A DNA stretch of 64,000 nucleotides from Anatilimnocola floriformis (GTDB lineage: Bacteria; Planctomycetota; Planctomycetia; Pirellulales; Pirellulaceae). A program made the position numbers and the translations under genes. Below, piece by piece: positions 1 to 64,000 of the stretch. Numbering within the stretch: position 1 is the first letter of the stretch; each line of letters begins with the position of its first letter. Location of the stretch: NCBI RefSeq assembly GCF_024256385.1, contig NZ_JAMLFW010000001.1:1302001-1366000 (forward strand), read 5' to 3'. The notes below the pieces were generated by a model. That model was not told the DNA's origin. It saw only the letters and a program-made list of their open reading frames with translations, and did not search any database.

Positions 1-2826
1 ATCGCGAGCGCGGAGTATCGAGTCAACGGCGGCGACTGGTTGCCGATGGCTGCCGTGGATGGTGTTTTTGATGAAGTGCCCGAGGACGTGACGGCCACGT
101 TCACGCTGGGCGCTGCCGGAATCACTGTCCCAGGCAATTACTCGATCGATGTCCGCGGCAAGGATTCGGCAAATCAAATCGGCGCGTCGGCTTCAGTGAC
201 GCTGGAAGTGCTCGGCAGTGCGCCAGATATCACCAGCGATAACAGTGCCACCTTCACAGTCGGCTCGTTCAGCACTTTTAATGTCACGGTCGATGGTGTG
301 CCGACGCCGGAACTCGATATCACTGGCCAACTGCCGAGCGGTGTGTCGTTTGTCGATAACGGCAATGGCACGGCGACCCTCAGCGGTACGCCGGATGTCG
401 GCGAAGGGGGCGTGTACACGTTCACGATCATGGCGAGCAACGGCATTCTGCCGATGGACTCGCAGGAATTTACGCTGACGGTCAACGAAGCGCCGACCTT
501 TGCCAGCGCGAATGCGACCACGTTCACCGTGGCTGTGCTTGGTTCATTTACCATCACCACAAACGACTTCTATCCTTCGCCAGCTACGATTACCTATACC
601 GGCAGTCTGCCGAACGGCGTGAGCCTGGTCGACAATGGCGACGGCACGGCGACTCTCTCGGGCACTCCTGCCGGCGGAACGCAAGGGAGCTATGAGATCG
701 CACTGACGGCGAGCAACGGCGTTGCTCCAAACGGCACGCAATCATTCACGCTGACGGTCAATCCGCCGCCGATCGATTACGGCGATGCTCCTGATACCTA
801 CGGCACGCTGCTGGCCTCGAATGGCGCTCGCCACGGACTGCAAGGACCGACGTTGGGGGCGACGCGCGATGCCGAAGCCAATGGTCAACCGAACCTAACC
901 GCGACCGGGGACGGCGCTGATGAAGATGGCGTCGTGCTGCCGGCCAATTTGTATGCTCGTCTTGGAGCCAAGATCACTGTCACTGCTTCGGCGGCCGGAC
1001 GTCTCGATGCCTGGATCGATTTCAATCGCAACGGCGTGTTCGATGCCAGCGAGAAGATCGCCGATGGCGTGAATGTGGTGACTGGCAGTAACACACTAGC
1101 GATCAACGTGCCGACCAACACGGTCGCAGGCGCGAGCTATGCTCGCTTCCGTTTGAGTTCGACCGGCGGATTGTCTCCCACCGGTGCAGCCGCTGATGGC
1201 GAAGTGGAAGACTACGCAGTCAATCTCGTTTCGCCGGCGCTTGGTTCGATCGCGGTGATCGATGACCCAGAAAATCCGGGCCACGGCTTGCTCGTGGTGC
1301 GCGGTACCAATTACTTCTATGAAACGATCACCGTTGCGCCGACCGCTGGTCAGCCCGGCAAGGTGACCGCCAGCATTTCTCCCGGCGTGTCTGTACCGGG
1401 CATCGACCTGGCGAGCTTCGATCGAATTGCCATCTTCGGTGAAGCCGGTTTTGATCAGATCACCATCAACAGCGCCATCACCAAGCCGAGCGTGATCTAC
1501 GGCGATGCGGGTTTCGACACGATCAACGGCGGTGGCGGCAACGACGTGATCTACGGCGGCGCCGATTACGATTCGCTCAACGGCAACGGTGGTGACGACA
1601 CGTTCGTCAACGAAGGTGGCGCCGATAGCGTGAATGGCGGCGCGGGGACCGACACGATCATCAAGATCGGCTCGGGGACGTTCAACCTGTCGAACGGCTC
1701 GGTGTCGGATGGTTCCGGCTCGGCTTCGCTCAGCAGTATCGAAAAAGCCAGGCTTATCGGTGGTGCCGCCGCGGATACGTTCAATGTGGCGGGCTGGAGC
1801 GGCATCTCTGCCGAAATCGAAGGTGGCGGCGGTGCGAATTTGATCGCCGATAGCGCCGATGGCAACTTCGTGCTGCAGCCGAATCAATTGGTCCGAACCG
1901 TCGGCAGCACAACCACGACCATTCAGTTCACCAACATTCAAACCGCGCGACTGACGGGGGGCTTTGGCAACAACAACTTCGATCTCTCGGGTTGGACGCA
2001 AGCTGCGATTCTCGATGGCGGATATTTCGGTACTGACTCAGTAACCGTGGCTGGCGATGTGAGCTACTTGTTGTCGGACACGATGCTTCTTCGTCCATCG
2101 TTCGGTCAGATTCGGCTCGCCGGATTTGAAAACGCGGTGCTGAATGGCGGCGCGTCGAACAATTCGTTCGACCTGATCAACTGGAAGAGCGCCGCAACGG
2201 TGAACGGCCTCGGGGGCACTGACAAGATCATCGCCGCTGGCAATGTGAACTTCACGCTGACGAATACGACGCTCACGCGGAGCACCGGCGGCGCAATCGC
2301 GCTGGCGAGCATCGAGCAAGCTGAACTCAGCGGTGGCGCTGGCGCTAACACGATCAACGCGTCGGGATTCTCCGGCAACGTGAAGCTCGACGGCGCTGAC
2401 GGCAACGACACGCTCACCGCTGGCAGTGGCTTGGCGATTCTGTTGGGTGGCGCTGGCAACGACATTCTCAACGCCGGCACGGGGCGCGCCGTGATGATCG
2501 GCGGCTTGGGTGTCGACACGTTGAACGGCGGCAGCAACGACGACTTGCTCGTTGACGGCACGACAGTGCACGACAGCAGCAGCGCGGCCCTCGCGCTGAT
2601 CCTCGCTGAATGGGCGTCGGCCAGCAGCTACAACGATCGCGTCGCGCACCTCACCGGCACGCCGGGCGGGGTGAATGGCAGCACGCACCTCGGCGGCAGC
2701 AACGTGATCCACGATACCGCGGTCGACTCACTGTTCGGCAACGCGGGCGATGATCTGTTCTTCGCGAAGCTCACCGCGCCGAATCAGGACAACGTGACCA
2801 AGACGAGTGGTGAAACGGCACAGTAG
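1..2826 (+). CDS. Secreted Ig/GEVED/RTX-repeat surface protein, 5' truncated
   Basis: The reading frame is open from the first base of the window, so the true start and any signal peptide lie upstream; 941 residues are visible. Two tandem putative-Ig (He_PIG-like) repeats at about residues 74-253 share the pattern LPxGVS-VDNGxGTATLSGTP. A GEVED-type domain follows at about 260-408, with the diagnostic DYGDAPDTY start and GEVEDYAVNL end. Residues from about 485 onward carry RTX-like nonapeptides of the GGxGND type (for example GGGGNDVIYGG and GGAGNDILNAG), interleaved with longer beta-rich repeats. These features suggest an exported, calcium-binding, surface-attached or released protein. GEVED domains are abundant in planctomycete giant proteins. 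No catalytic domain is visible. The minus-strand gene downstream converges on it across two hairpins. The family assignment is strong; the specific role is unknown. Confidence 0.88.
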   Translation: MASAEYRVNGGDWLPMAAVDGVFDEVPEDVTATFTLGAAGITVPGNYSIDVRGKDSANQIGASASVTLEVLGSAPDITSDNSATFTVGSFSTFNVTVDGVPTPELDITGQLPSGVSFVDNGNGTATLSGTPDVGEGGVYTFTIMASNGILPMDSQEFTLTVNEAPTFASANATTFTVAVLGSFTITTNDFYPSPATITYTGSLPNGVSLVDNGDGTATLSGTPAGGTQGSYEIALTASNGVAPNGTQSFTLTVNPPPIDYGDAPDTYGTLLASNGARHGLQGPTLGATRDAEANGQPNLTATGDGADEDGVVLPANLYARLGAKITVTASAAGRLDAWIDFNRNGVFDASEKIADGVNVVTGSNTLAINVPTNTVAGASYARFRLSSTGGLSPTGAAADGEVEDYAVNLVSPALGSIAVIDDPENPGHGLLVVRGTNYFYETITVAPTAGQPGKVTASISPGVSVPGIDLASFDRIAIFGEAGFDQITINSAITKPSVIYGDAGFDTINGGGGNDVIYGGADYDSLNGNGGDDTFVNEGGADSVNGGAGTDTIIKIGSGTFNLSNGSVSDGSGSASLSSIEKARLIGGAAADTFNVAGWSGISAEIEGGGGANLIADSADGNFVLQPNQLVRTVGSTTTTIQFTNIQTARLTGGFGNNNFDLSGWTQAAILDGGYFGTDSVTVAGDVSYLLSDTMLLRPSFGQIRLAGFENAVLNGGASNNSFDLINWKSAATVNGLGGTDKIIAAGNVNFTLTNTTLTRSTGGAIALASIEQAELSGGAGANTINASGFSGNVKLDGADGNDTLTAGSGLAILLGGAGNDILNAGTGRAVMIGGLGVDTLNGGSNDDLLVDGTTVHDSSSAALALILAEWASASSYNDRVAHLTGTPGGVNGSTHLGGSNVIHDTAVDSLFGNAGDDLFFAKLTAPNQDNVTKTSGETAQ

Positions 2827-2846
2827 TGCTCGCCGTGAAATCAAAC

Positions 2847-2911
2847 GCCCCTGCCCTGACAGGGGCTTGTGAGATTGATTCGTGTGCCACTGGCTCTGGC
2901 CAGTGGCACAC
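2847..2911. repeat. Two adjacent perfect hairpins between convergent genes
   Basis: The first hairpin has 7-bp arms (GCCCCTG/CAGGGGC at 2847-2853 and 2860-2866). The second has perfect 12-bp arms at 2882-2893 and 2900-2911 (GTGTGCCACTGG and its complement) with a 6-base loop. They lie between the stop codons of convergent genes at 2826 and 2945. No T-tract follows either, so an intrinsic terminator is possible but not proven. The second resembles a mobile REP-type palindrome more than a gene-specific terminator. Confidence 0.6.
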
Positions 2912-2944
2912 GGAACTTCGTTCCCAGAGCCATTCAACTGCAAC

Positions 2945-3964
2945 TTACTCAGCACTCGAGCGCGAGCCGTCGGGCGATGCGCCGATGGGATGGCCGGGCG
3001 GCAACGGGCGGCCGGCGGATAAGAAGCCGAGTTTGAAGAGTTCTTGTTTGACGACGCGGAAGTCGTCGAAGCTGTCGGGATAAACCCAGAGCGTGACGGT
3101 GGCACCCTTCGACGTGGGAGCTGCGAGTCGGCTGCGGAATTGCGAGCCTTGGCTGAGGGCCTGGTCGATGGTTTCGCCGATCGGGTCGTCGACTTGTACG
3201 AAGAAGAATCGCTCCAAGCCGACGCGCGTTTGCCGCGAGACGGCCATCTTGGTTTGCACGTCGACGTCGAATCGCCGCATGATGTACTTGCCCGCGAAGC
3301 CGTTCATTACCGGCAACGAAAATTCGGCCCGCGGCGTGTCGGCGAGCTTCGGCGCCTTCTGCGGCAGATCGGCTTTGAGGAGTTCGATCATTTCATCCCA
3401 CGGCAGATACACGATCTTGCCACCGAGCATGCGGAAGTGGAGTTCCTTGCCGAAGACGGTCTTGGCCATCGGCGTGGGTAAGTGCGGAATGACGTTGACC
3501 GGTTTTGAATGATCGACGGCAAGGGCTTCGATGTCGAGCTGCTCGAGTTCCTTGAGCGAAGCGACGCGCTGCGCCTCGAGGTCGAATTTTTCCTTCTCCT
3601 CGGCGCTAAGCTGATCGCGATGTTTGGCCATTGCCTGTTCGGCGATCGTGACCAGCAACTGCAAACGAGCTCGCTCCTGAGCCTTCATCTGCAGCTCTAG
3701 ATTTTGATCCGCAAGACTTCGCTTCATTTCGTAAACACTGCGTTCCGCATCGTCGGCAGCAGCCGTAGCAGCGTCGACATCAGGCAGAGAAGCGATCTCG
3801 GCGGTGGGGATTTTTGCGAGCGCATCGGCAGTGAAATTGCGTTTTGCTTCGATGGCGAAGACCAACACCAGGATGATGATGATGCCGACGAGGATGGCCA
3901 CGACGTCGAGAAACGAGTCGGTGCTCGGAGCTTCGACGTGTTCGGCCCGTTTGTGTCCTTTCAC
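2945..3964 (-). CDS. TolR/ExbD-like single-pass coiled-coil membrane protein
   Basis: The protein is 339 residues from a GTG start that overlaps the upstream stop codon as GTGA, so translation is probably coupled; a longer reading frame upstream runs into the preceding gene and is not used. The N-terminus is short and cytoplasmic, followed by one membrane span at about residues 20-40 (FLDVVAILVGIIIILVLVF). An aspartate (D20) sits at the start of the span, where the TolR/ExbD/MotB families carry their proton-conducting Asp. A charged helical, probably coiled-coil stretch follows at about 65-150, then a compact periplasmic domain. It is the third gene of a channel-like operon and shows weak C-terminal resemblance to its neighbour. 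The stator role is inferred from topology and context; substrate and partner are unknown. Confidence 0.68.
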   Translation of the reverse strand: MKGHKRAEHVEAPSTDSFLDVVAILVGIIIILVLVFAIEAKRNFTADALAKIPTAEIASLPDVDAATAAADDAERSVYEMKRSLADQNLELQMKAQERARLQLLVTIAEQAMAKHRDQLSAEEKEKFDLEAQRVASLKELEQLDIEALAVDHSKPVNVIPHLPTPMAKTVFGKELHFRMLGGKIVYLPWDEMIELLKADLPQKAPKLADTPRAEFSLPVMNGFAGKYIMRRFDVDVQTKMAVSRQTRVGLERFFFVQVDDPIGETIDQALSQGSQFRSRLAAPTSKGATVTLWVYPDSFDDFRVVKQELFKLGFLSAGRPLPPGHPIGASPDGSRSSAE

Positions 3965-6384
3965 TGCGCGGCCTTTCTTTGCAATTCGAAGCCGCTCCCT
4001 TGCAGCAGGTTTTGCAATGAATCGAAGTGAGACTCGGCGCCGCGCGTGACTTCGAACTGCAAGGACGGTTTCCAATAACCGTGCGTCATCGCTGGGCCCC
4101 AGGAGTTGAGTTGCTTTTGCACGCCTTTGACAAAGGCTTCGGCTTCCGCTGGCTGCAGTTCGGGCGAAACCGGAACAATGGTCGCCGGACGATCGTCACC
4201 CTTTTCGGGCACGATCACCAATTTGTCGGGAAGGGCGACAACGCGCACTGGCCGAGTGACTGCCGTGGTGCGACCTTGAGCGCCAGGCAAACCCCAGTTG
4301 GCCCCAGCGCGCGTGGCCGCGTGCGAACGAGGACTGCGCTTCGGCGGTGGATCGCCGCCTGGTGGCGGCGTTGTCGAAGTGCCGCCCGGAACGCCGCCGG
4401 GACCGCCACCTGGAGAACCGCTGTCGCTATTGCCGCCCGGTGATTGATTGCCTGCCATTCGAGCATTCGTGGGATCGGACGATTGTTGTTGTTGTCCGCC
4501 GCTCATGCCGCCACCGCCGAGCGGCGTCATGCCGTTCATCGCAGTCATGCCCGCCATGCCGCCAGCGCTGCCCTGCGCGCCACCTTGTGAACCGCCGGCG
4601 CTGCCATTGTTGGCTGTGGAACCGGAGGCATTCGTGCCGCCGACGACACCACCCTGATATTGAGTTGTGTTGCCGCCGCCCCCCTGCCCTGCTGCTCCAC
4701 CGGCGTAATTTCCTGAGCCGTTGCCGTTTCCTTGGCCGGTGCCGCCGCCTGCGTATCCACCACCCGTGCCGCCGGATCCATTTCCGCCACCGCCAGCAGT
4801 TCCGCCTGGACCGCCTGTTCCACCATTTGGATATTGACCGCCGCCGTTGCCGGTAGCGCCGCCTTGTTGGCCGCCGTTCGCGGCTTGCATCGCATAAGGG
4901 CCAGTTCCGCCGCCACCGGCGACACTGTTGCGTGGCACTCCGCCCTGCGCGGGCAGACCACCGACACCACCGCCGCCAGTTCCACCGGGCACACCGCCAG
5001 GAACTCCGGAACCCGTGCCGCCAGATCCGGGAACACCAGAACCATTTCCACTGCCCGTTCCGCCATTGCCACCCGAGCCGGTGCCGCCATAACCGCCGCC
5101 GCCGTTGCCAGGTTTTCCACCAGGAAAGCCTAACGAGCCGCCGCTACCACCGCCGCCGATGAGCGCGCTGCTAATGCCAGGCATGCCATTGCCGCCAGAG
5201 CTACCGCTGGCCGCTAAGAATTGAACGGGTGCGCGACCTTGGCCATTGCCTGCGGGAGCGCCGCCCTGTTGACCACCTGCGACTCCGCCGGGCGCTCCAC
5301 CAGCGCCGCCGGGTCCGCCCGCGCGACGAGTTGCCGCGGTCGTATTTTCGCCGTTGCCATTGGCCACACCGCCGGAACCGCGCGAGGCATCGACGGCCGA
5401 TTGAAATTCTTCTTGATCCTCGGGCGCGAACGAGACCAGCGATTCTTCGCTGCCGAATTTGCGCGGCATCGCAGCGGCCAGCATCATCTGACGTTGGCGG
5501 GCTTTGATCACGATATCTTCGAGCACACGCTGCATCGCGGCGCTCGGTTTGCCGAACTCGAGATTCTTGTTTTCGGAAACGAGTTCGTAGCCGAACTCGT
5601 CGTCCCAACCTTTCAGCGCTGACCGCGCGGCTTGGTATGCGACGATGCCGCTCGGTCGCACGACGAGCAGCGGATACGGCTCACCTGGTTCGCCAGATCG
5701 TTTGAAAGCTTCACGCATGCAACGGAGCGCGGCGTCGAGCGGATTGCCGGGACCGAGCGGGCCGTTGAAATCGTCAGGGCCGAAGACGAGACCTTCGGGA
5801 TGGAGCACGACACCTTCCACGCGGCACTCGATGTAGATCGGCCGTCGCTTCGTGCCGTTCGGGCCGTCGTAGGGAACGAGTGCGTACGAACTTTCCTTCG
5901 AGGCAGCCGCTTTCTTTTTTTCACCGAGATCTTTTTTGCGTTGCTCGATGGCTTCTTTGATTTTCGCCAGTTCGGCCTGGCTGAGGGCGAGCTGGTTCGG
6001 TTTCCCTTTTTTGCCGCGATCGATTTCCTCGGCGCGGCTCATCAGCGTGCGGGCATCGATTTGCAAACGGCGGATGTGATCGTCGAGATGCGAAGCCTTC
6101 AGGCGGGCATCAGCGAGTTCGTCGACCTGCTGCTGACGTTGTTTCTCATGGATATTCTGTCGCCATTGTTCGTCTTCGATCTTTTCGTGCGCGGCTTTGC
6201 GCTCGGCAGAGACAGTCTCCGCCTGTGGTCCAGCAGCGGCGCGCGCAGCGACCTGGCCAGCGTCGAGCCGGGCTTGTTGCATGAACAAGACCAGCACGAC
6301 AATCAGCGCGCCCATGGTGCAGATCAAAACGGCTAGGAACGGAAAGAGCGCGACCCCCGGTCCCCGCCGCGGCTTTCGACTCAT
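3961..6384 (-). CDS. TolR/MotB-like protein with ~350-residue glycine-rich arm
   Basis: The protein is 807 residues, with its ATG overlapping the upstream stop as ATGA. The order is a basic N-terminus, one membrane span at about 11-35 (ALFPFLAVLICTMGALIVV), a long charged coiled coil at about 60-170, and a folded domain at about 170-330. An extreme Gly/Asn/Ser/Gln/Ala-rich low-complexity region covers about 330-685, and a folded C-terminal domain about 690-807. Unlike its operon partner it has no aspartate in the membrane span, so if the two are TolR-like paralogues only the partner could carry protons. The glycine-rich part is GGN/GGT/GSG-type with no fixed period. It could be a flexible periplasmic tether, a wall-spanning arm or a matrix-forming segment. 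Nothing identifies a substrate. The family placement rests on N-terminal topology and the adjacent channel gene. Confidence 0.66.
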   Translation of the reverse strand: MSRKPRRGPGVALFPFLAVLICTMGALIVVLVLFMQQARLDAGQVAARAAAGPQAETVSAERKAAHEKIEDEQWRQNIHEKQRQQQVDELADARLKASHLDDHIRRLQIDARTLMSRAEEIDRGKKGKPNQLALSQAELAKIKEAIEQRKKDLGEKKKAAASKESSYALVPYDGPNGTKRRPIYIECRVEGVVLHPEGLVFGPDDFNGPLGPGNPLDAALRCMREAFKRSGEPGEPYPLLVVRPSGIVAYQAARSALKGWDDEFGYELVSENKNLEFGKPSAAMQRVLEDIVIKARQRQMMLAAAMPRKFGSEESLVSFAPEDQEEFQSAVDASRGSGGVANGNGENTTAATRRAGGPGGAGGAPGGVAGGQQGGAPAGNGQGRAPVQFLAASGSSGGNGMPGISSALIGGGGSGGSLGFPGGKPGNGGGGYGGTGSGGNGGTGSGNGSGVPGSGGTGSGVPGGVPGGTGGGGVGGLPAQGGVPRNSVAGGGGTGPYAMQAANGGQQGGATGNGGGQYPNGGTGGPGGTAGGGGNGSGGTGGGYAGGGTGQGNGNGSGNYAGGAAGQGGGGNTTQYQGGVVGGTNASGSTANNGSAGGSQGGAQGSAGGMAGMTAMNGMTPLGGGGMSGGQQQQSSDPTNARMAGNQSPGGNSDSGSPGGGPGGVPGGTSTTPPPGGDPPPKRSPRSHAATRAGANWGLPGAQGRTTAVTRPVRVVALPDKLVIVPEKGDDRPATIVPVSPELQPAEAEAFVKGVQKQLNSWGPAMTHGYWKPSLQFEVTRGAESHFDSLQNLLQGSGFELQRKAAQ

Positions 6385-7724
6385 GCCGCGCGGCTCCGAG
6401 ATTGTGAATTAAGGTCCAGATGAGCAGCATCGCTGCGGCCCAGACGGCTGTTGAGCAGGTGAATGGCCGCGGCCAGGCTCATGACGGTTTCTTCGAAGTT
6501 CTTCGCCCCGGCCAGCGCACCCAGGTTGCTGTTGAGCGCTCGTTCGAGCTGCACAACTTCGCCGGAAGCGCGAATGGCTTGCGTCATCAGTTCTCCCTGG
6601 CGCGACATCTCTTGTTGCTGCGCGTAGAGGAGCTTGGCGTTTTCCGAGAGCGTTCCTTGCCACTGCTCCCAGCGACGCTGAACTTGTTCGGTCGACGATT
6701 GTTCGATGTGAGCCATGTTCACGGCGTGTTGCTGCAGCACTTCGCCCAGCGATGCCGTGAGCGCGGCTTGCAGTTGCGCACCGGTTTGCTGCTGCACTTG
6801 TTGCCAACTGTTGTGTGCAGCCGTGATCGATTGTTGCCAGAGTTCGGCTTGGCGGAGGACGAGTTGTTCGGTGCCAGCGACGACGAGTTGAGTCATGCGG
6901 TGAATGGCTTGGAGTTGTGGATCGCTCGAAGCGCCGACCATTTCAAAGCGGCCGACGAGTTCTTGCGAAGCCCGCGAGTCGACCTGAGCAAGCAATTCGA
7001 TTTCGAAATAATCGATGCCCCATTGAATGAAGACGAGGAAGATCGAGAAGCAGAGCGCGATCGCGGTGCTGTCGAACTTCACGTACAAGCCGGAGAGCAA
7101 CCCCTGCATGGCTGCCTCCATGCCGTTGCCGCCGTCAGCGTGATTTCCCAGGCTGCCACCGAGGTGGCTGAGGGCGTCGGTGATACCGGTCACCGTACCG
7201 AGAAACCCGAGCATCGGAATGGCCCAGATCACGATCCGAATCAGCGAGAAACTTTCTTGCTGACGGTTGCTGTCCATGTCGGACAGGTATTTCAATTCTT
7301 CTTCGAGCCGATCGGCCGAGCCGTTGCGCTCGACGATCTCGAGCCCCTGGCACAAGCGGCGCCCGAGATAAGACTCTTGCACTTTCTTCGGCAGGGCGGC
7401 GAGTTTGTCGAGCAATTCGCCAACGACGCTAACCGGCTGTGGGCCAGCTTGTTCGCCAAGCGTTACGCCGCCGAGCGAGCTTTGTTGCCGCAGCACGTCG
7501 AGCGCTTTGAGCACCAAGCCAGCGATACCCACGCAGAAGAGCGTGGTCTCGATCATGTTGATCGGGTGACCGGCGAAATAACGCACGAGGGCGGGATGAT
7601 GCAACGGCCCTTTGAGCAGCAGTGCATAAAACACCGCAGACATCCCGAGGCCAAACATGAGGGGCCAACCAACGCCGCTGATCAACGACCAGAGAGCGTT
7701 TTGCTTGTGGGCTGGTTGCGACAC
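6381..7724 (-). CDS. MotA/TolQ/ExbB proton-channel family protein
   Basis: The protein is 447 residues from GTG at 7724, chosen because AGAAAGGA lies 7 bases upstream; the frame stays open to 7877, and a GTG at 7751 is an alternative. Four membrane spans are visible at about 11-37, 57-76, 161-182 and 219-238. The third contains the family signature AIPMLGFLGTVTGITDAL, and the fourth has the conserved Thr/Ala-rich face (STAIALCFSIF). A large cytoplasmic region lies between spans 2 and 3. The last 200 residues are Gln/Ala-rich, probably coiled coil, which is unusual for TolQ/ExbB. Known members form pentameric inner-membrane channels that drive TolR/ExbD/MotB partners; here two such candidates follow with 4-base overlaps. 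Neither a TonB-like gene nor flagellar genes are nearby, so the output of this motor is unknown. Confidence 0.8.
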   Translation of the reverse strand: MSQPAHKQNALWSLISGVGWPLMFGLGMSAVFYALLLKGPLHHPALVRYFAGHPINMIETTLFCVGIAGLVLKALDVLRQQSSLGGVTLGEQAGPQPVSVVGELLDKLAALPKKVQESYLGRRLCQGLEIVERNGSADRLEEELKYLSDMDSNRQQESFSLIRIVIWAIPMLGFLGTVTGITDALSHLGGSLGNHADGGNGMEAAMQGLLSGLYVKFDSTAIALCFSIFLVFIQWGIDYFEIELLAQVDSRASQELVGRFEMVGASSDPQLQAIHRMTQLVVAGTEQLVLRQAELWQQSITAAHNSWQQVQQQTGAQLQAALTASLGEVLQQHAVNMAHIEQSSTEQVQRRWEQWQGTLSENAKLLYAQQQEMSRQGELMTQAIRASGEVVQLERALNSNLGALAGAKNFEETVMSLAAAIHLLNSRLGRSDAAHLDLNSQSRSRAA

Positions 7725-7896
7725 GACTGCATCCTTTCTCAAGTGCTTCACAGACCCTCGTGCGCGGTGCGGATTGCTAGCAAAACACTCCGCGCAGAGT
7801 TGCGAAGAAGCTAGTACAAGAAACGGCGAGACACGCCAAGAGCGACTCTGTCGCCCGGAGTTGCCTTTCACTCCCACGAAAGAGCGTGTGTCCTTT

Positions 7897-7989
7897 CGTA
7901 GGACGGAACAGTGGTCCGTCCTGGGTGGCGAGTGCAGAGCATGTGCTCATTACCCGCTTCTGGAACGGACCAATGGTCCGTCCTACGGG
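7897..7989. repeat. Inverted pair of CGTAGGACGGA-type REP elements
   Basis: The arm at 7897-7922 starts CGTAGGACGGA and ends TCCGTCCT. The opposite-strand arm at 7962-7989 reads the same with few changes, around about 40 bases of spacer. Each arm is itself a small palindrome (ACGGA...TCCGT). A third relative occurs at 8815-8839. This is the arrangement of REP/BIME-type intergenic repeats. Confidence 0.65.
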
Positions 7990-8185
7990 CGACAATTCCG
8001 CCTGCGAATCAAAACCGGCAAAGTTTGCCAAAGTCGCAGGGGTTGCCTGACCGATTCTATAAGTATCACCGGCACATGCGGTAAGAGCCGCCACGACAGC
8101 CGGTTGCAACACGATCAATCAGCGACGCGAGCCAGATCACACGATCAGCCGCTGTCGCACATCGATAATCCCGGGGGGGACGACG

Positions 8186-8226
8186 GTCCGGCGCCCTTTG
8201 CCAAAAGCAAAGGGCCCGGACTTTTT
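8186..8226 (+). terminator. Long GC-rich hairpin followed by T5, oriented away from annotated genes
   Basis: The left arm GTCCGG, a one-base bulge and GCCCTTTGC (8186-8201) pair with GCAAAGGGC and CCGGAC (8207-8221) over 15 bp around a CAAAA loop, followed by TTTTT at 8222-8226. It has the form of a plus-strand intrinsic terminator, yet no plus-strand gene ends here. It may end a cryptic transcript or act without a U-tract for the minus-strand gene ending at 8271. Confidence 0.5.
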
Positions 8227-8270
8227 CATTTCTTGCCAGTCATTGCTGACTGACCCCCCTGCCGTCCTGC

Positions 8271-8552
8271 TTAGAAGCCGATCCGCAGGCCGAAATTGCG
8301 GTTCTGCAGGTAAATGCCATTCGGCTGCTGATACGCTGGGTAGGGCTGATAGTAGTACGGCATCGGCGGCGGATAGTACGCAGCCCGCGGCGGGCCGTAG
8401 TAACCTTGGTTCCAGCCACCGCCGTTGTAATGGTTGTGGTTGTGGTGGTGATGGTGTGGGTGATAAGGGCCGTTCGCGCTCGCGGTGGCGGTGAACAGGC
8501 CGCCCAGCGACAGAGCAGATACGGCAACCAGGGTATAGATGAAATTCTTCAT
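8271..8552 (-). CDS. Small exported His/Tyr/Pro-rich protein
   Basis: The protein is 93 residues. ATG at 8552 is chosen because GAGGAG lies 7 bases upstream; a TTG two codons earlier is an alternative. The N-terminus is a clear Sec signal (MKNFIYTLVAVSALSLGG...) with a likely cut after ATASA. The mature part is about 70 residues: a His/Asn cluster (HPHHHHHNHNH), a Gly/Trp stretch, then Tyr-Pro-rich sequence, ending NFGLRIGF. The histidine cluster suggests metal binding, but no domain is recognised. The terminal Phe with alternating hydrophobics resembles an outer-membrane beta-signal, although the protein is too short for a barrel by itself. It is the last of three similar small genes on this strand, each monocistronic with its own ribosome-binding site. 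Function unknown. Confidence 0.72.
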   Translation of the reverse strand: MKNFIYTLVAVSALSLGGLFTATASANGPYHPHHHHHNHNHYNGGGWNQGYYGPPRAAYYPPPMPYYYQPYPAYQQPNGIYLQNRNFGLRIGF

Positions 8553-8865
8553 AACCAAACTCCTCAGGATCGAATCAGGGGGGCCGGGCGATGTTGCCGC
8601 GGCAACGGAGGAGTTAAAAAGCAGCAGCCGTGCCAGAATTCCTCGATTTGCTGTAAGTGATTGTATCTTATTGACTTACGGGAGATGTTGTTTTCCCGGC
8701 TTTGACCAGAGCTGTCAGCAGTGACATCGTTGTGACGTCACCCTGTTGTCGATTTGATGAACCCAAGAAACGCTCGCAGGCCGTCGCTGATAGCAAACGG
8801 CCTGCAGGTAAATCCGTAGGTCGGACCATTGGTCCGACCAAGAATCTGTTACCACCTCAATTCCA
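8553..8865. other. 313-bp upstream region of the small His-rich gene
   Basis: No gene is supported. It contains the ribosome-binding site of the gene starting at 8552, an AT-richer stretch at about 8655-8700 where a promoter is most likely (TACAAT on the minus strand, no good -35 found), and a REP-like element at 8815-8839. Confidence 0.5.
8815..8839. repeat. Single REP-like palindrome
   Basis: The sequence CGTAGGTCGGACCATTGGTC followed by CGACC contains the near-perfect palindrome GGTCGGACCATTGGTCCGACC. It is a variant of the paired elements at 7897-7989. Confidence 0.6.
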
Positions 8866-9126
8866 CTACCACCGGTAACACGGCTGCACGTAGCACGGCG
8901 GCCGATAGCAAGGCGGGCTGTAGCACTGCGGATAATAAACCGGTGGGCGATAGCACTGAACCGGCGGCCGGTAACAGCCACCGTAACCTCCGCCATAGCC
9001 ACCACCGTATCCGCATCCACCATTGCCCCAACCACTGCCGCCGTTGCCAGCTTGGGCCGATGAAGTGAAGACACCGCCGAGCGACAGAACTGCGACGACG
9101 AGCAGAGAGTAAATGAGCGACTTCAT
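8866..9126 (-). CDS. Small exported protein with CYRPPC-type repeats
   Basis: The protein is 86 residues from ATG at 9126, with AAGGGA 8 bases upstream; the open frame extends to 9195 but lacks a ribosome-binding site there. A Sec signal (MKSLIYSLLVVAVLSLGGVF) ends near SSAQA. The mature chain has a Gly-rich first half (GYGGGYGGGYGG), then Cys-Tyr-Arg-Pro-Pro-like repeats (CYRPPVQCYRPPVYYPQCY and on), with about nine cysteines in 60 residues. This composition recalls cross-linkable structural proteins or metal-binding peptides. The signal peptide closely resembles that of the neighbouring small gene (IYxLxxVxxLSLGGxFT), pointing to paralogy of the leaders. No named family is recognised. Confidence 0.72.
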   Translation of the reverse strand: MKSLIYSLLVVAVLSLGGVFTSSAQAGNGGSGWGNGGCGYGGGYGGGYGGCYRPPVQCYRPPVYYPQCYSPPCYRPPCYVQPCYRW

Positions 9127-9285
9127 GAGACACATCCCTTGCATGTGAGAATTGATATTAAGCACTGAGTTCAGCGACTGCTGACTTCGTTGCATAAGAT
9201 CAGAAGCGAGGGATTCGCCGCTTTGTTACGAAGCGGCTGCCAAGAATATGCGTTCGAGCAACGAGTGCCCACGCGCAAAAAAAGC

Positions 9286-9333
9286 GGGAAGTTGCCCGCC
9301 ATGTCTATTCGGCACGGCTCGCGACAACTTCCC
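9286..9333. repeat. Inverted repeat between two small-protein genes
   Basis: GGGAAGTTG at 9286-9294 and CAACTTCCC at 9325-9333 are perfect 9-bp arms separated by 30 bases and preceded by seven A residues on the plus strand. Read on the minus strand, the hairpin is followed by a run of seven T residues, so it could terminate the gene that starts at 9716. Confidence 0.45.
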
Positions 9334-9398
9334 GTAAATGAAACCCTCCGCACCGTACATCGCTGCGAAGGGCTGATAACATCTTCAACTGCTACTGA

Positions 9399-9716
9399 CT
9401 AAAACCGAACGCCCACGCGGGCCGGCCCAACGCCCACACCAATGCCGCGGCCGTAGTAACCACCACCGTAGTAGCCGCCGCGATAACCACCATAGTACGG
9501 ACGGGCGTTGTAATAACCGCCGCCGTAATACGGGTTGCCTCTATAGTACGTGCGATAAGGCGCGACGTATCGCGGCCCGTAGTTATAGTTGTAGCGCGGT
9601 GCGTAGTAACCACCGCGGCCGTAGCGCACGTATGTCTGCGCGTCGGCGCTCGATGTGAAAGCGCCGCTGACGGTCAACAATGTCGCGGCTACGACTGAGA
9701 GAAGAATCGATTTCAT
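9399..9716 (-). CDS. Small exported Tyr/Gly/Arg-rich protein
   Basis: The protein is 105 residues from ATG at 9716, with CGGAG about 9 bases upstream. A Sec signal (MKSILLSVVAATLLTVSGAF) ends near SSADA. The mature part is dominated by Gly-Tyr-Tyr, Tyr-Arg and Pro-Tyr repeats (GGYYAPRYNYNYGPRY, GGYRGGYYGGGYYG) and ends PARVGVRF, again a terminal Phe as in the relative at 8271-8552. Tyr/Gly repeat proteins of this kind are common but uncharacterised in planctomycetes. An envelope structural or adhesive role is only a guess. Confidence 0.72.
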   Translation of the reverse strand: MKSILLSVVAATLLTVSGAFTSSADAQTYVRYGRGGYYAPRYNYNYGPRYVAPYRTYYRGNPYYGGGYYNARPYYGGYRGGYYGGGYYGRGIGVGVGPARVGVRF

Positions 9717-9948
9717 GGCTTATTCTCCGGAGGGTTGGAAAGTACTTGTCAAAGTCCCGCTTCGTTAGGAATTATTTGCACTCGACATGCCAGGGAACGC
9801 CAATTTCGCTCGAAGATGCGCAAGGCCGCAGAAAGTCGCAATTTCGCCCTGTTTTTCACGCTCTTTTTCGGCTGCTCTCCTGGGCCAATTTGCTGCTGTG
9901 CGTTAGTTTGATTGGTCGCTTGTCGCTCAATTCCCTTTGAGAACGCTC

Positions 9949-11070
9949 ATGCCCTCCCCTGCCCTTCCCCGCTCGCTTTATCCCGTCGAACCGCCACGAC
10001 CGGCCGAGCAGTTGCTCATCGACTACTTACCGAAACTGAAAGGTGAGCGGGTCCTCTGCACCACGCTGGGGCGCGGGCAATTTGCCACGGCTGTTGCCGA
10101 TCGAAATGCCAACGCGCGTGTGGTTTGTTGGTTTCTCGATCTCTTTGCCCAGCAGCAAAGCGCGCAACAAATCGGCGCCCGCTCCGATCAATTCCAACTC
10201 CTCTGCCAGCCCAATCCGCCGGACGAAAAGTTCGACCTCGCTGCCCTCCCCTTTCAACGTCAAGGAGAAGTCGAACTCGTCCGCGATCAATTGCAACTCG
10301 CGCACGAACGACTCGACATCGGCGGCACGCTCGTCGCGTCGACCGACAATGCGACCGACAGTTGGTTGAATGAACAACTGCAAGCGCTGTTCGACAAAGT
10401 CTCGCGCCATGCCGTGACTGGCGGCGTGATCTATGTCGCCGTGAAAAATAAGCCGTTGAAGAAGATGAAGAACTTTGCCTGCGAATTTGCCTTTCGCGAC
10501 AACGAGCGTTTGATTCACCTCCGCAGCCGACCCGGCGTCTTTAGCCATCGTAGCCTCGACACCGGCGCCCGCGCGCTGATGGAATCGATGCACTTAACGC
10601 CGGGTGTGCGCGTGCTCGACATCGGCTGCGGCAGCGGCGCGGTGGCGATGGCGGCTGCACTTCGCGGCGAAGGGATCACCGCCCACGGCATCGACAGCAA
10701 TCCCCGCGCGGTCGAAGCTTTGCAATGGGCTGCCGCTCGCAACGAGACCAGCGCCGTCACCGCTTCCGTTGATTGCGATGGCAGCACACTCGAACCGGGC
10801 ACGTTCGATCTCGCCGTCGGCAACCCACCCTATTACAGCAATTTCCGCCTGGCCGAAATTTTCATCGAAGTCGCGCGCAAGGCTCTCAAGCCCGATGGCG
10901 AATTGTTGCTCGTCACCAAGATGCCTGATTGGTACGAGCGAAATCTTTCACGCTGGTTCAGTTACTTCGAGCCGGCGGTCGCCCGGCAGTTCCACGTCTT
11001 TCATTGCGGCAACCTCGTCTCTGGAGCCCCGGACGCGACGCCCGCGCCGGATGCTCAATCGTCCGAGTGA
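9949..11070 (+). CDS. RsmC/RlmG-like class I rRNA methyltransferase
   Basis: The protein is 373 residues; ATG at 9949 is preferred over an upstream in-frame TTG. It has two Rossmann-like halves. The C-terminal half carries the SAM-binding motif VLDIGCGSG at about residues 222-230 and the catalytic motif NPPY at 292-295, typical of enzymes that methylate exocyclic amines of nucleic-acid bases. The N-terminal half lacks these motifs, as in RsmC and RlmG, where it is a degenerate domain assisting RNA binding. The likely product is an m2G methyltransferase of 16S or 23S rRNA; the sequence does not tell which. Its last 16 bases overlap the convergent gene. Confidence 0.78.
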   Translation: MPSPALPRSLYPVEPPRPAEQLLIDYLPKLKGERVLCTTLGRGQFATAVADRNANARVVCWFLDLFAQQQSAQQIGARSDQFQLLCQPNPPDEKFDLAALPFQRQGEVELVRDQLQLAHERLDIGGTLVASTDNATDSWLNEQLQALFDKVSRHAVTGGVIYVAVKNKPLKKMKNFACEFAFRDNERLIHLRSRPGVFSHRSLDTGARALMESMHLTPGVRVLDIGCGSGAVAMAAALRGEGITAHGIDSNPRAVEALQWAAARNETSAVTASVDCDGSTLEPGTFDLAVGNPPYYSNFRLAEIFIEVARKALKPDGELLLVTKMPDWYERNLSRWFSYFEPAVARQFHVFHCGNLVSGAPDATPAPDAQSSE

Positions 11071-12515
11071 GCAATCGTCAGCAGCAGATAAAAACCGGGG
11101 AAGAAATTGACTTCGCCGACGCTCTCGCTGGTGACGGACTTGTCTTTTCCTTTTTCGAATAGATAGAAATTGCCATCCTGCAAGTTGTGGCCGTGGTACT
11201 TGTCGTACGGCAACAAGACCTGGTTGCCGCGCGAGATAAAACCGGGCGGCCGATACAAGAGTCCTGCGGGGCTGAATGCCAGGTTGTTCGTCCAAGTTAC
11301 GGTCTCGCCATTCGCGAGGCGTTGGTGCATTTGCGCACCAATGATGCGCGCCACTCCTTCGCGTAGCCGGTCGAGGTCGTCGTCGTTGCCTTGCACATTG
11401 GAACTGTGCGTGATCTTGCGGCCACAACCGGCGCGGGGCATGAATTGCAAGTACAAAGCCGTTCCCGTGTAAGCGCCGTTCACATAATTGCGCGTCGCGC
11501 GGTACGTGAATGATTCGATATCGCGATACAACAACTGCCGACGCCCCAGCAGGCCGCGCTGCATCACGCCCCACTCGTGGCAGGTCATTTCTGCAAAAGC
11601 AAAATGCACTGCCAAGACGCACAGCAGGGCGCCGACTCCTAACAGCACCACAAACACGAAGGCGTCTTGCACTCCTTGCGACAGGCCAATGACCCCGGCA
11701 ATGCCGAGAGCGGCTGCGATCAAGAATAGTGCGATCACCACTGCGATGCTCGCCCGTCGGCGGAAAATGATGCGGCCCAGTCCTTCGCGCGGCGGCTCAT
11801 TTTCTTCGGGCATCTTCGCCATGTAGGGCTCGATCAGATCGGCGAGCAGCCAGGCATTGCGACCAGTGGGCAGTAGCTTGACTGCCGGCAGTTCTTCGTC
11901 GCGCAGCCAGACACCGAGCATCCCCTCAGTGTCTTGAATGGCTGCGATCTTCGCGAGTTCCAGCGGCCGCTCGCGACCTGCCACGCCGCAATACAGCATG
12001 GTGTTCGACAGCCTCCACCCTTCGCCACGCACTTCCACGCCGTGCGCCAGCGCTTGGGCAAAACCTTCCTTGAGCGTCTCCGCAATTCGTTGAATGAAAC
12101 TTCCCAGCGGATCGGCTTCGCCGTTGGCGTATTTGTTTTTTAGCTCGAGCACCCGCTCGTCGGCCGTCCACAATCGGCAGGTGCGCAAGTAACCATTCGG
12201 GTGCCCGTTGGAATACTGCGGCGTGATGGCGAACGCCAGCGACACGATTTCGTAATCCTGAATCTCGCGTTCGCCTTGGCGATCGCTGTACTTCATTCCG
12301 GCCGGCAAGACTTCGATCCACGCGCGTTGCCCGCGCACCAGGGCTGCATGCGTTTCGACAACGCCGGCCAGCACCGCCGTGCCAACCAGCAAGAGGATGC
12401 CCAGCGGAATGATTCCGCCAACCAATGCGGCCACCGCGCCAATGACCAACAGGCCGACCAGAATTCGTACCAGCAATAGCCAACTCGCCGGATGGCCCGC
12501 GATTTGATGTCGCAT
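11055..12515 (-). CDS. Multi-pass membrane protein of unknown function
   Basis: The protein is 486 residues. Two hydrophobic blocks are visible: near the N-terminus (about 13-50, two spans) and in the middle (about 250-310, two or three spans including IAVVIALFLIAAALGIAGVI). Soluble segments between and after them are probably cytoplasmic. The first segment and the C-terminal part (about 320-470) have a mixed alpha/beta look, with motifs such as LELKNKYANG and WTNNLAFSPAGLLYRP. No catalytic signature or known domain is recognised. It overlaps the 3' end of the methyltransferase gene by 16 bases in convergent orientation and has no operon partner. Confidence 0.62.
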   Translation of the reverse strand: MRHQIAGHPASWLLLVRILVGLLVIGAVAALVGGIIPLGILLLVGTAVLAGVVETHAALVRGQRAWIEVLPAGMKYSDRQGEREIQDYEIVSLAFAITPQYSNGHPNGYLRTCRLWTADERVLELKNKYANGEADPLGSFIQRIAETLKEGFAQALAHGVEVRGEGWRLSNTMLYCGVAGRERPLELAKIAAIQDTEGMLGVWLRDEELPAVKLLPTGRNAWLLADLIEPYMAKMPEENEPPREGLGRIIFRRRASIAVVIALFLIAAALGIAGVIGLSQGVQDAFVFVVLLGVGALLCVLAVHFAFAEMTCHEWGVMQRGLLGRRQLLYRDIESFTYRATRNYVNGAYTGTALYLQFMPRAGCGRKITHSSNVQGNDDDLDRLREGVARIIGAQMHQRLANGETVTWTNNLAFSPAGLLYRPPGFISRGNQVLLPYDKYHGHNLQDGNFYLFEKGKDKSVTSESVGEVNFFPGFYLLLTIAHSDD

Positions 12516-12673
12516 GGAAAACTCGCCCGATAGATTTACTGCAAATTAGGCAGGTGAAATGGTACCTGCGAAAAGCCTGAGCTCGCAAGAATGTTCCTAC
12601 TACATTGCGAGTCCGCAGTCCGCGGATTTAGGATATCGCCCAGTGGAAACGCGGCGACATCAAGGAGGCTGAT

Positions 12674-13981
12674 ATGCGTCTTGCATGGGGAATGGCAGGA
12701 TTCGTTTTTCTGGCCGTTTCAGTGCCCCTCGTCGCTGAAGAATCGATTCCGCAGAAACCTTCGGCGGAGCAAATCAAGGCGTGGCGAAAGGAAGGGCCGG
12801 CGGCAGTTGATCGGTTGATGCAGGAGCGGGAGAAGTTAGCTGCAACCAATCAGGACAGGACTGCGATCGATGACACGATCGACGCCGTAGCCGCTGCTCG
12901 CTACGCGCACGAATCGGGATTGTATTGGTACACCGACGAAGCAGAAGCGAATCGTGTTGCGAAGGAGCAAGGAAAGCCCATCCTCGCGCTGCGGCTGCTC
13001 GGCAAGCTCGACGAGGAACTCAGCTGCGCAAACAGCCGTTACTTTCGCATCTTGCTCTACCCCGACGACAAGGTCCGCCAACTACTGCATGACCGATTTG
13101 TTCTCACTTGGACTTCTGTGCGTCCCGTGCCGAAGATCACGATCGATCTTGGCGACGGCAGAAAAGTCGAGCGGACGATCACGGGCAACAGCGTCCACTA
13201 TGTGGTGCTCCCGACTGGCGAGGTCGTTGATGTCTTTCCAGGTTTGTATGGCCCCATCCCCTTCGTTACGCGTTTGCTCAAAGCGGAAGCGTCCGCTCAA
13301 AGGTCGATGCGGTCTAAAGATGCGAAAGCGGAGATTACGAAGTATCAACTGCAACAAATAGAAGACTTGCAGACGGCTTGGAAGGCAGACCTCGTCAAGT
13401 ATCAGGAGGTGTTGCGAGAAATTAGTAAAGCCGACGCACCGCCCGAGAGCATCGGGTACGTGCCGCCACCACCGCCCAGTTTCTGGGAAGCGGTGGCCTC
13501 GTTTCATCCAGAGTACTCTGAGTTGAGCAAGGCGAGCCGAACCTTGGTGAAGCGAGAAGCCATAGTAGCCGAGCGCTACGGTCGGGAAAGAACGCGTCCC
13601 ACCGGCAATTCTCAACCCACGGCCGATTTAGATTACGCGTTCAGCAAGGGAGGGGACGAACGGGCGATGCACACGTTGCTCGCTTGCATACAACCTGCTT
13701 TGCAGGCTGACACGATCTACAACGAGTACTGCGGCCGTTACGCGGCGCTGCGACACATGAATCCCATTCGCGATCCGAATGCTTCGGTCTTTGACGACGA
13801 CTACAAGCAGTTTGCAGTTGGTGGACCTCAGCCGACGCAGTTAATGCTGCTGAACGACTTCGTTTATTCGCAGATTTTCAACTATGACCCTAAAGATCCG
13901 TGGATCGGCCTCGCCCGGCTCGATAGCCTCACGGCGTTGCCGAAGGATCGCGGGTTGAAGCAGGCGAGGTCAAAGGAGTAA
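12674..13981 (+). CDS. Exported thioredoxin-fold-like protein
   Basis: The protein is 435 residues with a strong AAGGAGG site 5 bases before the ATG. A signal peptide covers about residues 1-20 (cut near VPLVA). Residues about 80-200 resemble the thioredoxin-like module seen in planctomycete exported proteins: an EQGKPILALRLLGKLDEELS stretch where a thioredoxin would have its beta-strand and active-site loop, then a Cys-Ala-Asn-Ser motif instead of CxxC, then a strand with VVLPTGEVVDVFPG. With a single active-site cysteine, classic disulfide exchange is unlikely. The C-terminal half is charged and helical without a known motif. An upstream inverted repeat (CTCGCAA/TTGCGAG near 12575-12605) may be regulatory. 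Confidence 0.6.
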   Translation: MRLAWGMAGFVFLAVSVPLVAEESIPQKPSAEQIKAWRKEGPAAVDRLMQEREKLAATNQDRTAIDDTIDAVAAARYAHESGLYWYTDEAEANRVAKEQGKPILALRLLGKLDEELSCANSRYFRILLYPDDKVRQLLHDRFVLTWTSVRPVPKITIDLGDGRKVERTITGNSVHYVVLPTGEVVDVFPGLYGPIPFVTRLLKAEASAQRSMRSKDAKAEITKYQLQQIEDLQTAWKADLVKYQEVLREISKADAPPESIGYVPPPPPSFWEAVASFHPEYSELSKASRTLVKREAIVAERYGRERTRPTGNSQPTADLDYAFSKGGDERAMHTLLACIQPALQADTIYNEYCGRYAALRHMNPIRDPNASVFDDDYKQFAVGGPQPTQLMLLNDFVYSQIFNYDPKDPWIGLARLDSLTALPKDRGLKQARSKE

Positions 13982-14066
13982 GAAACGATGCGCGTAGTAA
14001 CTCGGGGGGAACGGCGGTTCGGCGTTGAGTTCGGGCGATTCGAAGTCGGGTTTGATTGAGCTTCGG

Positions 14067-14116
14067 CCCCTCACCCCGGCCCTCTCCCCGGAGTACCGGG
14101 GCGAGGGAGTGAGGGC
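14067..14116. repeat. GC-rich palindrome between convergent genes
   Basis: The left strand CCCTCACCCCGGCCCTCTCC pairs imperfectly with the right arm CCGGGGCGAGGGAGTGAGGG around AGTA. It lies between stop codons at 13981 (plus) and 14148 (minus) and could terminate both transcripts. The same CCCTC...CCCCGG word recurs at 62512-62674, marking it as a dispersed repeat. Confidence 0.6.
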
Positions 14117-14147
14117 AGCGTTATTGCATAACGCCTTTTTGAAACTG

Positions 14148-15164
14148 TTACTTCGCACCCAAGCCCGGTCGAGTTGCACTACGTTGCAGCGGCGCGGTGG
14201 CGGCGTAGAGCGCAGGGTCATCGATGATCCATGGCGACGAGAGCGAGCGGCCGTCGTCGCGGTTCATGATGTTGAAGAAGTAAGCCAGGAAGGTGTGGGC
14301 TCGCCAGTTGTAGCTGTACCAGCTGCCGAAGTGATCTTTGATGGTGAGGTCTTCGACGCCTCCCTTGCAAAAGAAGTGGCAGCGGCCATCGGGCGTGAAG
14401 CTCATGCCCATTGTGATCCAGCTTTCGCATTCGTACGCTGGGCCGGGAAGGTCGCGGCCCCATTCGTCGCCGCGGATGCGAGCACGGACGAAGGAGTGCT
14501 TCTCGCCATTCTTCAAATCGAACTGCTGTTCGAGAAAGATGCCCGGCCAGAATTCATCGCTCTTCCCTTTCGGCGTTTGGCCCATCAAGCCCGCGCGAAA
14601 GCCGAAGCTGTAGTCGTAGCGCATTTCCCATTTGTCGGCTGGCGGCACCCAGACTCGCACGGTGCAGTTCGGCGTCCACGACACGGGGATATCGCTGCCG
14701 AATCGCCCTTTCACGTCTTGCAGCAGGTCGTCTTGCTGATCGGCGTTGCTCAGGCGGCCTGGTACGCCGCTGTAGAGCGTTTGCATCATCAGCGCGCCTT
14801 TGCTTCCCGGGATGCCGCCCGGCGGAGTGGGAACGCGCTTGACGACGTCGGGCGTGCCGCGCTTGGCTGCCTCGACCCATTTGCCGTTCTTGCTCATGCC
14901 GCCGGGAGCGCGGATTTGTTCGTCGATGTTGTAGCTGCTCTTGGGATGTTGCGGCCAATAGATCCACTCGGCGTCTTCGAAATCATCGCCGGTGTTCGGC
15001 ACGCGCTGGCCGCTGCCAGGAACCACGACGCCTTGCGTCGACTGCTTCGGCAGTTCGGTGCCGACGGGGACGCGCGGTTCGGCCAGCACCTGGCTCCCGG
15101 CAAGACTTCCCGCGGCAATGGCTGCGGCAGAACCCAACAGAAAACGACGGCGCGAGACGGGCAT
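14148..15164 (-). CDS. Tat-exported protein of unknown function
   Basis: The protein is 338 residues from ATG at 15164, with AGGA about 9 bases upstream; a longer frame to 15299 adds non-signal-like sequence. The N-terminus MPVSRRRFLLGSAAAIAAGS is a clear twin-arginine signal, so the protein folds in the cytoplasm and is exported. The mature part is rich in Trp, Tyr and Gly, with motifs such as DAEWIYWPQHPKSSYN, GALMMQTLYSG and WPGIFLEQQF. The pattern suggests a beta-sandwich, lectin- or polysaccharide-lyase-like fold, but no catalytic set is recognisable. Its upstream region is the divergent palindrome region shared with the pseudouridine synthase gene. Confidence 0.65.
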   Translation of the reverse strand: MPVSRRRFLLGSAAAIAAGSLAGSQVLAEPRVPVGTELPKQSTQGVVVPGSGQRVPNTGDDFEDAEWIYWPQHPKSSYNIDEQIRAPGGMSKNGKWVEAAKRGTPDVVKRVPTPPGGIPGSKGALMMQTLYSGVPGRLSNADQQDDLLQDVKGRFGSDIPVSWTPNCTVRVWVPPADKWEMRYDYSFGFRAGLMGQTPKGKSDEFWPGIFLEQQFDLKNGEKHSFVRARIRGDEWGRDLPGPAYECESWITMGMSFTPDGRCHFFCKGGVEDLTIKDHFGSWYSYNWRAHTFLAYFFNIMNRDDGRSLSSPWIIDDPALYAATAPLQRSATRPGLGAK

Positions 15165-15250
15165 GGGCGTCCATCCTGGTAAGGCGACGAACAAGGTGGG
15201 CGGTTGCCGTTTGCAGTGAGGCGGTGCAATGGCAAGCCGAGCCGGCGGGA

Positions 15251-15264
15251 CTGCATATTCGCAG
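15251..15264. promoter_or_regulatory. Isolated CTGCA-N4-CGCAG palindrome
   Basis: CTGCATATTCGCAG differs from the best site of the downstream cluster (CTGCGTATTCGCAG) by one base. It lies 87 bases upstream of the minus-strand start at 15164, a suitable place for an operator of that gene. Confidence 0.45.
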
Positions 15265-15465
15265 CATCTAGTACTGCGACGGAACGATCGGCAGCACACG
15301 ATTCATCGGTACAACCAGCGACCCGGCTTGTGGCAATTGAAATCCGCCCGCAGGGCTTAGCAGGGTGCTTTACATTTCTGAAACCGAACTGCTGAAAGCC
15401 ACGCCAGCAAACCGCAAACCCCCTGACCGCTAGCTCTGTCGTTAAGTAAACTAGTAGTTTGCCGT

Positions 15466-15545
15466 CTGCGCTTCCGCAGCCGTTATTCCTGCACATTCGC
15501 AGCGATAAATCTGCGTATTCGCAGTGAGAACCTGCGTAATCGCAG
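15466..15545. promoter_or_regulatory. Array of four CTGCR-N4-CGCAG palindromes, 21-23 bp apart
   Basis: Sites are CTGCGCTTCCGCAG (15466-15479), CTGCACATTCGCAG (15489-15502), CTGCGTATTCGCAG (15511-15524) and CTGCGTAATCGCAG (15532-15545). Start-to-start distances are 23, 22 and 21 bp, about two helical turns, so dimers bound at successive sites would lie on one face of the DNA. The array ends 17 bases before the ATG at 15563. Cooperative regulator binding is the simplest reading; a local tandem duplication without function is the alternative. Confidence 0.5.
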
Positions 15546-15562
15546 CGAGAAGTAGTACTGTC

Positions 15563-17404
15563 ATGACACGCCAGCGTCGCCACAAATCCTCCAAGTCATC
15601 TGGTTCATCACGCGCGGGGCAACAGTCCGACGCCGGTCGTGGAGAGTCGGGGAGCGAACGCCTGCAGAAAGTGCTGGCAGCGGCAGGAGTCGCTAGCCGC
15701 CGTGACTGCGAAGAATTGATCCGCGAAGGTCGCGTCGAGGTCGACCGCAAAGTGGTCACCGAGCTCGGCACTCGGGTCGATCCGGTCGCCCAAGAAATTC
15801 GTGTCGATGGCGAAGCGCTCAAGCAGCCGAAGCGCGTCTATTACGCGCTCAATAAGCCGATGGACGTCGTCTGCACAAACTTCGACCCCTCGGGCCGGAC
15901 GCGGGTGATCGATCTGGTTCCCGATAACGAGCGGGTCTTCGCCGTGGGCCGCCTCGATCGCGCGAGCGAAGGTTTGATCCTGCTCACCAACGACGGCAAT
16001 TTTTCGAACCACATCACGCATCCTCGCTACGGTGTCGAGAAGACCTACATCGTGCGCGTCGCTGGTCGGCCTGGTCCCGAGGAACTTGCCAAGCTCCGCC
16101 GCGGCGTGCACCTGGCCGAAGGTTTTTGCAAGGTTGAATCGGTCACGGTTAAAAGCCGACACAAACAAAGCGCCGATTTGCTGATCGTGCTCGATGAAGG
16201 CCGTAACCGCGAAATCCGTCGCGTTCTCGCCAAGGTTGGCCACAAGGTCATCCGCCTGAAACGTATCGCCGTCGGCGATCTCAAGCTCGGCGCATTGGAA
16301 GAAGGCGAATGGCGGAAGCTGACTCAAGGCGAGATCGATGGTCTGCTGGCCATCACTCGCAAGAAGCGCAAGGACAAAAAGAAGCCACCGCCGCGTGAAG
16401 CCGAAGCTGCTCCGCAAGAAGAAGCTGCCGAGGAAGTCCGCGTAGCACGGCCAAAAAAGGTGGCTCCGGCGAAGAACGCCGCAGCTCCCGCAAAGAGTGG
16501 AGCGACTCCTGCGAAGATCGCAGCTGACCCAACTAAGCCGAAACCTTTGACGGCGAAAGAAATTGCCGATCGAGTTCTGGCCGGCGAAGACTTCGAGGAC
16601 ATGGAAGATGACTTCGAAGAACTGCTCAACGGCGAAGACGAAGACGGCGACCTGGAGGAAGAGGATCTGGGGGAAGACGATGACCTCGATGATGACGACT
16701 TCGGCGATGACGATGAAGATCTGATCGAGCAGACTTACATCCGCGAAGAGATCAAGGACGACGGCCGGCCGCCTCGTTCTGGTCCGGCTCCGCGCGGCGA
16801 TGTGCTCGATTTCGATGAAGAAGGTCCACCGCCGCTGCAGTCGCGCAAAGTGCGCGAGCAGCGCTCGTCATTCAAGCCACCCGCTTCGAAGCCCCAAGGC
16901 CCGAAGTCACCCGCTGGTCGAGCTCCCGCCAGCCGGGCCCCTGCCGGTCGCGGGCCTGCAGGCAGAGCACCTGCTGCCAAGGGCGATCGCCCTCTCCGCG
17001 CCGAACCACGCACCAGCCATCGCCGTCGCGGTGAAGAGCAAACTGGAGTCGGCCAATCGTTCCGCCGTGGCCAAAAGCATCGCATGACGCACGAGGAGCG
17101 AATCGAAGCTGGCAACCGCCGCGCCGAAGAACGTCGCAGTGCCGAAGGTCGCGGCGGTGAAGGCCGTGGCCGCGGTCGCGATGAACGAGGCCGTGACGAA
17201 CGTGATCCACGCGATTCGCAAACCGGCAAGCCTCGTCGTCCCGGCAAGCTCGTGCCGAATCGTCCGCAGGAAGATCGTGGCGCACGGGGTAAATATCCGG
17301 GCAAGAGTTTTGGCAAAGGTAAGAAGTTCGAAGGTGGCGGTGGTGGCGGCCGCGGCGCGAAGACCATCTTCGGCAAACGGATTAAGAAGAAAGGCCGCGG
17401 TTAA
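15563..17404 (+). CDS. RluB/RsuA-family rRNA pseudouridine synthase with long charged tail
   Basis: The protein is 613 residues from ATG at 15563. An N-terminal Ser/Arg-rich leader precedes an S4 RNA-binding domain (about 32-80, ERLQKVLAAAGVASRRDCEE). The catalytic domain is at about 90-270 with the active-site motif GRLDRASEGL (Asp132) and the family signature EGRNREIRRVL. Family members isomerise a uridine in 16S or 23S rRNA and are usually 230-300 residues. Here about 330 extra residues follow: a Lys/Ala/Pro segment, a very acidic block (about 335-420, with runs such as EDDDLDDDDFGDDDED) and a basic Arg/Gly-rich end (GRGRGRDERGRDER, ending KRIKKKGRG). The tail is probably disordered and may bind RNA or ribosomes. 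pyrK follows after 2 bases. Confidence 0.85.
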   Translation: MTRQRRHKSSKSSGSSRAGQQSDAGRGESGSERLQKVLAAAGVASRRDCEELIREGRVEVDRKVVTELGTRVDPVAQEIRVDGEALKQPKRVYYALNKPMDVVCTNFDPSGRTRVIDLVPDNERVFAVGRLDRASEGLILLTNDGNFSNHITHPRYGVEKTYIVRVAGRPGPEELAKLRRGVHLAEGFCKVESVTVKSRHKQSADLLIVLDEGRNREIRRVLAKVGHKVIRLKRIAVGDLKLGALEEGEWRKLTQGEIDGLLAITRKKRKDKKKPPPREAEAAPQEEAAEEVRVARPKKVAPAKNAAAPAKSGATPAKIAADPTKPKPLTAKEIADRVLAGEDFEDMEDDFEELLNGEDEDGDLEEEDLGEDDDLDDDDFGDDDEDLIEQTYIREEIKDDGRPPRSGPAPRGDVLDFDEEGPPPLQSRKVREQRSSFKPPASKPQGPKSPAGRAPASRAPAGRGPAGRAPAAKGDRPLRAEPRTSHRRRGEEQTGVGQSFRRGQKHRMTHEERIEAGNRRAEERRSAEGRGGEGRGRGRDERGRDERDPRDSQTGKPRRPGKLVPNRPQEDRGARGKYPGKSFGKGKKFEGGGGGGRGAKTIFGKRIKKKGRG

Positions 17405-17406
17405 TA

Positions 17407-18276
17407 ATGAGTTCGGCGCACGCACCGTATCTCGCCGACCAGGCGGTTTCTGCAGCGGCAGAGATCATCGAGAATGTCGAACTCGCGCGAGATACCTGGC
17501 GGGTTCGGTTTCGCTTTCCAGAGCTTGCGCGCCGCGTCACGCCGGGCCAGTTCGTCATGCTGCGACTCGCCGGATACAACGATCCGCTCCTCGGTCGACC
17601 GCTGGCCGTGTACGACGTGACCGCCGGCACCGATGGTCAGCCGCGCGACGTCGATGTCGTTTATCTCGTCAAAGGCAAGCTGACTTCGCGGCTGTGCAAT
17701 TTTCTGCCGGGGCAAACGTTGGAAGTTTGGGGCCCGCTCGGCAATGGCTTTCTTCCCACGCCCACCGATCATCTCATCATGGTCGCTGGCGGCATCGGAC
17801 AAACGCCATTTCTCGCATTGGCCAAAGAGTACTTGGGCAAAACTCGGTACGGTCTCGCGCAGCGGGCGGTGCCGCGGGCCAATCGCGTCACCTTTTGCTA
17901 CGGAGCGCGGACGAAGGACTATTTTGCCGGTGTTGACGATTTTGTCGGCTTGGGAGTGGATGTCCGCCTGGCGACCGATGACGGCAGCCACGGCAGGAAG
18001 GGCTTTGTGACGGATTTGTTACGTGACGTGCTGAAAGAAAATTCCGGCACGCCGCGGATCGTTTGTTGCGGCCCCGAACCGATGATGGAAGCCGTGGCCC
18101 ACATCGCCGCGGAACATCAGGTTCCCTGTCAGGTTTCATTAGAAACACCGATGGCCTGCGGCGTGGGAATCTGCTTTACCTGCGTGGCCCGGATCAAGGA
18201 AGAAGATGGCACGAGTGACTATCGCCGTACCTGCGTTGAGGGACCTGTCTTCGACGCAGCTTGCATCGAATGGTAA
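17407..18276 (+). CDS. pyrK: Dihydroorotate dehydrogenase electron-transfer subunit
   Basis: The protein is 289 residues, near the family's usual length. An N-terminal flavin-binding barrel contains RPLAVYDV (FAD-binding RPxS/A-type motif at about residues 68-75), followed by an NAD-binding fold with MVAGGIGQTPFLALAKEY. The C-terminus carries four cysteines, C251, C256, C259 and C276, in the 2Fe-2S pattern C-x4-C-x2-C-x16-C of PyrK. The subunit passes electrons from dihydroorotate dehydrogenase to NAD+ in pyrimidine synthesis. No pyrD is visible in the window, so the partner must be elsewhere. The start is 2 bases after the pseudouridine synthase stop, implying co-transcription. Related ferredoxin reductases are the alternative assignment. 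Confidence 0.84.
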   Translation: MSSAHAPYLADQAVSAAAEIIENVELARDTWRVRFRFPELARRVTPGQFVMLRLAGYNDPLLGRPLAVYDVTAGTDGQPRDVDVVYLVKGKLTSRLCNFLPGQTLEVWGPLGNGFLPTPTDHLIMVAGGIGQTPFLALAKEYLGKTRYGLAQRAVPRANRVTFCYGARTKDYFAGVDDFVGLGVDVRLATDDGSHGRKGFVTDLLRDVLKENSGTPRIVCCGPEPMMEAVAHIAAEHQVPCQVSLETPMACGVGICFTCVARIKEEDGTSDYRRTCVEGPVFDAACIEW

Positions 18277-18438
18277 GGGAGCGAACAGATTCTGCCGCAA
18301 TGACAGCAAAAAAGCTTGCAGAAATGTGTTCCGATGAAACAGAATCAGAGGTTGCGACCAATTACACTAGGTTGATCAGAGTTCGCGACGAAAAGACGCA
18401 CCCCCTTAGCAGCCAGAAGAAAGCCCACCGAGGTGACA

Positions 18439-19290
18439 ATGCACGGGAACGCGGAGCCAGCGCGGAGTGAAGACCGCCATGGCGGCAAGGATGCACAGCG
18501 CGATGCAGCGGCAAACTCGATGCCGACGCCCGTTCGCCGGGCTGACCATCGGTTTGGACAATACGAGATCAAATTCCTGCTGGGTGAGGCCACGGCCGAA
18601 CTCGTAAAGGACTGGGCTCGTGTCCACATGTCGCGCGACCCAGTTGCTGCGTGCGACGAGCGCGAGCTCTATCCCGTACACAGCGTGTACCTCGATACAC
18701 CCGCCCTCGGCGTTTTTGGGCGGGCCGGAGCGCTCCGCACGCGGAAGTATCGTCTGCGCCGTTATGGCAACGAAGACACCATCTGGCTCGAACGTAAAGC
18801 CAAGGTCCGCGGCCGCGTGAAAAAACGCCGCACCGCGATCAGCGAAAGTGAGCTGGCCTGCGTCTATCAATCGGCGCCGCCGGAGCACTGGTCGGGACAT
18901 TGGTTCCGCCGCCGCGTGGCATTGCGCCAACTGCAGCCCGTCTGCTCGGTCACTTACGAACGCTTTGCCCGCGTCGGCCTCACGCCCGAAGGGCCGATTC
19001 GCATGACGCTCGACCGCGCCATTGGCGGTTGTGGCCTGCGCGATCTGGATGTGAATACCTGGGACGTGCCCCGTGGTTCGCTAGAGGGCCTGCAACGGCT
19101 CAGCGGCCTGTGCATTCTCGAGTTGAAGTATCCCACGTCACTTCCCTCGCTCTTCAAGGGAATCATGAGCGACTTCGCGCTGGAGCCTCTCAAGGTCAGC
19201 AAGTTTCGCACTTGCATGCAAACCTGGGTGGTGCCGGGCGGACAGGAAGAAGCGTCGTCAGAAGATGGCGATTCCCGGGCCGTGGCCTGA
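18439..19290 (+). CDS. VTC-domain protein (polyphosphate polymerase-like)
   Basis: The protein is 283 residues from ATG at 18439; an in-frame GTG at 18433 is an alternative start. The VTC tunnel-domain motifs are present in order: RFGQYEIKFLL near the N-terminus, VHSVYLDTP, LRTRKYRLRRYG, WLERKAKVRGRVKKRR, SVTYERFAR, RMTLDRAI and CILELKYPTSLP near the end. In yeast Vtc4 these basic and acidic residues line a tunnel that polymerises ATP gamma-phosphate into polyphosphate; bacterial homologues are mostly untested. A DUF4956 membrane protein follows after 34 bases, a pairing common in bacteria. CotH, which often joins the pair, is absent here. Confidence 0.85.
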   Translation: MHGNAEPARSEDRHGGKDAQRDAAANSMPTPVRRADHRFGQYEIKFLLGEATAELVKDWARVHMSRDPVAACDERELYPVHSVYLDTPALGVFGRAGALRTRKYRLRRYGNEDTIWLERKAKVRGRVKKRRTAISESELACVYQSAPPEHWSGHWFRRRVALRQLQPVCSVTYERFARVGLTPEGPIRMTLDRAIGGCGLRDLDVNTWDVPRGSLEGLQRLSGLCILELKYPTSLPSLFKGIMSDFALEPLKVSKFRTCMQTWVVPGGQEEASSEDGDSRAVA

Positions 19291-19324
19291 TTTCTAAAAC
19301 GTCTGGATTGGAAATCATTGCTCC

Positions 19325-20014
19325 ATGGGAACCTGGCTGCACCACGCATTATTCGCCGAAGAGTCGAAGAATCTCCTCCCGTGGGATTCGATCCTCGCGC
19401 GACTCGTTCTCGCCTTTCTCGCCGGCTGGTTGGTGGCCGTGGCGTATGCCTGGGGCCGGCGCAATTCGCTCACGGGCACGACGTTTCCCGGCACGCTAGT
19501 GCTGATGACCATTCTTATCGCCATGGTCACGCAAGTGATCGGCGATAATGCAGCCCGTGCGTTCGGACTCGTTGGCGCGCTTTCCATCGTCCGCTTTCGC
19601 ACGGTGATGCAGGACACGCAGGATGTGGCCTACGTCATCTTTGCTGTGGCCGTTGGCATGGCCGTGGGCGCTGGGCAACCGATTGTCGCTGCCATGTGCT
19701 GGCTGGGCGTGTCAGTCGCTGCGACCATCTTTCGCTACTTCCCATCCGTGAATGTGACGACGGGAGTCGCCGTGCTGCACATTCGCCTCGGCCTCGGTCG
19801 CAACCCCGAAACTTCGCTCGAACCGGTCATCGCCGAAGTGACCACGAAGCGGGAAATGACGAGCGTCGAAACAGCCAAGCAAGGCGCCGCCGTCGACGTC
19901 GAATATCGTTTGCAGATGCGGCCTGATGTCTCGCCGGCAACGCTGGTGACGAAGCTAAACCAAGTGGAAGGTGTGCAGCAGGTGCAGTTCCGCAAGCACG
20001 TCCGCGACGACTAA
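19325..20014 (+). CDS. DUF4956 membrane protein paired with VTC gene
   Basis: The protein is 229 residues. Four membrane spans are visible at about 23-45, 55-75, 95-120 and 122-140. The conserved DUF4956 segment is GLVGALSIVRFRTVMQDTQD (about 81-100), followed by a cytoplasmic alpha/beta domain in the last 80 residues resembling an ACT/ferredoxin-like fold. It is probably co-transcribed with the VTC gene and plausibly anchors it or passes polyphosphate, but the biochemical role of DUF4956 is unknown. Confidence 0.85.
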   Translation: MGTWLHHALFAEESKNLLPWDSILARLVLAFLAGWLVAVAYAWGRRNSLTGTTFPGTLVLMTILIAMVTQVIGDNAARAFGLVGALSIVRFRTVMQDTQDVAYVIFAVAVGMAVGAGQPIVAAMCWLGVSVAATIFRYFPSVNVTTGVAVLHIRLGLGRNPETSLEPVIAEVTTKREMTSVETAKQGAAVDVEYRLQMRPDVSPATLVTKLNQVEGVQQVQFRKHVRDD

Positions 20015-20099
20015 TTTTGCGCAGTCGCTTGCCGCAGCCGTTTGCGATATGCTGCCTCTGGTTCCACCGGCCGACAACAGGCCATCACCAGAGAAGACC

Positions 20100-21662
20100 A
20101 TGACGAAGCCCGCCCAGCAGCCCCTTCTCGATCCCGATGTGCAAACCCTGCCCCGCGTCCTCGGGCGGTTCGATGCCATTACGGTGGTCATCGGTTCGAT
20201 CATCGGCAGCGGTATTTTTCTCAAGGCCCAGCCCGTCGCTGCTCAGCTCGGCAGCTTTGGGCCGATCATGGCGATCTGGATTATCGTCGGCCTGGTTACT
20301 CTTTGCGGCGCGTTGGCGCTAGCGGAACTCGCCGCCATGCTGCCGCAAGCCGGCGGCCCTTATGTTTATCTGCGCGAAGCCTATGGTCGCTTGCCGGCGT
20401 TCCTTTGGGGCTGGACGGAGTTCTGGATCATTCGCACCGGCTCGCTCGGCGCGCTGGCGTGTGCGACGGTCCTCTATGGCGATGAACTGCTGAATTCGCT
20501 GAAGCTCAGCGACTATCTGCCTGATTGGCTCGCAGTCCACGTGCCGTTGTCGCACGGCATGCAAGCGATGTGCGCGCTGCTGCTGACCTTCATCGTCTCG
20601 ATCATCAATGTCATCGGCACGCGCTGGGCTGCCTGGGTGCAAAACGTGACCAGCGTCGTGAAGGTAGCTTTTCTGATCTTCCTGATCGTCGCGCCGTTTG
20701 TGCTGCTGAAAGCCGATGTGAAAAACCTCGAGCCGATCATGCCCGCGAATGTGTCGCTGAACTTCTGGCGGGCGATGGGCGTGGCGATGATCCTCGTCTT
20801 CTGGCCGTACGACGGCTGGATCAACATCGGCCCGGTGGCGGAAGAAGTTCGCGAGCCGCAAAAGAACGTCCCGATCGCGCTCACTGTCGGCGTAATGATC
20901 GTGATCATCGTTTACCTCGGAGCGAACGCCTGTTATCACCTCGTGCTGCCGATGTCCGCCGTCGCGGCGAAGGACACGAAGGTTGCGTCAGAAGTCTCGT
21001 TTCAACTGCTCGGCACGGGCGGCCGCTGGCTCGCTTCGGCGTGCGTGATGATCTCAGCCTTCGGGGCGCTCAATTCCAATCTGCTCGCGGGACCGCGAAT
21101 CTATTTTGCGATGGCCCGCGACAAGCTCTTCCCTGCCGCGATTCGAAAAGTGCATCCTCGCTTTCAAACGCCGGCGAATGCAGTCCTCGCGCAAATGGCC
21201 TGGTCCTTGGTGCTCATCATCGGCGCTTATGCGTGGACCGCGCCGTCAGCGACTCCGGCTGAACCCGTTGTCACTACTGCTGTCGACGAGGCAGCGCCCA
21301 CAGAACCGCCGACATTCAGCCTAACGAACTGGTTTAAAGCTGCCTTCATTCCTAAGAACAAAGGCCCAGCCGAAGCGTTCGATGCACTCACCGCGTTCGT
21401 GATCTTCGGCGGGCAGATTTTTTACGCGATGGCGGTTGGCGCGGTCTTTGTCTTGCGGCGCAAGATGCCAGATCGCCCGCGTCCGTACAAAACGTGGGGC
21501 TATCCGATCACGCCGGCGTTCTACTTGCTGGTCTTCGCTGCGGCGCTAGTCAGTTTGCTCCTCGATTACCTGCCGCAAACCGCTGCCGGCAGTCTGCTGA
21601 TTCTCGCGGGCGTGGTGGTTTACTTTCTCGTAGCCAAGCCGGAAACGAGCACGGCGCCATGA
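20100..21662 (+). CDS. APC-family amino acid permease
   Basis: The protein is 520 residues from ATG at 20100; the frame opens earlier, but the upstream part is not protein-like. It has about 12 membrane spans. The first carries the APC signature VVIGSIIGSGIFLKAQPVA, where the unwound GSGIF loop binds the amino-acid alpha-carboxylate and amine. Later motifs include GGPYVYLREAYGRLPAFLWG and WPYDGWINIGPVAEEVREP, typical of the LAT/APC branch. A loop of about 50 residues rich in Pro, Thr and Glu interrupts the spans near residues 380-430. The likely role is secondary transport of an amino acid; the substrate cannot be deduced. Its stop overlaps the next start as ATGA. Confidence 0.85.
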   Translation: MTKPAQQPLLDPDVQTLPRVLGRFDAITVVIGSIIGSGIFLKAQPVAAQLGSFGPIMAIWIIVGLVTLCGALALAELAAMLPQAGGPYVYLREAYGRLPAFLWGWTEFWIIRTGSLGALACATVLYGDELLNSLKLSDYLPDWLAVHVPLSHGMQAMCALLLTFIVSIINVIGTRWAAWVQNVTSVVKVAFLIFLIVAPFVLLKADVKNLEPIMPANVSLNFWRAMGVAMILVFWPYDGWINIGPVAEEVREPQKNVPIALTVGVMIVIIVYLGANACYHLVLPMSAVAAKDTKVASEVSFQLLGTGGRWLASACVMISAFGALNSNLLAGPRIYFAMARDKLFPAAIRKVHPRFQTPANAVLAQMAWSLVLIIGAYAWTAPSATPAEPVVTTAVDEAAPTEPPTFSLTNWFKAAFIPKNKGPAEAFDALTAFVIFGGQIFYAMAVGAVFVLRRKMPDRPRPYKTWGYPITPAFYLLVFAAALVSLLLDYLPQTAAGSLLILAGVVVYFLVAKPETSTAP

Positions 21663-22411
21663 AGAAGAAAGCCGCACCCAAATCGGCGAAGCCAGCCAAA
21701 GAAGAATCGGCTGCTGCGATCGTCGAAGAGCTGCGCAAACTCGGCGATCCAAAGATAAAGAGTGTCCTGCTGAAGCACGGCGCGCAGGAACCGTTCTTCG
21801 GCACTCGCATTTCGGACATGAAGCCGATCCAAAAGCGGATCAAGAAGAACTACGAGCTGGCGAATGAGTTGTACGCCACCGGCATTTCCGATGCGATGTA
21901 TCTCGCGGGTCTGATTGCTGATGAATCGCAGATGACGAAAACCGATCTGCAAAAGTGGCTCGATGCAGCGTCGTGGTCGATGCTCAGCGAATTCACCGTG
22001 CCGTGGGTCGCCGCGGATGGTCCACATGGCTGGGAACTGGCGCAGAAGTGGATCGATAAAAAGGACGAGAAGACCGCGGCATGCGGCTGGACCACACTCA
22101 GCAACCTCGTCGCCGTGAAGGCCGATGAAGAACTCGATTTCGATGCATTGCAAACGTTGCTCGAGCGGGTGCAGAAAACCATCCATCGGCAGCCAAACCG
22201 CGTGCGTAGCGCGATGAATAACTTCGTCATCGCCTGTGGTAGTTACCTGCGGCCGCTAACCGCAACGGCGCAAAAAGTGGCGAAGGAGATTGGCGTCGTC
22301 GAGGTCGACATGGGCGATACTTCTTGCCAAGTGCCGTTCGCGCCCGAATACATCGCTAAAATGCACGCCCGGGGAACGCTTGGAAAAAAGAAGAAGACGT
22401 GCAGGTGCTAA
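21659..22411 (+). CDS. DNA alkylation repair protein (AlkD-like HEAT-repeat)
   Basis: The protein is 250 residues. ATG overlaps the permease stop by 4 bases (ATGA), fixing the start. The N-terminus is Lys/Ala-rich and probably disordered (MKKKAAPKSAKPAKEE). The rest is all-helical with the family pattern GTRISDMKPIQKRIKKNYEL and ATGISDAMYLAGLIADES, characteristic of AlkC/AlkD-like HEAT repeats. AlkD removes bulky N3- and N7-alkylated bases, but many homologues in this branch have no tested activity. The C-terminus contains VGDTSCQVPFAPEYI-like sequence conserved in the subgroup. Confidence 0.78.
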   Translation: MKKKAAPKSAKPAKEESAAAIVEELRKLGDPKIKSVLLKHGAQEPFFGTRISDMKPIQKRIKKNYELANELYATGISDAMYLAGLIADESQMTKTDLQKWLDAASWSMLSEFTVPWVAADGPHGWELAQKWIDKKDEKTAACGWTTLSNLVAVKADEELDFDALQTLLERVQKTIHRQPNRVRSAMNNFVIACGSYLRPLTATAQKVAKEIGVVEVDMGDTSCQVPFAPEYIAKMHARGTLGKKKKTCRC

Positions 22412-23205
22412 TGACCACGATCGCCGACATTAGTGATTTTCTGGAAACCTTCGCGCCGCGGCGACTCGCGGCGGAGTGGGATAACGTCGGTCTGCTCGCT
22501 GGCGATCCGCAGCAGCCGGTCACAAAAATCATGACCTGCCTCACGATCACTCCGGCCAGCGCTGCCGAAGCGATTCGTGAGCGGGCTGAGCTGATTGTGA
22601 CTCATCATCCCCTCCCCTTTCATGCGCTCAAACGCCTGACGACCGAACAAACACCCACTCGCCTGTTATGGCAATTGGTCCGCGCGGGCGTGGCGATCTA
22701 CAGCCCGCACACGGCCTTCGACTCCGCGGCGGCGGGCATCAATCAGCAGCTCGCCGAAGGGTTGGGGCTGCAGCAAATCCAACCGCTAGTCGCGGCCAAG
22801 AACGATCCCGCTGGTTTGGGATCGGGCCGTTATGGCAAGTTGCCGGCAGCGATTCCGTTGCGCGAGCTAGCCGCAAAGTTGCGGAGTTTTTTGAAGATCC
22901 AAGGTCTGCATGCCGTTGGCGCCGATGACGCGCGCGTGCAAACCATCGCCGTTGCTTGCGGCAGCGCGGGGAGTTTTTTGGCCGATGCCGCGCGGGCCGG
23001 TTGCGATACGCTCGTTACTGGTGAGACGCAGTTTCATACTTGTCTCGAAGCGGAGGCGACCAGCATGAATTTGCTCCTGCCAGGTCACTTTGCCAGTGAA
23101 CGTTTTGCCTGTGAACGCCTGGCCGAAGTATTGAGCAAACCGTTTCCAAATTTGACGATCTGGCCGAGCAAGGCGGAGGCCGATCCGCTGCGATGGATCG
23201 GCTAA
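22411..23205 (+). CDS. Nif3-like dinuclear metal-centre protein
   Basis: The protein is 264 residues; its ATG overlaps the previous stop as TAATG, giving tight coupling. The metal-site residues of the Nif3/YbgI (DUF34) family are visible: THHPLPFH in the first third, HTAFDSAAAGINQQLAEGLG, and GHFASERF near the end. The N-terminal hallmark EWDNVGLLAGDP is also present. Members form toroidal hexamers with two metal ions per subunit; some were annotated as GTP cyclohydrolase I type 2, but the physiological role is unsettled. Confidence 0.85.
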   Translation: MTTIADISDFLETFAPRRLAAEWDNVGLLAGDPQQPVTKIMTCLTITPASAAEAIRERAELIVTHHPLPFHALKRLTTEQTPTRLLWQLVRAGVAIYSPHTAFDSAAAGINQQLAEGLGLQQIQPLVAAKNDPAGLGSGRYGKLPAAIPLRELAAKLRSFLKIQGLHAVGADDARVQTIAVACGSAGSFLADAARAGCDTLVTGETQFHTCLEAEATSMNLLLPGHFASERFACERLAEVLSKPFPNLTIWPSKAEADPLRWIG

Positions 23206-23277
23206 CCCTCTCGCGGAAGTGCGAGCGGGCGGAAATAATCGTGGAAGCTAAGTTACGAGTCGCCAAGGATGCCGTCG

Positions 23278-23754
23278 ATGAACCGTTGGGTGGAAATTTC
23301 GTTTGATTGCCTGCCGCTGCGGACGATTACGCGGCTCGATATTCCGATCGATGCCTCGCCCGTCTATCAGCGGCGGTGCGAACTTATCAAGCAAGCCATC
23401 GATAAACACGGCTCGCACAACTCGTATTACCTGTACAACGCCGAGTGCAAGTTTCACCTGACCAATCGCGAAAACCTCGGCACGATCGAGTTTCGTTGGT
23501 TGGGAACGCTGCTGACGGACGCCAAAGACGAGCGGGCCGCGCAAGCCGATCTGCAGATCGAACTCATCCGCGAGACCTGCGATTGGCTCACGGCTCCGGT
23601 CGTGAAATGGTTTGAGCAATGCGTCAAGCCAGCCGTCCTCGTCGAGTTTGATCGCTACATCGAAGCAGGCGATCTGCAGAAAGCGAAAGATCGGATCGCC
23701 AAGTTGCAGGCTCAGAGCGATGAGCAGGGCGGGTTTTTGGGGATGTATTTGTAA
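23278..23754 (+). CDS. Conserved small protein of unknown function
   Basis: The protein is 158 residues from ATG at 23278, preferred over ATG at 23269 because AAGGA is then 8 bases upstream. It is soluble, mixed alpha/beta at the N-terminus (NRWVEISFDCLPLRTITRLD) and helical with a likely coiled coil at the C-terminus. It has no signal, membrane span or recognised motif. Codon use looks like its neighbours, supporting a real gene. Confidence 0.62.
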   Translation: MNRWVEISFDCLPLRTITRLDIPIDASPVYQRRCELIKQAIDKHGSHNSYYLYNAECKFHLTNRENLGTIEFRWLGTLLTDAKDERAAQADLQIELIRETCDWLTAPVVKWFEQCVKPAVLVEFDRYIEAGDLQKAKDRIAKLQAQSDEQGGFLGMYL

Positions 23755-23840
23755 GCTGCCGCCGGCCTGCAATCGTCACAAACCGCATGATTGCACCGAT
23801 CGCTTTCCTGAGTGCAAGCTAGGTTTCTAAAGAGGAACCG

Positions 23841-24902
23841 ATGCGCGCACTAACCTTTATCTTGCTGCTCACTTTTGTCTGCGGCGCTGCTGCGCAGGAA
23901 CCGTTGTTCCGGTTGTCGATCGATGGCTTGGAGTTCGAAGGAACTCCGTTGCGCTACAACGCGAAGCAAGTATTCTTTCTCACTCGCAGCGGCCGATTGC
24001 TTGAGTTCGCGCCCGATCAAGCCAATGACTACGCGGCGGCGGAAGGAAAATTTCGCAGCTTCACCGCGGCGGAGATGCGTGGCCAATTGCTGCGAGAATT
24101 TGGCAGCCGCTTTGAAGTTTCCGGCGGTGGCAAGTTTCTCGTGGTACACCCTGCCGGTCAGCAGGATGTGTGGGCGCCGCGCTTCGAAGCGCTGCAGCGA
24201 TCGTTCTCGCATTATTTTGCCGCCCGCGGCCTGAAGACGCCGGAACCTCGCTTTCCGCTGGTGGCAATCGTCTTCGCTACGCAGAACGATTTCGCCCGCT
24301 ATGCCACGACCGAAGGCAACCACGCGTCGGCGGGCATGCTGGGTTATTATTCGCCGGCCACCAATCGCATCGCCATGTACGACATTACCGCAGGGCGAAG
24401 CAATGTCGATTGGACGACCAACGCCGAGACGATCATTCACGAAGCCCTGCACCAAGCCGCGTTCAACGGCGGCTTGCACAACCGCTTCGGTCAAACGCCG
24501 CGCTGGGTTGCCGAGGGGCTTGGCACGCTGTTCGAAGCCCGCGGCGTGTGGAACTCGCGACAGTTCACTGCGGTGGCCGATCGCGTGAATCGCGGCCAAC
24601 TCGAATCATTCCGCCGTTACTTGCCACGGCGAAAAAGCTCCGCACTGCCGGAACTGGTCTCGTCTGATCGGGCCTTTTATGGCGATGTGCAAGGCGCATA
24701 TGCCGAGGCTTGGGCTCTGACTTTTTTCCTCAGCGAGACCGAGCCGAAGAAGTATTTTCAATACCTGCAGAAGACGGCGGCGGTGAAGTCGTTCGAAGAC
24801 TATTCGCAGCCGCAGCGCGTGCGTGATTTCACCGAGATCTTTGGCAACAACTGGGAAATGCTCAACGTGCGACTGCTGCGGCACATCGCGGCAATTAAAT
24901 AA
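23841..24902 (+). CDS. DUF1570 exported metalloprotease-like protein
   Basis: The protein is 353 residues. A Sec signal peptide is at about 1-18 (MRALTFILLLTFVCGAAAQ). The C-terminal half contains HEALH (His200, Glu201, His204), matching the gluzincin HExxH zinc motif, followed about 20 residues later by PRWVAEGLGTLFEA, whose glutamate is the likely third zinc ligand. DUF1570 proteins are common in planctomycetes and predicted to be secreted metallopeptidases; none has a known substrate here. The stop codon lies 1 base from the end of the convergent DUF1559 pseudogene. Confidence 0.82.
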   Translation: MRALTFILLLTFVCGAAAQEPLFRLSIDGLEFEGTPLRYNAKQVFFLTRSGRLLEFAPDQANDYAAAEGKFRSFTAAEMRGQLLREFGSRFEVSGGGKFLVVHPAGQQDVWAPRFEALQRSFSHYFAARGLKTPEPRFPLVAIVFATQNDFARYATTEGNHASAGMLGYYSPATNRIAMYDITAGRSNVDWTTNAETIIHEALHQAAFNGGLHNRFGQTPRWVAEGLGTLFEARGVWNSRQFTAVADRVNRGQLESFRRYLPRRKSSALPELVSSDRAFYGDVQGAYAEAWALTFFLSETEPKKYFQYLQKTAAVKSFEDYSQPQRVRDFTEIFGNNWEMLNVRLLRHIAAIK

Positions 24903-24903
24903 G

Positions 24904-25846
24904 CTACGGCAGATTGAGTGGATTACCGTCGGCCCGATTGCCAAAGCGATCCCACATGATGGGATCGATTGTGTAAACCACAACCCGTACCGAGCCATCC
25001 GCCAGGAGTGCGTTCACGCCGCCAGGGTGCGCCGAACCGAACATGTAACCCACTTCGCTTGGTCCGCCGTTGGACACCCGCTTGTCGGGACCGAGCGCCG
25101 AACCCGTGCAACGAATCACATCGGGGTCCCAACCATCGCTCCAGCCGCGGTCGTCATGCCAGTCGCCCGTTTGATAGTTCTCGGGCTTGAGTCGTTTCTC
25201 GCTGATCATCAGGGTGCTGCTCGTACCGTCTTCGATACCGCGAAAACCCATCGCTTTCATTGAGCCAGGATCGGCATTGCCGAACCAACTTGAGCGGATG
25301 ATCACTCCCAGCCACTCTTTGCTGCCCGGCACCGACCACGTGCCCGACGTTTGGTTTTGCCAGAGAGAATCGACATCGCTGAGTCCGGGAACTAGCGGCG
25401 TGGAAGCAGCATAGTCGCCCAGATAACGCTGCGTGCCCGTGTAGAAAGCCTTCGGCCGGCGTGACGGGCAAAAGTATTCCTTGACGAACGCGTTATCGAT
25501 TTCGCCTTGTGTGCGCATTCGATAGATGGCGTCCTTCTCGAGGAAGGGAAGGATTTGATAACCCCAGCCCATGCCCTGCTTGTCGGGGCCATAGGGTGCG
25601 CCGCTGCCGCCGTTGGAGAAATAGTCGCTCACGACGGGCCAGGGAGTGTTGCCGCCGGTCGGAAACACACCGAAGGTATCGACGTGGTTGTGCACCGCGA
25701 GGCCGACCTGCTTCAGGTTATTGATGCACTGAGTTCGCCGTGCGGATTCGCGCCGCCTGTACGGCAGGGAGCAAGAGCGCGACTAACACGCCGATAATCG
25801 CAATCACAACGAGCAGTTCGACGAGAGTAAAGGCTGAACGCTTCAT
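24904..25846 (-). pseudogene. DUF1559 pseudopilin-like gene, frameshifted near 25750
   Basis: ATG at 25846 opens a standard DUF1559 N-terminus ([20 protein letters not shown], then [10 protein letters not shown]), the prepilin-like methylation motif plus helix. Immediately afterwards the frame is lost: the expected Arg-Glu-Ser-Ala-Arg-Arg sequence is present in another frame, consistent with loss of a CG dinucleotide in CGCGCG at about 25749-25752. The remaining 263 residues, in the shifted frame from 25695 to 24904, are intact and include the DUF1559 C-terminal AHPGGVNALLADGSVRVVV motif. Either this copy is inactivated or the reference has a 2-base error. DUF1559 proteins are a large planctomycete family of unknown role, often beside small lipoproteins as here. 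Confidence 0.85.
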
Positions 25847-25872
25847 GGGAGAGGTCGATCGAGGTTAGTGAG

Positions 25873-26319
25873 TTAGGGTGTTGAAATCGGATTGGGGACG
25901 AGTTCGCGAAAGCGGGCGTCGTCGACTTCCTCGACATTGCCGAGCGAAGTGCCGACAAACCGCCGACCGCCGGCGCCAGCTTTCTCGTAGATCACGACCG
26001 GGCCTGACGGCCCCGAGGGATTGCTGGCCGCGCCATACGTCACGACATACGGCTGGCCGTCGCGGGCCGATGTCCAAAGCTTGGTTGGATCCGAGCAACC
26101 TTGCGCCGCCAGTTCTGCCGCCGGAACCTTTTCCACAAACGCTTTGAATTCGGCTTCGTTCGCTGGCGGTTTGCCTTGATGTGTCTGGAAGAAGCGGCCG
26201 TACTGAATCGTCAGGGCCTTGATCGAGACTTCATCGGGGGGCGCCGTGCGCTGCCCGCTGCAACCGAGCAGCAAAGCCAAACTGATGGACAGAACCCAAG
26301 CTTGGAACTGCGGACTCAC
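25873..26319 (-). CDS. Small lipoprotein upstream of DUF1559 gene
   Basis: The protein is 148 residues from GTG at 26319 with GGGAG 6 bases upstream; the longer frame to 26640 covers the neighbouring gene and is not credible. The signal WVLSISLALLLGCSGQ has a lipobox (LLGC), predicting lipidation at Cys. The mature part contains EASK/TIQYGRFFQTHQGKPP-like sequence and a C-terminal beta-rich half with Gly-Gly-Arg-Arg. It is 26 bases upstream of the DUF1559 start and is probably co-transcribed. Function unknown. Confidence 0.72.
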   Translation of the reverse strand: MSPQFQAWVLSISLALLLGCSGQRTAPPDEVSIKALTIQYGRFFQTHQGKPPANEAEFKAFVEKVPAAELAAQGCSDPTKLWTSARDGQPYVVTYGAASNPSGPSGPVVIYEKAGAGGRRFVGTSLGNVEEVDDARFRELVPNPISTP

Positions 26320-26471
26320 AGACAACTCCCGGTGCGGAACGACGGTGCTAACGTGTTCCCCAGTGTACGCGGGAGTGTCAAATAAAGAATAGCTAAAAGT
26401 GTGCGAAAAACAGAATTGTCGCATTCTGCAGCGGTCAGACCGCGAGGCTCGTGGCCCTCGAAGCGAATGAT

Positions 26472-29396
26472 TTAGTCCAATACCTCGCCGCGTAGCCACT
26501 TGGCGAGCAACGTGATCTCGGGCTTCGACAGCAGCGCCGGTTTGACGCCTGGTCCACTCTTGGCGAACCGCGGCATCCGGTCGTTGTTGTCGCCATAGAG
26601 ATCGGCATGGCCCGGATCGGCGATGAACCGCTCCAGCCATTCTTGCGAAGCCCAGCCGGTGAGATCAGGAGCAGCGCCGACGTCCCCCTTGTCGTGGAAC
26701 TTGTGGCAGTCGACGCACGAGGACGAGGCAAAGCTGGTCGCAAATGCGGTTCGGCCACGCATGATCGAGCCATCGTCGGTCGCGGCCTTGTCGGCGGCAG
26801 CTTGGGCCGGCAGGTTCGCTTCGGCGGACAGCGTGGCGATGATGTCGGTGACTGCTTTCTTGCCTTCTTCATCGAGTTCGGAGAAGTTGTCGCGGACGAA
26901 GTTCACCATGTCGCCTTGCTTGTGCTTCGTTTTGCCGAAGTACCGATCGCTGGCTATCTGCTTAGGATCTAACAAACCGGTCAGCCATTCGCGCGAACCA
27001 AAGGCCTGCAAGTTTGGCGCGGTTGGCCGTTTGGCGACGATGCCGCCGCCCGTGGCATCGCTGCGGCTGTGGCACTGCGAGCAATTGGCAACGAACAGCT
27101 GTCGGGCTTGATCGTCTGACGTTGCTTTGAGGCGTTCAGCACCGACGATGGTGAGCTCGCGACTCTTTTCACCCAGCATCGACTCACGAACGACGCGGCG
27201 GGCATACTCTTCCGTTGGCGGCAACCGCGGCTGTGTGTCGGCGGGATCGTAATAATCGCCGCGCAACCAAGCCACGATCAACGACAACTCGCGAATGCTG
27301 ACGCTGTTCTTGTGCGGTTCGTCAATGTTCTTGGCGAACTGTGGCATGCGGTCGTTCTGATTTTGATAGAACCGCTCATGCGTCGGATCGGCGACAAAGC
27401 CGAGCATCCATTCGTACGAACCGTAGTGAGTCAAATCCGGCGCGAGGCCCAATTGGCCGTGATCGCCGAAGCGGTGGCATTCGTTGGTGCAGTATTGCTG
27501 CACGAGCTTGACACCGTGGCCAATCAGTTCTTTGTCCTTCTCATCCGCTGCGGTCTGGCTGCGGAGTTGTGCTTGGGCGGAAAGAGCGGCGACGATTGCC
27601 TCAATCTCGGTGTTCGGCGTTTCTTTGCCGTCCGGTCCTTTAATCTTTTCGTTCAACTCACCCGCATGCTTCTTCAGCCAATCGACCATTCGTCCTTCGC
27701 GGTGATTGGTATGGCCGAAATAATCGGCGATGATCGGCTTCAGGTGGTTGTCTGGGTTTTCTTCGTCGGCCGCGACTTTTTTGTTCGCTGACGGGACGGC
27801 TTCATCGACGCGCACAGCGGTCAGCTTCTCGGGAGTCAAGAAACCCTTGATCCACTCACGCGATGCAAATCCATACAAATTGGGAGCCCCGGCGTAGGGC
27901 AACTCCGTTGGATATTGGACTTTGCCGGCGGCATCGCGGACGACTCTGAGCGCCTTCTTCTTTTCCCCTGTCTCATGATTGACTTCGTTGGTTTCACCTT
28001 CTTTTGTGAGAGGGCTCAGCTTTTGATTCGCCAAGCGAATCGCTGCGGCCTGGTGTTCGTGGCCGTGCCCTTCTTCACCGGCAGTTGGTTTTGCATCGGC
28101 GGCTGGACCTCGGTAGTCATGGCAGCTCGCGCAGTGCTGACTAAACAGTCGCGGCCCTTGAGTGAGCGGATCATTACGGAGCAAATCGACAGCGCCGGAG
28201 CGTTGGATGAAACGTTTGTCGCTGAGATTGCTAGTCTGCCATTCACGGCGATTGATCAAATCGTACGTTCGCTGTGCATTGTGCTCCGCGAGCACTCGTG
28301 CTTTTTGAAAATCAGCATTTCCGGCGTCTTCGCGCAGCGCGAGCACCGTGAGCACCCCCGCACCCGCGATCAAGAACAGAATGAACGCGATATTGAATTT
28401 GTGTCCGAGCTTGCTGATGCCGATGAACGGCGCGAGCGCGAGCACGGTCATCACAATGCCGGGAATCACCAGCGCGCCGATGACTTCCTGCGTGCCATGG
28501 AAGTACTTCAGCAATTGGAACAGGAACAAGTAGTACCATTCCGGCCGGGCAGCATCGTAAGGTTCCGAAGGATCGGCAGGCGCGCCGAGTTCGGCGCCTT
28601 GATGGGCGAGCGGCAACGTGCCTTTCGCCGCGTTCGGTAGATCCCAGTGAATCACGCACAGTAGCACGATGGTAAGGAGCACTAAGCAACCGACAGCATC
28701 GAAGAGCACCTGCTTCGGCCAGAAGTACTCATTCTTATCGCCCGGGCGCGGATGCGTCGTAATGCCGTGCTTCCGAAAGACGGCGATGTGCGCGGCTAGA
28801 AAGATCACGAGCAGCGCCGGCAGCACGCCGGTGTGCATCGCGAAGAATCGCGTCAACGTGTGATGGCCATATTCACTGCCGCCGACAGCGAGCAGTTGCA
28901 GATCTTTGCCGACGACAGGAACCAGAGTCGCCAGGTTGGTCGCGACATTCGTAGCCCAGTAGCCCTTTTGATCCCAGGGCAACAAATAGCCCGTGAGTCC
29001 GAGGCCCATCACGATTTGCATCAGCACCAGGCCGAGCCAGTAGTTCACCTCGCGCGGTGCACGGTACGCGCCGTCGACAATCACTTGCAGCAAGTGAATG
29101 CCCATCACCACCACCATGGCTTGGGCCATGAAGTGATGCAGACCGCGGAGCAGCCAGCCGCCAGTCATTTCGTGCTGGATGTAATAGACGCTTTCGTACG
29201 CCGTCTGACTGCTGGGGCTATACGCCATCCACAGAAAGATGCCGGTGATCGCCTGCACGCTGAAGGCAAACACCAGCATGCTGCCGGTGATGTAACGCCA
29301 GCGAGCGCCGCCGGGAATTGGTTCGTACAGAGCATCGGCCAACATCTGGTTGTAACCGATGCGGCGGTCAAGCCATTGGCTCATTTGCCGAATCAT
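26472..29396 (-). CDS. Cytochrome b (b/b6-type) fused to four C-terminal heme c domains
   Basis: The protein is 974 residues. Residues about 1-215 form cytochrome b N-terminal helices with heme-ligating histidines in RGLHHFMAQAMVVVMGIHLL and MHTGVLPALLVIFLAAH. About 220-355 is the C-terminal b domain (PEWYYLFLFQLLKYFHG). About 400-974 is periplasmic with heme attachment motifs CASCH (about 418), CTNECH (about 634, a rare CX3CH spacing), CSQCH (about 771) and CVDCH (about 890). The four domains read as an A-B-A-B duplication. The gene overlaps the Rieske gene by ATGA. Together they would form a quinol-oxidising bc-type complex in which the c-type hemes carry electrons onward, a variant of the fused cytochromes known in planctomycetes. 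Confidence 0.86.
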   Translation of the reverse strand: MIRQMSQWLDRRIGYNQMLADALYEPIPGGARWRYITGSMLVFAFSVQAITGIFLWMAYSPSSQTAYESVYYIQHEMTGGWLLRGLHHFMAQAMVVVMGIHLLQVIVDGAYRAPREVNYWLGLVLMQIVMGLGLTGYLLPWDQKGYWATNVATNLATLVPVVGKDLQLLAVGGSEYGHHTLTRFFAMHTGVLPALLVIFLAAHIAVFRKHGITTHPRPGDKNEYFWPKQVLFDAVGCLVLLTIVLLCVIHWDLPNAAKGTLPLAHQGAELGAPADPSEPYDAARPEWYYLFLFQLLKYFHGTQEVIGALVIPGIVMTVLALAPFIGISKLGHKFNIAFILFLIAGAGVLTVLALREDAGNADFQKARVLAEHNAQRTYDLINRREWQTSNLSDKRFIQRSGAVDLLRNDPLTQGPRLFSQHCASCHDYRGPAADAKPTAGEEGHGHEHQAAAIRLANQKLSPLTKEGETNEVNHETGEKKKALRVVRDAAGKVQYPTELPYAGAPNLYGFASREWIKGFLTPEKLTAVRVDEAVPSANKKVAADEENPDNHLKPIIADYFGHTNHREGRMVDWLKKHAGELNEKIKGPDGKETPNTEIEAIVAALSAQAQLRSQTAADEKDKELIGHGVKLVQQYCTNECHRFGDHGQLGLAPDLTHYGSYEWMLGFVADPTHERFYQNQNDRMPQFAKNIDEPHKNSVSIRELSLIVAWLRGDYYDPADTQPRLPPTEEYARRVVRESMLGEKSRELTIVGAERLKATSDDQARQLFVANCSQCHSRSDATGGGIVAKRPTAPNLQAFGSREWLTGLLDPKQIASDRYFGKTKHKQGDMVNFVRDNFSELDEEGKKAVTDIIATLSAEANLPAQAAADKAATDDGSIMRGRTAFATSFASSSCVDCHKFHDKGDVGAAPDLTGWASQEWLERFIADPGHADLYGDNNDRMPRFAKSGPGVKPALLSKPEITLLAKWLRGEVLD

Positions 29397-30025
29397 GCTT
29401 TCCGCTCCATGTGGTCTTTGCCGGGATAGTAATTGGCGAACGCGACCCAGACTTCGCCATCCTTCACTTCGACGGCGAGCGGATCCATGTTGCGTGGGCT
29501 AGGGGACGGCATGATGCGAGCACCGTCCGTGGTGAACGCGCTCGTATGACACGGGCACTGATAACACTTGCGATCGGTCGAGTAAGCGACGAAGCAACCC
29601 GCGTGCGGGCAAATGGCATTGAAGCACTCGATGACCGGCAGGCCTTTGTCATCCTTCTTGCCGCTGTTGCGGAGATATACCGCGCCGACTGGTTGATCGG
29701 GCTCAACGGTCCAAATGTCTTTGAGATCGGCGATGACCGGCACTTGCACCGGCGTGCCATCGGCGGGAACCGTGACGAGCGAGGCGACGCGCCGCAGCGC
29801 GGGACCCGTGGTAGAACCAGAGGCCGCAGCTTGACGGCGTTTCTTGATGGCTGGATCGAGAAACAAAGCGAGGCCGGCGAGCGCGGGAAACATGCCCACG
29901 AGGCCGCCGATAACTGTAGCCAGGATGGCATAGACGACGTTTCGCCGTTTGGCCTGATCGTCGATGATTACCGTGCAATGCGGCGGATGCGGTTCTTTTT
30001 CAGAACCGGAACTAGGAGAGGTCAT
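29393..30025 (-). CDS. Rieske iron-sulfur protein of the bc complex
   Basis: The protein is 210 residues. One membrane span at about 28-55 follows a short cytoplasmic tail. The soluble Rieske domain carries both cluster-binding loops: CPHAGC (Cys and His ligands) and CPCHTS about 20 residues later, with the loop cysteines placed as in respiratory Rieske proteins. The sequence around the first loop (ECFNAICPHAGCFVAY) departs from the usual CTHLGC. It is the first gene of the bc operon and its stop overlaps the cytochrome b start (ATGA). The protein would take an electron from quinol at the outer face of the membrane. Confidence 0.88.
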   Translation of the reverse strand: MTSPSSGSEKEPHPPHCTVIIDDQAKRRNVVYAILATVIGGLVGMFPALAGLALFLDPAIKKRRQAAASGSTTGPALRRVASLVTVPADGTPVQVPVIADLKDIWTVEPDQPVGAVYLRNSGKKDDKGLPVIECFNAICPHAGCFVAYSTDRKCYQCPCHTSAFTTDGARIMPSPSPRNMDPLAVEVKDGEVWVAFANYYPGKDHMERKA

Positions 30026-30156
30026 GGCTGGAGTTCCTTCCGAAGCCGAAATGCCGCAGCGGCGAAAGGCCGTGGCGGCAACGCAAACTTTAGGTGGGAA
30101 ATGGTCAGGCGGGAAGATCGGGCGGAATTTTACCGCAATCGGTCTCTAGTGTCAGG

Positions 30157-31137
30157 CTATAAAGCCTTGCGGACAGCGTCAAGAACTTTCGGTTGCACTT
30201 CGGCGAGCGATCCAGGCAGGAACGCGCCAGCCGCGGCCTTGTGGCCGCCGCCGCCCCACTGCTCGGCGATCTTGCTGCAATCGGCCGCGCAGCGGCTGCG
30301 GAAGCTCAGCTTGAAGCCGCCGGTCTGCTGCTCGACGAAGATCACGGCAAACTGAGTCCCGGCGATTCCGAGCGCCATGTTGATGACGTCTTCGGTGTCG
30401 CTCGGCAGGGCGCCGGTTTTCGTAAAGTCTTCTTTGAGCACGTGCGTGTAAACGAGTCGGCCGTTCAACTCCGATTTGATCTGCGACAGGATGATGCCCC
30501 GCAGCAGCACGCGGCCGAGCGTATCTTGTTCGTAGAGCGAGTTGTAAATCTTCGAAGGGCTCGCGCCGGCTTCGATCAAGCGGGCGGCCATGCGATAGGT
30601 GTAAGCACTCGCCGAGCCGAAGCGATACCAACCGGTGTCGGTGGCGATGGCGGCGTACAACGGCGTGGCGATCTCGGGCGTGAGAGCCACGCCGAGCGCA
30701 TCGGCCGCTTCCACAACGAGCCGGCCCGCTGCTTCAGCCGTGGTGTTCTTAAAGTTTTCGGCTCCCAGGTCGTCCTCGCTGACGTGATGGTCGAGGACCA
30801 TCTTTTTCGCCGAGTGGGCGCGAATAACATCGGCCATGGCCCCCAGTTGTTGCCAGGCGCTAGTATCGACAATCAGAATCGCATCGCGATCGGCTAGATC
30901 GGCGGCTTGAATGGTCTGCCCGATGACGCCGATTTTTTTGTCCGGATCGATGAAGGCCAAGTTCGGCGGCGTGGCCATGCCATTGACGATCTTCACGTCC
31001 TTGCCGAGCGCCGTGAGAATGCCAGCCATCCCGAGCTCGCTGCCGAGCGCGTCACAATCGGGGCGGATATGGCTGACGAGCAGGAACTTTTTGTGGGCTT
31101 TGATCAGTTCAACGAACCGAGTCCAGTCGATCGACAT
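30157..31137 (-). CDS. DHH-family phosphoesterase, NrnA-like
   Basis: The protein is 326 residues from ATG at 31137; the longer frame enters the upstream repeat. DHH motifs are clear: SHIRPDCDALGSE (motif I, metal-binding Asp), VDTSAW (II), LDHHVSEDD (III, the DHH itself), and the DHHA1 C-terminal signature GGGGHKAAAGAFLPGS. NrnA-type enzymes degrade nanoRNAs (2-5 nt) and dephosphorylate pAp; c-di-AMP/pApA phosphodiesterases are close relatives. No membrane or sensory domain is present, so a soluble NrnA is favoured. It is separated from ribF by an inverted repeat. Confidence 0.82.
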   Translation of the reverse strand: MSIDWTRFVELIKAHKKFLLVSHIRPDCDALGSELGMAGILTALGKDVKIVNGMATPPNLAFIDPDKKIGVIGQTIQAADLADRDAILIVDTSAWQQLGAMADVIRAHSAKKMVLDHHVSEDDLGAENFKNTTAEAAGRLVVEAADALGVALTPEIATPLYAAIATDTGWYRFGSASAYTYRMAARLIEAGASPSKIYNSLYEQDTLGRVLLRGIILSQIKSELNGRLVYTHVLKEDFTKTGALPSDTEDVINMALGIAGTQFAVIFVEQQTGGFKLSFRSRCAADCSKIAEQWGGGGHKAAAGAFLPGSLAEVQPKVLDAVRKAL

Positions 31138-31156
31138 GAGAGGTTGTTTTCCTAAC

Positions 31157-31254
31157 CGTAGGGTGGGTCGAGCGGTACTCCGCGAGGCCCACCGTGAACT
31201 GCAACACGAAGTCAAACTTGGTGGGCCTCATGAGTACATTCGACCCACCCTACG
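31157..31254. repeat. Long imperfect inverted repeat (CGTAGGGTGGGTCGA type)
   Basis: The arm at 31157-31193 (CGTAGGGTGGGTCGA then a short variable part and GAGGCCCACC) pairs with 31220-31254. About 30 of 37 positions match. It lies exactly between the ribF stop (31255) and the next gene start. The word GTAGGGTGGGTCGA followed by GGGCC is a typical dispersed planctomycete intergenic element. Confidence 0.65.
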
Positions 31255-32184
31255 CTATGCGTCTTCATTGAAATATTTCAACACCGTTTGTACATCAGCG
31301 GCCAGCTGTTGTGTAAGGGCGGCAACCGACTCGAACGGCCTCGTTTCCCGCACGCGGGCGAGAAATTCGACTTCCAGCGGCTGGCCATACAGCGAACCGC
31401 TGAAGCCCGGCAAGTGAGCTTCGAACTTGAAGGCCCCTTCGCCAAACGTGGGATTGGGGCCGATGTTGATCGCGGCGGGCCAGATGCCCTGCTGAGTGAA
31501 TGCGCGACCTGCGTAAACACCGATGGTTGGTACGAGCGTATCAATGCCGGCCAGGTTTGCGGTCGGAAAGCCGATTTTTGAACCCCGCTGCGCTCCATGA
31601 GTAACGAGACCGCGCAGCCGATACGGCCGAGTGAGCATTTGCCGCGCGGCGGCGACATCACCATGCTGAATGCTCTCGCGCACGCGGCTGCTCGAAACCA
31701 ACTCGCCGCCGGTCGCGATCGGCTCGACAACTTCTAAGGCCAGGCCGTTGGTGTCGCACAGTTTTTTCAGCAGCTCGACGTTTCCTTGCCGCTGGCGACC
31801 GAATTGAAAGTTTGGGCCTTCGACGATGGCTTGCGCTTGCAACCCATCGCGGAGAACGTGGTTAAAAAACTCCTCGGCGGATAACTTCAGCAACGCTTCA
31901 TCGGTGGGATACGACCAAACGGCAGTCACACCGAGTTCAGCGAGCAATTCGGCTTTGCGTTCCGTCCATGTCAGCGGCGGCGGCGCGAGTTCGGGCCGCA
32001 GAATACGCACCGGATGCGGATCAAACGTCAACACCACGGCTGGCCCGCCCACTTCGCGCGCTCGGGCCAGCAACCGCTCGATTAACTTCGCATGGCCACG
32101 ATGCACTCCATCGAAGTTTCCCACGGCAACAGCGCCGCGAAGAAAATCGGCAGGAAGAGGCGAGGTTTGGCGGAAAAGACGCAT
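31255..32184 (-). CDS. ribF: Bifunctional riboflavin kinase / FAD synthetase
   Basis: The protein is 309 residues, the normal family length. The N-terminal nucleotidyltransferase domain has VGNFDGVHRGH (FAD synthetase HxGH-like motif) and a KQ/SSRVRESIQHGDV segment (ISSTxxR motif equivalent). The C-terminal kinase domain has RGLVTHGAQRGSKIGFPTAN with the conserved GxPTAN riboflavin kinase motif and RP-F-S--ALTQQLAADV. The enzyme converts riboflavin to FMN and then FAD. It is followed by nnrD upstream on the same strand and nrnA downstream. Confidence 0.92.
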   Translation of the reverse strand: MRLFRQTSPLPADFLRGAVAVGNFDGVHRGHAKLIERLLARAREVGGPAVVLTFDPHPVRILRPELAPPPLTWTERKAELLAELGVTAVWSYPTDEALLKLSAEEFFNHVLRDGLQAQAIVEGPNFQFGRQRQGNVELLKKLCDTNGLALEVVEPIATGGELVSSSRVRESIQHGDVAAARQMLTRPYRLRGLVTHGAQRGSKIGFPTANLAGIDTLVPTIGVYAGRAFTQQGIWPAAINIGPNPTFGEGAFKFEAHLPGFSGSLYGQPLEVEFLARVRETRPFESVAALTQQLAADVQTVLKYFNEDA

Positions 32185-32190
32185 GCGCGG

Positions 32191-32296
32191 AAGTTCTGAG
32201 TTGGGAGTTTTGAGTTCTGAGACAAGAATACTCCATTCAGTATTGGTCTGCTCGTACTTCCTGTCTCAGAACTTGGAACTCAGAACTCAGAACTCT
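32191..32296. repeat. AGTTCTGAGTT-rich inverted repeat overlapping nnrD 3' end
   Basis: Repeated words AGTTCTGAG / GAGTTTTGAGTTCTGAG at 32191-32226 pair with CTCAGAACTTGGAACTCAGAACTC-type sequence at 32257-32296 (written in parts). The right arm includes the last codons and stop of nnrD (Ser-Ser-Glu-Phe-stop), so the repeat supplies coding sequence. Confidence 0.6.
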
Positions 32297-33146
32297 CGAG
32301 ACTTCGAAACGCGTCTGGCAGGAACCTGTTAATGTCCGTCGCAATCAATGACACCTGCCCCATCTCCCCCGCCGCCAGATCTCCCGCCAAACCATGCACA
32401 TGACAACCCAGCACTGCGGCGTCGAACGGCGACAGTCGCTGACAAACGAGCGCGGTGATGATTCCCGTCAGCACATCGCCGCTGCCGCCGGTGGCCATGC
32501 CGGGGTTGCCGGTTTGATTTATCTCGTGCTGCGTGCCGTCGGTGATGAGAGTGTGTTGTCCCTTGAGCACGAGGACCACATTCCATTCCTTGGCGAATAC
32601 TTTAGCTGCGGCGATCTGTTCGTCGCGTGAGTCGAACTTGCGATTGGCCAGGCGGCTGAACTCTCCCGGGTGCGGCGTGAAGATTCTTGGCCCCGCCGCT
32701 ATGGGCGGTCTCCCGTTTCGCTGGGCAATCTCCGCCAGCGCGTTCAATCCATCGGCATCGACGACGAGCGGCTGCGTCAGCCGTTCGTACAGGTGCTGCA
32801 CGATCCGCGTGCGAACTTCCGATCTGCCCAGGCCCGGACCGATCGCCACGCAGGTTGCATTTTCGGTCAGCGGCAACAACTCATCGATCACAGCGGGCAT
32901 GGCGAACTCGCCCGTATCGTCGCAATTCAGCGGTGTCGTCATGTAGCAAGGGTCGTACGCCGCGACCATCGGCAGCGTCTTGTTCGCCACTGCCAGCCGA
33001 ACCAGGCCAGCGCCGCTGCGCAAGCAAGCCATGCCGGAGAGACTGATTGCGCCGGCCATGCCGTAAGAACCGCCGATGAGCAGCGCTCGGCCGAAATCGC
33101 CTTTGTGGGAGTCTGGTTTTCGCGGTTGCAACTGTGGGAGTGTCAT
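32280..33146 (-). CDS. nnrD: ADP-dependent NAD(P)H-hydrate dehydratase
   Basis: The protein is 288 residues from ATG at 33146. It is a ribokinase-like fold with the YjeF C-terminal motifs KGDFGRALLIGGSYGMAGAI at the start, VVDADGLNAL, FTPHPGEFSRL, LVLKGQHTLITDG and the catalytic loop GNPGMATGGSGDVLTGI. It repairs damaged NADHX/NADPHX. The usual epimerase half (YjeF N) is absent, so epimerisation must be done elsewhere. The last codons are provided by a dispersed repeat, which may have altered the native C-terminus. Confidence 0.9.
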   Translation of the reverse strand: MTLPQLQPRKPDSHKGDFGRALLIGGSYGMAGAISLSGMACLRSGAGLVRLAVANKTLPMVAAYDPCYMTTPLNCDDTGEFAMPAVIDELLPLTENATCVAIGPGLGRSEVRTRIVQHLYERLTQPLVVDADGLNALAEIAQRNGRPPIAAGPRIFTPHPGEFSRLANRKFDSRDEQIAAAKVFAKEWNVVLVLKGQHTLITDGTQHEINQTGNPGMATGGSGDVLTGIITALVCQRLSPFDAAVLGCHVHGLAGDLAAGEMGQVSLIATDINRFLPDAFRSLESSEF

Positions 33147-33375
33147 AAACCAATCTTCGCGGGTTGCCGCCAAATATCAACTGCTATCCCATTCGTACCT
33201 TTCCGGCTATAACTGGACTGCGCTTCGCTTGCGTGCCGATGCCCCGATTTCGTTGAGAAGTCGCCGAGACGCATTGACCCAGCGAACGCAGACGCAGGCG
33301 TGCCAGTGATTGGCGGAGCCGGACCTTTGCCATTGAGGGCGTTGCGCTGGTGCATCTCTTATCCTCGGAACAGGC

Positions 33376-34425
33376 ATGACAACTTCCGTTTCTCGCAACG
33401 ATCTGGCCCTGCCGGCCGCCGAGACTTCGTACCATCCTCCGCTCTGGACCCTCACCGGGGTGCAGGTGTTGGGCGTCGGCGCCTATGTGCCGCCGCGCGT
33501 GGTGCCGAACGAGGAGTTGGCGTCGCTAGGCTGCGATGCCGACTGGATCGTGCAGCGAACCGGCATTCGCGAACGCCGCCAGGCCGATGATTCGCAGGCT
33601 GCCAGCGATCTGGCCTACGAAGCGGCCGTGAAGTGCCTGAAACATGCCGAGGTTTCGGCCAAGGATGTCGACCTGATCATCGTCGCCACGATGACCCCCG
33701 ATAGCCCAGCGCCGTCGACGGCTTGCCGCGTGCAACGCCGCCTCGGCGCTAGCGCGCCGTCGTTCGATGTGAGCGCTGCCTGTGCCGGCTTTATGTACGC
33801 CCTGTCGACCGGCATGCAATATGTCAAAACCGGCAATGCCCGTCGCGCGCTGGTCATTGGCAGCGACGTGATGACTCGCACGGTGAACCCGGCCGATAAG
33901 AAAACCTACCCACTCTTCGGCGACGGCGCTGGCGCTGTGTTGCTGGGAGCCGGCGAGAGCGAACAAGGCCTGGTTGCCTACACCCTCGGCGCCGATGGTA
34001 ACGGTGTCGAGTCGCTGCACATTCCTGCAGGCGGCAGTCGCGAGCCGCTGACGGCAGAAGCGATGGCGGCCGGCAGACAATATCTGAAGATGGATGGCAA
34101 AGCCGTTTTCAAATGGGCGGTTCGACTGGTTGCTGATTCTTGCCGCGAGGTGCTCGGTCACGCCGGTTTGACGACGGGCGATGTCACTTGGATGGTATTG
34201 CACCAGGCAAACAAACGGATCCTCGAAGCCGCCGCCGCCGATCTGGGTATGCCGCTCGAGCGCGTCGTGATGAATCTCGACCGGTACGGCAACACATCGG
34301 CAGGGAGCATTCCGCTGGTGCTCGACGAACTCAACCAGCAAGGCAAACTCCGCCGCGGCGACCGCATTCTGATGAGCGGCTTCGGTGCCGGCCTGGCGTG
34401 GGGAACGGGGTTGTTTCGCTGGTAA
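33376..34425 (+). CDS. fabH: 3-oxoacyl-ACP synthase III
   Basis: The protein is 349 residues. The thiolase-fold catalytic triad is visible: Cys136 in SAACAGFMYAL, His in VLHQANKRI and Asn in YGNTSAGSIPL. The glycine-rich end GFGAGLAWGTGLFRW is typical. An N-terminal extension of about 25 residues precedes the usual start of the fold (VQVLGVGAYVPP). FabH condenses acetyl-CoA with malonyl-ACP to start fatty acid synthesis. No other fab gene is adjacent, so related KAS III activities in secondary lipid synthesis remain possible. Confidence 0.9.
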   Translation: MTTSVSRNDLALPAAETSYHPPLWTLTGVQVLGVGAYVPPRVVPNEELASLGCDADWIVQRTGIRERRQADDSQAASDLAYEAAVKCLKHAEVSAKDVDLIIVATMTPDSPAPSTACRVQRRLGASAPSFDVSAACAGFMYALSTGMQYVKTGNARRALVIGSDVMTRTVNPADKKTYPLFGDGAGAVLLGAGESEQGLVAYTLGADGNGVESLHIPAGGSREPLTAEAMAAGRQYLKMDGKAVFKWAVRLVADSCREVLGHAGLTTGDVTWMVLHQANKRILEAAAADLGMPLERVVMNLDRYGNTSAGSIPLVLDELNQQGKLRRGDRILMSGFGAGLAWGTGLFRW

Positions 34426-34434
34426 GGGCGTCGT

Positions 34435-34731
34435 CTACAGTCGCGATTTCCAGGCCGATTCATCGCGACTCCCATGGACTACCGCGAAGACTTCGATTCG
34501 GTTGCTGTGAGCACGGTAGTAGACGATGAAAGGGAACTTCGGAACCCTCATCGCGCGAACATGGCGATAGATTGTCGCAAATAGCTTGGGATGATTGGCG
34601 ACGAGCAGCAGACGGCCCTTAACCAGTTCGAAGAAACGCTGCCCCAAACCAGCCGTCACAGAGTCGTAGTGCGCGACGATATCAGAGATGTCGCTAGACG
34701 CTGCCGGCCGAAAGATGACGGGCAAGCTCAT
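34435..34731 (-). CDS. RelE/ParE-family toxin
   Basis: The protein is 98 residues. It shows the ParE/RelE fold pattern: IFRPAASSDISDIVAHYDSV at the start (two helices), RLLLVANHPKLFATIYRHVR, VPKFPFIVYYRAHSNRIEV (beta-sheet with conserved Arg/Tyr) and a C-terminal VVHGSRDE. The start codon overlaps the antitoxin stop as ATGA. ParE members poison DNA gyrase; RelE members cleave mRNA; the residues visible here favour ParE. The gene ends 9 bases from the fabH stop in convergent orientation. Confidence 0.82.
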   Translation of the reverse strand: MSLPVIFRPAASSDISDIVAHYDSVTAGLGQRFFELVKGRLLLVANHPKLFATIYRHVRAMRVPKFPFIVYYRAHSNRIEVFAVVHGSRDESAWKSRL

Positions 34732-34952
34732 GGTAGTTTCTTGAAGAGCTTCGCCTCCAACTCATCCAGGGTAATTACGTTATCCGGGTTCGCATCGGCT
34801 TCGGCGATTCGCTCGTCAAGTAATCGTAAATGCCAATCGGGCGGTGAGAACGTGGCATCGTCCGGAAGGCTATCCCAGAGCAACGAAATCAACTCCAAAC
34901 GTTGCTCGTTGCTCAGTCGGTCAATTCCGAATTGTTCTAAGGTTAGCGACAT
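34728..34952 (-). CDS. Addiction-module antitoxin component (CHP02574-like)
   Basis: The protein is 74 residues. The features of the 'addiction module component' family are LSNEQRLELISLLWDSL and LDERIAEADANPDNVITLDE, with WHLRLLDERI at the middle. It precedes the ParE-like gene and overlaps it by 4 bases, the usual antitoxin-toxin order. These antitoxins often autoregulate the operon, though no clear DNA-binding domain is seen in this short chain. Confidence 0.82.
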   Translation of the reverse strand: MSLTLEQFGIDRLSNEQRLELISLLWDSLPDDATFSPPDWHLRLLDERIAEADANPDNVITLDELEAKLFKKLP

Positions 34953-34990
34953 AGTTGAACTCGGTTGGTGAGACTAACTCAAGACTAGCT

Positions 34991-36418
34991 TTAGCGTTCA
35001 ACAGAAGCAATCCGCTCCGCCGCCAACTCGCCGCTCCGCACACAAAACGGCACGCCCACGCCGTGATAAGCGTTGCCGGCCAGGGCAAAGTGCTCGATCG
35101 ATTCGGCGAGCGTATCGATCTTGGCGACAAGTTCGAGATGCCCGACGTGATATTGCGGCATCACTCCCAGCCAGCGGTTGATCTGGCAAAAATCTGGTTC
35201 GCCACTGACGCCGATGAGCTCTCGCAGTTCGCCGCGGACCAGCCGTTCGAGACCGGCGTCGTCGAGTTCGTTCAGTTCTGGTTGCAGGGCTCCGCCGACG
35301 AAAACGCGGAACAAAACTCTTCCATCCGGCGCGCGGCCGTCGAATTTCACGCTCGCCATGCTGCCGGCGATGATCTTCCGCCGTTCTACTCGCGGCGCGA
35401 CGAAACCAAAGCCGTCGAGCGGATGTTTGATCTGCTCGCGCGGATAACCGAGCACGACCACGCTACAGCCGGCATGCGGGATCGACTTCACCAGGCCGGC
35501 GAGTTGCGGCGAAATCCGCTCGAGCAACGGCGGACAAGCATACGCCGGCGCGGCGATGATCAGATCATCGAACACCAGCGGCGCGGGCGAACCTGCGAGA
35601 AACAAACACCAATTGGCGGCCGCGTCTGTCGTCGTTCGTTCGATGCGCTCGACGCGCGTGTTCAACTGAATCGATCCCGGCGGCAAACGAGCTGCGATCG
35701 CATTTACCAACTGGCTCATCCCCAGCTTCGGCGCGAGGAACTGGCCGTAGCGCGCGCCGCTCTCCTTGCTCTTGCCTTTCGCCTTCGTCGGCGTTGTTCG
35801 CACCGCGCGAATCAAGCTGCCGTGCTTCTTTTCGAATTGCACAAACTGCTGCAGCGTTGCTTGCATGCTGAGCAAATCGGGATCGGCCGTATAAATGCCG
35901 CCGATCAGCGGTTGGATTAAACGCTCAAACGCTTCGCGACCAAAACGGCGGAGAGCAAACGAACTCAGGCTTTCGTCGGCATCGTCTTTCTTGCCGGGAA
36001 CGAAGTACTCCCAAGCCAGCCGCAATTTGCCGAGCGGGCTGAGGAGTGGTGTGCGGAGGACCGGCCAGACCTTGGCCGGCGACATCAACGTAAAACCTTC
36101 CGGCACCGGTACGAGGCGGCCATGATGCACGATGAACGCGCGACGGTAGCGCGGATCGGTGTTGATCAGTTCATCGGCCAGGCCGATCCGCTGGCACAGG
36201 TCGAGCGCCCACGGCTCGCGCGTTGTGAACATATCGGCTGAACGCTCGATCAAGTAGCCGTTGCGTTCAACTGTTTGCAGCACGCCGCCCAAATGATCGC
36301 TGGCTTCGAAGAGCGTGACTTGCGCACTCGGCAGCAGTTCGCGCAGCCGATGCGCAGCCGCCAATCCAGAGATGCCGCCGCCGATCACGGCAATTCGTCG
36401 TTGGGCAGAGGAAGTCAT
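34991..36418 (-). CDS. hemY: Protoporphyrinogen/coproporphyrinogen oxidase, HemY-type
   Basis: The protein is 475 residues. It has the N-terminal FAD-binding motif AVIGGGISGLAAAHRL with the downstream Glu (LFEASDHLGG), the HemY segment IERSADMFTTREPW, and QPLIGGIYTADPDLLSMQAT. The C-terminal FAD contact is ALAGNAYHGVGVPFCVRSGE. The enzyme oxidises the porphyrinogen during heme synthesis, which fits the many c- and b-type cytochromes of this window. Whether it acts on protoporphyrinogen IX or coproporphyrinogen III cannot be read directly. Confidence 0.9.
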   Translation of the reverse strand: MTSSAQRRIAVIGGGISGLAAAHRLRELLPSAQVTLFEASDHLGGVLQTVERNGYLIERSADMFTTREPWALDLCQRIGLADELINTDPRYRRAFIVHHGRLVPVPEGFTLMSPAKVWPVLRTPLLSPLGKLRLAWEYFVPGKKDDADESLSSFALRRFGREAFERLIQPLIGGIYTADPDLLSMQATLQQFVQFEKKHGSLIRAVRTTPTKAKGKSKESGARYGQFLAPKLGMSQLVNAIAARLPPGSIQLNTRVERIERTTTDAAANWCLFLAGSPAPLVFDDLIIAAPAYACPPLLERISPQLAGLVKSIPHAGCSVVVLGYPREQIKHPLDGFGFVAPRVERRKIIAGSMASVKFDGRAPDGRVLFRVFVGGALQPELNELDDAGLERLVRGELRELIGVSGEPDFCQINRWLGVMPQYHVGHLELVAKIDTLAESIEHFALAGNAYHGVGVPFCVRSGELAAERIASVER

Positions 36419-36436
36419 TCGGTGGGAATTTCAGGA

Positions 36437-36506
36437 AGGTAGCCTGTAGCGTTAGCGAGGGCGTCTGCCGGAGGCATTACTCCCTCGCTAACGCTACGGG
36501 CTACCT
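36437..36506. repeat. GTAGCGTTAGCGAGGG inverted repeat
   Basis: The left arm at 36437-36461 (AGGTAGCCTGTAGCGTTAGC and GAGGG) pairs with 36482-36506 over about 22 of 25 positions around a 20-base spacer. The right arm reaches the priA stop codon. It is a dispersed REP-like element between hemY and priA. Confidence 0.68.
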
Positions 36507-38793
36507 ACAGCAAATCGAGTGGATCTACATCGAGCACCCATTGTACTTCCGCATGCGGTTCTAGCGCAGCGGCCACCAGGCCGACGCGCTGGCGAAGTTG
36601 CGGACCATCGATACTGCTCAGCAGCGAATGAAACCGATACTTGCCGCGTAGTCGTGCGAGCGGGCAAGGCGCCGGTCCCAGGATGCGATGCGGAATTTTC
36701 TGCTGTTCGAGTGCTGCCCGGAATCTTTCGGTCGCTTGCTCGGCAAATGCTTCGGTAATGGCCTCTTCATCACCGCGGACGATCAAACGCACCAGGCTCG
36801 TATGCGGCGGATAGCCGTGATCGAGCCGTACCGGCAATTCTTTTTGGGCGAAGAGCACGTAGTCGTGTTGTAGCGCGGCTTGAATGGCGAAATGCTCAGG
36901 GCTGAAAGTCTGTACGAGCACACGGCCACCTTTGTCGCCGCGGCCCGTTCGGCCGGCGACTTGCGTGACGAGTTGAAAGGTTCGTTCAGCCGCGCGAAAG
37001 TCGGGAAAGTGGAGCGCGGTATCGGCGTTCACCACGCCAACGAGCGTGACGTTCGGAAAGTCGAGACCTTTGGCGATCATCTGCGTGCCGAGCAGGATCT
37101 TGATTTCGCCGGCGCGAAATTTTGCGAGAGCTTGTTCATGACTGCCTGGCTTTTGCATCGTGTCACTGTCCATTCGCAGCACTGGCACTTGCTGAAAACG
37201 GGCTTTCACTTCGGCTTCGAGGCGTTCGGTGCCGAGTCCGCTGTAGCGAATGCCGTCGAAGCGGCAGTCGGGGCATTTTGCCGGAGCCTGCTCCTGATGA
37301 TCGCAGTAGTGGCAGACGATTCGCTCCCCTTCGCGATGATGCGTCAGCGCGATGCTGCAATGCGGACAGTTCGCGACATACCCGCAACTGGGACACTGAA
37401 TGTGCGTGCTGTAGCCGCGGCGGTTGAGCAGCAGAATCACCTGGCCGTCTTCGGCAATCGCTTGTTCGATGGCGTTATGCAATGGCCGACTGATGGCGCC
37501 GCGGCTGCGGCGGTCTTGAAACTCTGTTCGCAAATCGATGGTCGCCACATCGGGGAGCGGCCGATTGCTGACGCGGGTTGGCATTTCGATGAGTTGAAAT
37601 TCTCCGCGAGCGGCGGCTTGCCACGATTCCAGCGCCGGCGTCGCGCTGCCGAGAACTAGCGGCACGTTCTCGGCTTTTGCTCGCTGCACGGCCACATCGC
37701 GGGCGTGGTAGCGCGGTGATTCTCCTTGCTTGAAGGAATGATCGTGCTCTTCGTCAATCACAATCAGTCCGAGTTGCGGCGTCGGAGCAAAGATCGCACT
37801 CCGTGCCCCGATGACAACTTGCACTTCACCTTTGGCGATTCGCTGCCAATGCCAATGGCGTTCGGCGTCGCTCAAGTGCGAATGGAGCACCGCGACGCTG
37901 CCGAAGCGCGAAGCGAAGCGTTGCTTCGTTTGCGGCGTGAGGCTGATTTCGGGAACCAGCACGATTGCCTGGCGACCGAAGCGGAGAACTTCGTCGATCG
38001 CCCGAATGTAGACTTCCGTCTTGCCGCTGCCGGTCACGCCGTGCATCAGAACCGCACGATGTTGACGCTTGGATAACGATTCGATGATCACATCGAGCGC
38101 GGACTGCTGATCTTTGTTGAGGTTGAGGTGCTCTTCGCGAGCGATCACCGATTCCACAACGTCGACATTTTGAATTCGCTGCACCGTTCCCTTGATCAGC
38201 TTCTTCTTGCGCAGTTCGCTGATCGGCCCAAGCGTGCATTTCGCCGCGGCTGCGAGTTCCGGCGGCGTGAGCGGCCGGGGCGCTGCCGCGAGAGTTTTTA
38301 ACGCTTCAAGTTGCTTCAGCGGCAGCTGAAGTGAATTCAGCTGCGCGAGAACATTGGCAGGCACGCTAAGGAAAGTCATTTCGCGCGTGCCGGCCTGGCC
38401 GCGAACGCCGGCGGGAAGCACTGCATGCAACACCTGCCCGAGTGGACAGAGGTAGTAGCTCGATATCCACTCGGCCAGTCGCAGCATCGCCGGCGATAGC
38501 AGCGGCGCGGGATCGACAACGGCGAGGACTTCTTTGAGCGGTCTGCTGCCGACGGCTTTTAGTTCGACGCGTAAGCAGTAACCGATAACGCCACGATTTC
38601 CTTTTCCCAGTGGCACTTGCACGCGCTGCCCGGCGACCAGTGGCGCACGCAATGTCTCCGGCACCTTGTAGGAAAAGGGGCCATGCGGCGGATCGGCGAA
38701 GGCGATTTCGGCAACGCGTTGTTCACTCGCGGAATCGAGCGTCCACGGATCGGGCTCGGTTTCGAACAGCGAACGTTGAGAGGCTTTATCCAT
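36505..38793 (-). CDS. priA: Primosomal protein N', replication restart helicase
   Basis: The protein is 762 residues, typical for PriA. Walker A is LMHGVTGSGKTEVY at about 250, and the DEAH-type motif is VIDEEHDHSFKQ at about 345. Two zinc-binding cysteine sets occur at about 464-513 (CPSCGYVANCPHC and CHYCDHQ...CPDC), and later helicase motifs include GLGTERLEAEV and GRTGRGDKGG. PriA reloads the replisome at stalled forks. The stop codon lies within a REP-like palindrome. The gene stands alone in this orientation after hemY. Confidence 0.93.
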   Translation of the reverse strand: MDKASQRSLFETEPDPWTLDSASEQRVAEIAFADPPHGPFSYKVPETLRAPLVAGQRVQVPLGKGNRGVIGYCLRVELKAVGSRPLKEVLAVVDPAPLLSPAMLRLAEWISSYYLCPLGQVLHAVLPAGVRGQAGTREMTFLSVPANVLAQLNSLQLPLKQLEALKTLAAAPRPLTPPELAAAAKCTLGPISELRKKKLIKGTVQRIQNVDVVESVIAREEHLNLNKDQQSALDVIIESLSKRQHRAVLMHGVTGSGKTEVYIRAIDEVLRFGRQAIVLVPEISLTPQTKQRFASRFGSVAVLHSHLSDAERHWHWQRIAKGEVQVVIGARSAIFAPTPQLGLIVIDEEHDHSFKQGESPRYHARDVAVQRAKAENVPLVLGSATPALESWQAAARGEFQLIEMPTRVSNRPLPDVATIDLRTEFQDRRSRGAISRPLHNAIEQAIAEDGQVILLLNRRGYSTHIQCPSCGYVANCPHCSIALTHHREGERIVCHYCDHQEQAPAKCPDCRFDGIRYSGLGTERLEAEVKARFQQVPVLRMDSDTMQKPGSHEQALAKFRAGEIKILLGTQMIAKGLDFPNVTLVGVVNADTALHFPDFRAAERTFQLVTQVAGRTGRGDKGGRVLVQTFSPEHFAIQAALQHDYVLFAQKELPVRLDHGYPPHTSLVRLIVRGDEEAITEAFAEQATERFRAALEQQKIPHRILGPAPCPLARLRGKYRFHSLLSSIDGPQLRQRVGLVAAALEPHAEVQWVLDVDPLDLL

Positions 38794-39027
38794 GACCGCA
38801 GGGCCGTCCTTGCACTGAATTTGCGGATCGCGCCAGCTTGGTTATTATACGCATGTACAGTATATGGCGGCAAGGGTTTTGCCGGTGGCAGGGCGATGAC
38901 AGAAGGCGTCAGTCAGGCAGCGCTGCAAATTTCATTTGCCACCAGCTTTCGATTGTAGCACCTAAACCCTTCGACTAAGCTTGAGCCCGGTGGTGGCCCC
39001 TCTTGCACGCTCTCCCGCCAGATTTCT

Positions 39028-40044
39028 ATGAACCTCGCTTCTCGCTCTCGCGACCGCCGAGCTGCCTTCACGCTCGTCGAACTGCTGGTTGTCATCGCGA
39101 TTATTGGCGTGCTCGTGGCGCTGTTGCTCCCCGCCGTGCAAGCTGCGCGCGAAGCTGCCCGGCGGATGAGCTGTCAGAACAATCTGAAGCAGCTCGGCTT
39201 GGCCGTGCACAATTACGAATCGACGCACAAGATCTTGCCGCCCGGCGGCATGCCATCGCCGCGAAATGTGGTGGGAAATTACGGCGTGTCGTGGTTCGCA
39301 GTCATTCTGCCGTACATGGAAAACGGCGCGCTCTATGACAAGTTTGATTTTGCCGCGACTACTTCGGCGCAGACGGGCGTTGTTTACTACAACGGTTTCG
39401 GCAACGCCTACAACGGCAATCTGGTCCGCGGCAAATTCATTCAGCCGTTTTGGTGCCCCAGTTCGCCGCTCGGTAAATTCGTCATGAAGACGATCGATCC
39501 ACCAGGCCCCGAGGGCGTGATGTCGCCGACTTACGCGGGCATCAGCGGTGCGGCGACGCACCCGGTGGGTGGTAGCATCGTCAATGTCGACAGTCAGTCG
39601 AACCCGCACGATGCGACAGGCATTCTGTCGAAATCGGGCGTCCTTACTTCGTCCGCTTACGTCAAGCTCGGCGAGATTACCGACGGGACGAGCAACACGC
39701 TGATGGCCGGCGAGCAGTCGGGCTTTTGCATTACGGCTGCCGGCGCGAAGGTGGATTGCCGCAGCGACTTCGGCCACGGTTTTCCGATGGGACCGGAAAG
39801 TTACGTCAACAACAAACGGGATTGGAACATCACCACCGTTCGCTACGGCATCAACACTCGCGCCTGGGAACTGAAGGGGATCGGCGACGTTTACTACGGC
39901 AACAATCGACCGATCCAATCGGCGCATCCTGGCGGCGCGAATGTGCTGCATGCGGATGGCGCGGTTCGGTTTCTCGTCGAAAGCACCTCGCTGCAAGCTC
40001 TTTCGGATCTCTGTAATCGCGACGACGGCAACGTTATCCAGTAA
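39028..40044 (+). CDS. DUF1559 pseudopilin-like protein (intact)
   Basis: The protein is 338 residues. The N-terminus has the prepilin-like cleavage/methylation motif [20 protein letters not shown] and the following [20 protein letters not shown], whose counterpart is broken in the copy at 24904-25846. The C-terminal DUF1559 motif AHPGGANVLHADGAVRFLV is present. The protein would be processed by a prepilin-type peptidase and exported. The family has many copies per planctomycete genome with no known function. A small lipoprotein gene follows after 35 bases. Confidence 0.9.
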   Translation: MNLASRSRDRRAAFTLVELLVVIAIIGVLVALLLPAVQAAREAARRMSCQNNLKQLGLAVHNYESTHKILPPGGMPSPRNVVGNYGVSWFAVILPYMENGALYDKFDFAATTSAQTGVVYYNGFGNAYNGNLVRGKFIQPFWCPSSPLGKFVMKTIDPPGPEGVMSPTYAGISGAATHPVGGSIVNVDSQSNPHDATGILSKSGVLTSSAYVKLGEITDGTSNTLMAGEQSGFCITAAGAKVDCRSDFGHGFPMGPESYVNNKRDWNITTVRYGINTRAWELKGIGDVYYGNNRPIQSAHPGGANVLHADGAVRFLVESTSLQALSDLCNRDDGNVIQ

Positions 40045-40079
40045 CGTTCCAGCCTGCTCTCTTATCTCAGTGGATGACG

Positions 40080-40511
40080 ATGAACTCCTTCGCCAGAATT
40101 GCCTTATTGATTGCGCTCGCTTTGTGCCTCGGCTGCAAACCGGCTGGTCCGCCCGTTGCCGTTGTCAAAGGCCGCGTCACTGCCGGCAACAAGCCGTTGA
40201 CCTCCGGCGTGATGATTTTCCAAGCCGAAAACGGACCGCTGGCGCTCACTACCGAGATCAACGCTCAGGGGGAGTATCAAATCAAAACCTACGACTCGGC
40301 TGGCTTGCCGCCGGGTAAATACAAAGTGGCGATCAAGCCTGCAGTACCGGCGAGGCCTGAGGGTGCGCCTGTTTTGGCAGGCGAAGCCATGAACGCTCAA
40401 CCCCTGGCGGACTCGAGCATTCCCAAGAAGTACCATGACATCTCGACGAGTGGTTTGAGCGCCGACGTGACGCTGGAGACGAAGGCGTACGATTTTGAAC
40501 TAACGCCATAA
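40080..40511 (+). CDS. Small lipoprotein with carboxypeptidase-regulatory-like fold
   Basis: The protein is 143 residues from ATG at 40080; ATG at 40074 is an alternative. The signal ends with a lipobox (ALCLGC), so the protein is lipidated at Cys. The mature chain VKGRVTAGNKPLTSGVMIFQ ... GEYQIKTYDSAGLPPGKYKV has the pattern of a carboxypeptidase regulatory-like (transthyretin-like) beta-sandwich. It follows the DUF1559 gene, the usual planctomycete pairing. Role unknown. Confidence 0.76.
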   Translation: MNSFARIALLIALALCLGCKPAGPPVAVVKGRVTAGNKPLTSGVMIFQAENGPLALTTEINAQGEYQIKTYDSAGLPPGKYKVAIKPAVPARPEGAPVLAGEAMNAQPLADSSIPKKYHDISTSGLSADVTLETKAYDFELTP

Positions 40512-40593
40512 AGCCGGAACTCCAGCGTTGAGACCACACTGAGCTCAAGGTATTTTAAATCACTTCTCTCGAGGGGCTCAGGGAGTGTCTGCG

Positions 40594-41310
40594 ATGAATT
40601 GCCGCCTGGTTGGTTTCGTTGTCTTCGCCTTTGCATTCACTGCTCAACTTTCGGCGCAGCAGCCCGTGCGGCCTGCGTCGACTTCGACGGTGAACATCAA
40701 GAATAAAGATGGGGCGTGGCAGCAGCGGCTCGAAGCGTCGCTGGCGCACAAGGTTTCGCTTGATGCGAAAGATGTTCCGCTGAAGGAGGTGATCAAGGAC
40801 CTCGCCGATCAGGCCGATTTTCCGTTTCACCTGAGTAAAAAGATCGAAGATGCAGGTGTGCAATCCGATACACCGGTCACGGGAACGTTTGCCGAGCTAA
40901 CGCTCCTCTCGGTCTTGAATCAGCTGCTGGAAGATTACAATCTCACGTTCCGGCTTAGCAATGAAATGATCGTGATCACGACGATCGAAGATGCGCAAAA
41001 TCCGGAGCATGTGATCAGCCGCGTCTATCCAGTGAAGGACCTGCTCGAAGCTCGCACGATTGCGGAAAAGGGAGAAGCACAATACGACTTCACTCCGCTG
41101 CAGGAATTGATTCGCGGTGCGATCGAGCCCGACAGTTGGGGCGAAGGGAACCAGACCGGTTCGTTGCAAGGCTTTTCCAAATCGGGCGCGATTGTGGTTA
41201 CTCATCGCTGGAGCGTGCAACAACGCGTTGCGCAATTGCTGGTCGATCTGCGGCGAGCGCAGGCCGAACAGAATCTTGACGGCAAAGACGCCGCGGCTCA
41301 GAAGCAATAA
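40594..41310 (+). CDS. Exported protein with secretin/STN-like domain
   Basis: The protein is 238 residues from ATG at 40594 with GGGAG 8 bases upstream; GTG at 40585 is an alternative. A signal peptide is at about 1-21 (cut near QLSA). Residues about 45-125 look like a secretin N-terminal or STN domain: VSLDAKDVPLKEVIKDLADQ, a beta-alpha-beta unit, then LTLLSVLNQLLEDYNLTFRL and MIVITT. The rest resembles a second small alpha/beta repeat. No secretin pore domain is present, so it is probably a stand-alone periplasmic protein. The stop codon is part of a terminator-like stem. Confidence 0.66.
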   Translation: MNCRLVGFVVFAFAFTAQLSAQQPVRPASTSTVNIKNKDGAWQQRLEASLAHKVSLDAKDVPLKEVIKDLADQADFPFHLSKKIEDAGVQSDTPVTGTFAELTLLSVLNQLLEDYNLTFRLSNEMIVITTIEDAQNPEHVISRVYPVKDLLEARTIAEKGEAQYDFTPLQELIRGAIEPDSWGEGNQTGSLQGFSKSGAIVVTHRWSVQQRVAQLLVDLRRAQAEQNLDGKDAAAQKQ

Positions 41311-41339
41311 GTTGGCTGAGGCCGGAACCCCAACTTATT
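41306..41339. terminator. Hairpin containing the stop codons of both convergent genes
   Basis: AATAAGTTGG (41306-41315) and CCAACTTATT (41330-41339) are perfect 10-bp arms around a 14-base loop that can itself pair (GGCCGG). The plus-strand gene stop TAA (41308-41310) is in the left arm and the minus-strand gene stop (41335-41337) in the right. A TTTT run (41337-41341 region) follows on the plus strand. A bidirectional terminator is the simple reading. Confidence 0.62.
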
Positions 41340-42645
41340 TTCCAAATTTCACGAGCTGCTTCAGCGTCCGCACATACACGCCATCGGCGCTCACAGCGGG
41401 GGTGGCCCACATGCCGTTTTCGATTTCGAGATCGAGTTCGCTCAGCTTTTTGAATTTCTTGCCGGTGGCGATCGTGATGATCAATCCCTGTTCGCTGCAG
41501 AGGACGATACGATCGCCGAGCAGCAGCGGCGAAGCGCTGTAATCGCCACCGAGTCGTTGGGAGAAGGCCGGCTTGCCGGTCTCGGCGTCGAGGCAGGTGA
41601 TAATGCCATCGTCGTTTAGTACGTAGAGCAAGCCCTCGTGATAAAGGGGCGATGGCACGTAAGACATTGCCCGCTTGTTGGTCCACAGTACGTGGGTGTC
41701 ATCGACGTCGCCGGTGCCATCGGCGCGGATGCCCATGGCGATGTACGGTTTCGGATAGCCGCCGGTGACATAGACAGTGTCCTTGAAGAACGCGGCGGTG
41801 TTCGATGTCGTTTCTTCGGTCGGGCCTTTGCACTTCCAGAGGATTTTGCCAGTGGCCGGATCGTAGCTCATCATGTAACCGCCGCCGCCGAGCAGCAGTT
41901 GATCGCGGCCCGCGAGATTGACGACGATCGGCGTGCCGTAGGTATCGATGTGCGGCCGTTTGACTCGCCAGACGATTTCACCGGTCTGCCGATGGAGCGC
42001 CGCAAGGAACGCGCCGGGGCGATCGTTGTCGCCGCAGACAAAGACGAGCGGTCCCCACAAACAGGGCGCCATGCCAAAGCCATAGATCGAATCAAAATCG
42101 CCGGCCCGCGTTTGCCAGGCGATTTTCCCTTTTTCATCGACGGCCGAAACCCACAAGCCACCATGATTGATGAACACCGTGAAGTAATGCTGGCCATCAA
42201 AGGCCGGCGTCGCCGACGCACGACTGTTGTTGCGATGCGAGTCTTTTTGAAAACCGCCACGGTGAATTTCTGTTTGCCAGACGAGTTCACCGGTCGTTCG
42301 TTTGCGCGCGAGCAGCGATTGCGTTTGATTGGCATCGTCGGCCGTCGCGAGAACGACATGCTCGCCAACGAGGATCGGCGAAGCGTGCCCTTTGCCCGGG
42401 ATTTCGACTCGATAGCGAATATTCGCTGCCGTGAGTTCGGGATACTCGCTGTTCGAGGGCGAATGGTTATCGAGCGTCGGGCCGCGCCACCAAGGCCAAT
42501 CCCCATTGCGCGCGACAACTGCCGGCAGCGCCGGAAATTCGCTGAGCGGTTTGGCAACTTCCTGAACCTTGGAGGTCTTCGTCTCCTGCGCAGCCGCAAG
42601 CTGCGCAATGAGCAAGAGAGATGGCAGGAAGAGAGAAAGACGCAT
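41335..42645 (-). CDS. PQQ-type beta-propeller repeat protein, exported
   Basis: The protein is 436 residues. A signal peptide MRLSLFLPSLLLIAQLAAA opens the chain. The body consists of tandem propeller blades with Trp/Gly motifs, for example NGDWPWWRGPTLDN, ETGKPAFSQRLGGDYSASPL and DQLLLGGGGYMMSYDPATGK. No PQQ-dehydrogenase catalytic residues or heme are evident, so a binding or assembly role is more likely than an enzyme. Such proteins are abundant in planctomycetes. Confidence 0.85.
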   Translation of the reverse strand: MRLSLFLPSLLLIAQLAAAQETKTSKVQEVAKPLSEFPALPAVVARNGDWPWWRGPTLDNHSPSNSEYPELTAANIRYRVEIPGKGHASPILVGEHVVLATADDANQTQSLLARKRTTGELVWQTEIHRGGFQKDSHRNNSRASATPAFDGQHYFTVFINHGGLWVSAVDEKGKIAWQTRAGDFDSIYGFGMAPCLWGPLVFVCGDNDRPGAFLAALHRQTGEIVWRVKRPHIDTYGTPIVVNLAGRDQLLLGGGGYMMSYDPATGKILWKCKGPTEETTSNTAAFFKDTVYVTGGYPKPYIAMGIRADGTGDVDDTHVLWTNKRAMSYVPSPLYHEGLLYVLNDDGIITCLDAETGKPAFSQRLGGDYSASPLLLGDRIVLCSEQGLIITIATGKKFKKLSELDLEIENGMWATPAVSADGVYVRTLKQLVKFGK

Positions 42646-42910
42646 ACGTCTATTTTACCCGTTGAATCGCCGTGTTTCGATTCATTTTTGCGGCCATACG
42701 CTCGCTACAGACCTTACACCCGCCCCTGGTTTGCTGGCGGTCGCGCGATACAATGCGGCTGTCGCTGGGGAATCGTCCCCGCACAACATCGATCATTGAC
42801 ATCTGAGCGGATTGTCCTTGCTGTCCCGGAAAACCGGACCCGACGGCTGGGATACGCTTTTGCGCCGGTGGACGGTCACTTTGTCCAACCATCGTGCCAG
42901 GGAACCTGAA

Positions 42911-44029
42911 ATGAGTGTTGCGCTAAGAGAAACACCTTTGCACGCCTGGCACGCCGCGCATGGAGGGCGTCTGGTCGACTTCGCGGGCTGGTCAATGCCG
43001 GTGCAATACGGCTCGATTATCGACGAGCACACCGCCACTCGCACCGCCGCCGGATTGTTCGACGTCTCTCACATGGGCCGCCTCCGCATCGATGGCCCAG
43101 GAAGCACCGTTCTGCTCGATCGGCTGCTCACTCGCAAAGTTGCAGGGCTCGGCATCGGCAAGATTCGTTACTCGCTCGTCTGTCAGGAAGACGGCGGCAT
43201 TCTCGACGACGTGCTCATCTATCATCTGCAGCAGCCGCAAGGCGATCTCTATCACCATCTGGTGGTGAATGCGAGCAATCGCGAAAAGATCGTGGCTTGG
43301 ATCCAAAAGCACATTCAGCCTGGCGATGAAGTTCGCCTGACCGATCAAACGTTCGAGACGTCGATGATTGCGGTGCAAGGGCCGGCCGCCCTGCGTTTGC
43401 TGGAGCCGCTCGTCGGTGCTGATCTCGGTGGTCTCGAATATTACTCGGGCTGCGAAACTTCGATCTGTGGTCAGCGCGGCATCGTCAGCCGCACGGGATA
43501 CACCGGTGAAGATGGCTGCGAACTGATTGTGCCTGCCGACAAGGCCGTGGAAGTGTGGACGCGCGTGCTCGAAGCGGGCAAAGAAAGTGGCGCTCGGGCC
43601 GTGGGCCTCGCCGCTCGCGATACGTTGCGGCTTGAAGCGGCGATGCCGCTGTATGGCCACGAATTGAACGAAAAGCTCGATCCGCTGACGGCTGACTTGG
43701 CCTTTGCGGTGAATCTGACCGGGCGCGATTTTATCGGTCGCACAGCGCTGCTGAAAATCAAAGACAAAAAAGATCGGCCACGGCGAGTTGGTTTGGAACT
43801 CGCCGGTCGCCGCATTCCGCGCGAGCATTATCCGGTGGTCGCCAACGGACAAAACGTCGGCGAAGTCACCAGCGGAACGTTTTCGCCCACGCTGCAAAAA
43901 TCGATTGCCATGGCGTATGTCCAGCCGCAATTTGCCGAGCCGGGAACAGAACTGGCCATCGATATTCGCGGCGCTGCCGAACCGTGCCGCGTCGTGAAGT
44001 TGCCGTTTTACACGCGGTCCAAATCCTGA
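42911..44029 (+). CDS. gcvT: Glycine cleavage T protein (aminomethyltransferase)
   Basis: The protein is 372 residues from ATG at 42911 with AGGGA upstream; the frame opens earlier without ribosome-binding support. T-protein motifs are HAWHAAHGGRLVDFAGWSMP, FDVSHMGRLRIDGP, GYTGEDGCELIVP and the C-terminal IPREHYPVVANGQNVGEVTSG. It transfers the methylene of the aminomethyl-lipoyl group of GcvH to tetrahydrofolate and releases ammonia. It is first of gcvT-gcvH-gcvPA-gcvPB. I saw no glycine riboswitch upstream. Confidence 0.93.
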   Translation: MSVALRETPLHAWHAAHGGRLVDFAGWSMPVQYGSIIDEHTATRTAAGLFDVSHMGRLRIDGPGSTVLLDRLLTRKVAGLGIGKIRYSLVCQEDGGILDDVLIYHLQQPQGDLYHHLVVNASNREKIVAWIQKHIQPGDEVRLTDQTFETSMIAVQGPAALRLLEPLVGADLGGLEYYSGCETSICGQRGIVSRTGYTGEDGCELIVPADKAVEVWTRVLEAGKESGARAVGLAARDTLRLEAAMPLYGHELNEKLDPLTADLAFAVNLTGRDFIGRTALLKIKDKKDRPRRVGLELAGRRIPREHYPVVANGQNVGEVTSGTFSPTLQKSIAMAYVQPQFAEPGTELAIDIRGAAEPCRVVKLPFYTRSKS

Positions 44030-44049
44030 TTCGAATTCGTCCTGCTTTC

Positions 44050-44084
44050 AATCTGCAATCTGACATCTGCAATCTTCAATTGAA
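44050..44084 (+). repeat. Degenerate 7-bp tandem repeat (AATCTGC-type)
   Basis: Five units: AATCTGC, AATCTGA, CATCTGC, AATCTTC, AATTGAA. It lies between gcvT and gcvH. Such 7-mer words recur between genes in related genomes; a regulatory role is not shown. Confidence 0.5.
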
Positions 44085-44117
44085 TATCCCGATCCTTCTA
44101 CATCGACGAGGTCGCGC

Positions 44118-44510
44118 ATGAAGCCCGAAGAACTGTTGTACGCCGAAACGCATGAATGGGTCGGCGTCTCGACCGAAGGTGGCCGTAAGGTCGGCACCAT
44201 CGGCATCACGGCGTTTGCCATCGAGCAACTCACCGACCTGGTACACATGGTGCTGCCGAAGCTCGGCGCGAAGGCCACGGCCGGCAAAGAATTCGGCGAA
44301 GTCGAATCGGTGAAAGCCGTCAGCTCGCTCTATAGCCCAGTGAGCGGCGAGATCATCGCGGTGAACGATCAACTGCCCGGCCGTCTCGAACACCTCGGTG
44401 ACGATCCTTACATCACCGGCTGGATGATCAAGGTCGCGATCGCCGACGAAGCCGATCTGACGAAGCTAATGGACTACGCCGCCTATCAAAAGCAGTGCGC
44501 GTCGGAGTAG
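44118..44510 (+). CDS. gcvH: Glycine cleavage H protein
   Basis: The protein is 130 residues. The lipoyl-attachment motif ESVKAVSS places the modified lysine at K66. Flanking Gly-rich beta-turns (SPVSGEIIAVND) complete the lipoyl domain, and LGDDPYITGWMIKV is the usual C-terminal part. It shuttles the aminomethyl and reduced lipoyl groups between P, T and L proteins. A lipoate-protein ligase gene is encoded at 48601, downstream in the same cluster. Confidence 0.94.
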   Translation: MKPEELLYAETHEWVGVSTEGGRKVGTIGITAFAIEQLTDLVHMVLPKLGAKATAGKEFGEVESVKAVSSLYSPVSGEIIAVNDQLPGRLEHLGDDPYITGWMIKVAIADEADLTKLMDYAAYQKQCASE

Positions 44511-44517
44511 TTGTCGC

Positions 44518-44534
44518 CTTTCACTCCGTGAAAG
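44518..44534. repeat. Small hairpin between gcvH and gcvPA
   Basis: CTTTCAC-TCC-GTGAAAG is a perfect 7-bp stem with a 3-base loop, 7 bases after the gcvH stop. No T-tract follows, so it may stabilise the upstream mRNA or be a REP fragment. Confidence 0.45.
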
Positions 44535-44590
44535 GACGCGTCTTCGTATTTCCCTGGCCCCTGGCCTCCAATCTCTGACCCCTTCCCGAA

Positions 44591-45979
44591 ATGCCCTACA
44601 CCTACAACACGCCCGACGATGAACGGGCCATGCTGCAATCGATCGGCGTCGCCTCGGTGCAGGAACTGTTTCAATCCGTGCCGGAAGAATTTCGCCTGCA
44701 GCGGCCACTCGATCTGCCGCCGGCCCTCGGCGAGCTCGAACTGACGCAGCACATCTCGGCTCTCGCGGCGAAGAACGCTAACGCTCAGCAGAAGGCCTGC
44801 TTCCTTGGCGGCGGCAGCTACGATCACTTCGTCCCCGCCGTGGTCGATGCTCTCGCCTCGCGCGGTGAGTTCTACACTAGCTACACCCCTTATCAGCCCG
44901 AAGTGAGCCAGGGGAATCTGCAGGTGATGTTTGAGTATCAGTCGCTCATCTGTCAGCTGACGGGCATGGATGTGAGCAACGCCAGCCTGTACGACGGCGG
45001 CAGCGCCGTGGCTGAAGCAGTGCTCCTCGCGATGAGTGTGACGGGCCGCAATCGCGTTGTCGTGCCGGCGAGCATGCATCCCGAGTATCGGCAGATTCTG
45101 CAAACGTATTTCGCTTGCATCGGCGGTGAACTCGTAACGGTTCCTACTCCTTCGGGAGTGGTTTCGGTGGCCGATGTCGCTGCTGTAGTGAATGGCGAAA
45201 CGGCTTGCGTCGTCGTGCAACATCCAAATTTCTTCGGCGGTTTAGAAGATGTCGCCGCGCTCTCGCAAGTGGCCCACGATGCCGGCGCGCTATTGATTCA
45301 TTCGTTCGATCCTATCAGCCTCGGTGTGCTCAAACGGCCTGGTGATCTCGGCGCCGATGTCGCCGTGGCCGAAGGTCAAAGCCTCGGCACACCGATGCTC
45401 TTCGGCGGACCGTACCTGGGAATCATGGCTTGCAAGGAGCAATTCGTACGGCGGATGCCGGGCCGTATTGCTGGCCAAACCGTCGATCGCCGCGGCCGCC
45501 GTTGCTGGGTTCTCACGCTGCAGACGCGCGAGCAACACATTCGCCGTGAAAAAGCCACGAGTAACATTTGCACGAATCAAGGCTTGTTCGCACTGCGAGC
45601 CGCGATCTATCTCACCGAGATGGGACCGCAAGGTTTGCGCGAGGTCGCCGAATTGTGCGTTCGCAAGGCGCATTACGCTCGTGAGCAAATCACTTCGCAT
45701 CCGCGCTTCACTTCGGCTTTCGAGGGGCCGACGTTCAAGGAATTCGTCGTTCGCGATACGCAGGGCCGCGTTGGTGAATTGATTGAACAAGCGGCGGACG
45801 CGGGTTATCTCGCCGGCGTGCCGTTGGCTCCGTGGTATCCCGATTTGGCCGATTGCTTCCTGGTGGCTGTGACGGAGAAGCGGACCAAGCCAGAAATCGA
45901 CGGCTTGGTGCAAACGCTGGCGACGACGCTCCGCAATGCAGCGCCGCGTCCGCATGGGGCCGTTCTGGCTCGGACGTAA
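44591..45979 (+). CDS. gcvPA: Glycine dehydrogenase (decarboxylating) subunit 1
   Basis: The protein is 462 residues, the size of a GcvPA half. Motifs include SYDHFVPAVVDALASRGEFY, TPYQPEVSQGNLQ, YDGGSAVAEAVLLAM and ATSNICTNQGLFALRAAIYL, as in split P-proteins. It has the PLP-enzyme fold but lacks the PLP lysine, which is in GcvPB; the two subunits form the active enzyme. No strong ribosome-binding site is visible before the ATG. It decarboxylates glycine and loads the aminomethyl group onto GcvH. Confidence 0.93.
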   Translation: MPYTYNTPDDERAMLQSIGVASVQELFQSVPEEFRLQRPLDLPPALGELELTQHISALAAKNANAQQKACFLGGGSYDHFVPAVVDALASRGEFYTSYTPYQPEVSQGNLQVMFEYQSLICQLTGMDVSNASLYDGGSAVAEAVLLAMSVTGRNRVVVPASMHPEYRQILQTYFACIGGELVTVPTPSGVVSVADVAAVVNGETACVVVQHPNFFGGLEDVAALSQVAHDAGALLIHSFDPISLGVLKRPGDLGADVAVAEGQSLGTPMLFGGPYLGIMACKEQFVRRMPGRIAGQTVDRRGRRCWVLTLQTREQHIRREKATSNICTNQGLFALRAAIYLTEMGPQGLREVAELCVRKAHYAREQITSHPRFTSAFEGPTFKEFVVRDTQGRVGELIEQAADAGYLAGVPLAPWYPDLADCFLVAVTEKRTKPEIDGLVQTLATTLRNAAPRPHGAVLART

Positions 45980-45986
45980 ATCTTCT

Positions 45987-46052
45987 GTAGCTGAATTCGC
46001 CAGAATTCAGACTGCACCTCGTTGATCTCCGAATTCAGGCGAATTCGGCTAC
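45987..46052. repeat. GTAGCTGAATTCGCCAGAAT-type inverted repeat
   Basis: The left arm at 45987-46010 and right arm at 46030-46052 are near-perfect complements (TAGCTGAATTCGCC...). A cleaner copy occurs at 56869-56940. It separates gcvPA from gcvPB. Confidence 0.72.
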
Positions 46053-46067
46053 TTTAGAAACACTCCA

Positions 46068-47528
46068 ATGCGAAATCTCAAAACCAGCACATTGATTTTC
46101 GAACTCTCAAAGCCAGGCCGTCGCGGCGCGAAGTTGCCGGCCTGCGATGTTCCCTCGCCGGAAATCAATCAGCTGCTGCCAGCCGCTGCCCTCGCGGCTG
46201 CTCCGCCGCCGTTGCCGGAAGTCGCCGAGCCCGAAGTGGTGCGGCACTTCACCAATCTGTCGACGCTCAACATGTCGGTCGATACGCACTTCTATCCGCT
46301 CGGCAGTTGCACGATGAAGTACAACAGCAAGCGCAACGAACGCCTCGCCGGGCTCCCCGGGCTCGCCGAGCTTCATCCCTATCAGCCCGAGAGTTCGTTG
46401 CAAGGCATTTTGCAGATCTTCTACGAACTGCAGCAGTTCTTCGGCGAGATCTCCGGCCTGCCCGCGGTTTCGTTGCAACCTGCCGCCGGTGCGCATGGCG
46501 AATTGACGGCGCTGATGGTGGCGGCTGCGCACTTCCGCACGATCGGGCAAAAACGCACCAAGATTCTCGCGCCTGATAGCGCCCACGGCACGAACCCCGC
46601 CAGTGCCAAGATGGCTGGCTTTGAGTTCGTGACGATTAAGAGCACGCCGCAAGGTAATGTCGATATGGACGACTTGCGCGCCAAACTCGACGACACGGTC
46701 GCGGTGTTCATGATTACGAATCCGAACACGCTCGGCATGTTCGACAAGCAAGTCGGAGAAATTTGCAAATTAGTTCACGACCATGGTGGGCTGATCTATC
46801 TCGACGGCGCGAACATGAACGCGATCCTCGGCATCGCTCGTCCGGGCGATTTTGGCGCCGACATGATGCACTACAACCCGCATAAGACCTTCAGCGGGCC
46901 GCACGGCGGCGGTGGTCCTGGCGCGGGGCCGATCTGCGTGACCGAAACACTTCGGCCATACCTCCCCTGCCCTGTCGTCGAGAAAAATGACGATGGCTAT
47001 TGTCTGGTTTACGACAACCCTACGACGATCGGTCGCGTGCGCAGTTTCTTCGGCAACGTCGGCGTGCTCATTCGCGCCTATTGCTACATCAGCACGCACG
47101 GCCCCGATGGTTTGAAGCGAGTTTCGGAAACGGCCGTGCTCAACGCGAACTATCTCCTCAGCAAGGTGAAGCACTTCCTGCCCGTGCCGCAAGGAGCGCG
47201 ATGCATGCACGAATTCGTCGCCAGCGGCGCCGCGCTGAAGAAGGCCAAGGGCATCTCGGCCATGGATGTCGCCAAGCGGCTGTTGGACTACGGCTTTCAC
47301 GCGCCAACGGTTTATTTTCCGCTGACGGTGGCCGAAGCCATGATGATCGAACCGACCGAAACCGAGAGCAAGGAAACGCTCGATTCGTTTGCCGAAGTTC
47401 TCTTCCGCATCACCGAAGAGTCTGGCGACCTGCTGCACGAAGCGCCCCACAGCACACCCATCAGCCGGCCTGACGAAGTCCGCGCCGCACGGCAGCCGAT
47501 CATCAAGTGGACTCCAGCAACTGCGTAG
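46068..47528 (+). CDS. gcvPB: Glycine dehydrogenase (decarboxylating) subunit 2
   Basis: The protein is 486 residues. The PLP-binding lysine is K273 in HYNPHKTFSGPHGGGGPGAG. Other P-protein features are SMKYNSKRNE-like (GSCTMKYNSKRNERLAGLPG), GAHGELTALMVAAAHFR and ITNPNTLGMFD. It pairs with GcvPA. The 12-base gap to the next gene and the downstream lipoate ligase suggest one long transcript, interrupted by the Rpn gene. Confidence 0.94.
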   Translation: MRNLKTSTLIFELSKPGRRGAKLPACDVPSPEINQLLPAAALAAAPPPLPEVAEPEVVRHFTNLSTLNMSVDTHFYPLGSCTMKYNSKRNERLAGLPGLAELHPYQPESSLQGILQIFYELQQFFGEISGLPAVSLQPAAGAHGELTALMVAAAHFRTIGQKRTKILAPDSAHGTNPASAKMAGFEFVTIKSTPQGNVDMDDLRAKLDDTVAVFMITNPNTLGMFDKQVGEICKLVHDHGGLIYLDGANMNAILGIARPGDFGADMMHYNPHKTFSGPHGGGGPGAGPICVTETLRPYLPCPVVEKNDDGYCLVYDNPTTIGRVRSFFGNVGVLIRAYCYISTHGPDGLKRVSETAVLNANYLLSKVKHFLPVPQGARCMHEFVASGAALKKAKGISAMDVAKRLLDYGFHAPTVYFPLTVAEAMMIEPTETESKETLDSFAEVLFRITEESGDLLHEAPHSTPISRPDEVRAARQPIIKWTPATA

Positions 47529-47540
47529 CCTCGGTGCCTG

Positions 47541-48570
47541 ATGGTCGATTTCGACAGCCCCTGGAAAGAAGCACTCGACGGCTATTTGCAGTCGTTCATT
47601 GCCCTCTTCTTTCCTGTGATGCATGACGAAATCGACTGGTCACGCGGTTACGAAACGCTCGACAAAGAGTTGCAGCAAATTACGCCGGATGCCGAAGATG
47701 GCCGGCGGTACGTTGACAAGTTGGTGCAAGTCTGGCGATTGAGCGGTGAGCCCGAGTGGGTGCTGATCCACGTTGAAGTCCAAGGCCAGGAAGAGGCAGC
47801 CTTTGCCCAGCGGATGTTTGTCTACAACTGCCGGCTGGTTGAGAGGTATAATAAACCGGTCGTCAGCTTGGCCGTGCTCGCCGATGAGAATCCCAACTGG
47901 GCGCCGGCGGTTTTCCGGCGAGAACTGTGGGGGTTGTTCGACCGAGTTTCGCTTTCCGATTGTGAAGTTGCTTCGCGAGGCAACGCGGGCGGACGAACTT
48001 GAACGGAGTGACAATCCGTTCGCTTGGTTCGTACTGGCTCATATCAAAGCAGTCGAGAACAAACGGGATGACCAGTCGCGCTACAATTGGAAAGTGCGGT
48101 TGGTGCGGAATTTGTTCGAGCGCGGATTATCGGCAGATGCGATCCGCTCCTTGTTTCGTTTGATTGATTGGGTGATTGAACTGCCGCCGGAATTGGCTCG
48201 GCCATTCCAGCACCAAGTATTTGAGATTCAGGAGACCAAACAAATGCCCTACGTCACGAGCATTGAACGGCTGGCGAAAGAAGATGGACGTGCCGAAGGG
48301 CTGATCCTTGGGCTCGCGCAAGGCCGCGAAGAGGGCCGTGAAGAGGGCCGTGAAGAGGGCCGTGAAGAGGGCCGCGAAGAGGGCCGCGAAGAAGGTCGTG
48401 AATTTCTGAAACGTGGCATTCTTCGACTATTGCAAGTTCGTTTCGGCGACGCTGCGAACGGCCTGTTGCCGGAAATCGATGCCCTCGCAGACACCGCCTT
48501 GCTGGAGAAGGTTCTCGATCAAGCCGCTGTTGTCGCAACTGCCGCTGACTTGCGAAAACTCTGGAATTAG
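47541..48570 (+). pseudogene. Rpn-family (PD-(D/E)XK) nuclease gene, frameshifted at 47929-47933
   Basis: The N-terminal part (47541-47940) reads VDFDSPWKEALDGYLQSFIALFFP, LIHVEVQGQEEAAFAQRMFVYN (nuclease core with E-V-Q) and ENPNWAPAVFRRELWG. The frame then shifts; in the frame ending at 48570 the sequence continues CSTEFRFPIVKLL ... NPFAWFVLAHIK, the standard continuation. One base fewer in the five-G run at 47929-47933 restores the protein. The C-terminal region contains six GREE repeats. Rpn proteins are recombination-promoting nucleases often found as mobile or selfish genes. Either this copy is inactivated or the G-run is a sequencing error. Confidence 0.84.
48322..48402 (+). repeat. 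12-bp tandem repeat encoding GREE
   Basis: About 6.75 copies of GGCCGTGAAGAG (variants with CGC and GAA) keep the reading frame and encode Gly-Arg-Glu-Glu repeats, probably a charged helix, in the C-terminal part of the Rpn gene. Near-identical units imply recent slippage. Confidence 0.75.
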
Positions 48571-48600
48571 TCGCATCCAAGCGTACAGGGCTTTTGATAC

Positions 48601-49338
48601 GTGCTCCGTCTCATCATCTCCCCGCCCGCTGCGGGGGCCTGGAATATGGCCGTCGACGAAGCTTTGCTCATCGGCGACAACAGCGCTGACATAACACTCC
48701 GCTTTTATGAGTGGCAGGAGCCGACGCTCTCGCTGGGCTATTTTCAAACTCTGGCTGATCGATCTCGACACAGTGCGAGCCAGGATTGCACAGTGGTTCG
48801 CCGCGCGAGTGGCGGCGGCGCGATCTTGCATGATCACGAATTGACATACAGCCTGGTAGCGCCGGTGGGACAGCGTTTTGGCGCGTCGGCAGCCGAACTT
48901 TACGACGTCGCGCATCAAAGCCTGATTGAGGTGTTAAGCGATTGGAACATCGCCGCGCATCTGTGTGCCGGCGAAGAGTTGCTCGGGCTTGGCGCAATTG
49001 AGCCGTTTCTCTGCTTCCAACGGCGCAGCCGAGGAGATGTCCTGCTCGGCGCGCACAAGATTTGCGGCAGTGCGCAGCGGCGGCATCAGTCGCGTGTATT
49101 GCAGCATGGGAGTGTTCTGCTCGGTACGTCGTCTGTCGCCCCCGAGCTTTCGGGTATCCGCGAATTGGCGTCGGGCTCCCCCGAACTGAGCGACCTCCGT
49201 TCGGCATGGCTGGGACGCCTGGCGCACCGTTTGCAACTCACGGTGGGCGAATCTGTTCTGCAACCCGCCGAGCTGGAGGTTGCGGCACAGATTCGCGAAG
49301 GGAAGTTCGGCTGCCCTAAATGGACGGCGAAACGTTGA
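48601..49338 (+). CDS. Lipoate-protein ligase family protein
   Basis: The protein is 245 residues with GTG start at 48601. The BPL/LPL fold motifs are present: NMAVDEALL, VVRRASGGGAILHDHELTYS (lipoyl-AMP binding RRxxGGGxxxHD) and GDVLLGAHKICGSAQRR with the catalytic lysine. Members ligate lipoate or octanoate to lipoyl domains. The likely target is GcvH encoded about 4 kb upstream in the same orientation. Whether it is LplA-like or an octanoyltransferase (LipM type) cannot be decided. Confidence 0.85.
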   Translation: MLRLIISPPAAGAWNMAVDEALLIGDNSADITLRFYEWQEPTLSLGYFQTLADRSRHSASQDCTVVRRASGGGAILHDHELTYSLVAPVGQRFGASAAELYDVAHQSLIEVLSDWNIAAHLCAGEELLGLGAIEPFLCFQRRSRGDVLLGAHKICGSAQRRHQSRVLQHGSVLLGTSSVAPELSGIRELASGSPELSDLRSAWLGRLAHRLQLTVGESVLQPAELEVAAQIREGKFGCPKWTAKR

Positions 49339-49661
49339 CGCCTTCGTGACAGTTTGACTTTTTCGTGAACTTTGCAAGAAATTCACTGGGTTTAGCAGTT
49401 GCAATTCGGGGTACTTGGTGACGATAATCCCCAGTGTGCAACGAACACGGGGGCCATAACTTACGTTAGCGGCGACCCGCGAAATTGGCCCAGGCAGGGT
49501 TTGTACAACCAAATTCGCTGTGGAAGGCGGCAAGTGCTTTACGCTCTTGATCTTCGTACAGCGAACGCGGCGGATGCTAGCGAGTTGCAACGTTGGTTTG
49601 CGGTTTTGGCGCACTTCTCACAGTGAGTCACTGCTCGGCAAGCCGCGCAGAAAGGCGATTT
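49339..49661. other. 323-bp intergenic region, no gene seen
   Basis: Open frames here lack ribosome-binding sites and protein-like composition. It presumably holds the promoter of the FHA gene at 49662; I could not pick a convincing one. Confidence 0.5.
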
Positions 49662-50351
49662 ATGCAGGTCAAGTTCAAGCTGTTGAAGGGATCTCACGCG
49701 GGCAAGGAAGTTAAGCTTCCGGCTCCGAAATGCTTGATCGGTCGCAACGACGACTGTCATTTGAAGCCGCAAAGCGAAGCCGTCAGTCGGCGGCATTGCG
49801 TGATTCTCACGACCGATTCGGAAGTCGTCATTCGCGATCTGAACAGCCGCAACGGCACGTTCGTGAATGGCGAAAAAATCACGGGCGATACCGTGCTGCT
49901 CAATGGCGACATGGTGAAGGTTGGGCCGCTTGAGTTCGAAATGCTGATCGAGCACACAGCAGCTCGTATCAAGAAGGCCAAAGTTTCGGACATCAAAGAT
50001 GCGGCCACGCGGATCGTGCAATCGACCGCCTCGGCCTCGAGCAGCGATCTCAGCGATGTTACGGCTTGGCTGGACGAAGCCGATGTAAAAGCTCGCACCG
50101 AAACTCGCCAGTTTCGCGTCGACGATACGGCCACCGGCACGGTCGCCGATATTGTGGGTGAGCAAGCGGCGCAGGCGACCGAAAAGGAGTCGCCCGATAA
50201 AAATCAAGAGACCACCGAGCTGAAGGCGGACGAAACCAAGCGGCCCGATAAGAAGTCGCCGGGCAAGCTGCCGCCACGGGCAGTCGCACAGGCCAAGGAT
50301 TCTCGTGAAGCAGCTTCGGACATGCTTAAAAAGCTGTTCAACCGCCGGTAA
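49662..50351 (+). CDS. FHA-domain protein
   Basis: The protein is 229 residues from ATG at 49662 with AAAGG about 7 bases upstream. The FHA domain spans about 24-90, with the conserved phosphothreonine-binding residues in LIGRNDDCHLKPQ, SRRHCVI and NSRNGTFVNGEKI. The C-terminal 140 residues are Lys/Glu/Ala-rich and probably disordered. FHA proteins bind phospho-Thr targets, usually of Ser/Thr kinases; none is nearby. Confidence 0.9.
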   Translation: MQVKFKLLKGSHAGKEVKLPAPKCLIGRNDDCHLKPQSEAVSRRHCVILTTDSEVVIRDLNSRNGTFVNGEKITGDTVLLNGDMVKVGPLEFEMLIEHTAARIKKAKVSDIKDAATRIVQSTASASSSDLSDVTAWLDEADVKARTETRQFRVDDTATGTVADIVGEQAAQATEKESPDKNQETTELKADETKRPDKKSPGKLPPRAVAQAKDSREAASDMLKKLFNRR

Positions 50352-50562
50352 GCAAGCTCGCGGTTTCTCAGCGATCACCCAGGGCCGGCCACAGCCGGCC
50401 CATCGCATTTCTTGGGCAATTTTGGCGTGTTGACGGCAACTATCGGCAAGATTGGGGCTTTCGACTAGAATACCCGTCAGTTGCCCACAGTATTTTCTTA
50501 ACCTGCGGCCATAGCCAGGGACGGCTCGTGAAACTCTTTTCCCCCTGGCGGAGTATCACTGC

Positions 50563-51156
50563 ATGACGAAGCCTCCGCCGGTCAGCCTTCGACCGCTGCC
50601 AGACGAGCTCCGGCCGCTTGTCGCCCTTTGTTTGCGGGGCGACCAGCACGCCATGCTCGCTTTGATCGACCGCTTTCGTGGGCAAGTCTTTGGACTTTGC
50701 CTCCGCATGCTCAATCAACGCCAGGACGCCGAAGATGCCGCGCAGGAGACCTTCGTTCGGGTGCTGAAGAATTTGCATCGTTGGGATCCAGGCCGAGACT
50801 TCGAACCTTGGCTTTTGGCGATTGCCGGCAACCGCTGCCGCACGGCCCTTGCCACTCGCAAGCGTCGTCCGGCCGGCGAAGTTTTGCCCGAGCAGGTCGC
50901 CGACAGCCGGCCTGAACAGCAGAGCGCTCAGCACCTGGCTGAGGAAGTGTCGCTGGCCCTCGAGCACATCCGCGAGGACTATCGGCAGGCCTTTGTTTTG
51001 TTTCACGAACATCAAATGAGTTACGACCAGATCGCCGAGGCGATGGAGGTGCCGCTGGGCACCGTCAAAACCTGGGTACACCGGGCTCGCCGCGGCCTGG
51101 TCGATCGACTGCGGCAACGGGGCATCGTCGAAGGAGCATCTCATGAAGTGCACTGA
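50563..51156 (+). CDS. ECF-family RNA polymerase sigma factor
   Basis: The protein is 197 residues. Region 2 is visible in QVFGLCLRMLNQRQDAEDAA followed by FVRVLKNLHRWDPGRDFEPW, and region 4 has the helix-turn-helix YDQIAEAMEVPLGTVKTWVH. It belongs to the extracytoplasmic-function group. An anti-sigma gene overlaps its 3' end by 14 bases, the classic arrangement. The regulon is unknown. Confidence 0.9.
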   Translation: MTKPPPVSLRPLPDELRPLVALCLRGDQHAMLALIDRFRGQVFGLCLRMLNQRQDAEDAAQETFVRVLKNLHRWDPGRDFEPWLLAIAGNRCRTALATRKRRPAGEVLPEQVADSRPEQQSAQHLAEEVSLALEHIREDYRQAFVLFHEHQMSYDQIAEAMEVPLGTVKTWVHRARRGLVDRLRQRGIVEGASHEVH

Positions 51157-51916
51157 TTTCGAAGATCGCTTGAACGACATCCTCGACGAGCGCCGCTCGC
51201 CGCACACCGATGCTGCGCTCACTTCGCACGCGGCCACTTGTGCCGACTGCCGCGAATTGCTCGCTGATCATGAGAGCCTCTTTCGTGGCCTCGCTGTTTT
51301 GAGCCATCGCACAGCGTCCTCGCTGCAGGAGACTCTGTCGCCGGAACTCGGTACTCGCGTGCTCAGCGAATACAACACGCCGGTCATCGTCCCGCCCCTC
51401 CCCCCTGCCCCGCGTCGCAGTTGGTTTCCGCTCGTCGCCACGGCCGCCGCCGTGCTGATCGTCGTCGGCATCGGCGTGTTGATTGCGAATCGCGGCGGCC
51501 GACAGCCAATCGCCCGCGATCCAGCCCCGCGCAACAAGGGCAATGGCAACGGCCTCGCGATCGCTAATCCCAACCGAGCGACGATCCCCGCCGAATCGCC
51601 GAAGAAGGCGCCTCCAGCCATCGTCGTTCATCCCGAGCGCCTTCCCCCGCGCACGCCACCCACGGCCGAAGAAGCGGAAGCCCTCCGGCAGATGGCTTCG
51701 ATCGCCACTTGGTCGAATACCGCCCAGTGGCCCCAGGTCGACACGCTGAACGTCGGTCAGGTCGAACAATACGCCCCCGGTATCCGTCCCATCCGCGAAT
51801 CGTTCGAAGTCGCCCTCGACGCGCTACTGCGGACGATTCCCTCGGGCAAGAAAGATACTCGCAACACCCCGCCCCAGGCGATTCAGCCTTACGGCGAGAT
51901 GCTCGATCTCGCCTAG
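51143..51916 (+). CDS. Zinc-binding anti-sigma factor with membrane anchor
   Basis: The protein is 257 residues. The ZAS motif is H29-x3-C33-x2-C36 (SHAATCADCRELL), preceded by a helix that would bind the sigma factor. One membrane span lies at about 91-113 (FPLVATAAAVLIVVGIGVLI), followed by a periplasmic Pro/Arg/Ala-rich part. It overlaps the sigma gene by 14 bases and should hold it at the membrane until a signal arrives. Confidence 0.88.
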   Translation: MKCTDFEDRLNDILDERRSPHTDAALTSHAATCADCRELLADHESLFRGLAVLSHRTASSLQETLSPELGTRVLSEYNTPVIVPPLPPAPRRSWFPLVATAAAVLIVVGIGVLIANRGGRQPIARDPAPRNKGNGNGLAIANPNRATIPAESPKKAPPAIVVHPERLPPRTPPTAEEAEALRQMASIATWSNTAQWPQVDTLNVGQVEQYAPGIRPIRESFEVALDALLRTIPSGKKDTRNTPPQAIQPYGEMLDLA

Positions 51917-52080
51917 TGTTGACGCTAGATTCTCCGTGCGATGCCACCATGGCAGCGCCAACGCTCTAGTTCTTTGCGCACTCACGAGCTTTCTTGCTCC
52001 CCAGTTGTAGCGCCTGCGGCAGTTTGCTCGTTATCTTGTTATCGGATAACTGCTTCGCGCCGCATCTCAAGCTACTCGCT

Positions 52081-52710
52081 ATGAAACAACTCCTCGGTTG
52101 GCCGCTGCTCCTCTTCGCGGTACTCGCTCTAGCGCTCTGGAACCGGTGGGAAACGGTGCGAATCGCGCAGGAAGCGACTTCGCTGCACGACCAAAGTAAG
52201 CAGACCGAGCAGGCTGTTGCGGAACTGCGACAACTTACAAATCAGCTGCAGACAGAACAAGCGCGCGTGAACCAAAGTCTGCGGGAAATGCTCGTCAGTG
52301 AAACACCCTGGACGACAAGCGCCGACGGTCAGGTGCAAGTGAAGCTCACCGCAGCGACGAACGTCAACCGCCCCGGTGAACCGATGACAGTCACCCTGGC
52401 CGTGCGGAACAATCACGATCAGCCGCTGACCGTCGATTCTTCCTCGCTCCTCATGCCCTGGGATACTCACCTGACTCTCGACGGCCAGCGTGTACGCTAC
52501 GCCGGCCCCATACCTTCTCCCTTGCCGCCAACTCCCACGCCCCTGCAACCGGGCGCGATTGCCCGATTCGATTTGCAGTTGGATGTGATGCAGTTTCCCG
52601 ACCTTGCGAATCGCGGCGTATTTGAAGTGACATTCACGTATGTTTCCAACTCGCCAGATTGCTGGCAGGGAAGTGTCGGGCCAGTGAAGGCCCGCTGGGA
52701 AAATCAGTAA
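52081..52710 (+). CDS. Membrane-anchored coiled-coil protein with beta-domain
   Basis: The protein is 209 residues from ATG at 52081. One N-terminal membrane helix (about 5-22) leads to a coiled coil (about 30-75, QTEQAVAELRQLTNQLQTEQ) and a beta-rich domain with VNRPGEPMTVTLAVRNNHDQ, resembling an immunoglobulin-like or CARDB-like sandwich. No known family is recognised. Its stop lies 1 base from the convergent gene. Confidence 0.6.
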   Translation: MKQLLGWPLLLFAVLALALWNRWETVRIAQEATSLHDQSKQTEQAVAELRQLTNQLQTEQARVNQSLREMLVSETPWTTSADGQVQVKLTAATNVNRPGEPMTVTLAVRNNHDQPLTVDSSSLLMPWDTHLTLDGQRVRYAGPIPSPLPPTPTPLQPGAIARFDLQLDVMQFPDLANRGVFEVTFTYVSNSPDCWQGSVGPVKARWENQ

Positions 52711-52711
52711 A

Positions 52712-54085
52712 TCACCACTCAAATGGCTTGGTATTTTCCGTGGCCTGCTCATGACCCTCGCGCATGCGAATCACGAGCACGCCGTTTTCTAGTTCGCACT
52801 TGCGATCCGATTGATAGAGTAAATAAGCCAGCGCATCGCGGCGGCTCCGTCGGAAGAGCACTGAGCCCAAGACAAGGTCGGGGCGCACAACGGTGGGATC
52901 ATCGGTTCGATCTTGATACACAATCGCGGTACCGGCGAGCAATTGAGCGATGCAAGTTTGGGGAGTCTCTGAGTTCTTCTGCACGTCAATGACCGCACGC
53001 CAGTCCTGTGCGGCCTGGCTCCCCATCGGAAACTCGATCTGCAGCACACCCGTTGGATCGATAAACGGCGGCGATGGATCGATCTCGCGCGGCACCATCC
53101 AGAGTCCGCCGTAGCGGTAGTCAAAACCACAACCTTGATTGGCGGCTAGCTCACACAGACTTGCCGCGAGCGAGCCGCGCCTTTCGAGGGTCTGGTTAAC
53201 ACGCACGCCATCGACAGCAATTCTCAGCGCGAGTGAGGAGTGATCAATGTCGAAGGTCAGCCGGTTGTAGGGTGGCTGCTGTTGCCAGGTTCCTGCGGTC
53301 GCGGCAGCAAACTGACTGACGAGCGTTGGATCGTTCAAAGTCCCCAGCCACTCCAGAAATTGCGCCACAATCGGTTGGCCGTTCCAGGCAACGAGGTTGT
53401 CATCGGCATACTCAGCCGTGTTCAGCAGTTCGCCCTCCAGTGTTCGCCATAGCGTTTTGCCATGAAGTTTGCCTTGGCGATAGTTGGTGACGGTCTCCAT
53501 AGGGCGGAGCGGTGGGCCGAGGAGAAAGATGTGCGAATCAAGTTCAGGCAAGCCAGCCTCACTCATAAACATTTCAATGGGCGGGACCAGGGGTGACGCT
53601 CCGTGGGTAACCACTCCGCGCCATTCGCCGTCCCACTTTCCGGCATCGTATCGACCTTCAAAGGGCCACAAGCCAAACGTTCGGTATGGTCCGTGCAACA
53701 CGCCAGCGCGATAGTTTGCTTCAACCGCGACCTCGCCGTTCCAATCCCAGACTCGCCGCGGTCCATGCAACACGCCATCGTAGTAGTGAGCTTCTTGCCA
53801 TAGCTCGCCATTACGAAAACTTTGCTCCAAACCATGCTTCACGGCCTGGCCGCGCCAATCGCGCCGATAGACGTTGCGGCGAACGATCTCATAATCCTTG
53901 CTACCGGGCAGGAATTTGCCTTCCGCACTGCGCGCCCAGCCCTCTGCTTTGCCCAGAGAAGTTTCCGCCGTCCATGGCCAGCGATAGACCATCAAGCCAA
54001 TGCCAATCACTGCCGTGATGATCAGCAGCAATCGCAGAGTGAATTGCGGACGACAGTTGCGATTCGGAGACGTAGGATTGGTCAT
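52712..54085 (-). CDS. Membrane protein with MORN/YwqK-like repeats
   Basis: The protein is 457 residues. One membrane span lies near residues 16-34 (FTLRLLLIITAVIGIGLMVY). The next 180 residues contain MORN-type repeats of the YwqK kind: FRNGELWQEAHYYDGVLHGP, EANYRAGVLHGPYRTFG, YRQGKLHGKTLWRTLEGELL. The C-terminal half (about 240-430) is a separate alpha/beta domain without motifs I recognise. Similar planctomycete proteins with DUF-type tails exist; function unknown. Confidence 0.62.
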   Translation of the reverse strand: MTNPTSPNRNCRPQFTLRLLLIITAVIGIGLMVYRWPWTAETSLGKAEGWARSAEGKFLPGSKDYEIVRRNVYRRDWRGQAVKHGLEQSFRNGELWQEAHYYDGVLHGPRRVWDWNGEVAVEANYRAGVLHGPYRTFGLWPFEGRYDAGKWDGEWRGVVTHGASPLVPPIEMFMSEAGLPELDSHIFLLGPPLRPMETVTNYRQGKLHGKTLWRTLEGELLNTAEYADDNLVAWNGQPIVAQFLEWLGTLNDPTLVSQFAAATAGTWQQQPPYNRLTFDIDHSSLALRIAVDGVRVNQTLERRGSLAASLCELAANQGCGFDYRYGGLWMVPREIDPSPPFIDPTGVLQIEFPMGSQAAQDWRAVIDVQKNSETPQTCIAQLLAGTAIVYQDRTDDPTVVRPDLVLGSVLFRRSRRDALAYLLYQSDRKCELENGVLVIRMREGHEQATENTKPFEW

Positions 54086-54402
54086 AGGATTGTTTGATAA
54101 GTACTCTGCCCGTTACTCACTCTAGCGAATCCGCATAAGCGGGAGAATCATCGTTTCGGCGGCCGCGGGCGAGCCTCTGTGTTACAACCCCTACCACCCG
54201 CACCCCTTCAACCGTAGCCCTTCGCCAGCCGCCATACGCCCTACTATCCGGCATCTTCAGCCTGACCGAACATTTTCACTGACCGGTCTATTTTGCCAGG
54301 CCGTCAGGACGAAATCTTCTTTTGTTCCTGCCACGCTGCCTTAACCCTCAAGGCTGCAGCCACTCGAACCCTTCCCCGTCTCCCTTCGCGTCAGGTGATA
54401 CT
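54086..54402. other. 317-bp divergent intergenic region, no gene seen
   Basis: It separates the minus-strand MORN-repeat gene (start 54085) from the plus-strand small gene at 54403 and should hold both promoters. Pyrimidine-rich sequence covers about 54190-54250; nothing else stands out. Confidence 0.5.
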
Positions 54403-54780
54403 GTGCCCAAGACCAATACTGCTGAAGTCGAAATGAACCGCCGCTCTAGCGACCGCCGGACCAAGGAAGACCGCCGTAAAGAGAGCACTCCCGTCGCCGT
54501 CGAACGCCGCGCCGCCACTCCCACCGAACGCCGCAAGGCTCCGCGCCGCCGCCAAATCGACCCCACCACCTGCGAACGCGACTACTCGGGCGAAGAAATC
54601 GAATTCATGCAAGCCATGGACGCCTACAAGCGAGCCAACGGCCGCATGTTCCCCACCTGCAGCGAGATTCTCGAAGTCATCCGCGCCATGGGCTATGTCC
54701 GCGTCACGCCGACGCAAGTTGCCGAAGGGACGATCGAAGCCCCGGCTGCTGAAGTTGCTCCTGCCGAAGCCACCAACTAG
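54403..54780 (+). CDS. Small basic protein of unknown function
   Basis: The protein is 125 residues from GTG at 54403, with AGGTG 6 bases upstream; ATG at 54433 (MNRRSSDRRTKEDRRKE) is an alternative. The N-terminal half is very Arg-rich (DRRTKEDRRKE, ERRKAPRRRQ). The C-terminal half is a helical segment, EIEFMQAMDAYKRANGRMFP then SEILEVIRAMGYVRV, resembling a small DNA-binding or winged-helix-like domain. It may be conserved in planctomycetes. Nucleic-acid binding is inferred from composition. Confidence 0.6.
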   Translation: MPKTNTAEVEMNRRSSDRRTKEDRRKESTPVAVERRAATPTERRKAPRRRQIDPTTCERDYSGEEIEFMQAMDAYKRANGRMFPTCSEILEVIRAMGYVRVTPTQVAEGTIEAPAAEVAPAEATN

Positions 54781-54867
54781 TCGTCATCGAATCAAAGTAA
54801 GTCAGACCCACGCCGTCGTCGCAGGACTGGTGCGTAAGCATCAGCCCTGTGGCGTTTCTTGAGCGAG

Positions 54868-55869
54868 TTATTCTCCGGTCCCGGTCCAATCCTTTGGCAG
54901 TTCCAGCGACCAAACCTCGCTGCTCAGCGGCTGCGCATGGCCACCAGCGATCCACAATTTGTCCTGAAACACAAAAGCGCTGTGCTCGTGGCGTTCCTTC
55001 CACTTCGTTTCGGTTTTGAGCTCTTTCCACTCCTTGCCATCCGCCGAGTACCACACATCGTTCCAATTCTTCGCGGGATTGTTCGACCAGCCGCCGATGA
55101 CCCAGATCTTGTTGCGATAGACCGCCGTTGAAAACCACAGCCGGGCCGACCACGGCGCTGCGGCGGTTTCTTGCTGCCAATGCACGCCGTCGTCCGACGA
55201 CCAGACGTCGTTCACGGCTTGATACTTGGGCACATAGCTGCCGCCGCCAAAAATATAAATCTTGTTGCCAAGCACCGCGGCTTGGTGATAAGCACGCGGC
55301 GACCAGCCCGCATCGGCCGTCGCTTGCTTCCACGCTTTGCCGTCAGCGGAATACCAGACGTCGTTCTTCAAACTCTTGTCGTCGCCGAAGTAGTAGTTCT
55401 CGGTGCCGCCGAGAACCCACATTTTATTTTGAAACACGACGGACCCAGCGGCGATCCGCGGCGTCCAACCAGCCGTCGCGGTCGCTTGTTCCCACTTGTT
55501 GCCATCCGCCGAGGACCAGACTTCGCTACTTGCCGAATGTCCCGGCAAGCGGCCCTTATACCAGCCTCCCATGAACCACATGCGGTCATTGAAGACCAGC
55601 GTCATCGGCAGGTCGCTGTGTTTCCACGGCGCGTCTTTCTCCACGAGCTTCCACGCTTTGCCGTCGGTCGAGCTCCACACATCGCGCGGCGGCTCGTGGA
55701 AGGAATCGAACCAACCGCCGAAGATCCAGAGCTGATCCTTGAAGACAACCTCGCCCTGCGAATCGCGCGGCTGCCAACCGGCGTCGGCGGTGACCTTCTG
55801 CCAATTCAGCGGTTCCGCAGCAGAGAGCGATGTTGTCGCCAGGAAAATCAACCATAGAAAACGCCACAT
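54868..55869 (-). CDS. Exported kelch-like beta-propeller protein
   Basis: The protein is 333 residues from ATG at 55869 with GGAG 7 bases upstream; the ATG just before it (55872) is equally possible. A signal peptide is at about 1-18. The body has at least five kelch-like blades of the pattern W-R-AGSVVFQNKMWVLGG ... SADGKAWKQATADAGWSPR. The blades are highly similar (KDQLWIFGG, NDRMWFMGG, GNKIYIFGG), implying recent internal duplication. The family is probably carbohydrate- or protein-binding; no enzyme residues are seen. The Gfo/Idh/MocA gene ends 16 bases upstream on the same strand. Confidence 0.82.
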   Translation of the reverse strand: MWRFLWLIFLATTSLSAAEPLNWQKVTADAGWQPRDSQGEVVFKDQLWIFGGWFDSFHEPPRDVWSSTDGKAWKLVEKDAPWKHSDLPMTLVFNDRMWFMGGWYKGRLPGHSASSEVWSSADGNKWEQATATAGWTPRIAAGSVVFQNKMWVLGGTENYYFGDDKSLKNDVWYSADGKAWKQATADAGWSPRAYHQAAVLGNKIYIFGGGSYVPKYQAVNDVWSSDDGVHWQQETAAAPWSARLWFSTAVYRNKIWVIGGWSNNPAKNWNDVWYSADGKEWKELKTETKWKERHEHSAFVFQDKLWIAGGHAQPLSSEVWSLELPKDWTGTGE

Positions 55870-55885
55870 CATCTCTCTCCGAGTT

Positions 55886-56854
55886 TTATTGAGCGATCGC
55901 AGCGAGTCGCTCCATCCAACCTTGCACCTGCATCGCATCGGCAAAGGTGGCTCCGGCAGGAACCGCCTGTTCGCCGCGCACTACTCGGCAAAAACAACGC
56001 AGCTCCTCGGCCATCATTCCCGTCGCACTCCCCTGCCCTGCTCGAATCTCGAGAGCCAGCGGCCAAGAAGCGCGCTCGTCCCACACTTCGATTGGCCGCG
56101 GATTCGGCGAGATCCGCGCCGACCAACCTGCGCCGAAAACCTCCATCCGGTCGAAGCCACGCGGCGGCATGCCAGACGGCGTGAGATAAGAAGCCGCGAA
56201 CGAAGCAATCGGGCCGTCGGCCCAAGTTAGTTGCGCGAGCGCCAGATCGATCTCGCAGCGCGAAGTGCGATGATACTGCGAGCTGAATCGCGCCGGCTCT
56301 GAGTTACCGAGCAAAGCTTGCACCGCGTACAGATCGTGAACCATCGTGGCGAACAGTGGATTCTCGCCGGGAAACTTCATGACCGTCTCAGCCGGCCGAT
56401 GGCGGACGCAGTCGATGAAATGAATCGGGCCGCGAGTGGCCGCCACTTCACGCAGTTGCTGAAACTCGCTGTTGAAAAGAACGATGTGGCCGAGCATCAG
56501 GTTGCTGGAATCGGCTTTCACCAGCGAAGAGAGTTGCTGAGCGTCCGCCAGATTATCGGCAATCGGCTTTTCCAGCAGCACGCATTTGCCGGCCCGTAAC
56601 AGCGCACTCGTCACGGCCACATGCTCTGCCGTCGAGCAGGCGACAACCCACGCTTCGGCATCGGATTCGGCAATCGCGCGCGATAGATCGGTCCAGCCGC
56701 GCACGCCGGGCAACTCATTCGCCACTGCGGCCAGGCTTTCCTGCCGCCGCGCGACGAGGCCGACGAGTTCCGCTTCGGCCAACTTCGCCAACGTCAACGC
56801 ATGCAGTCGCCCGAAACGCCCGAGACCGACGACGCCGATTTTGACAGGCTGCAT
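55886..56854 (-). CDS. Gfo/Idh/MocA-family oxidoreductase
   Basis: The protein is 322 residues. The N-terminal Rossmann fold has GVVGLGRFGRLHALTLAKL, and the middle has CVLLEKPIADNLADAQQLSS with the conserved EKP catalytic-lysine motif. The C-terminal domain begins VHDLYAVQALLG. The family oxidises or reduces sugars and sugar alcohols with NAD(P). The substrate is not evident. It probably shares a transcript with the kelch-like gene. Confidence 0.9.
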   Translation of the reverse strand: MQPVKIGVVGLGRFGRLHALTLAKLAEAELVGLVARRQESLAAVANELPGVRGWTDLSRAIAESDAEAWVVACSTAEHVAVTSALLRAGKCVLLEKPIADNLADAQQLSSLVKADSSNLMLGHIVLFNSEFQQLREVAATRGPIHFIDCVRHRPAETVMKFPGENPLFATMVHDLYAVQALLGNSEPARFSSQYHRTSRCEIDLALAQLTWADGPIASFAASYLTPSGMPPRGFDRMEVFGAGWSARISPNPRPIEVWDERASWPLALEIRAGQGSATGMMAEELRCFCRVVRGEQAVPAGATFADAMQVQGWMERLAAIAQ

Positions 56855-56868
56855 GCGAGGAATCGACT

Positions 56869-56940
56869 GTAGCTGAATTCGCCAGAATTCAGCTGGTGAC
56901 GATCCGTTGCCCGGTTCTGAATTCTGGCGAATTCAGCTAC
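56869..56940. repeat. Perfect 24-bp inverted repeat with EcoRI-like core
   Basis: The left arm at 56869-56892 begins GTAGCTGAATTCGCCAGAAT and the right arm at 56917-56940 is its exact reverse complement, around a 24-base spacer. A divergent copy is at 45987-46052. It lies between the Gfo/Idh/MocA start and the giant fusion gene stop. Confidence 0.82.
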
Positions 56941-56962
56941 GTTGTCGTCGTGCTACGCGATC

Positions 56963-59900
56963 TTAATGAGCGTGATCGTGCTGATGGCCACCAGCGCCAA
57001 ACAGCGGGTGCTGTTTGTTGCCGCGGGCATGCACGAACGCGATCAGGTCGAGAATTTCTTCCTTGGTTAGTTTGTCGAGCAAGCCCTTCGGCATGATCGA
57101 GACCTTCGATAGTTGCCGTTCCTCGATCTCGCTCTTCTTGATCGTGATCGGCTCGGCTTTCGCCAGCGGGTTCTCGATCAACTTCAGCGAGTCGGGCGTT
57201 TCCTCCAGCACAAGGCCCGTCTTGGCCTGGCCGTTCGTGAGGAGCAGTTGCACCGTCTGGAATTTCTCGTTGATCTTGGCCGATGGATCGAGGACTTCCT
57301 TGAGCACGTCGAGTTGCGTCAGCTTCGCGTCGAGCTTCGTCAGATCCGGACCAAATGCATTGCCGACGTTGTCGACCTTGTGACAGGCAATGCAATTTGC
57401 CACCGTGAACATCTGCTTGCCGGTCGCGAACGAACGGCCTTTCATCTGTTCGACGGAGGGACCGAGATCGGCCAGCTTCCATTCGGTGCGCGGGCGATTG
57501 CTGGCCAGCAGAGGATCGCTGGGCTCGATCTTGTTCGCCGCGAGATAACCTTCCGGATCGGCCTGATAAGCGTCGAGATCTTCGACGACGTACAGCGCGC
57601 CGTACATCCGTCGCCAGTGACCGGGATACGTGCAAACGTACGGATAAACGCCCGGCTTCTTCGGCGCCGTGAAGCTCAACCGTTGAGTCGCTCGCGGCTG
57701 CAGCAAGTTGCTGCCGAGCAGCACGAGCGGCGAATTCGGCACGAACTGCCGGGCCGCGAACTCGGGCTTCTGCGAATTAGCTTCGGCTTGCAAGCCGATC
57801 TCTTCGAGTTTGCCGGGCTGCAGAATGACGAAGTTGTGCGGCATGAGGTCGGAGTTTTCGAGCACGAACTCCACCGGTTTGCCGGCGCGAACGACGAGCA
57901 CATCTTTATCGAACGACATCTTTTCAAAGACCGTGCCGAGGCGAATCACCCGCACGCCGAGCTCGCTGAGTTCGGCGCGAGACTTCTTCGCCGCGTCGGC
58001 AGGCAGGAGCGAAGCGAGCGCGTCGGCGAATTCGAGCGCGTCGAGCGCCGCCGGCGAAGTGCGGTTCGCGGCCGGTACGCTCTTCACATACGTCACTACT
58101 TCTTGCAGCAACTCCGGCGCACTTTCCTTCGGCCAAGCCGAGCGCGGCAAACGTTGCAGCGCACGGATGGCCGCAGTGCGATCATCGGCCGATTTGAGGA
58201 ACGGCGCGAGGAGTCCAAACGTTTTTGCTTCCTGACCGCGGATCTGCGCGAGAGCCTGCATGGCTGCATGGCGGATCACGCCTTCCGGGCCTCCGCCGCC
58301 GAGTTCAAAACGGCTGCTGAGCTTCGGCGCCGCGATCTTCTCTTGCTTCCACACATCGTTCCGTTGCGCGTCGAGCACTCGCAGCGTGAAGCCTTCGAGC
58401 CGGCTACTCAGTTCATCGGCCCGGTTGAAGACCGCGATGCTATCGATCGGATATTCATCACCGAGATCGACTTCCCACCAGGGCGAATCGCCATTTTCCT
58501 GGGTGTGGGTTTGCGTACCGCTGCCGTAGCTGGAGTCAGTTTTGCCGTCGATGGCCCGCGGGGCATCGCCGCCGTAGGCTGTGTTCTTTTGCGATGCTTT
58601 GCCCTGACGTGCGATGTTTTGATCGCCCGAATAAACTTCCACTTCGGCCAGCGTCAGCGTGCCGCGGCGGGGAAGTTCGACGCGAATGTAACGGCCGAAG
58701 GTTCCCTTGCCGGCATGCTTCGGATCGGCGAGGTTCGCCGGCAAGCCCTTGAGCAGCGGCTCGATCTGAGCATACAAACTGGCTTTCAAATTCGGATCGG
58801 AAACGAGCGGCACGGCAGCGACAAAATCCTGCAGCCGTTTCACATCACCGCTGGCTAGCTTCCAAGCCTTGGTCGTTTCGTCGTCGACTTGGATCAGCGC
58901 GACGTAACCGATTTGGCGGAGCAGTGGTTGCTTCGCTTTGATCGCGAGCCCTTCGAGCTCCGCGCGAACCGGCGCGAGTTCCGCAGCGCTGCGACTGGTG
59001 AGCAAGCGGATCAGATCGAAAATCACACTGGTATCGACATTCGCGCCGCGGCGATCGATTTCGGCGATGCCGTCCATCACGACTCGCAGTTGCGGCTTCT
59101 TCTCCATGTTCGAAAGACCAACGACGGCTTCTTGTCGCTGTTCGTCGCGCAGACCCGGGCGATAAAGCAACTCGGTGAAGACTTCTCGCGTGCGCGGTTC
59201 TTTCAGCAGTGCTTCGTTCGAAAGATTACGCAGAAAGTAGCGAGCGCCGGCCGGAGTCTTGAAAGTGATCTTCTGCCCCGCGGCTGCGGCAGCATCGACG
59301 ATCGGCTTCAAGGTTTTCATCGTTTCGCTCTGCACGTAGGTCAGCTTGTCATCCGTGGGTAGCTCGGCAGCGATCAGAGCAATTTCGGCCGCTTCGGGCA
59401 CCGTAAAGAAGCTCGCTGCACGAACGGCTTCGAGGCGGACCTTCGGATGTTCGTCGCCAGCCGCGGTAAACAGCAACGGCAGCGCTTCATCGACTCGATC
59501 GCGCCAATAGCAGAGAACGCGAACGGCGGCAGCCCGCGCGCGGAACTCGGGCGAAGCGAGCTCGCGCCTCAGCAGCGGCAGATCGACGATGTTGTGGTGC
59601 TGATGCAGCCACAGTGCTTCCAGCATGTGGTGTTCGTAGCTCACATCTTTCTTATCGAGTGACAGGTACCACTGATTGGCGGCGGGAATCACATCGGTGG
59701 TCGGCCGCGCGCTCAGTTCGAGGCGAGCGCGATAACGAACGCGATCGTCGGGGTGCTTCAGCACTTCGAGCAACTGCGGAATGGTCTGCTTGGCGTCGAT
59801 TCGTGGGGCTTCTACCAGTTGGCGACCCTTGTGCGTGACGCGATAGACACGGCCATACGTGCGATTGCGATTGGGATCGCGCAAGTTGTGCTGCATGTGG

Positions 59901-61993
59901 CCGATGATCGGGTTGTGCCAATCGGTGAAATAGATGGCGCCATCCGGGCCAACTTCGATATCGGCGGGGCGGAAGTTGGGATCGCTGCTGGACACGATCG
60001 GCTCGACTTCGGTGGCCGTCAGGCTCGAACCGGTGTCGTCGACCTTGTACTGTAGAATCCCTTGAAAACCGATGACGTTCGGCACGAGCAGGTTGCCGCG
60101 AAACTCTTCAGGAAAATGACTGCTGGAGAGAATCTCGAGTCCCGAGCAGGGGCGCGTTCGCTGTTGATAAACATGCGGCGGGCCGGCGTGCTTGTTGGGA
60201 TAGTTGACGTGGCCCGAGAAGAGGGCGCCGTGCGTGGGAACCGCGCCCGTGCCGTCGATCACAACGTCTTCGCCCCATTTGTCGAAGACGTGACCGTGCG
60301 GATTGGCGAAGCCGTGCGAAACGTAAACGTCGAACTTCTGAGCCCGCGGTTCGTAGCGAAAGACCGCGCCATTGGCGACGCGCCGCGGCGCACCCCAGGG
60401 AGTCTCGACCTGCGTGTGATGGAACGTCCCTTCTTGAAAATAAAGCGCGCCGCCCGGATCGAGCGTGAAGCTGTTCGAGGTGTGATGCGTATCGGCAGTG
60501 TCGAGGCCGTGCAGCAGCGAGATGCGCACGTCGGCCTTATCGTCGCCGTCGGTGTCTTTGAGAAAGAGAATGTCCGGCGCCATCGCCACGATCACGCCGC
60601 CGTTCCAGAATTCAAAGCCGGTCGGGTTATGAATGTCGCTGACGAAGGGCGTGCATTTGTCGGCCCGGCCATCGCCGTTGGTGTCTTCCAGAATGAGGAG
60701 CTTGTCGTTCATCGGCTCCGTCGGTTTCCAGTGCGGATAGGTCGGCCAGACCGCGACCCACAACCGGCCGCGTGGATCAAAGGCCATCTGCACCGGGCTG
60801 GCCAGCTCTGGAAAATCGGCTTCCGAGGCAAAGAGCTCAACCTTCAGATCTTTGTGCACCGTCATCCGCGAAATGGCATCTTCGCCGTCGAGGAACAAGT
60901 GCTTGCCGCCCGGCAGCGGACCGGGCTTGTTGCTGACGACCGGAATGAACGGCGGGAGATTGGTCTCGGCCAGTTCGACTTTCTTTCCCTGAGCGATTTC
61001 CCACACTCGGCTGTCGCGGTTCGCTGTCTGCACGTCGAGCACTTCGAGCTCGCGCTGACCGACTTCGTAGTTCGATTGACCGCCCGTGAAACGCAGGAAC
61101 GCGCGATCGCCGTAGACCGAAAAGCCGTCGGTCGTGCGATAGCGATGGAACCAGTAGAAGTTCTTGTCGACGACTGCTTTGCGCAGCGGCTCGAGCGCCT
61201 TGGGATCTTGCACGGCAGTGGTGCGGCCAGGAAAGAGGGCAGCATCGGCAGCGGCAGCGATGTAGAAATCGCCGAGGTCGTTCAAGTGAATGCCGTTGAT
61301 GGTGAGCGGCTCTTTGTTGGCAGCGTAGGCTTGTTGCGACGGCGCGAAGAGATCAACAAAGACGATCTCTTTGGCTGTGGCGACTTCGGCCATCGCCTTC
61401 GTGTACAGCGCCAGGCGGACGTTGTTCTCCTTGCCATCGGGCAAGTTGCGATCTTCGAGATCTTCGTGTGCGATCGGTGAGAAGAGCACGATCTGCGGCG
61501 CGCTCTTGCCGTTGTATTTTTGTGCTCGCCAATGATCGATCTGATCGGCGAGTTGCTTCTTAAAAGCTTCGAGCCCCCCCTGCCCTGCGAACGATTCGTT
61601 GTAGCCGAAGAACGCGAAGATGACGTCAGCTTTGGTGTTCGTCAGCTCGAAGCGGTTCTGGCGGACCGGGGCATCTTTGTTGAGCTTATCGGGCTGCGGG
61701 ATTTTTGCTTCGCCGCGGAGCCATTCATCGGGCGTGCCGAAGTCTTTGGAGCGGAGCCGCGTAGTGAGCTCATCGGCAGAGTAACCGAGATTGCGAAAGA
61801 CCAGCTGATGCTGCGGGTAGCGGGCATGCAGCCGAGTCTCGAGCCAGCCGACGTGTTGCATCCGCTCGGCGAGCGTGTTGCCGACGATGCAGATGTGATC
61901 GCCCGGTTTCAGTTCGAGCTGCTGAGCACTGGCGATGCCGCCGAGCAGAAATACGAACGCGATGGCGAGAAGCGAACGAACAGTCGTGAGCAT
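56963..61993 (-). CDS. SGNH + PVC-dehydrogenase + HEAT + discoidin + cupredoxin + cytochrome c fusion
   Basis: The protein is 1676 residues from ATG at 61993 with GGAG 9 bases upstream; the open frame to 62092 is repeat DNA. A signal peptide is at about 1-24. An SGNH/GDSL-hydrolase domain covers about 28-260, starting with GDHICIVGNTLAERMQHVGW. About 376-715 is the membrane-bound dehydrogenase-like propeller (FDPRGRLWVAVWPTYPHWKP, DGAIYFTDWHNPIIGHMQHN). HEAT repeats cover about 730-1060. An F5/8C discoidin domain covers about 1095-1228. A cupredoxin domain covers about 1357-1468, with copper ligands in HNF and CTYPGHWRRM. A heme motif CIACH lies near 1533, with the PVC-type cytochrome domain after it and a His-rich end. 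A secreted redox carbohydrate-modifying or esterase role is inferred; nothing shows the substrate. Confidence 0.85.
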   Translation of the reverse strand: MLTTVRSLLAIAFVFLLGGIASAQQLELKPGDHICIVGNTLAERMQHVGWLETRLHARYPQHQLVFRNLGYSADELTTRLRSKDFGTPDEWLRGEAKIPQPDKLNKDAPVRQNRFELTNTKADVIFAFFGYNESFAGQGGLEAFKKQLADQIDHWRAQKYNGKSAPQIVLFSPIAHEDLEDRNLPDGKENNVRLALYTKAMAEVATAKEIVFVDLFAPSQQAYAANKEPLTINGIHLNDLGDFYIAAAADAALFPGRTTAVQDPKALEPLRKAVVDKNFYWFHRYRTTDGFSVYGDRAFLRFTGGQSNYEVGQRELEVLDVQTANRDSRVWEIAQGKKVELAETNLPPFIPVVSNKPGPLPGGKHLFLDGEDAISRMTVHKDLKVELFASEADFPELASPVQMAFDPRGRLWVAVWPTYPHWKPTEPMNDKLLILEDTNGDGRADKCTPFVSDIHNPTGFEFWNGGVIVAMAPDILFLKDTDGDDKADVRISLLHGLDTADTHHTSNSFTLDPGGALYFQEGTFHHTQVETPWGAPRRVANGAVFRYEPRAQKFDVYVSHGFANPHGHVFDKWGEDVVIDGTGAVPTHGALFSGHVNYPNKHAGPPHVYQQRTRPCSGLEILSSSHFPEEFRGNLLVPNVIGFQGILQYKVDDTGSSLTATEVEPIVSSSDPNFRPADIEVGPDGAIYFTDWHNPIIGHMQHNLRDPNRNRTYGRVYRVTHKGRQLVEAPRIDAKQTIPQLLEVLKHPDDRVRYRARLELSARPTTDVIPAANQWYLSLDKKDVSYEHHMLEALWLHQHHNIVDLPLLRRELASPEFRARAAAVRVLCYWRDRVDEALPLLFTAAGDEHPKVRLEAVRAASFFTVPEAAEIALIAAELPTDDKLTYVQSETMKTLKPIVDAAAAAGQKITFKTPAGARYFLRNLSNEALLKEPRTREVFTELLYRPGLRDEQRQEAVVGLSNMEKKPQLRVVMDGIAEIDRRGANVDTSVIFDLIRLLTSRSAAELAPVRAELEGLAIKAKQPLLRQIGYVALIQVDDETTKAWKLASGDVKRLQDFVAAVPLVSDPNLKASLYAQIEPLLKGLPANLADPKHAGKGTFGRYIRVELPRRGTLTLAEVEVYSGDQNIARQGKASQKNTAYGGDAPRAIDGKTDSSYGSGTQTHTQENGDSPWWEVDLGDEYPIDSIAVFNRADELSSRLEGFTLRVLDAQRNDVWKQEKIAAPKLSSRFELGGGGPEGVIRHAAMQALAQIRGQEAKTFGLLAPFLKSADDRTAAIRALQRLPRSAWPKESAPELLQEVVTYVKSVPAANRTSPAALDALEFADALASLLPADAAKKSRAELSELGVRVIRLGTVFEKMSFDKDVLVVRAGKPVEFVLENSDLMPHNFVILQPGKLEEIGLQAEANSQKPEFAARQFVPNSPLVLLGSNLLQPRATQRLSFTAPKKPGVYPYVCTYPGHWRRMYGALYVVEDLDAYQADPEGYLAANKIEPSDPLLASNRPRTEWKLADLGPSVEQMKGRSFATGKQMFTVANCIACHKVDNVGNAFGPDLTKLDAKLTQLDVLKEVLDPSAKINEKFQTVQLLLTNGQAKTGLVLEETPDSLKLIENPLAKAEPITIKKSEIEERQLSKVSIMPKGLLDKLTKEEILDLIAFVHARGNKQHPLFGAGGHQHDHAH

Positions 61994-62042
61994 GCCAACA
62001 GGCTCCAGCAGGAGTTGCACAAGCGTAGGAGGGGATCGGCGA

Positions 62043-62105
62043 GTTATTGCCGGGAGTATCCGGGTTATCACCGGGAGTATCCGGGTTATCACCGGGAGTA
62101 CCCGG
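62043..62105 (+). repeat. Three 21-bp tandem repeats upstream of the giant fusion gene
   Basis: Units start GTTATTGCCGGGAGTATCC, GTTATCACCGGGAGTATCC and GTTATCACCGGGAGTACCC, each ending GG. Each contains a CCGG-(G)AGTA-(T)CCGG palindrome. The array lies 50-110 bases upstream of the start at 61993. A 21-bp period is about two helical turns. An operator array or simple slippage are both possible. Confidence 0.7.
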
Positions 62106-62214
62106 GGCCGCCGCGGGAAGGTGTGATTATGGGCTGCCGGTGCGGGTGAATTCCAGTACGTAAGCGGCCCGCGAATCCCACTCCGTTGCGACTCTGGTTT
62201 CCGTCGCTGATCTC

Positions 62215-62312
62215 GGGAGGGCGAGGCTCCCGCCGAGCCGCGGCGGTTGAAAGCAGGCGCTGGCGGCCCTCACAGTTCCACCTTAGCGGCTCGGCAGGAG
62301 CCTCGCCCTCCC
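62215..62312. repeat. Inverted repeat GGGAGGGCGAGGCTCC type
   Basis: The arm 62215-62241 starts GGGAGGGCGAGGCTCCCGCC and ends GAGCCGC; 62286-62312 is its complement with one mismatch, around a 44-base spacer. A dispersed planctomycete intergenic element. Confidence 0.75.
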
Positions 62313-62511
62313 GTCGCTCGCCAACAGCGTCCCTAGTTAACTTGGTGCCACCCAAAAGAGTGGCAATAAAGTGCGATATTTGGAACGCCATATTGCAGGC
62401 GGTTCTTGTCGCTAAGTATTTCTAAGTAATGATTTGCGCAAGAAACAGCTTTTTGTATGGCTTGTTATATTCCGGGGGTATGAAAGGGGGGCGTCACCGG
62501 AAACCGCCAGA

Positions 62512-62674
62512 CTCCCTCGCCCCGCTCGGGGAGAGGGGCTGATCTGAGTTTGAACTCAATTTTCTGGGGAACTGGTTGGCAGTGCGCAGCGCGTGCTCAT
62601 TAGCAGAGCACGGGCTCTCGCTTCGGTTTAACCCCTCACCCCCAGCCCCTCTCCCCGAAGCGGGGCGAGGGGAG
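62512..62674. repeat. Inverted repeat CTCGCCCCGCTCGGGGAGAG type
   Basis: The arm 62512-62541 and its near-complement at 62643-62674 flank about 100 bases. Each arm is itself a hairpin (CCCCG/CGGGG). Related to the palindrome at 14067-14116. Confidence 0.65.
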
Positions 62675-62986
62675 CAGGATTATTAAAGGGATCTGCCTCG
62701 CCCTCCCAAATGAGCGCTGGCGTGAACGGTTACGATTGCGCTCAGCGGCGGACCTAAGTTGGAAGTTCACAACTATATGATGAAGTGTGTTGGTTTATTT
62801 GAGGATGTGTTGGCGATGACTTGTTCAGTTGAGCAATAATCTCCCTCAAGGTCGGTTGCCGAGCAAAGTTCCCGCCTTTCGGCCTTGATTTGATCGCTGG
62901 ACGAAACCTAAGTTGAGCGGCTGAGGTTATATCGCTAGGAATCGGACGGCGGCGACGGATCGATCTTTTCGCAGGGGTAATTGGAA

Positions 62987-64000
62987 ATGCTTCGAATGAA
63001 TCGAGTTCTGAGAATGATGGCAGGCCTGTGCGTGGCCGTGCTGGGTGCTGGGAACTGCCTCGCCGCGGATGCCGCACCCGCTGGCAAACCTGTGAAAGAG
63101 TTCTCGCTGCAGGATTTTCGCGGCAAGAGTTGGTCGTTTGCCGATGCGAAGGAGCAAAAGGTCCTGGTGCTGGCGTTCCTTGGTTGTGAATGCCCCCTCG
63201 CTGGGCAATATGCCGAGACGCTGCGGACCATTGCCGAAAAGCAAGGGAAAGACGTCGCCGTGTGGGGCATCTTTGCGAATCAGCAAGATGCACTGTCGGA
63301 AATGGCTGCGTTTGCAAAGGACCATCGCATTGAATATCCGCTGCTGAAGGATGCCGGCAACGTGGTCGCCGATCAACTGAAGGCCACCCGCACGCCGGAA
63401 ATTGTGGTGCTCGATCAACAGCGGATTGTCCGTTATCAGGGCCGCATCGACGATCAATTCACCTATGGCAAAGCTCGACCGAAGGCTGAGCATGATTACC
63501 TGGGCGATGCGATTGCCGCGCTCCTCGCCGGCAAGAATCCTGAGATCTCGCACGCCGAGCCGGTCGGCTGTTTGATTGGCAAGAAGCTGAAGCCGGATGA
63601 AAAGAGCCCGGTGACTTATACGCAGCACATCGCGAAGATTCTCAACGACCGCTGCGTGAACTGCCATCGCGCGGGCGAGATCGGGCCGTTTTCGCTCACC
63701 AGCTATGACGAAGCGGTCGGCTGGGCGGAAATGATTGCCGAAGTTACGGCCGACAATCGCATGCCGCCGTGGCACGCCAATCCGGCGCACGGCAAGTTTC
63801 GCAACGACGCCCGCCTGAGCGATCAAGAGAAGCAACTCATCAAGCAATGGGTCGACCACGGCGCTCCGCAGGGTGATGTCGCTCTGCTGCCGACGCCGCC
63901 GAAGTTCACCGAGGGTTGGCAAATCGGCGAGCCCGACTTGGTCGTTTATATGTCGGACAAGCCGGCAAATATTCCCGCCAAGGGAGAGGTGAAGTATCAG
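62987..64000 (+). CDS. Exported redoxin-cytochrome c protein, 3' truncated
   Basis: ATG at 62987; 338 residues are visible and the frame is open at the window end. A signal peptide is at about 1-28 (cut near LAADA). Residues about 35-180 form an AhpC/TSA/redoxin domain with FLGCECPLAGQYAETLRT in place of the peroxiredoxin active site; the Cys-Glu-Cys pair is unusual. A heme attachment motif CVNCH lies at about 222-226 (ILNDRCVNCHRAGEIGPFSL), followed by MPPWHANPAHGKFRNDARLS. In planctomycete homologues this architecture continues with a copper type II monooxygenase-like region; here the rest lies outside the window. Confidence 0.82.
   Translation, partial: MLRMNRVLRMMAGLCVAVLGAGNCLAADAAPAGKPVKEFSLQDFRGKSWSFADAKEQKVLVLAFLGCECPLAGQYAETLRTIAEKQGKDVAVWGIFANQQDALSEMAAFAKDHRIEYPLLKDAGNVVADQLKATRTPEIVVLDQQRIVRYQGRIDDQFTYGKARPKAEHDYLGDAIAALLAGKNPEISHAEPVGCLIGKKLKPDEKSPVTYTQHIAKILNDRCVNCHRAGEIGPFSLTSYDEAVGWAEMIAEVTADNRMPPWHANPAHGKFRNDARLSDQEKQLIKQWVDHGAPQGDVALLPTPPKFTEGWQIGEPDLVVYMSDKPANIPAKGEVKYQ

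Follow-up and report, generated by a model that had tools for sequence, protein, structure and literature searches.

Comparison of related loci showed that residue 18 of the single-span protein B, as read from the aligned sequences, co-switches with the type of the channel protein A in a three-gene operon, A-B-C, of Anatilimnocola floriformis. The operon lies in a stretch of 64,000 nucleotides (the window). 5:2 motors are modelled with an acid on each of the two axle helices (MotB, ExbD, TolR). The operon encodes an Asp-less helix, in a gene that two orders have retained; lineages with another ring protein mostly carry an acid at that place. We favour, at somewhat better than an even chance, the reading that the three products assemble into a 5:2-type ion motor of the inner membrane, with a heterodimeric axle in which one subunit bears the acid and with a built-in arm. 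The broader proposal is tentative and falls a little short of an even chance: a rotary motor belonging to the planctomycete core, whose heterodimeric axle bears a proton-carrying Asp on one helix only, which brings its own force-transducing arm and has converted repeatedly between one acid and two, nearly always together with the ring clade. The co-switch is the most informative fact of the analysis and is not visible from a single sequence.

Gene order and conservation of the operon

A, B and C are all encoded on the minus strand (Table 1), with an ATGA overlap between A and B and a GTGA overlap between B and C. The original prediction of a MotA/TolQ/ExbB-like gene followed, through these overlaps, by two single-span partners was borne out, gene boundaries included. 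A matches PF01618 with an E value of 1.9e-8 (34.6 bits, cut-off 22.9), and all 35 aligned homologues of A match the same family at E 0.01 or better. B and C reach the Pfam cut-off of no family, and no match of either to an unrelated one was found. The pore-motif residues P170, G173, F174, G176, T177 and G180 are invariant in the 35 aligned A, as are F217, D218 and T220 in the aligned canonical A (35/35). The Gln/Ala-rich C-terminal tail that had been noticed in A is also present, and is presumed to be cytoplasmic from the topology of the family.

Table 1. Features of the A-B-C operon and its products, in window coordinates.
Feature	Coordinates	Strand	Remarks
Gene A (channel subunit, MotA/TolQ/ExbB family)	6381..7724	-	447 aa; PF01618
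A residues 170-181, pore motif PMLGFLGTVTGI	7182..7217	-	A' counterpart is GTVxHFG
A residues 217-220, FDST	7065..7076	-	mostly FDTT in canonical A; FNTT, FNTS or FNAT in A'
A residues 245-447, Gln/Ala-rich C-terminal tail, ~200 residues	6384..6992	-	sequence
Gene B (single-span subunit without Asp)	3961..6384	-	807 aa
B residues 14-35, transmembrane segment (FPFLAVLICTMGALIVVLVLFM)	6280..6345	-	profile match to C segment
B Ala18 codon, place of the proton-carrying Asp in ExbD/TolR-type subunits	6331..6333	-	register with C and ExbD
B residues 52-162, coiled coil	5899..6231	-	AlphaFold helices 52-123, 129-162
B residues 164-300, domain D1	5485..5895	-	pLDDT mostly >90; beta-beta-alpha-beta-alpha-beta
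B residues 323-699, arm, Gly-rich, disordered	4288..5418	-	377 aa, 39% Gly; pLDDT ~35
B residues 700-803, domain D2, second copy of D1	3976..4287	-	pLDDT mostly >90
Gene C (single-span subunit with Asp16 and Asp20)	2945..3964	-	339 aa
C Asp16-Ser-Phe-Leu-Asp20 at span entrance	3905..3919	-	D16 and D20 invariant
C residues 63-152, helical hairpin	3509..3778	-	AlphaFold helices 63-117, 121-152
C residues 170-320, periplasmic domain	3005..3457	-	AlphaFold: beta-beta-alpha, insert, beta-alpha-beta

In a first set of 40 loci, A, B and C share this order on one strand in 37, the three exceptions being two loci with no A in view and one with no B match. In a second set (L104-L183), the three genes lie on one strand in 70 of 80 loci, with A cut by a contig end in four; of the remaining ten, eight break off at a contig end short of A, one shows no A within the 2 kb left on its contig, and in one A lies on the opposite strand. 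The rows counted are phylogenetically related, and some genomes are represented in both sets. Since this same-strand order recurs, A, B and C are genes and not chance frames, and the operon is confirmed. It is kept across planctomycetes and travels with the channel gene, in agreement with the co-occurrence that the original prediction had put forward as a check. C was detected in 59 of 60 relatives (53/53 among the near-complete ones), and the gene order persists both in the taxonomic order of the window and in another order of the same class. B and C are adjacent wherever both were read; at L098, A and C occur with no B match. Together, A-B-C points to a conserved planctomycete envelope machine.

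Conserved partner genes beside the operon were considered and rejected, because the most frequent family beside it, a divergent gene with a product that is MerR-type HTH-like by eye, occurs in only 32 of about 139 loci. The absence of TonB, Tol, Pal and flagellar genes nearby was confirmed among the 11 window proteins scanned by Pfam, ten of them encoded at 9402-30025 and one at 40-2823. The same genome has TonB beside ExbB/ExbD, and an OmpA-family gene adjoining a MotA-family gene, both far from the A-B-C operon.

Architecture of B and C

Profile comparison of the B span against the C span yielded a probability of 96% with an E value of 4.5e-9, indicating that the spans are homologous and that the two single-span subunits are related. 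An aspartate at the span entrance had been assigned to C only. This holds for B, which has Ala18 at the corresponding place, in a register for which the ExbD match used is not itself significant. It falls short for C, which has two aspartates at the entrance, Asp16 and Asp20, and not one; both are invariant in 38/38 and in 70/70 aligned C. Two of the alignments used, A1 and A2, are selective by our choice: A1 was made without L098, which has no motif, L085 and L094, and A2 without L069, L085, L094 and L098. At residue 18, 123 of 131 B rows carry Ala, a count that contains repeats of the same genome. The motif reading left out two C (L171 and L180) and one B (L172), and the C of L171 was later read as Asp.

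B comprises two copies of one domain, D1 and D2, joined by a disordered arm. The two domain profiles match each other with a probability of 95.1% and an E value of 3.5e-8, and in the AlphaFold model of B (m7912ad2fd65c; mean pLDDT 64.7, arm included) the pLDDT is below 50 across nearly all of residues 336-683. Because D1 and D2 match as copies, the arm is a linker, and an insertion within one domain was rejected. The giant Gly-rich segment of the original prediction is therefore real in its size and composition, and its place is between two copies of one domain. Its length ranges from 98 to 519 residues among the 124 of 131 B in which it was measurable, the window's arm being the 8th longest, and Gly makes up at least 20% in 72 of these 124. 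With length and Gly content so variable, a giant Gly-rich arm is not supported as the defining feature of the family. The arm may act as a tether or as a wall-penetrating lever, as had been suggested.

The strand-helix order of D1 and of the C domain in the AlphaFold models (mean pLDDT 86.4 for the C model, mb7653afaba29) resembles that of the known ExbD/TolR periplasmic fold. PF02472 (ExbD) gave no hit for B or C up to E 10, and was absent among the best 25 of 149 families for 38 C homologues and the best 25 of 218 families for 66 B homologues. The B and C profiles reached a probability of at most 2.3% against 32 ExbD-like sequences from ExbD loci of relatives, which were chosen by motif and of which one is plainly not ExbD. 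Foldseek with the B model placed ExbD (8vgd) at rank 11 with a probability of 0.84, the highest within the best 50 rows, an E value of 0.21 and a TM score of 0.61 on the target, and TolR (5by4) was found at a probability of 0.54 and E 0.14. No match of either model reached E 0.001; with the C model, no ExbD or TolR appeared in the best 50 of 820 and nothing was credible. Profile searches of the PDB gave no protein of the ExbD, TolR or MotB kind in the best 60 of 347 matches for C and of 155 for B, these being mostly coiled-coil proteins. Tandem ExbD pairs of relatives, found by a motif permitting D, N, A, S or E at the Asp place, have both Asp in 4/4 pairs.

Channel type and residue 18 of B

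A distinct channel type, A', was found in 19 of 396 genomes of the window's order; few candidates were scored per genome, so that absence of A' from a genome is a weak negative. GTVxHFG replaces the canonical pore motif in 19/19, and Asn stands at the place of D218 in 19/19. Five of the 19 A' were taken into the channel tree, in which they form a single clade with support of 100/99. C retains Asp20 in 19/19 of the A' genomes and Asp16 in 18/19. Residue 18 of B in these genomes is Asp in 16, Glu in one, Ser in one (G310, which has A' only) and Ala in one, the last also retaining a canonical A. Where a canonical A lies in the locus, as defined by the motif FD[TS]T in the best A of the locus, B is acidic in 0/116 rows, which contain repeats of the same genome and include the armless paralogue L097; the armed family alone gives 0/115. 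Outside the 116 are four A rows of uncertain type and five Ala-B rows with no A in view. A single genus, g11, spans the switch: G011 has a canonical A with Ala in B, G479 has both channels with Ala, and G591 has A' and a degenerate A with Asp in B.

A single origin of acidic B was rejected by the trees. On a B tree of 71 rows, acidic B requires 8 changes, 6 of them forced. This tree took in all acidic rows (20 rows from 17 genomes, three being second copies) and further rows from loci outside L104-L183, without L085, L094, L095, L100 and the armless L097, and without the Ala rows of L104-L183. At least 4 changes were already forced in an earlier tree, which had 6 acidic rows. In distant planctomycete relatives, both partners carry Asp at all four loci read, and the Ala of B therefore looks like a loss. 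Both B and C are acidic only in 17 of the 19 A' genomes and in these four distant loci. A simple charge trade between residue 218 of A and residue 18 of B was rejected as a general rule, because FNTT occurs with Ser in two armless-paralogue loci and FETT occurs with Asp in three of the four distant loci. The association of acidic B holds, on the alignments, for the A' clade and not for Asn alone. The co-switch together with the repeated appearance of acidic B argues that the B helix faces the channel.

The same observations bear on two other arrangements. C may form a homodimeric axle (A5C2), and B may be a transducer of the TonB/TolA kind, with its helix outside the ring and its arm and D2 directed outward. 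The missing Asp of B fits this arrangement, as do its disordered arm and its order of span, linker and terminal globular domain, which is the TonB/TolA layout in the available text of PMC12204202. We nevertheless regard it as unlikely, at about one chance in five. The spans of B and C are homologous; the consensus B span (66 B) contains no His and no SHLS motif; position 18 is repeatedly acidic with one channel clade, which is unexpected of a helix outside the pore; and the distant relatives have Asp in both partners. Less likely still, separate homodimeric motors, A5B2 and A5C2, may share the same ring protein, the ring acid D218 of A being the carrier in A5B2. The invariance of D218 in canonical A and its replacement by Asn in A', where B is mostly acidic, would suit such motors, and the essential ring glutamate of GldL offers a precedent, as far as PMC8986121 was available. 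Against them stand the adjacency of B and C wherever both were read (L098 excepted) and the armless paralogue, in which FNTT occurs with Ser. A Zorya-like anti-phage system, in which a long-tailed ZorA-like channel acts with a motor partner, is highly improbable: ZorA chains are the best PDB matches of the A profile (8vvi, E 5.8e-5; 8qyk, E 0.0018) and C hits ZorB1 weakly (E 0.01, residues 1-114), but the ZorA match runs mostly through the helical tail, whose composition may produce misleading matches, no ZorA was found when A was searched as a single sequence, C is present in every near-complete relative, unlike a patchy defence island, neither B nor C has an OmpA-type domain (PF00691), the genome's three OmpA matches lying elsewhere, and no effector family (ZorC/D, ZorE) occurs among the 10 Pfam-scanned neighbours, the PADLOC scan having covered A, B and C.

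Proposed mechanism and related systems

We propose that A, B and C work as a motor with an unlike axle pair. Five A would form the ring, and one B and one C would share its pore. Asp20 of C, perhaps aided by Asp16, would take up and release the proton, while B would supply a helix unable to carry one. The coiled coils would raise the paired domains, D1 of B and the domain of C, above the membrane, and an arm of 100-500 residues would give D2 access to a partner in the wall or the outer membrane. Because of this proposed reach, the force transducer would be part of the shaft, replacing a separate TonB or TolA. The tail of A may report to the cytoplasm or be held from it. The 5:1:1 stoichiometry, the proton as the ion, rotation, the target of D2 and the role in the cell are what we infer from these features; such a motor would use fewer ions per turn than one with two Asp. 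If the broader proposal is true, the paired Asp of 5:2 motors would not be a requirement and would be set by the ring. Matched natural pairs (the window genus versus G513; G049 versus G305 and G315; G011, G479 and G591 within one genus) allow asking what number of carboxylates an axle requires and how this number is determined by ring and axle.

The earlier interpretation is thus partly supported, and its description of the motor as of a kind not described was too strong. Operons with the order TPR, tolQ-like, two unlike tolR-like and vWA have been published from the PVC group, planctomycetes included (PMC12204202); like A-B-C, they have one tolQ-like gene followed by two unlike tolR-like genes. 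They differ in their TPR gene and downstream vWA transducer gene, no vWA gene being found among the 11 window neighbours scanned by Pfam, and their description, in the text available, makes no mention of an Asp-less partner, a duplicated domain around an arm or a second channel type. A search of open-access PubMed Central found no title or abstract that deals with a planctomycete pair of one Asp-less and one Asp-bearing partner. The available main text on the essential genes of P. limnophila (PMC10632474) names no TolQ, ExbB or MotA.

ZorAB is a 5:2 motor according to the available part of PMC11890865, and ZorA resembles A in being a ring protein with a long cytoplasmic tail. ZorB is one gene with an OmpA/Pal-like wall-binding domain, whereas two partners without such a domain are found here, in a gene set that occurs in nearly all relatives. 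GldLM of Bacteroidetes, in which a ring acid is already known to be essential, has two copies of one axle protein and is linked to type IX secretion, unlike the B and C pair. The Myxococcus gliding motor AglRQS, like A-B-C, has one ring protein and two MotB/TolR-like partners. AglQ and AglS are both described with a conserved Asp, whereas B has Ala18, and the part of PMC9389320 available states that it is unknown whether the two pair as heterodimers. ExbBD-TonB and TolQR-TolA share with A-B-C a ring of the same Pfam family as A, and their Asp-bearing span and strand-helix domain have similar counterparts in C. In contrast to these systems, B and C have no PF02472 match, the operon has no TonB or TolA gene, the coiled coils are long, and B has an arm and a second domain.

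The channel operon and its occurrence in planctomycetes

The original prediction of a three-gene channel operon with overlapping reading frames was confirmed, as A, the channel protein, and its two single-span partners B and C are encoded consecutively on one strand with ATGA (A/B) and GTGA (B/C) overlaps. A matches the MotA/TolQ/ExbB family with an E-value of 1.9e-8, the weakest score among the eight matches to this family in the 8.93-Mb genome, of which the window covers positions 1302001-1366000 on contig C1. No curated family was found above the cut-off for B or C, and both received only weak hits in PADLOC.

Coordinates of the operon, of neighboring genes in the window and of the related loci (L numbers)
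Position	Strand	Feature
7724-6381	-	gene A
6384-3961	-	gene B
3964-2945	-	gene C
40-2823	+	large protein with GEVED, putative Ig and RTX calcium-binding repeats, convergent to the operon
8274-9716	-	three small Gly/Tyr/His-rich, secreted-looking proteins immediately upstream of A
18433-20011	+	VTC-domain protein, then DUF4956 protein
26475-30025	-	Rieske protein, then cytochrome b fused to cytochrome c domains
L327:4463-8248		armless A-B-C
L328:5198-8835		armless A-B-C
L329:5221-8976		armless A-B-C
L332:4147-7682		armless A-B-C
L333:3134-6775		armless A-B-C
L334:2897-6985		armless A-B-C
L338:5344-9016		armless A-B-C
L341:5048-6586		degenerate channel gene adjoining B, GT and FDTT pore motifs gone, A'-carrying genome
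L342:1895-3424		as L341
L335, L336, L339, L340		distant Q-R-R operons, Asp in both partners (FSFQD and LFLD/LLLD)

C was found in all 53 near-complete relatives and in 59 of the 60 relatives overall. An evenly sampled set of 294 genomes from the phylum gave 60 matches to the C profile at E 1e-6, the misses being soft as only seven candidates were scored per genome; the listed rows from the class of the window, its own genome included, gave 48 matches out of 52, 47 of them at E ≤1e-50. A single-sequence search matched 26 of 244. The A-B-C order on one strand was found in 37 of 40 loci of a first set, 13 of them belonging to a different order of the same class. A second set comprised the best 80 of 454 relatives from a pattern scan of genomes (78 planctomycetes by record titles, the other two titled only as bacteria), and 70 of its 80 loci retained this order, eight of the other ten being broken by contig ends.

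Architecture of the two partners

The predicted model of C (mean pLDDT 86.4) consists of a span with Asp16 and Asp20, a helical hairpin and a beta-beta-alpha / insert / beta-alpha-beta domain. Both aspartates are invariant in the aligned C proteins (38/38 and 70/70). In the B model, the span is followed by a coiled coil, a folded domain D1, a disordered arm and a second folded domain D2. By profile comparison, D1 and D2 are duplicates of a single domain (probability 95.1%, E 3.5e-8). The spans of B and C are likewise homologous (probability 96%, E 4.5e-9), with Asp20 of C aligned to Ala18 of B. The Asp of ExbD falls in the same register, in an alignment that is itself not significant.

The arm of the window B has 402 residues by one measure, with 37% Gly, and ranks 8th in length among 124 B proteins. 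The original prediction highlighted this glycine-rich arm; the arm itself is conserved, but not its size or Gly content, since the length varies from 98 to 519 residues (median 220.5) and Gly reaches at least 20% in only 72 of the 124.

Profile comparison revealed no meaningful likeness of B or C to ExbD (probability ≤2.3%). Foldseek with the B model placed TolR (5by4) at rank 6 with a probability of 0.54 and ExbD (8vgd) at rank 11 with 0.84, the top value among the best 50 rows, and a TM-score of 0.61 on the target, both at E >0.1; the best 50 of 820 rows with the C model included no credible match and neither ExbD nor TolR. Therefore, we prefer to say that B and C work like ExbD rather than that they are ExbD.

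Channel type and residue 18 of B

Residue 18 of B is Ala in 123, Asp in six, Thr in one and Ser in one of 131 rows, which are related to one another and repeat some genomes. Where A is readable beside an Asp-type B, it is an alternative channel, A', with GTVxHFG replacing GFLGTVxGI and FNTT replacing FDTT. At loci with a canonical A (motif FD[TS]T), residue 18 is never acidic: 114 of 116 rows, likewise related and in part repeating genomes, have Ala, one has Thr and one Ser. Five A' sequences were used to search 396 genomes of the order, and 19 of these proved to be strong carriers, matching at E 1e-138 or better against 8e-79 for the next match. All 19 possess HFG and an Asn in the second motif (FNTT 15, FNAT 3, FNTS 1). 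Residue 18 of B in these genomes is Asp in 16, Glu in G319, Ser in G310 and Ala in G479, the sole one with an FDTT-type A found beside B; C retains Asp20 in 19/19 and Asp16 in 18/19.

On a tree built from 71 B domains, the acidic label, carried by 20 rows representing 17 genomes, requires eight changes, at least six of them forced by well-supported branches. The five A' in the channel tree form a single clade (support 100/99), and A' could be an old paralogue retained sporadically or could have been transferred between lineages. Genus g11 presents three stages: canonical A with Ala in B (G011), both channels with Ala in B (G479), and A' plus a degenerate A that lost both pore motifs, with Asp in B (G591). 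Four genomes of genus g298 retain a similar degenerate A between A' and B (full layout read for G408).

Four more distant planctomycete loci carry Asp in both partners, with FETT (three) or FVTT (one) in A. In addition, an armless paralogous A-B-C system, sharing genomes with the window-type system in several cases, has Ser in B (LFPFLS), Asp in C (LDSLLD) and FDTT in A, or FNTT in two loci. From these sequences, the two-Asp state looks ancestral, with Asp probably lost from B in both main branches. Exceptions such as the two FNTT loci with Ser in B show that Asn in A does not by itself predict an acidic B. Among relatives, four tandem ExbD pairs were found and each retains both Asp, so paired partners in these genomes do not as a rule lose it.

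A proposed lopsided axle and known systems

We think that B and C form the unlike halves of a single axle within an A pentamer, in which Asp20 of C is the putative main proton carrier and B would contribute a built-in outward arm with D2 at its end. It is possible that A5B2 and A5C2 are instead separate motors, one of which would use the ring acid D218 as its carrier; GldLM provides a precedent for this (PMC8986121). A TonB-like arrangement, with the B helix bound outside the ring, is less likely, since such a helix should not change residue 18 with the ring type; this co-switch is the main reason why we think that the B helix lies inside the pore. The original interpretation as a motor or energy transducer is partly supported. 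The interest lies not in glycine but in the Asp on only one of the proposed axle partners and the repeated co-switch of residue 18 of B with the channel type.

A tolQ-like gene followed by an unlike tolR-like pair, with a vWA transducer downstream, has already been published for PVC bacteria (PMC12204202). The ring proteins of ZorAB and of the window operon both carry a long tail (PMC11890865 and a PDB profile match); unlike ZorAB, the window operon has no wall-binding domain and was found in nearly all relatives. Like the window operon, AglRQS (PMC9389320, where heterodimer formation is stated as unknown) combines one ring protein with two partners; both partners of AglRQS are described with Asp.
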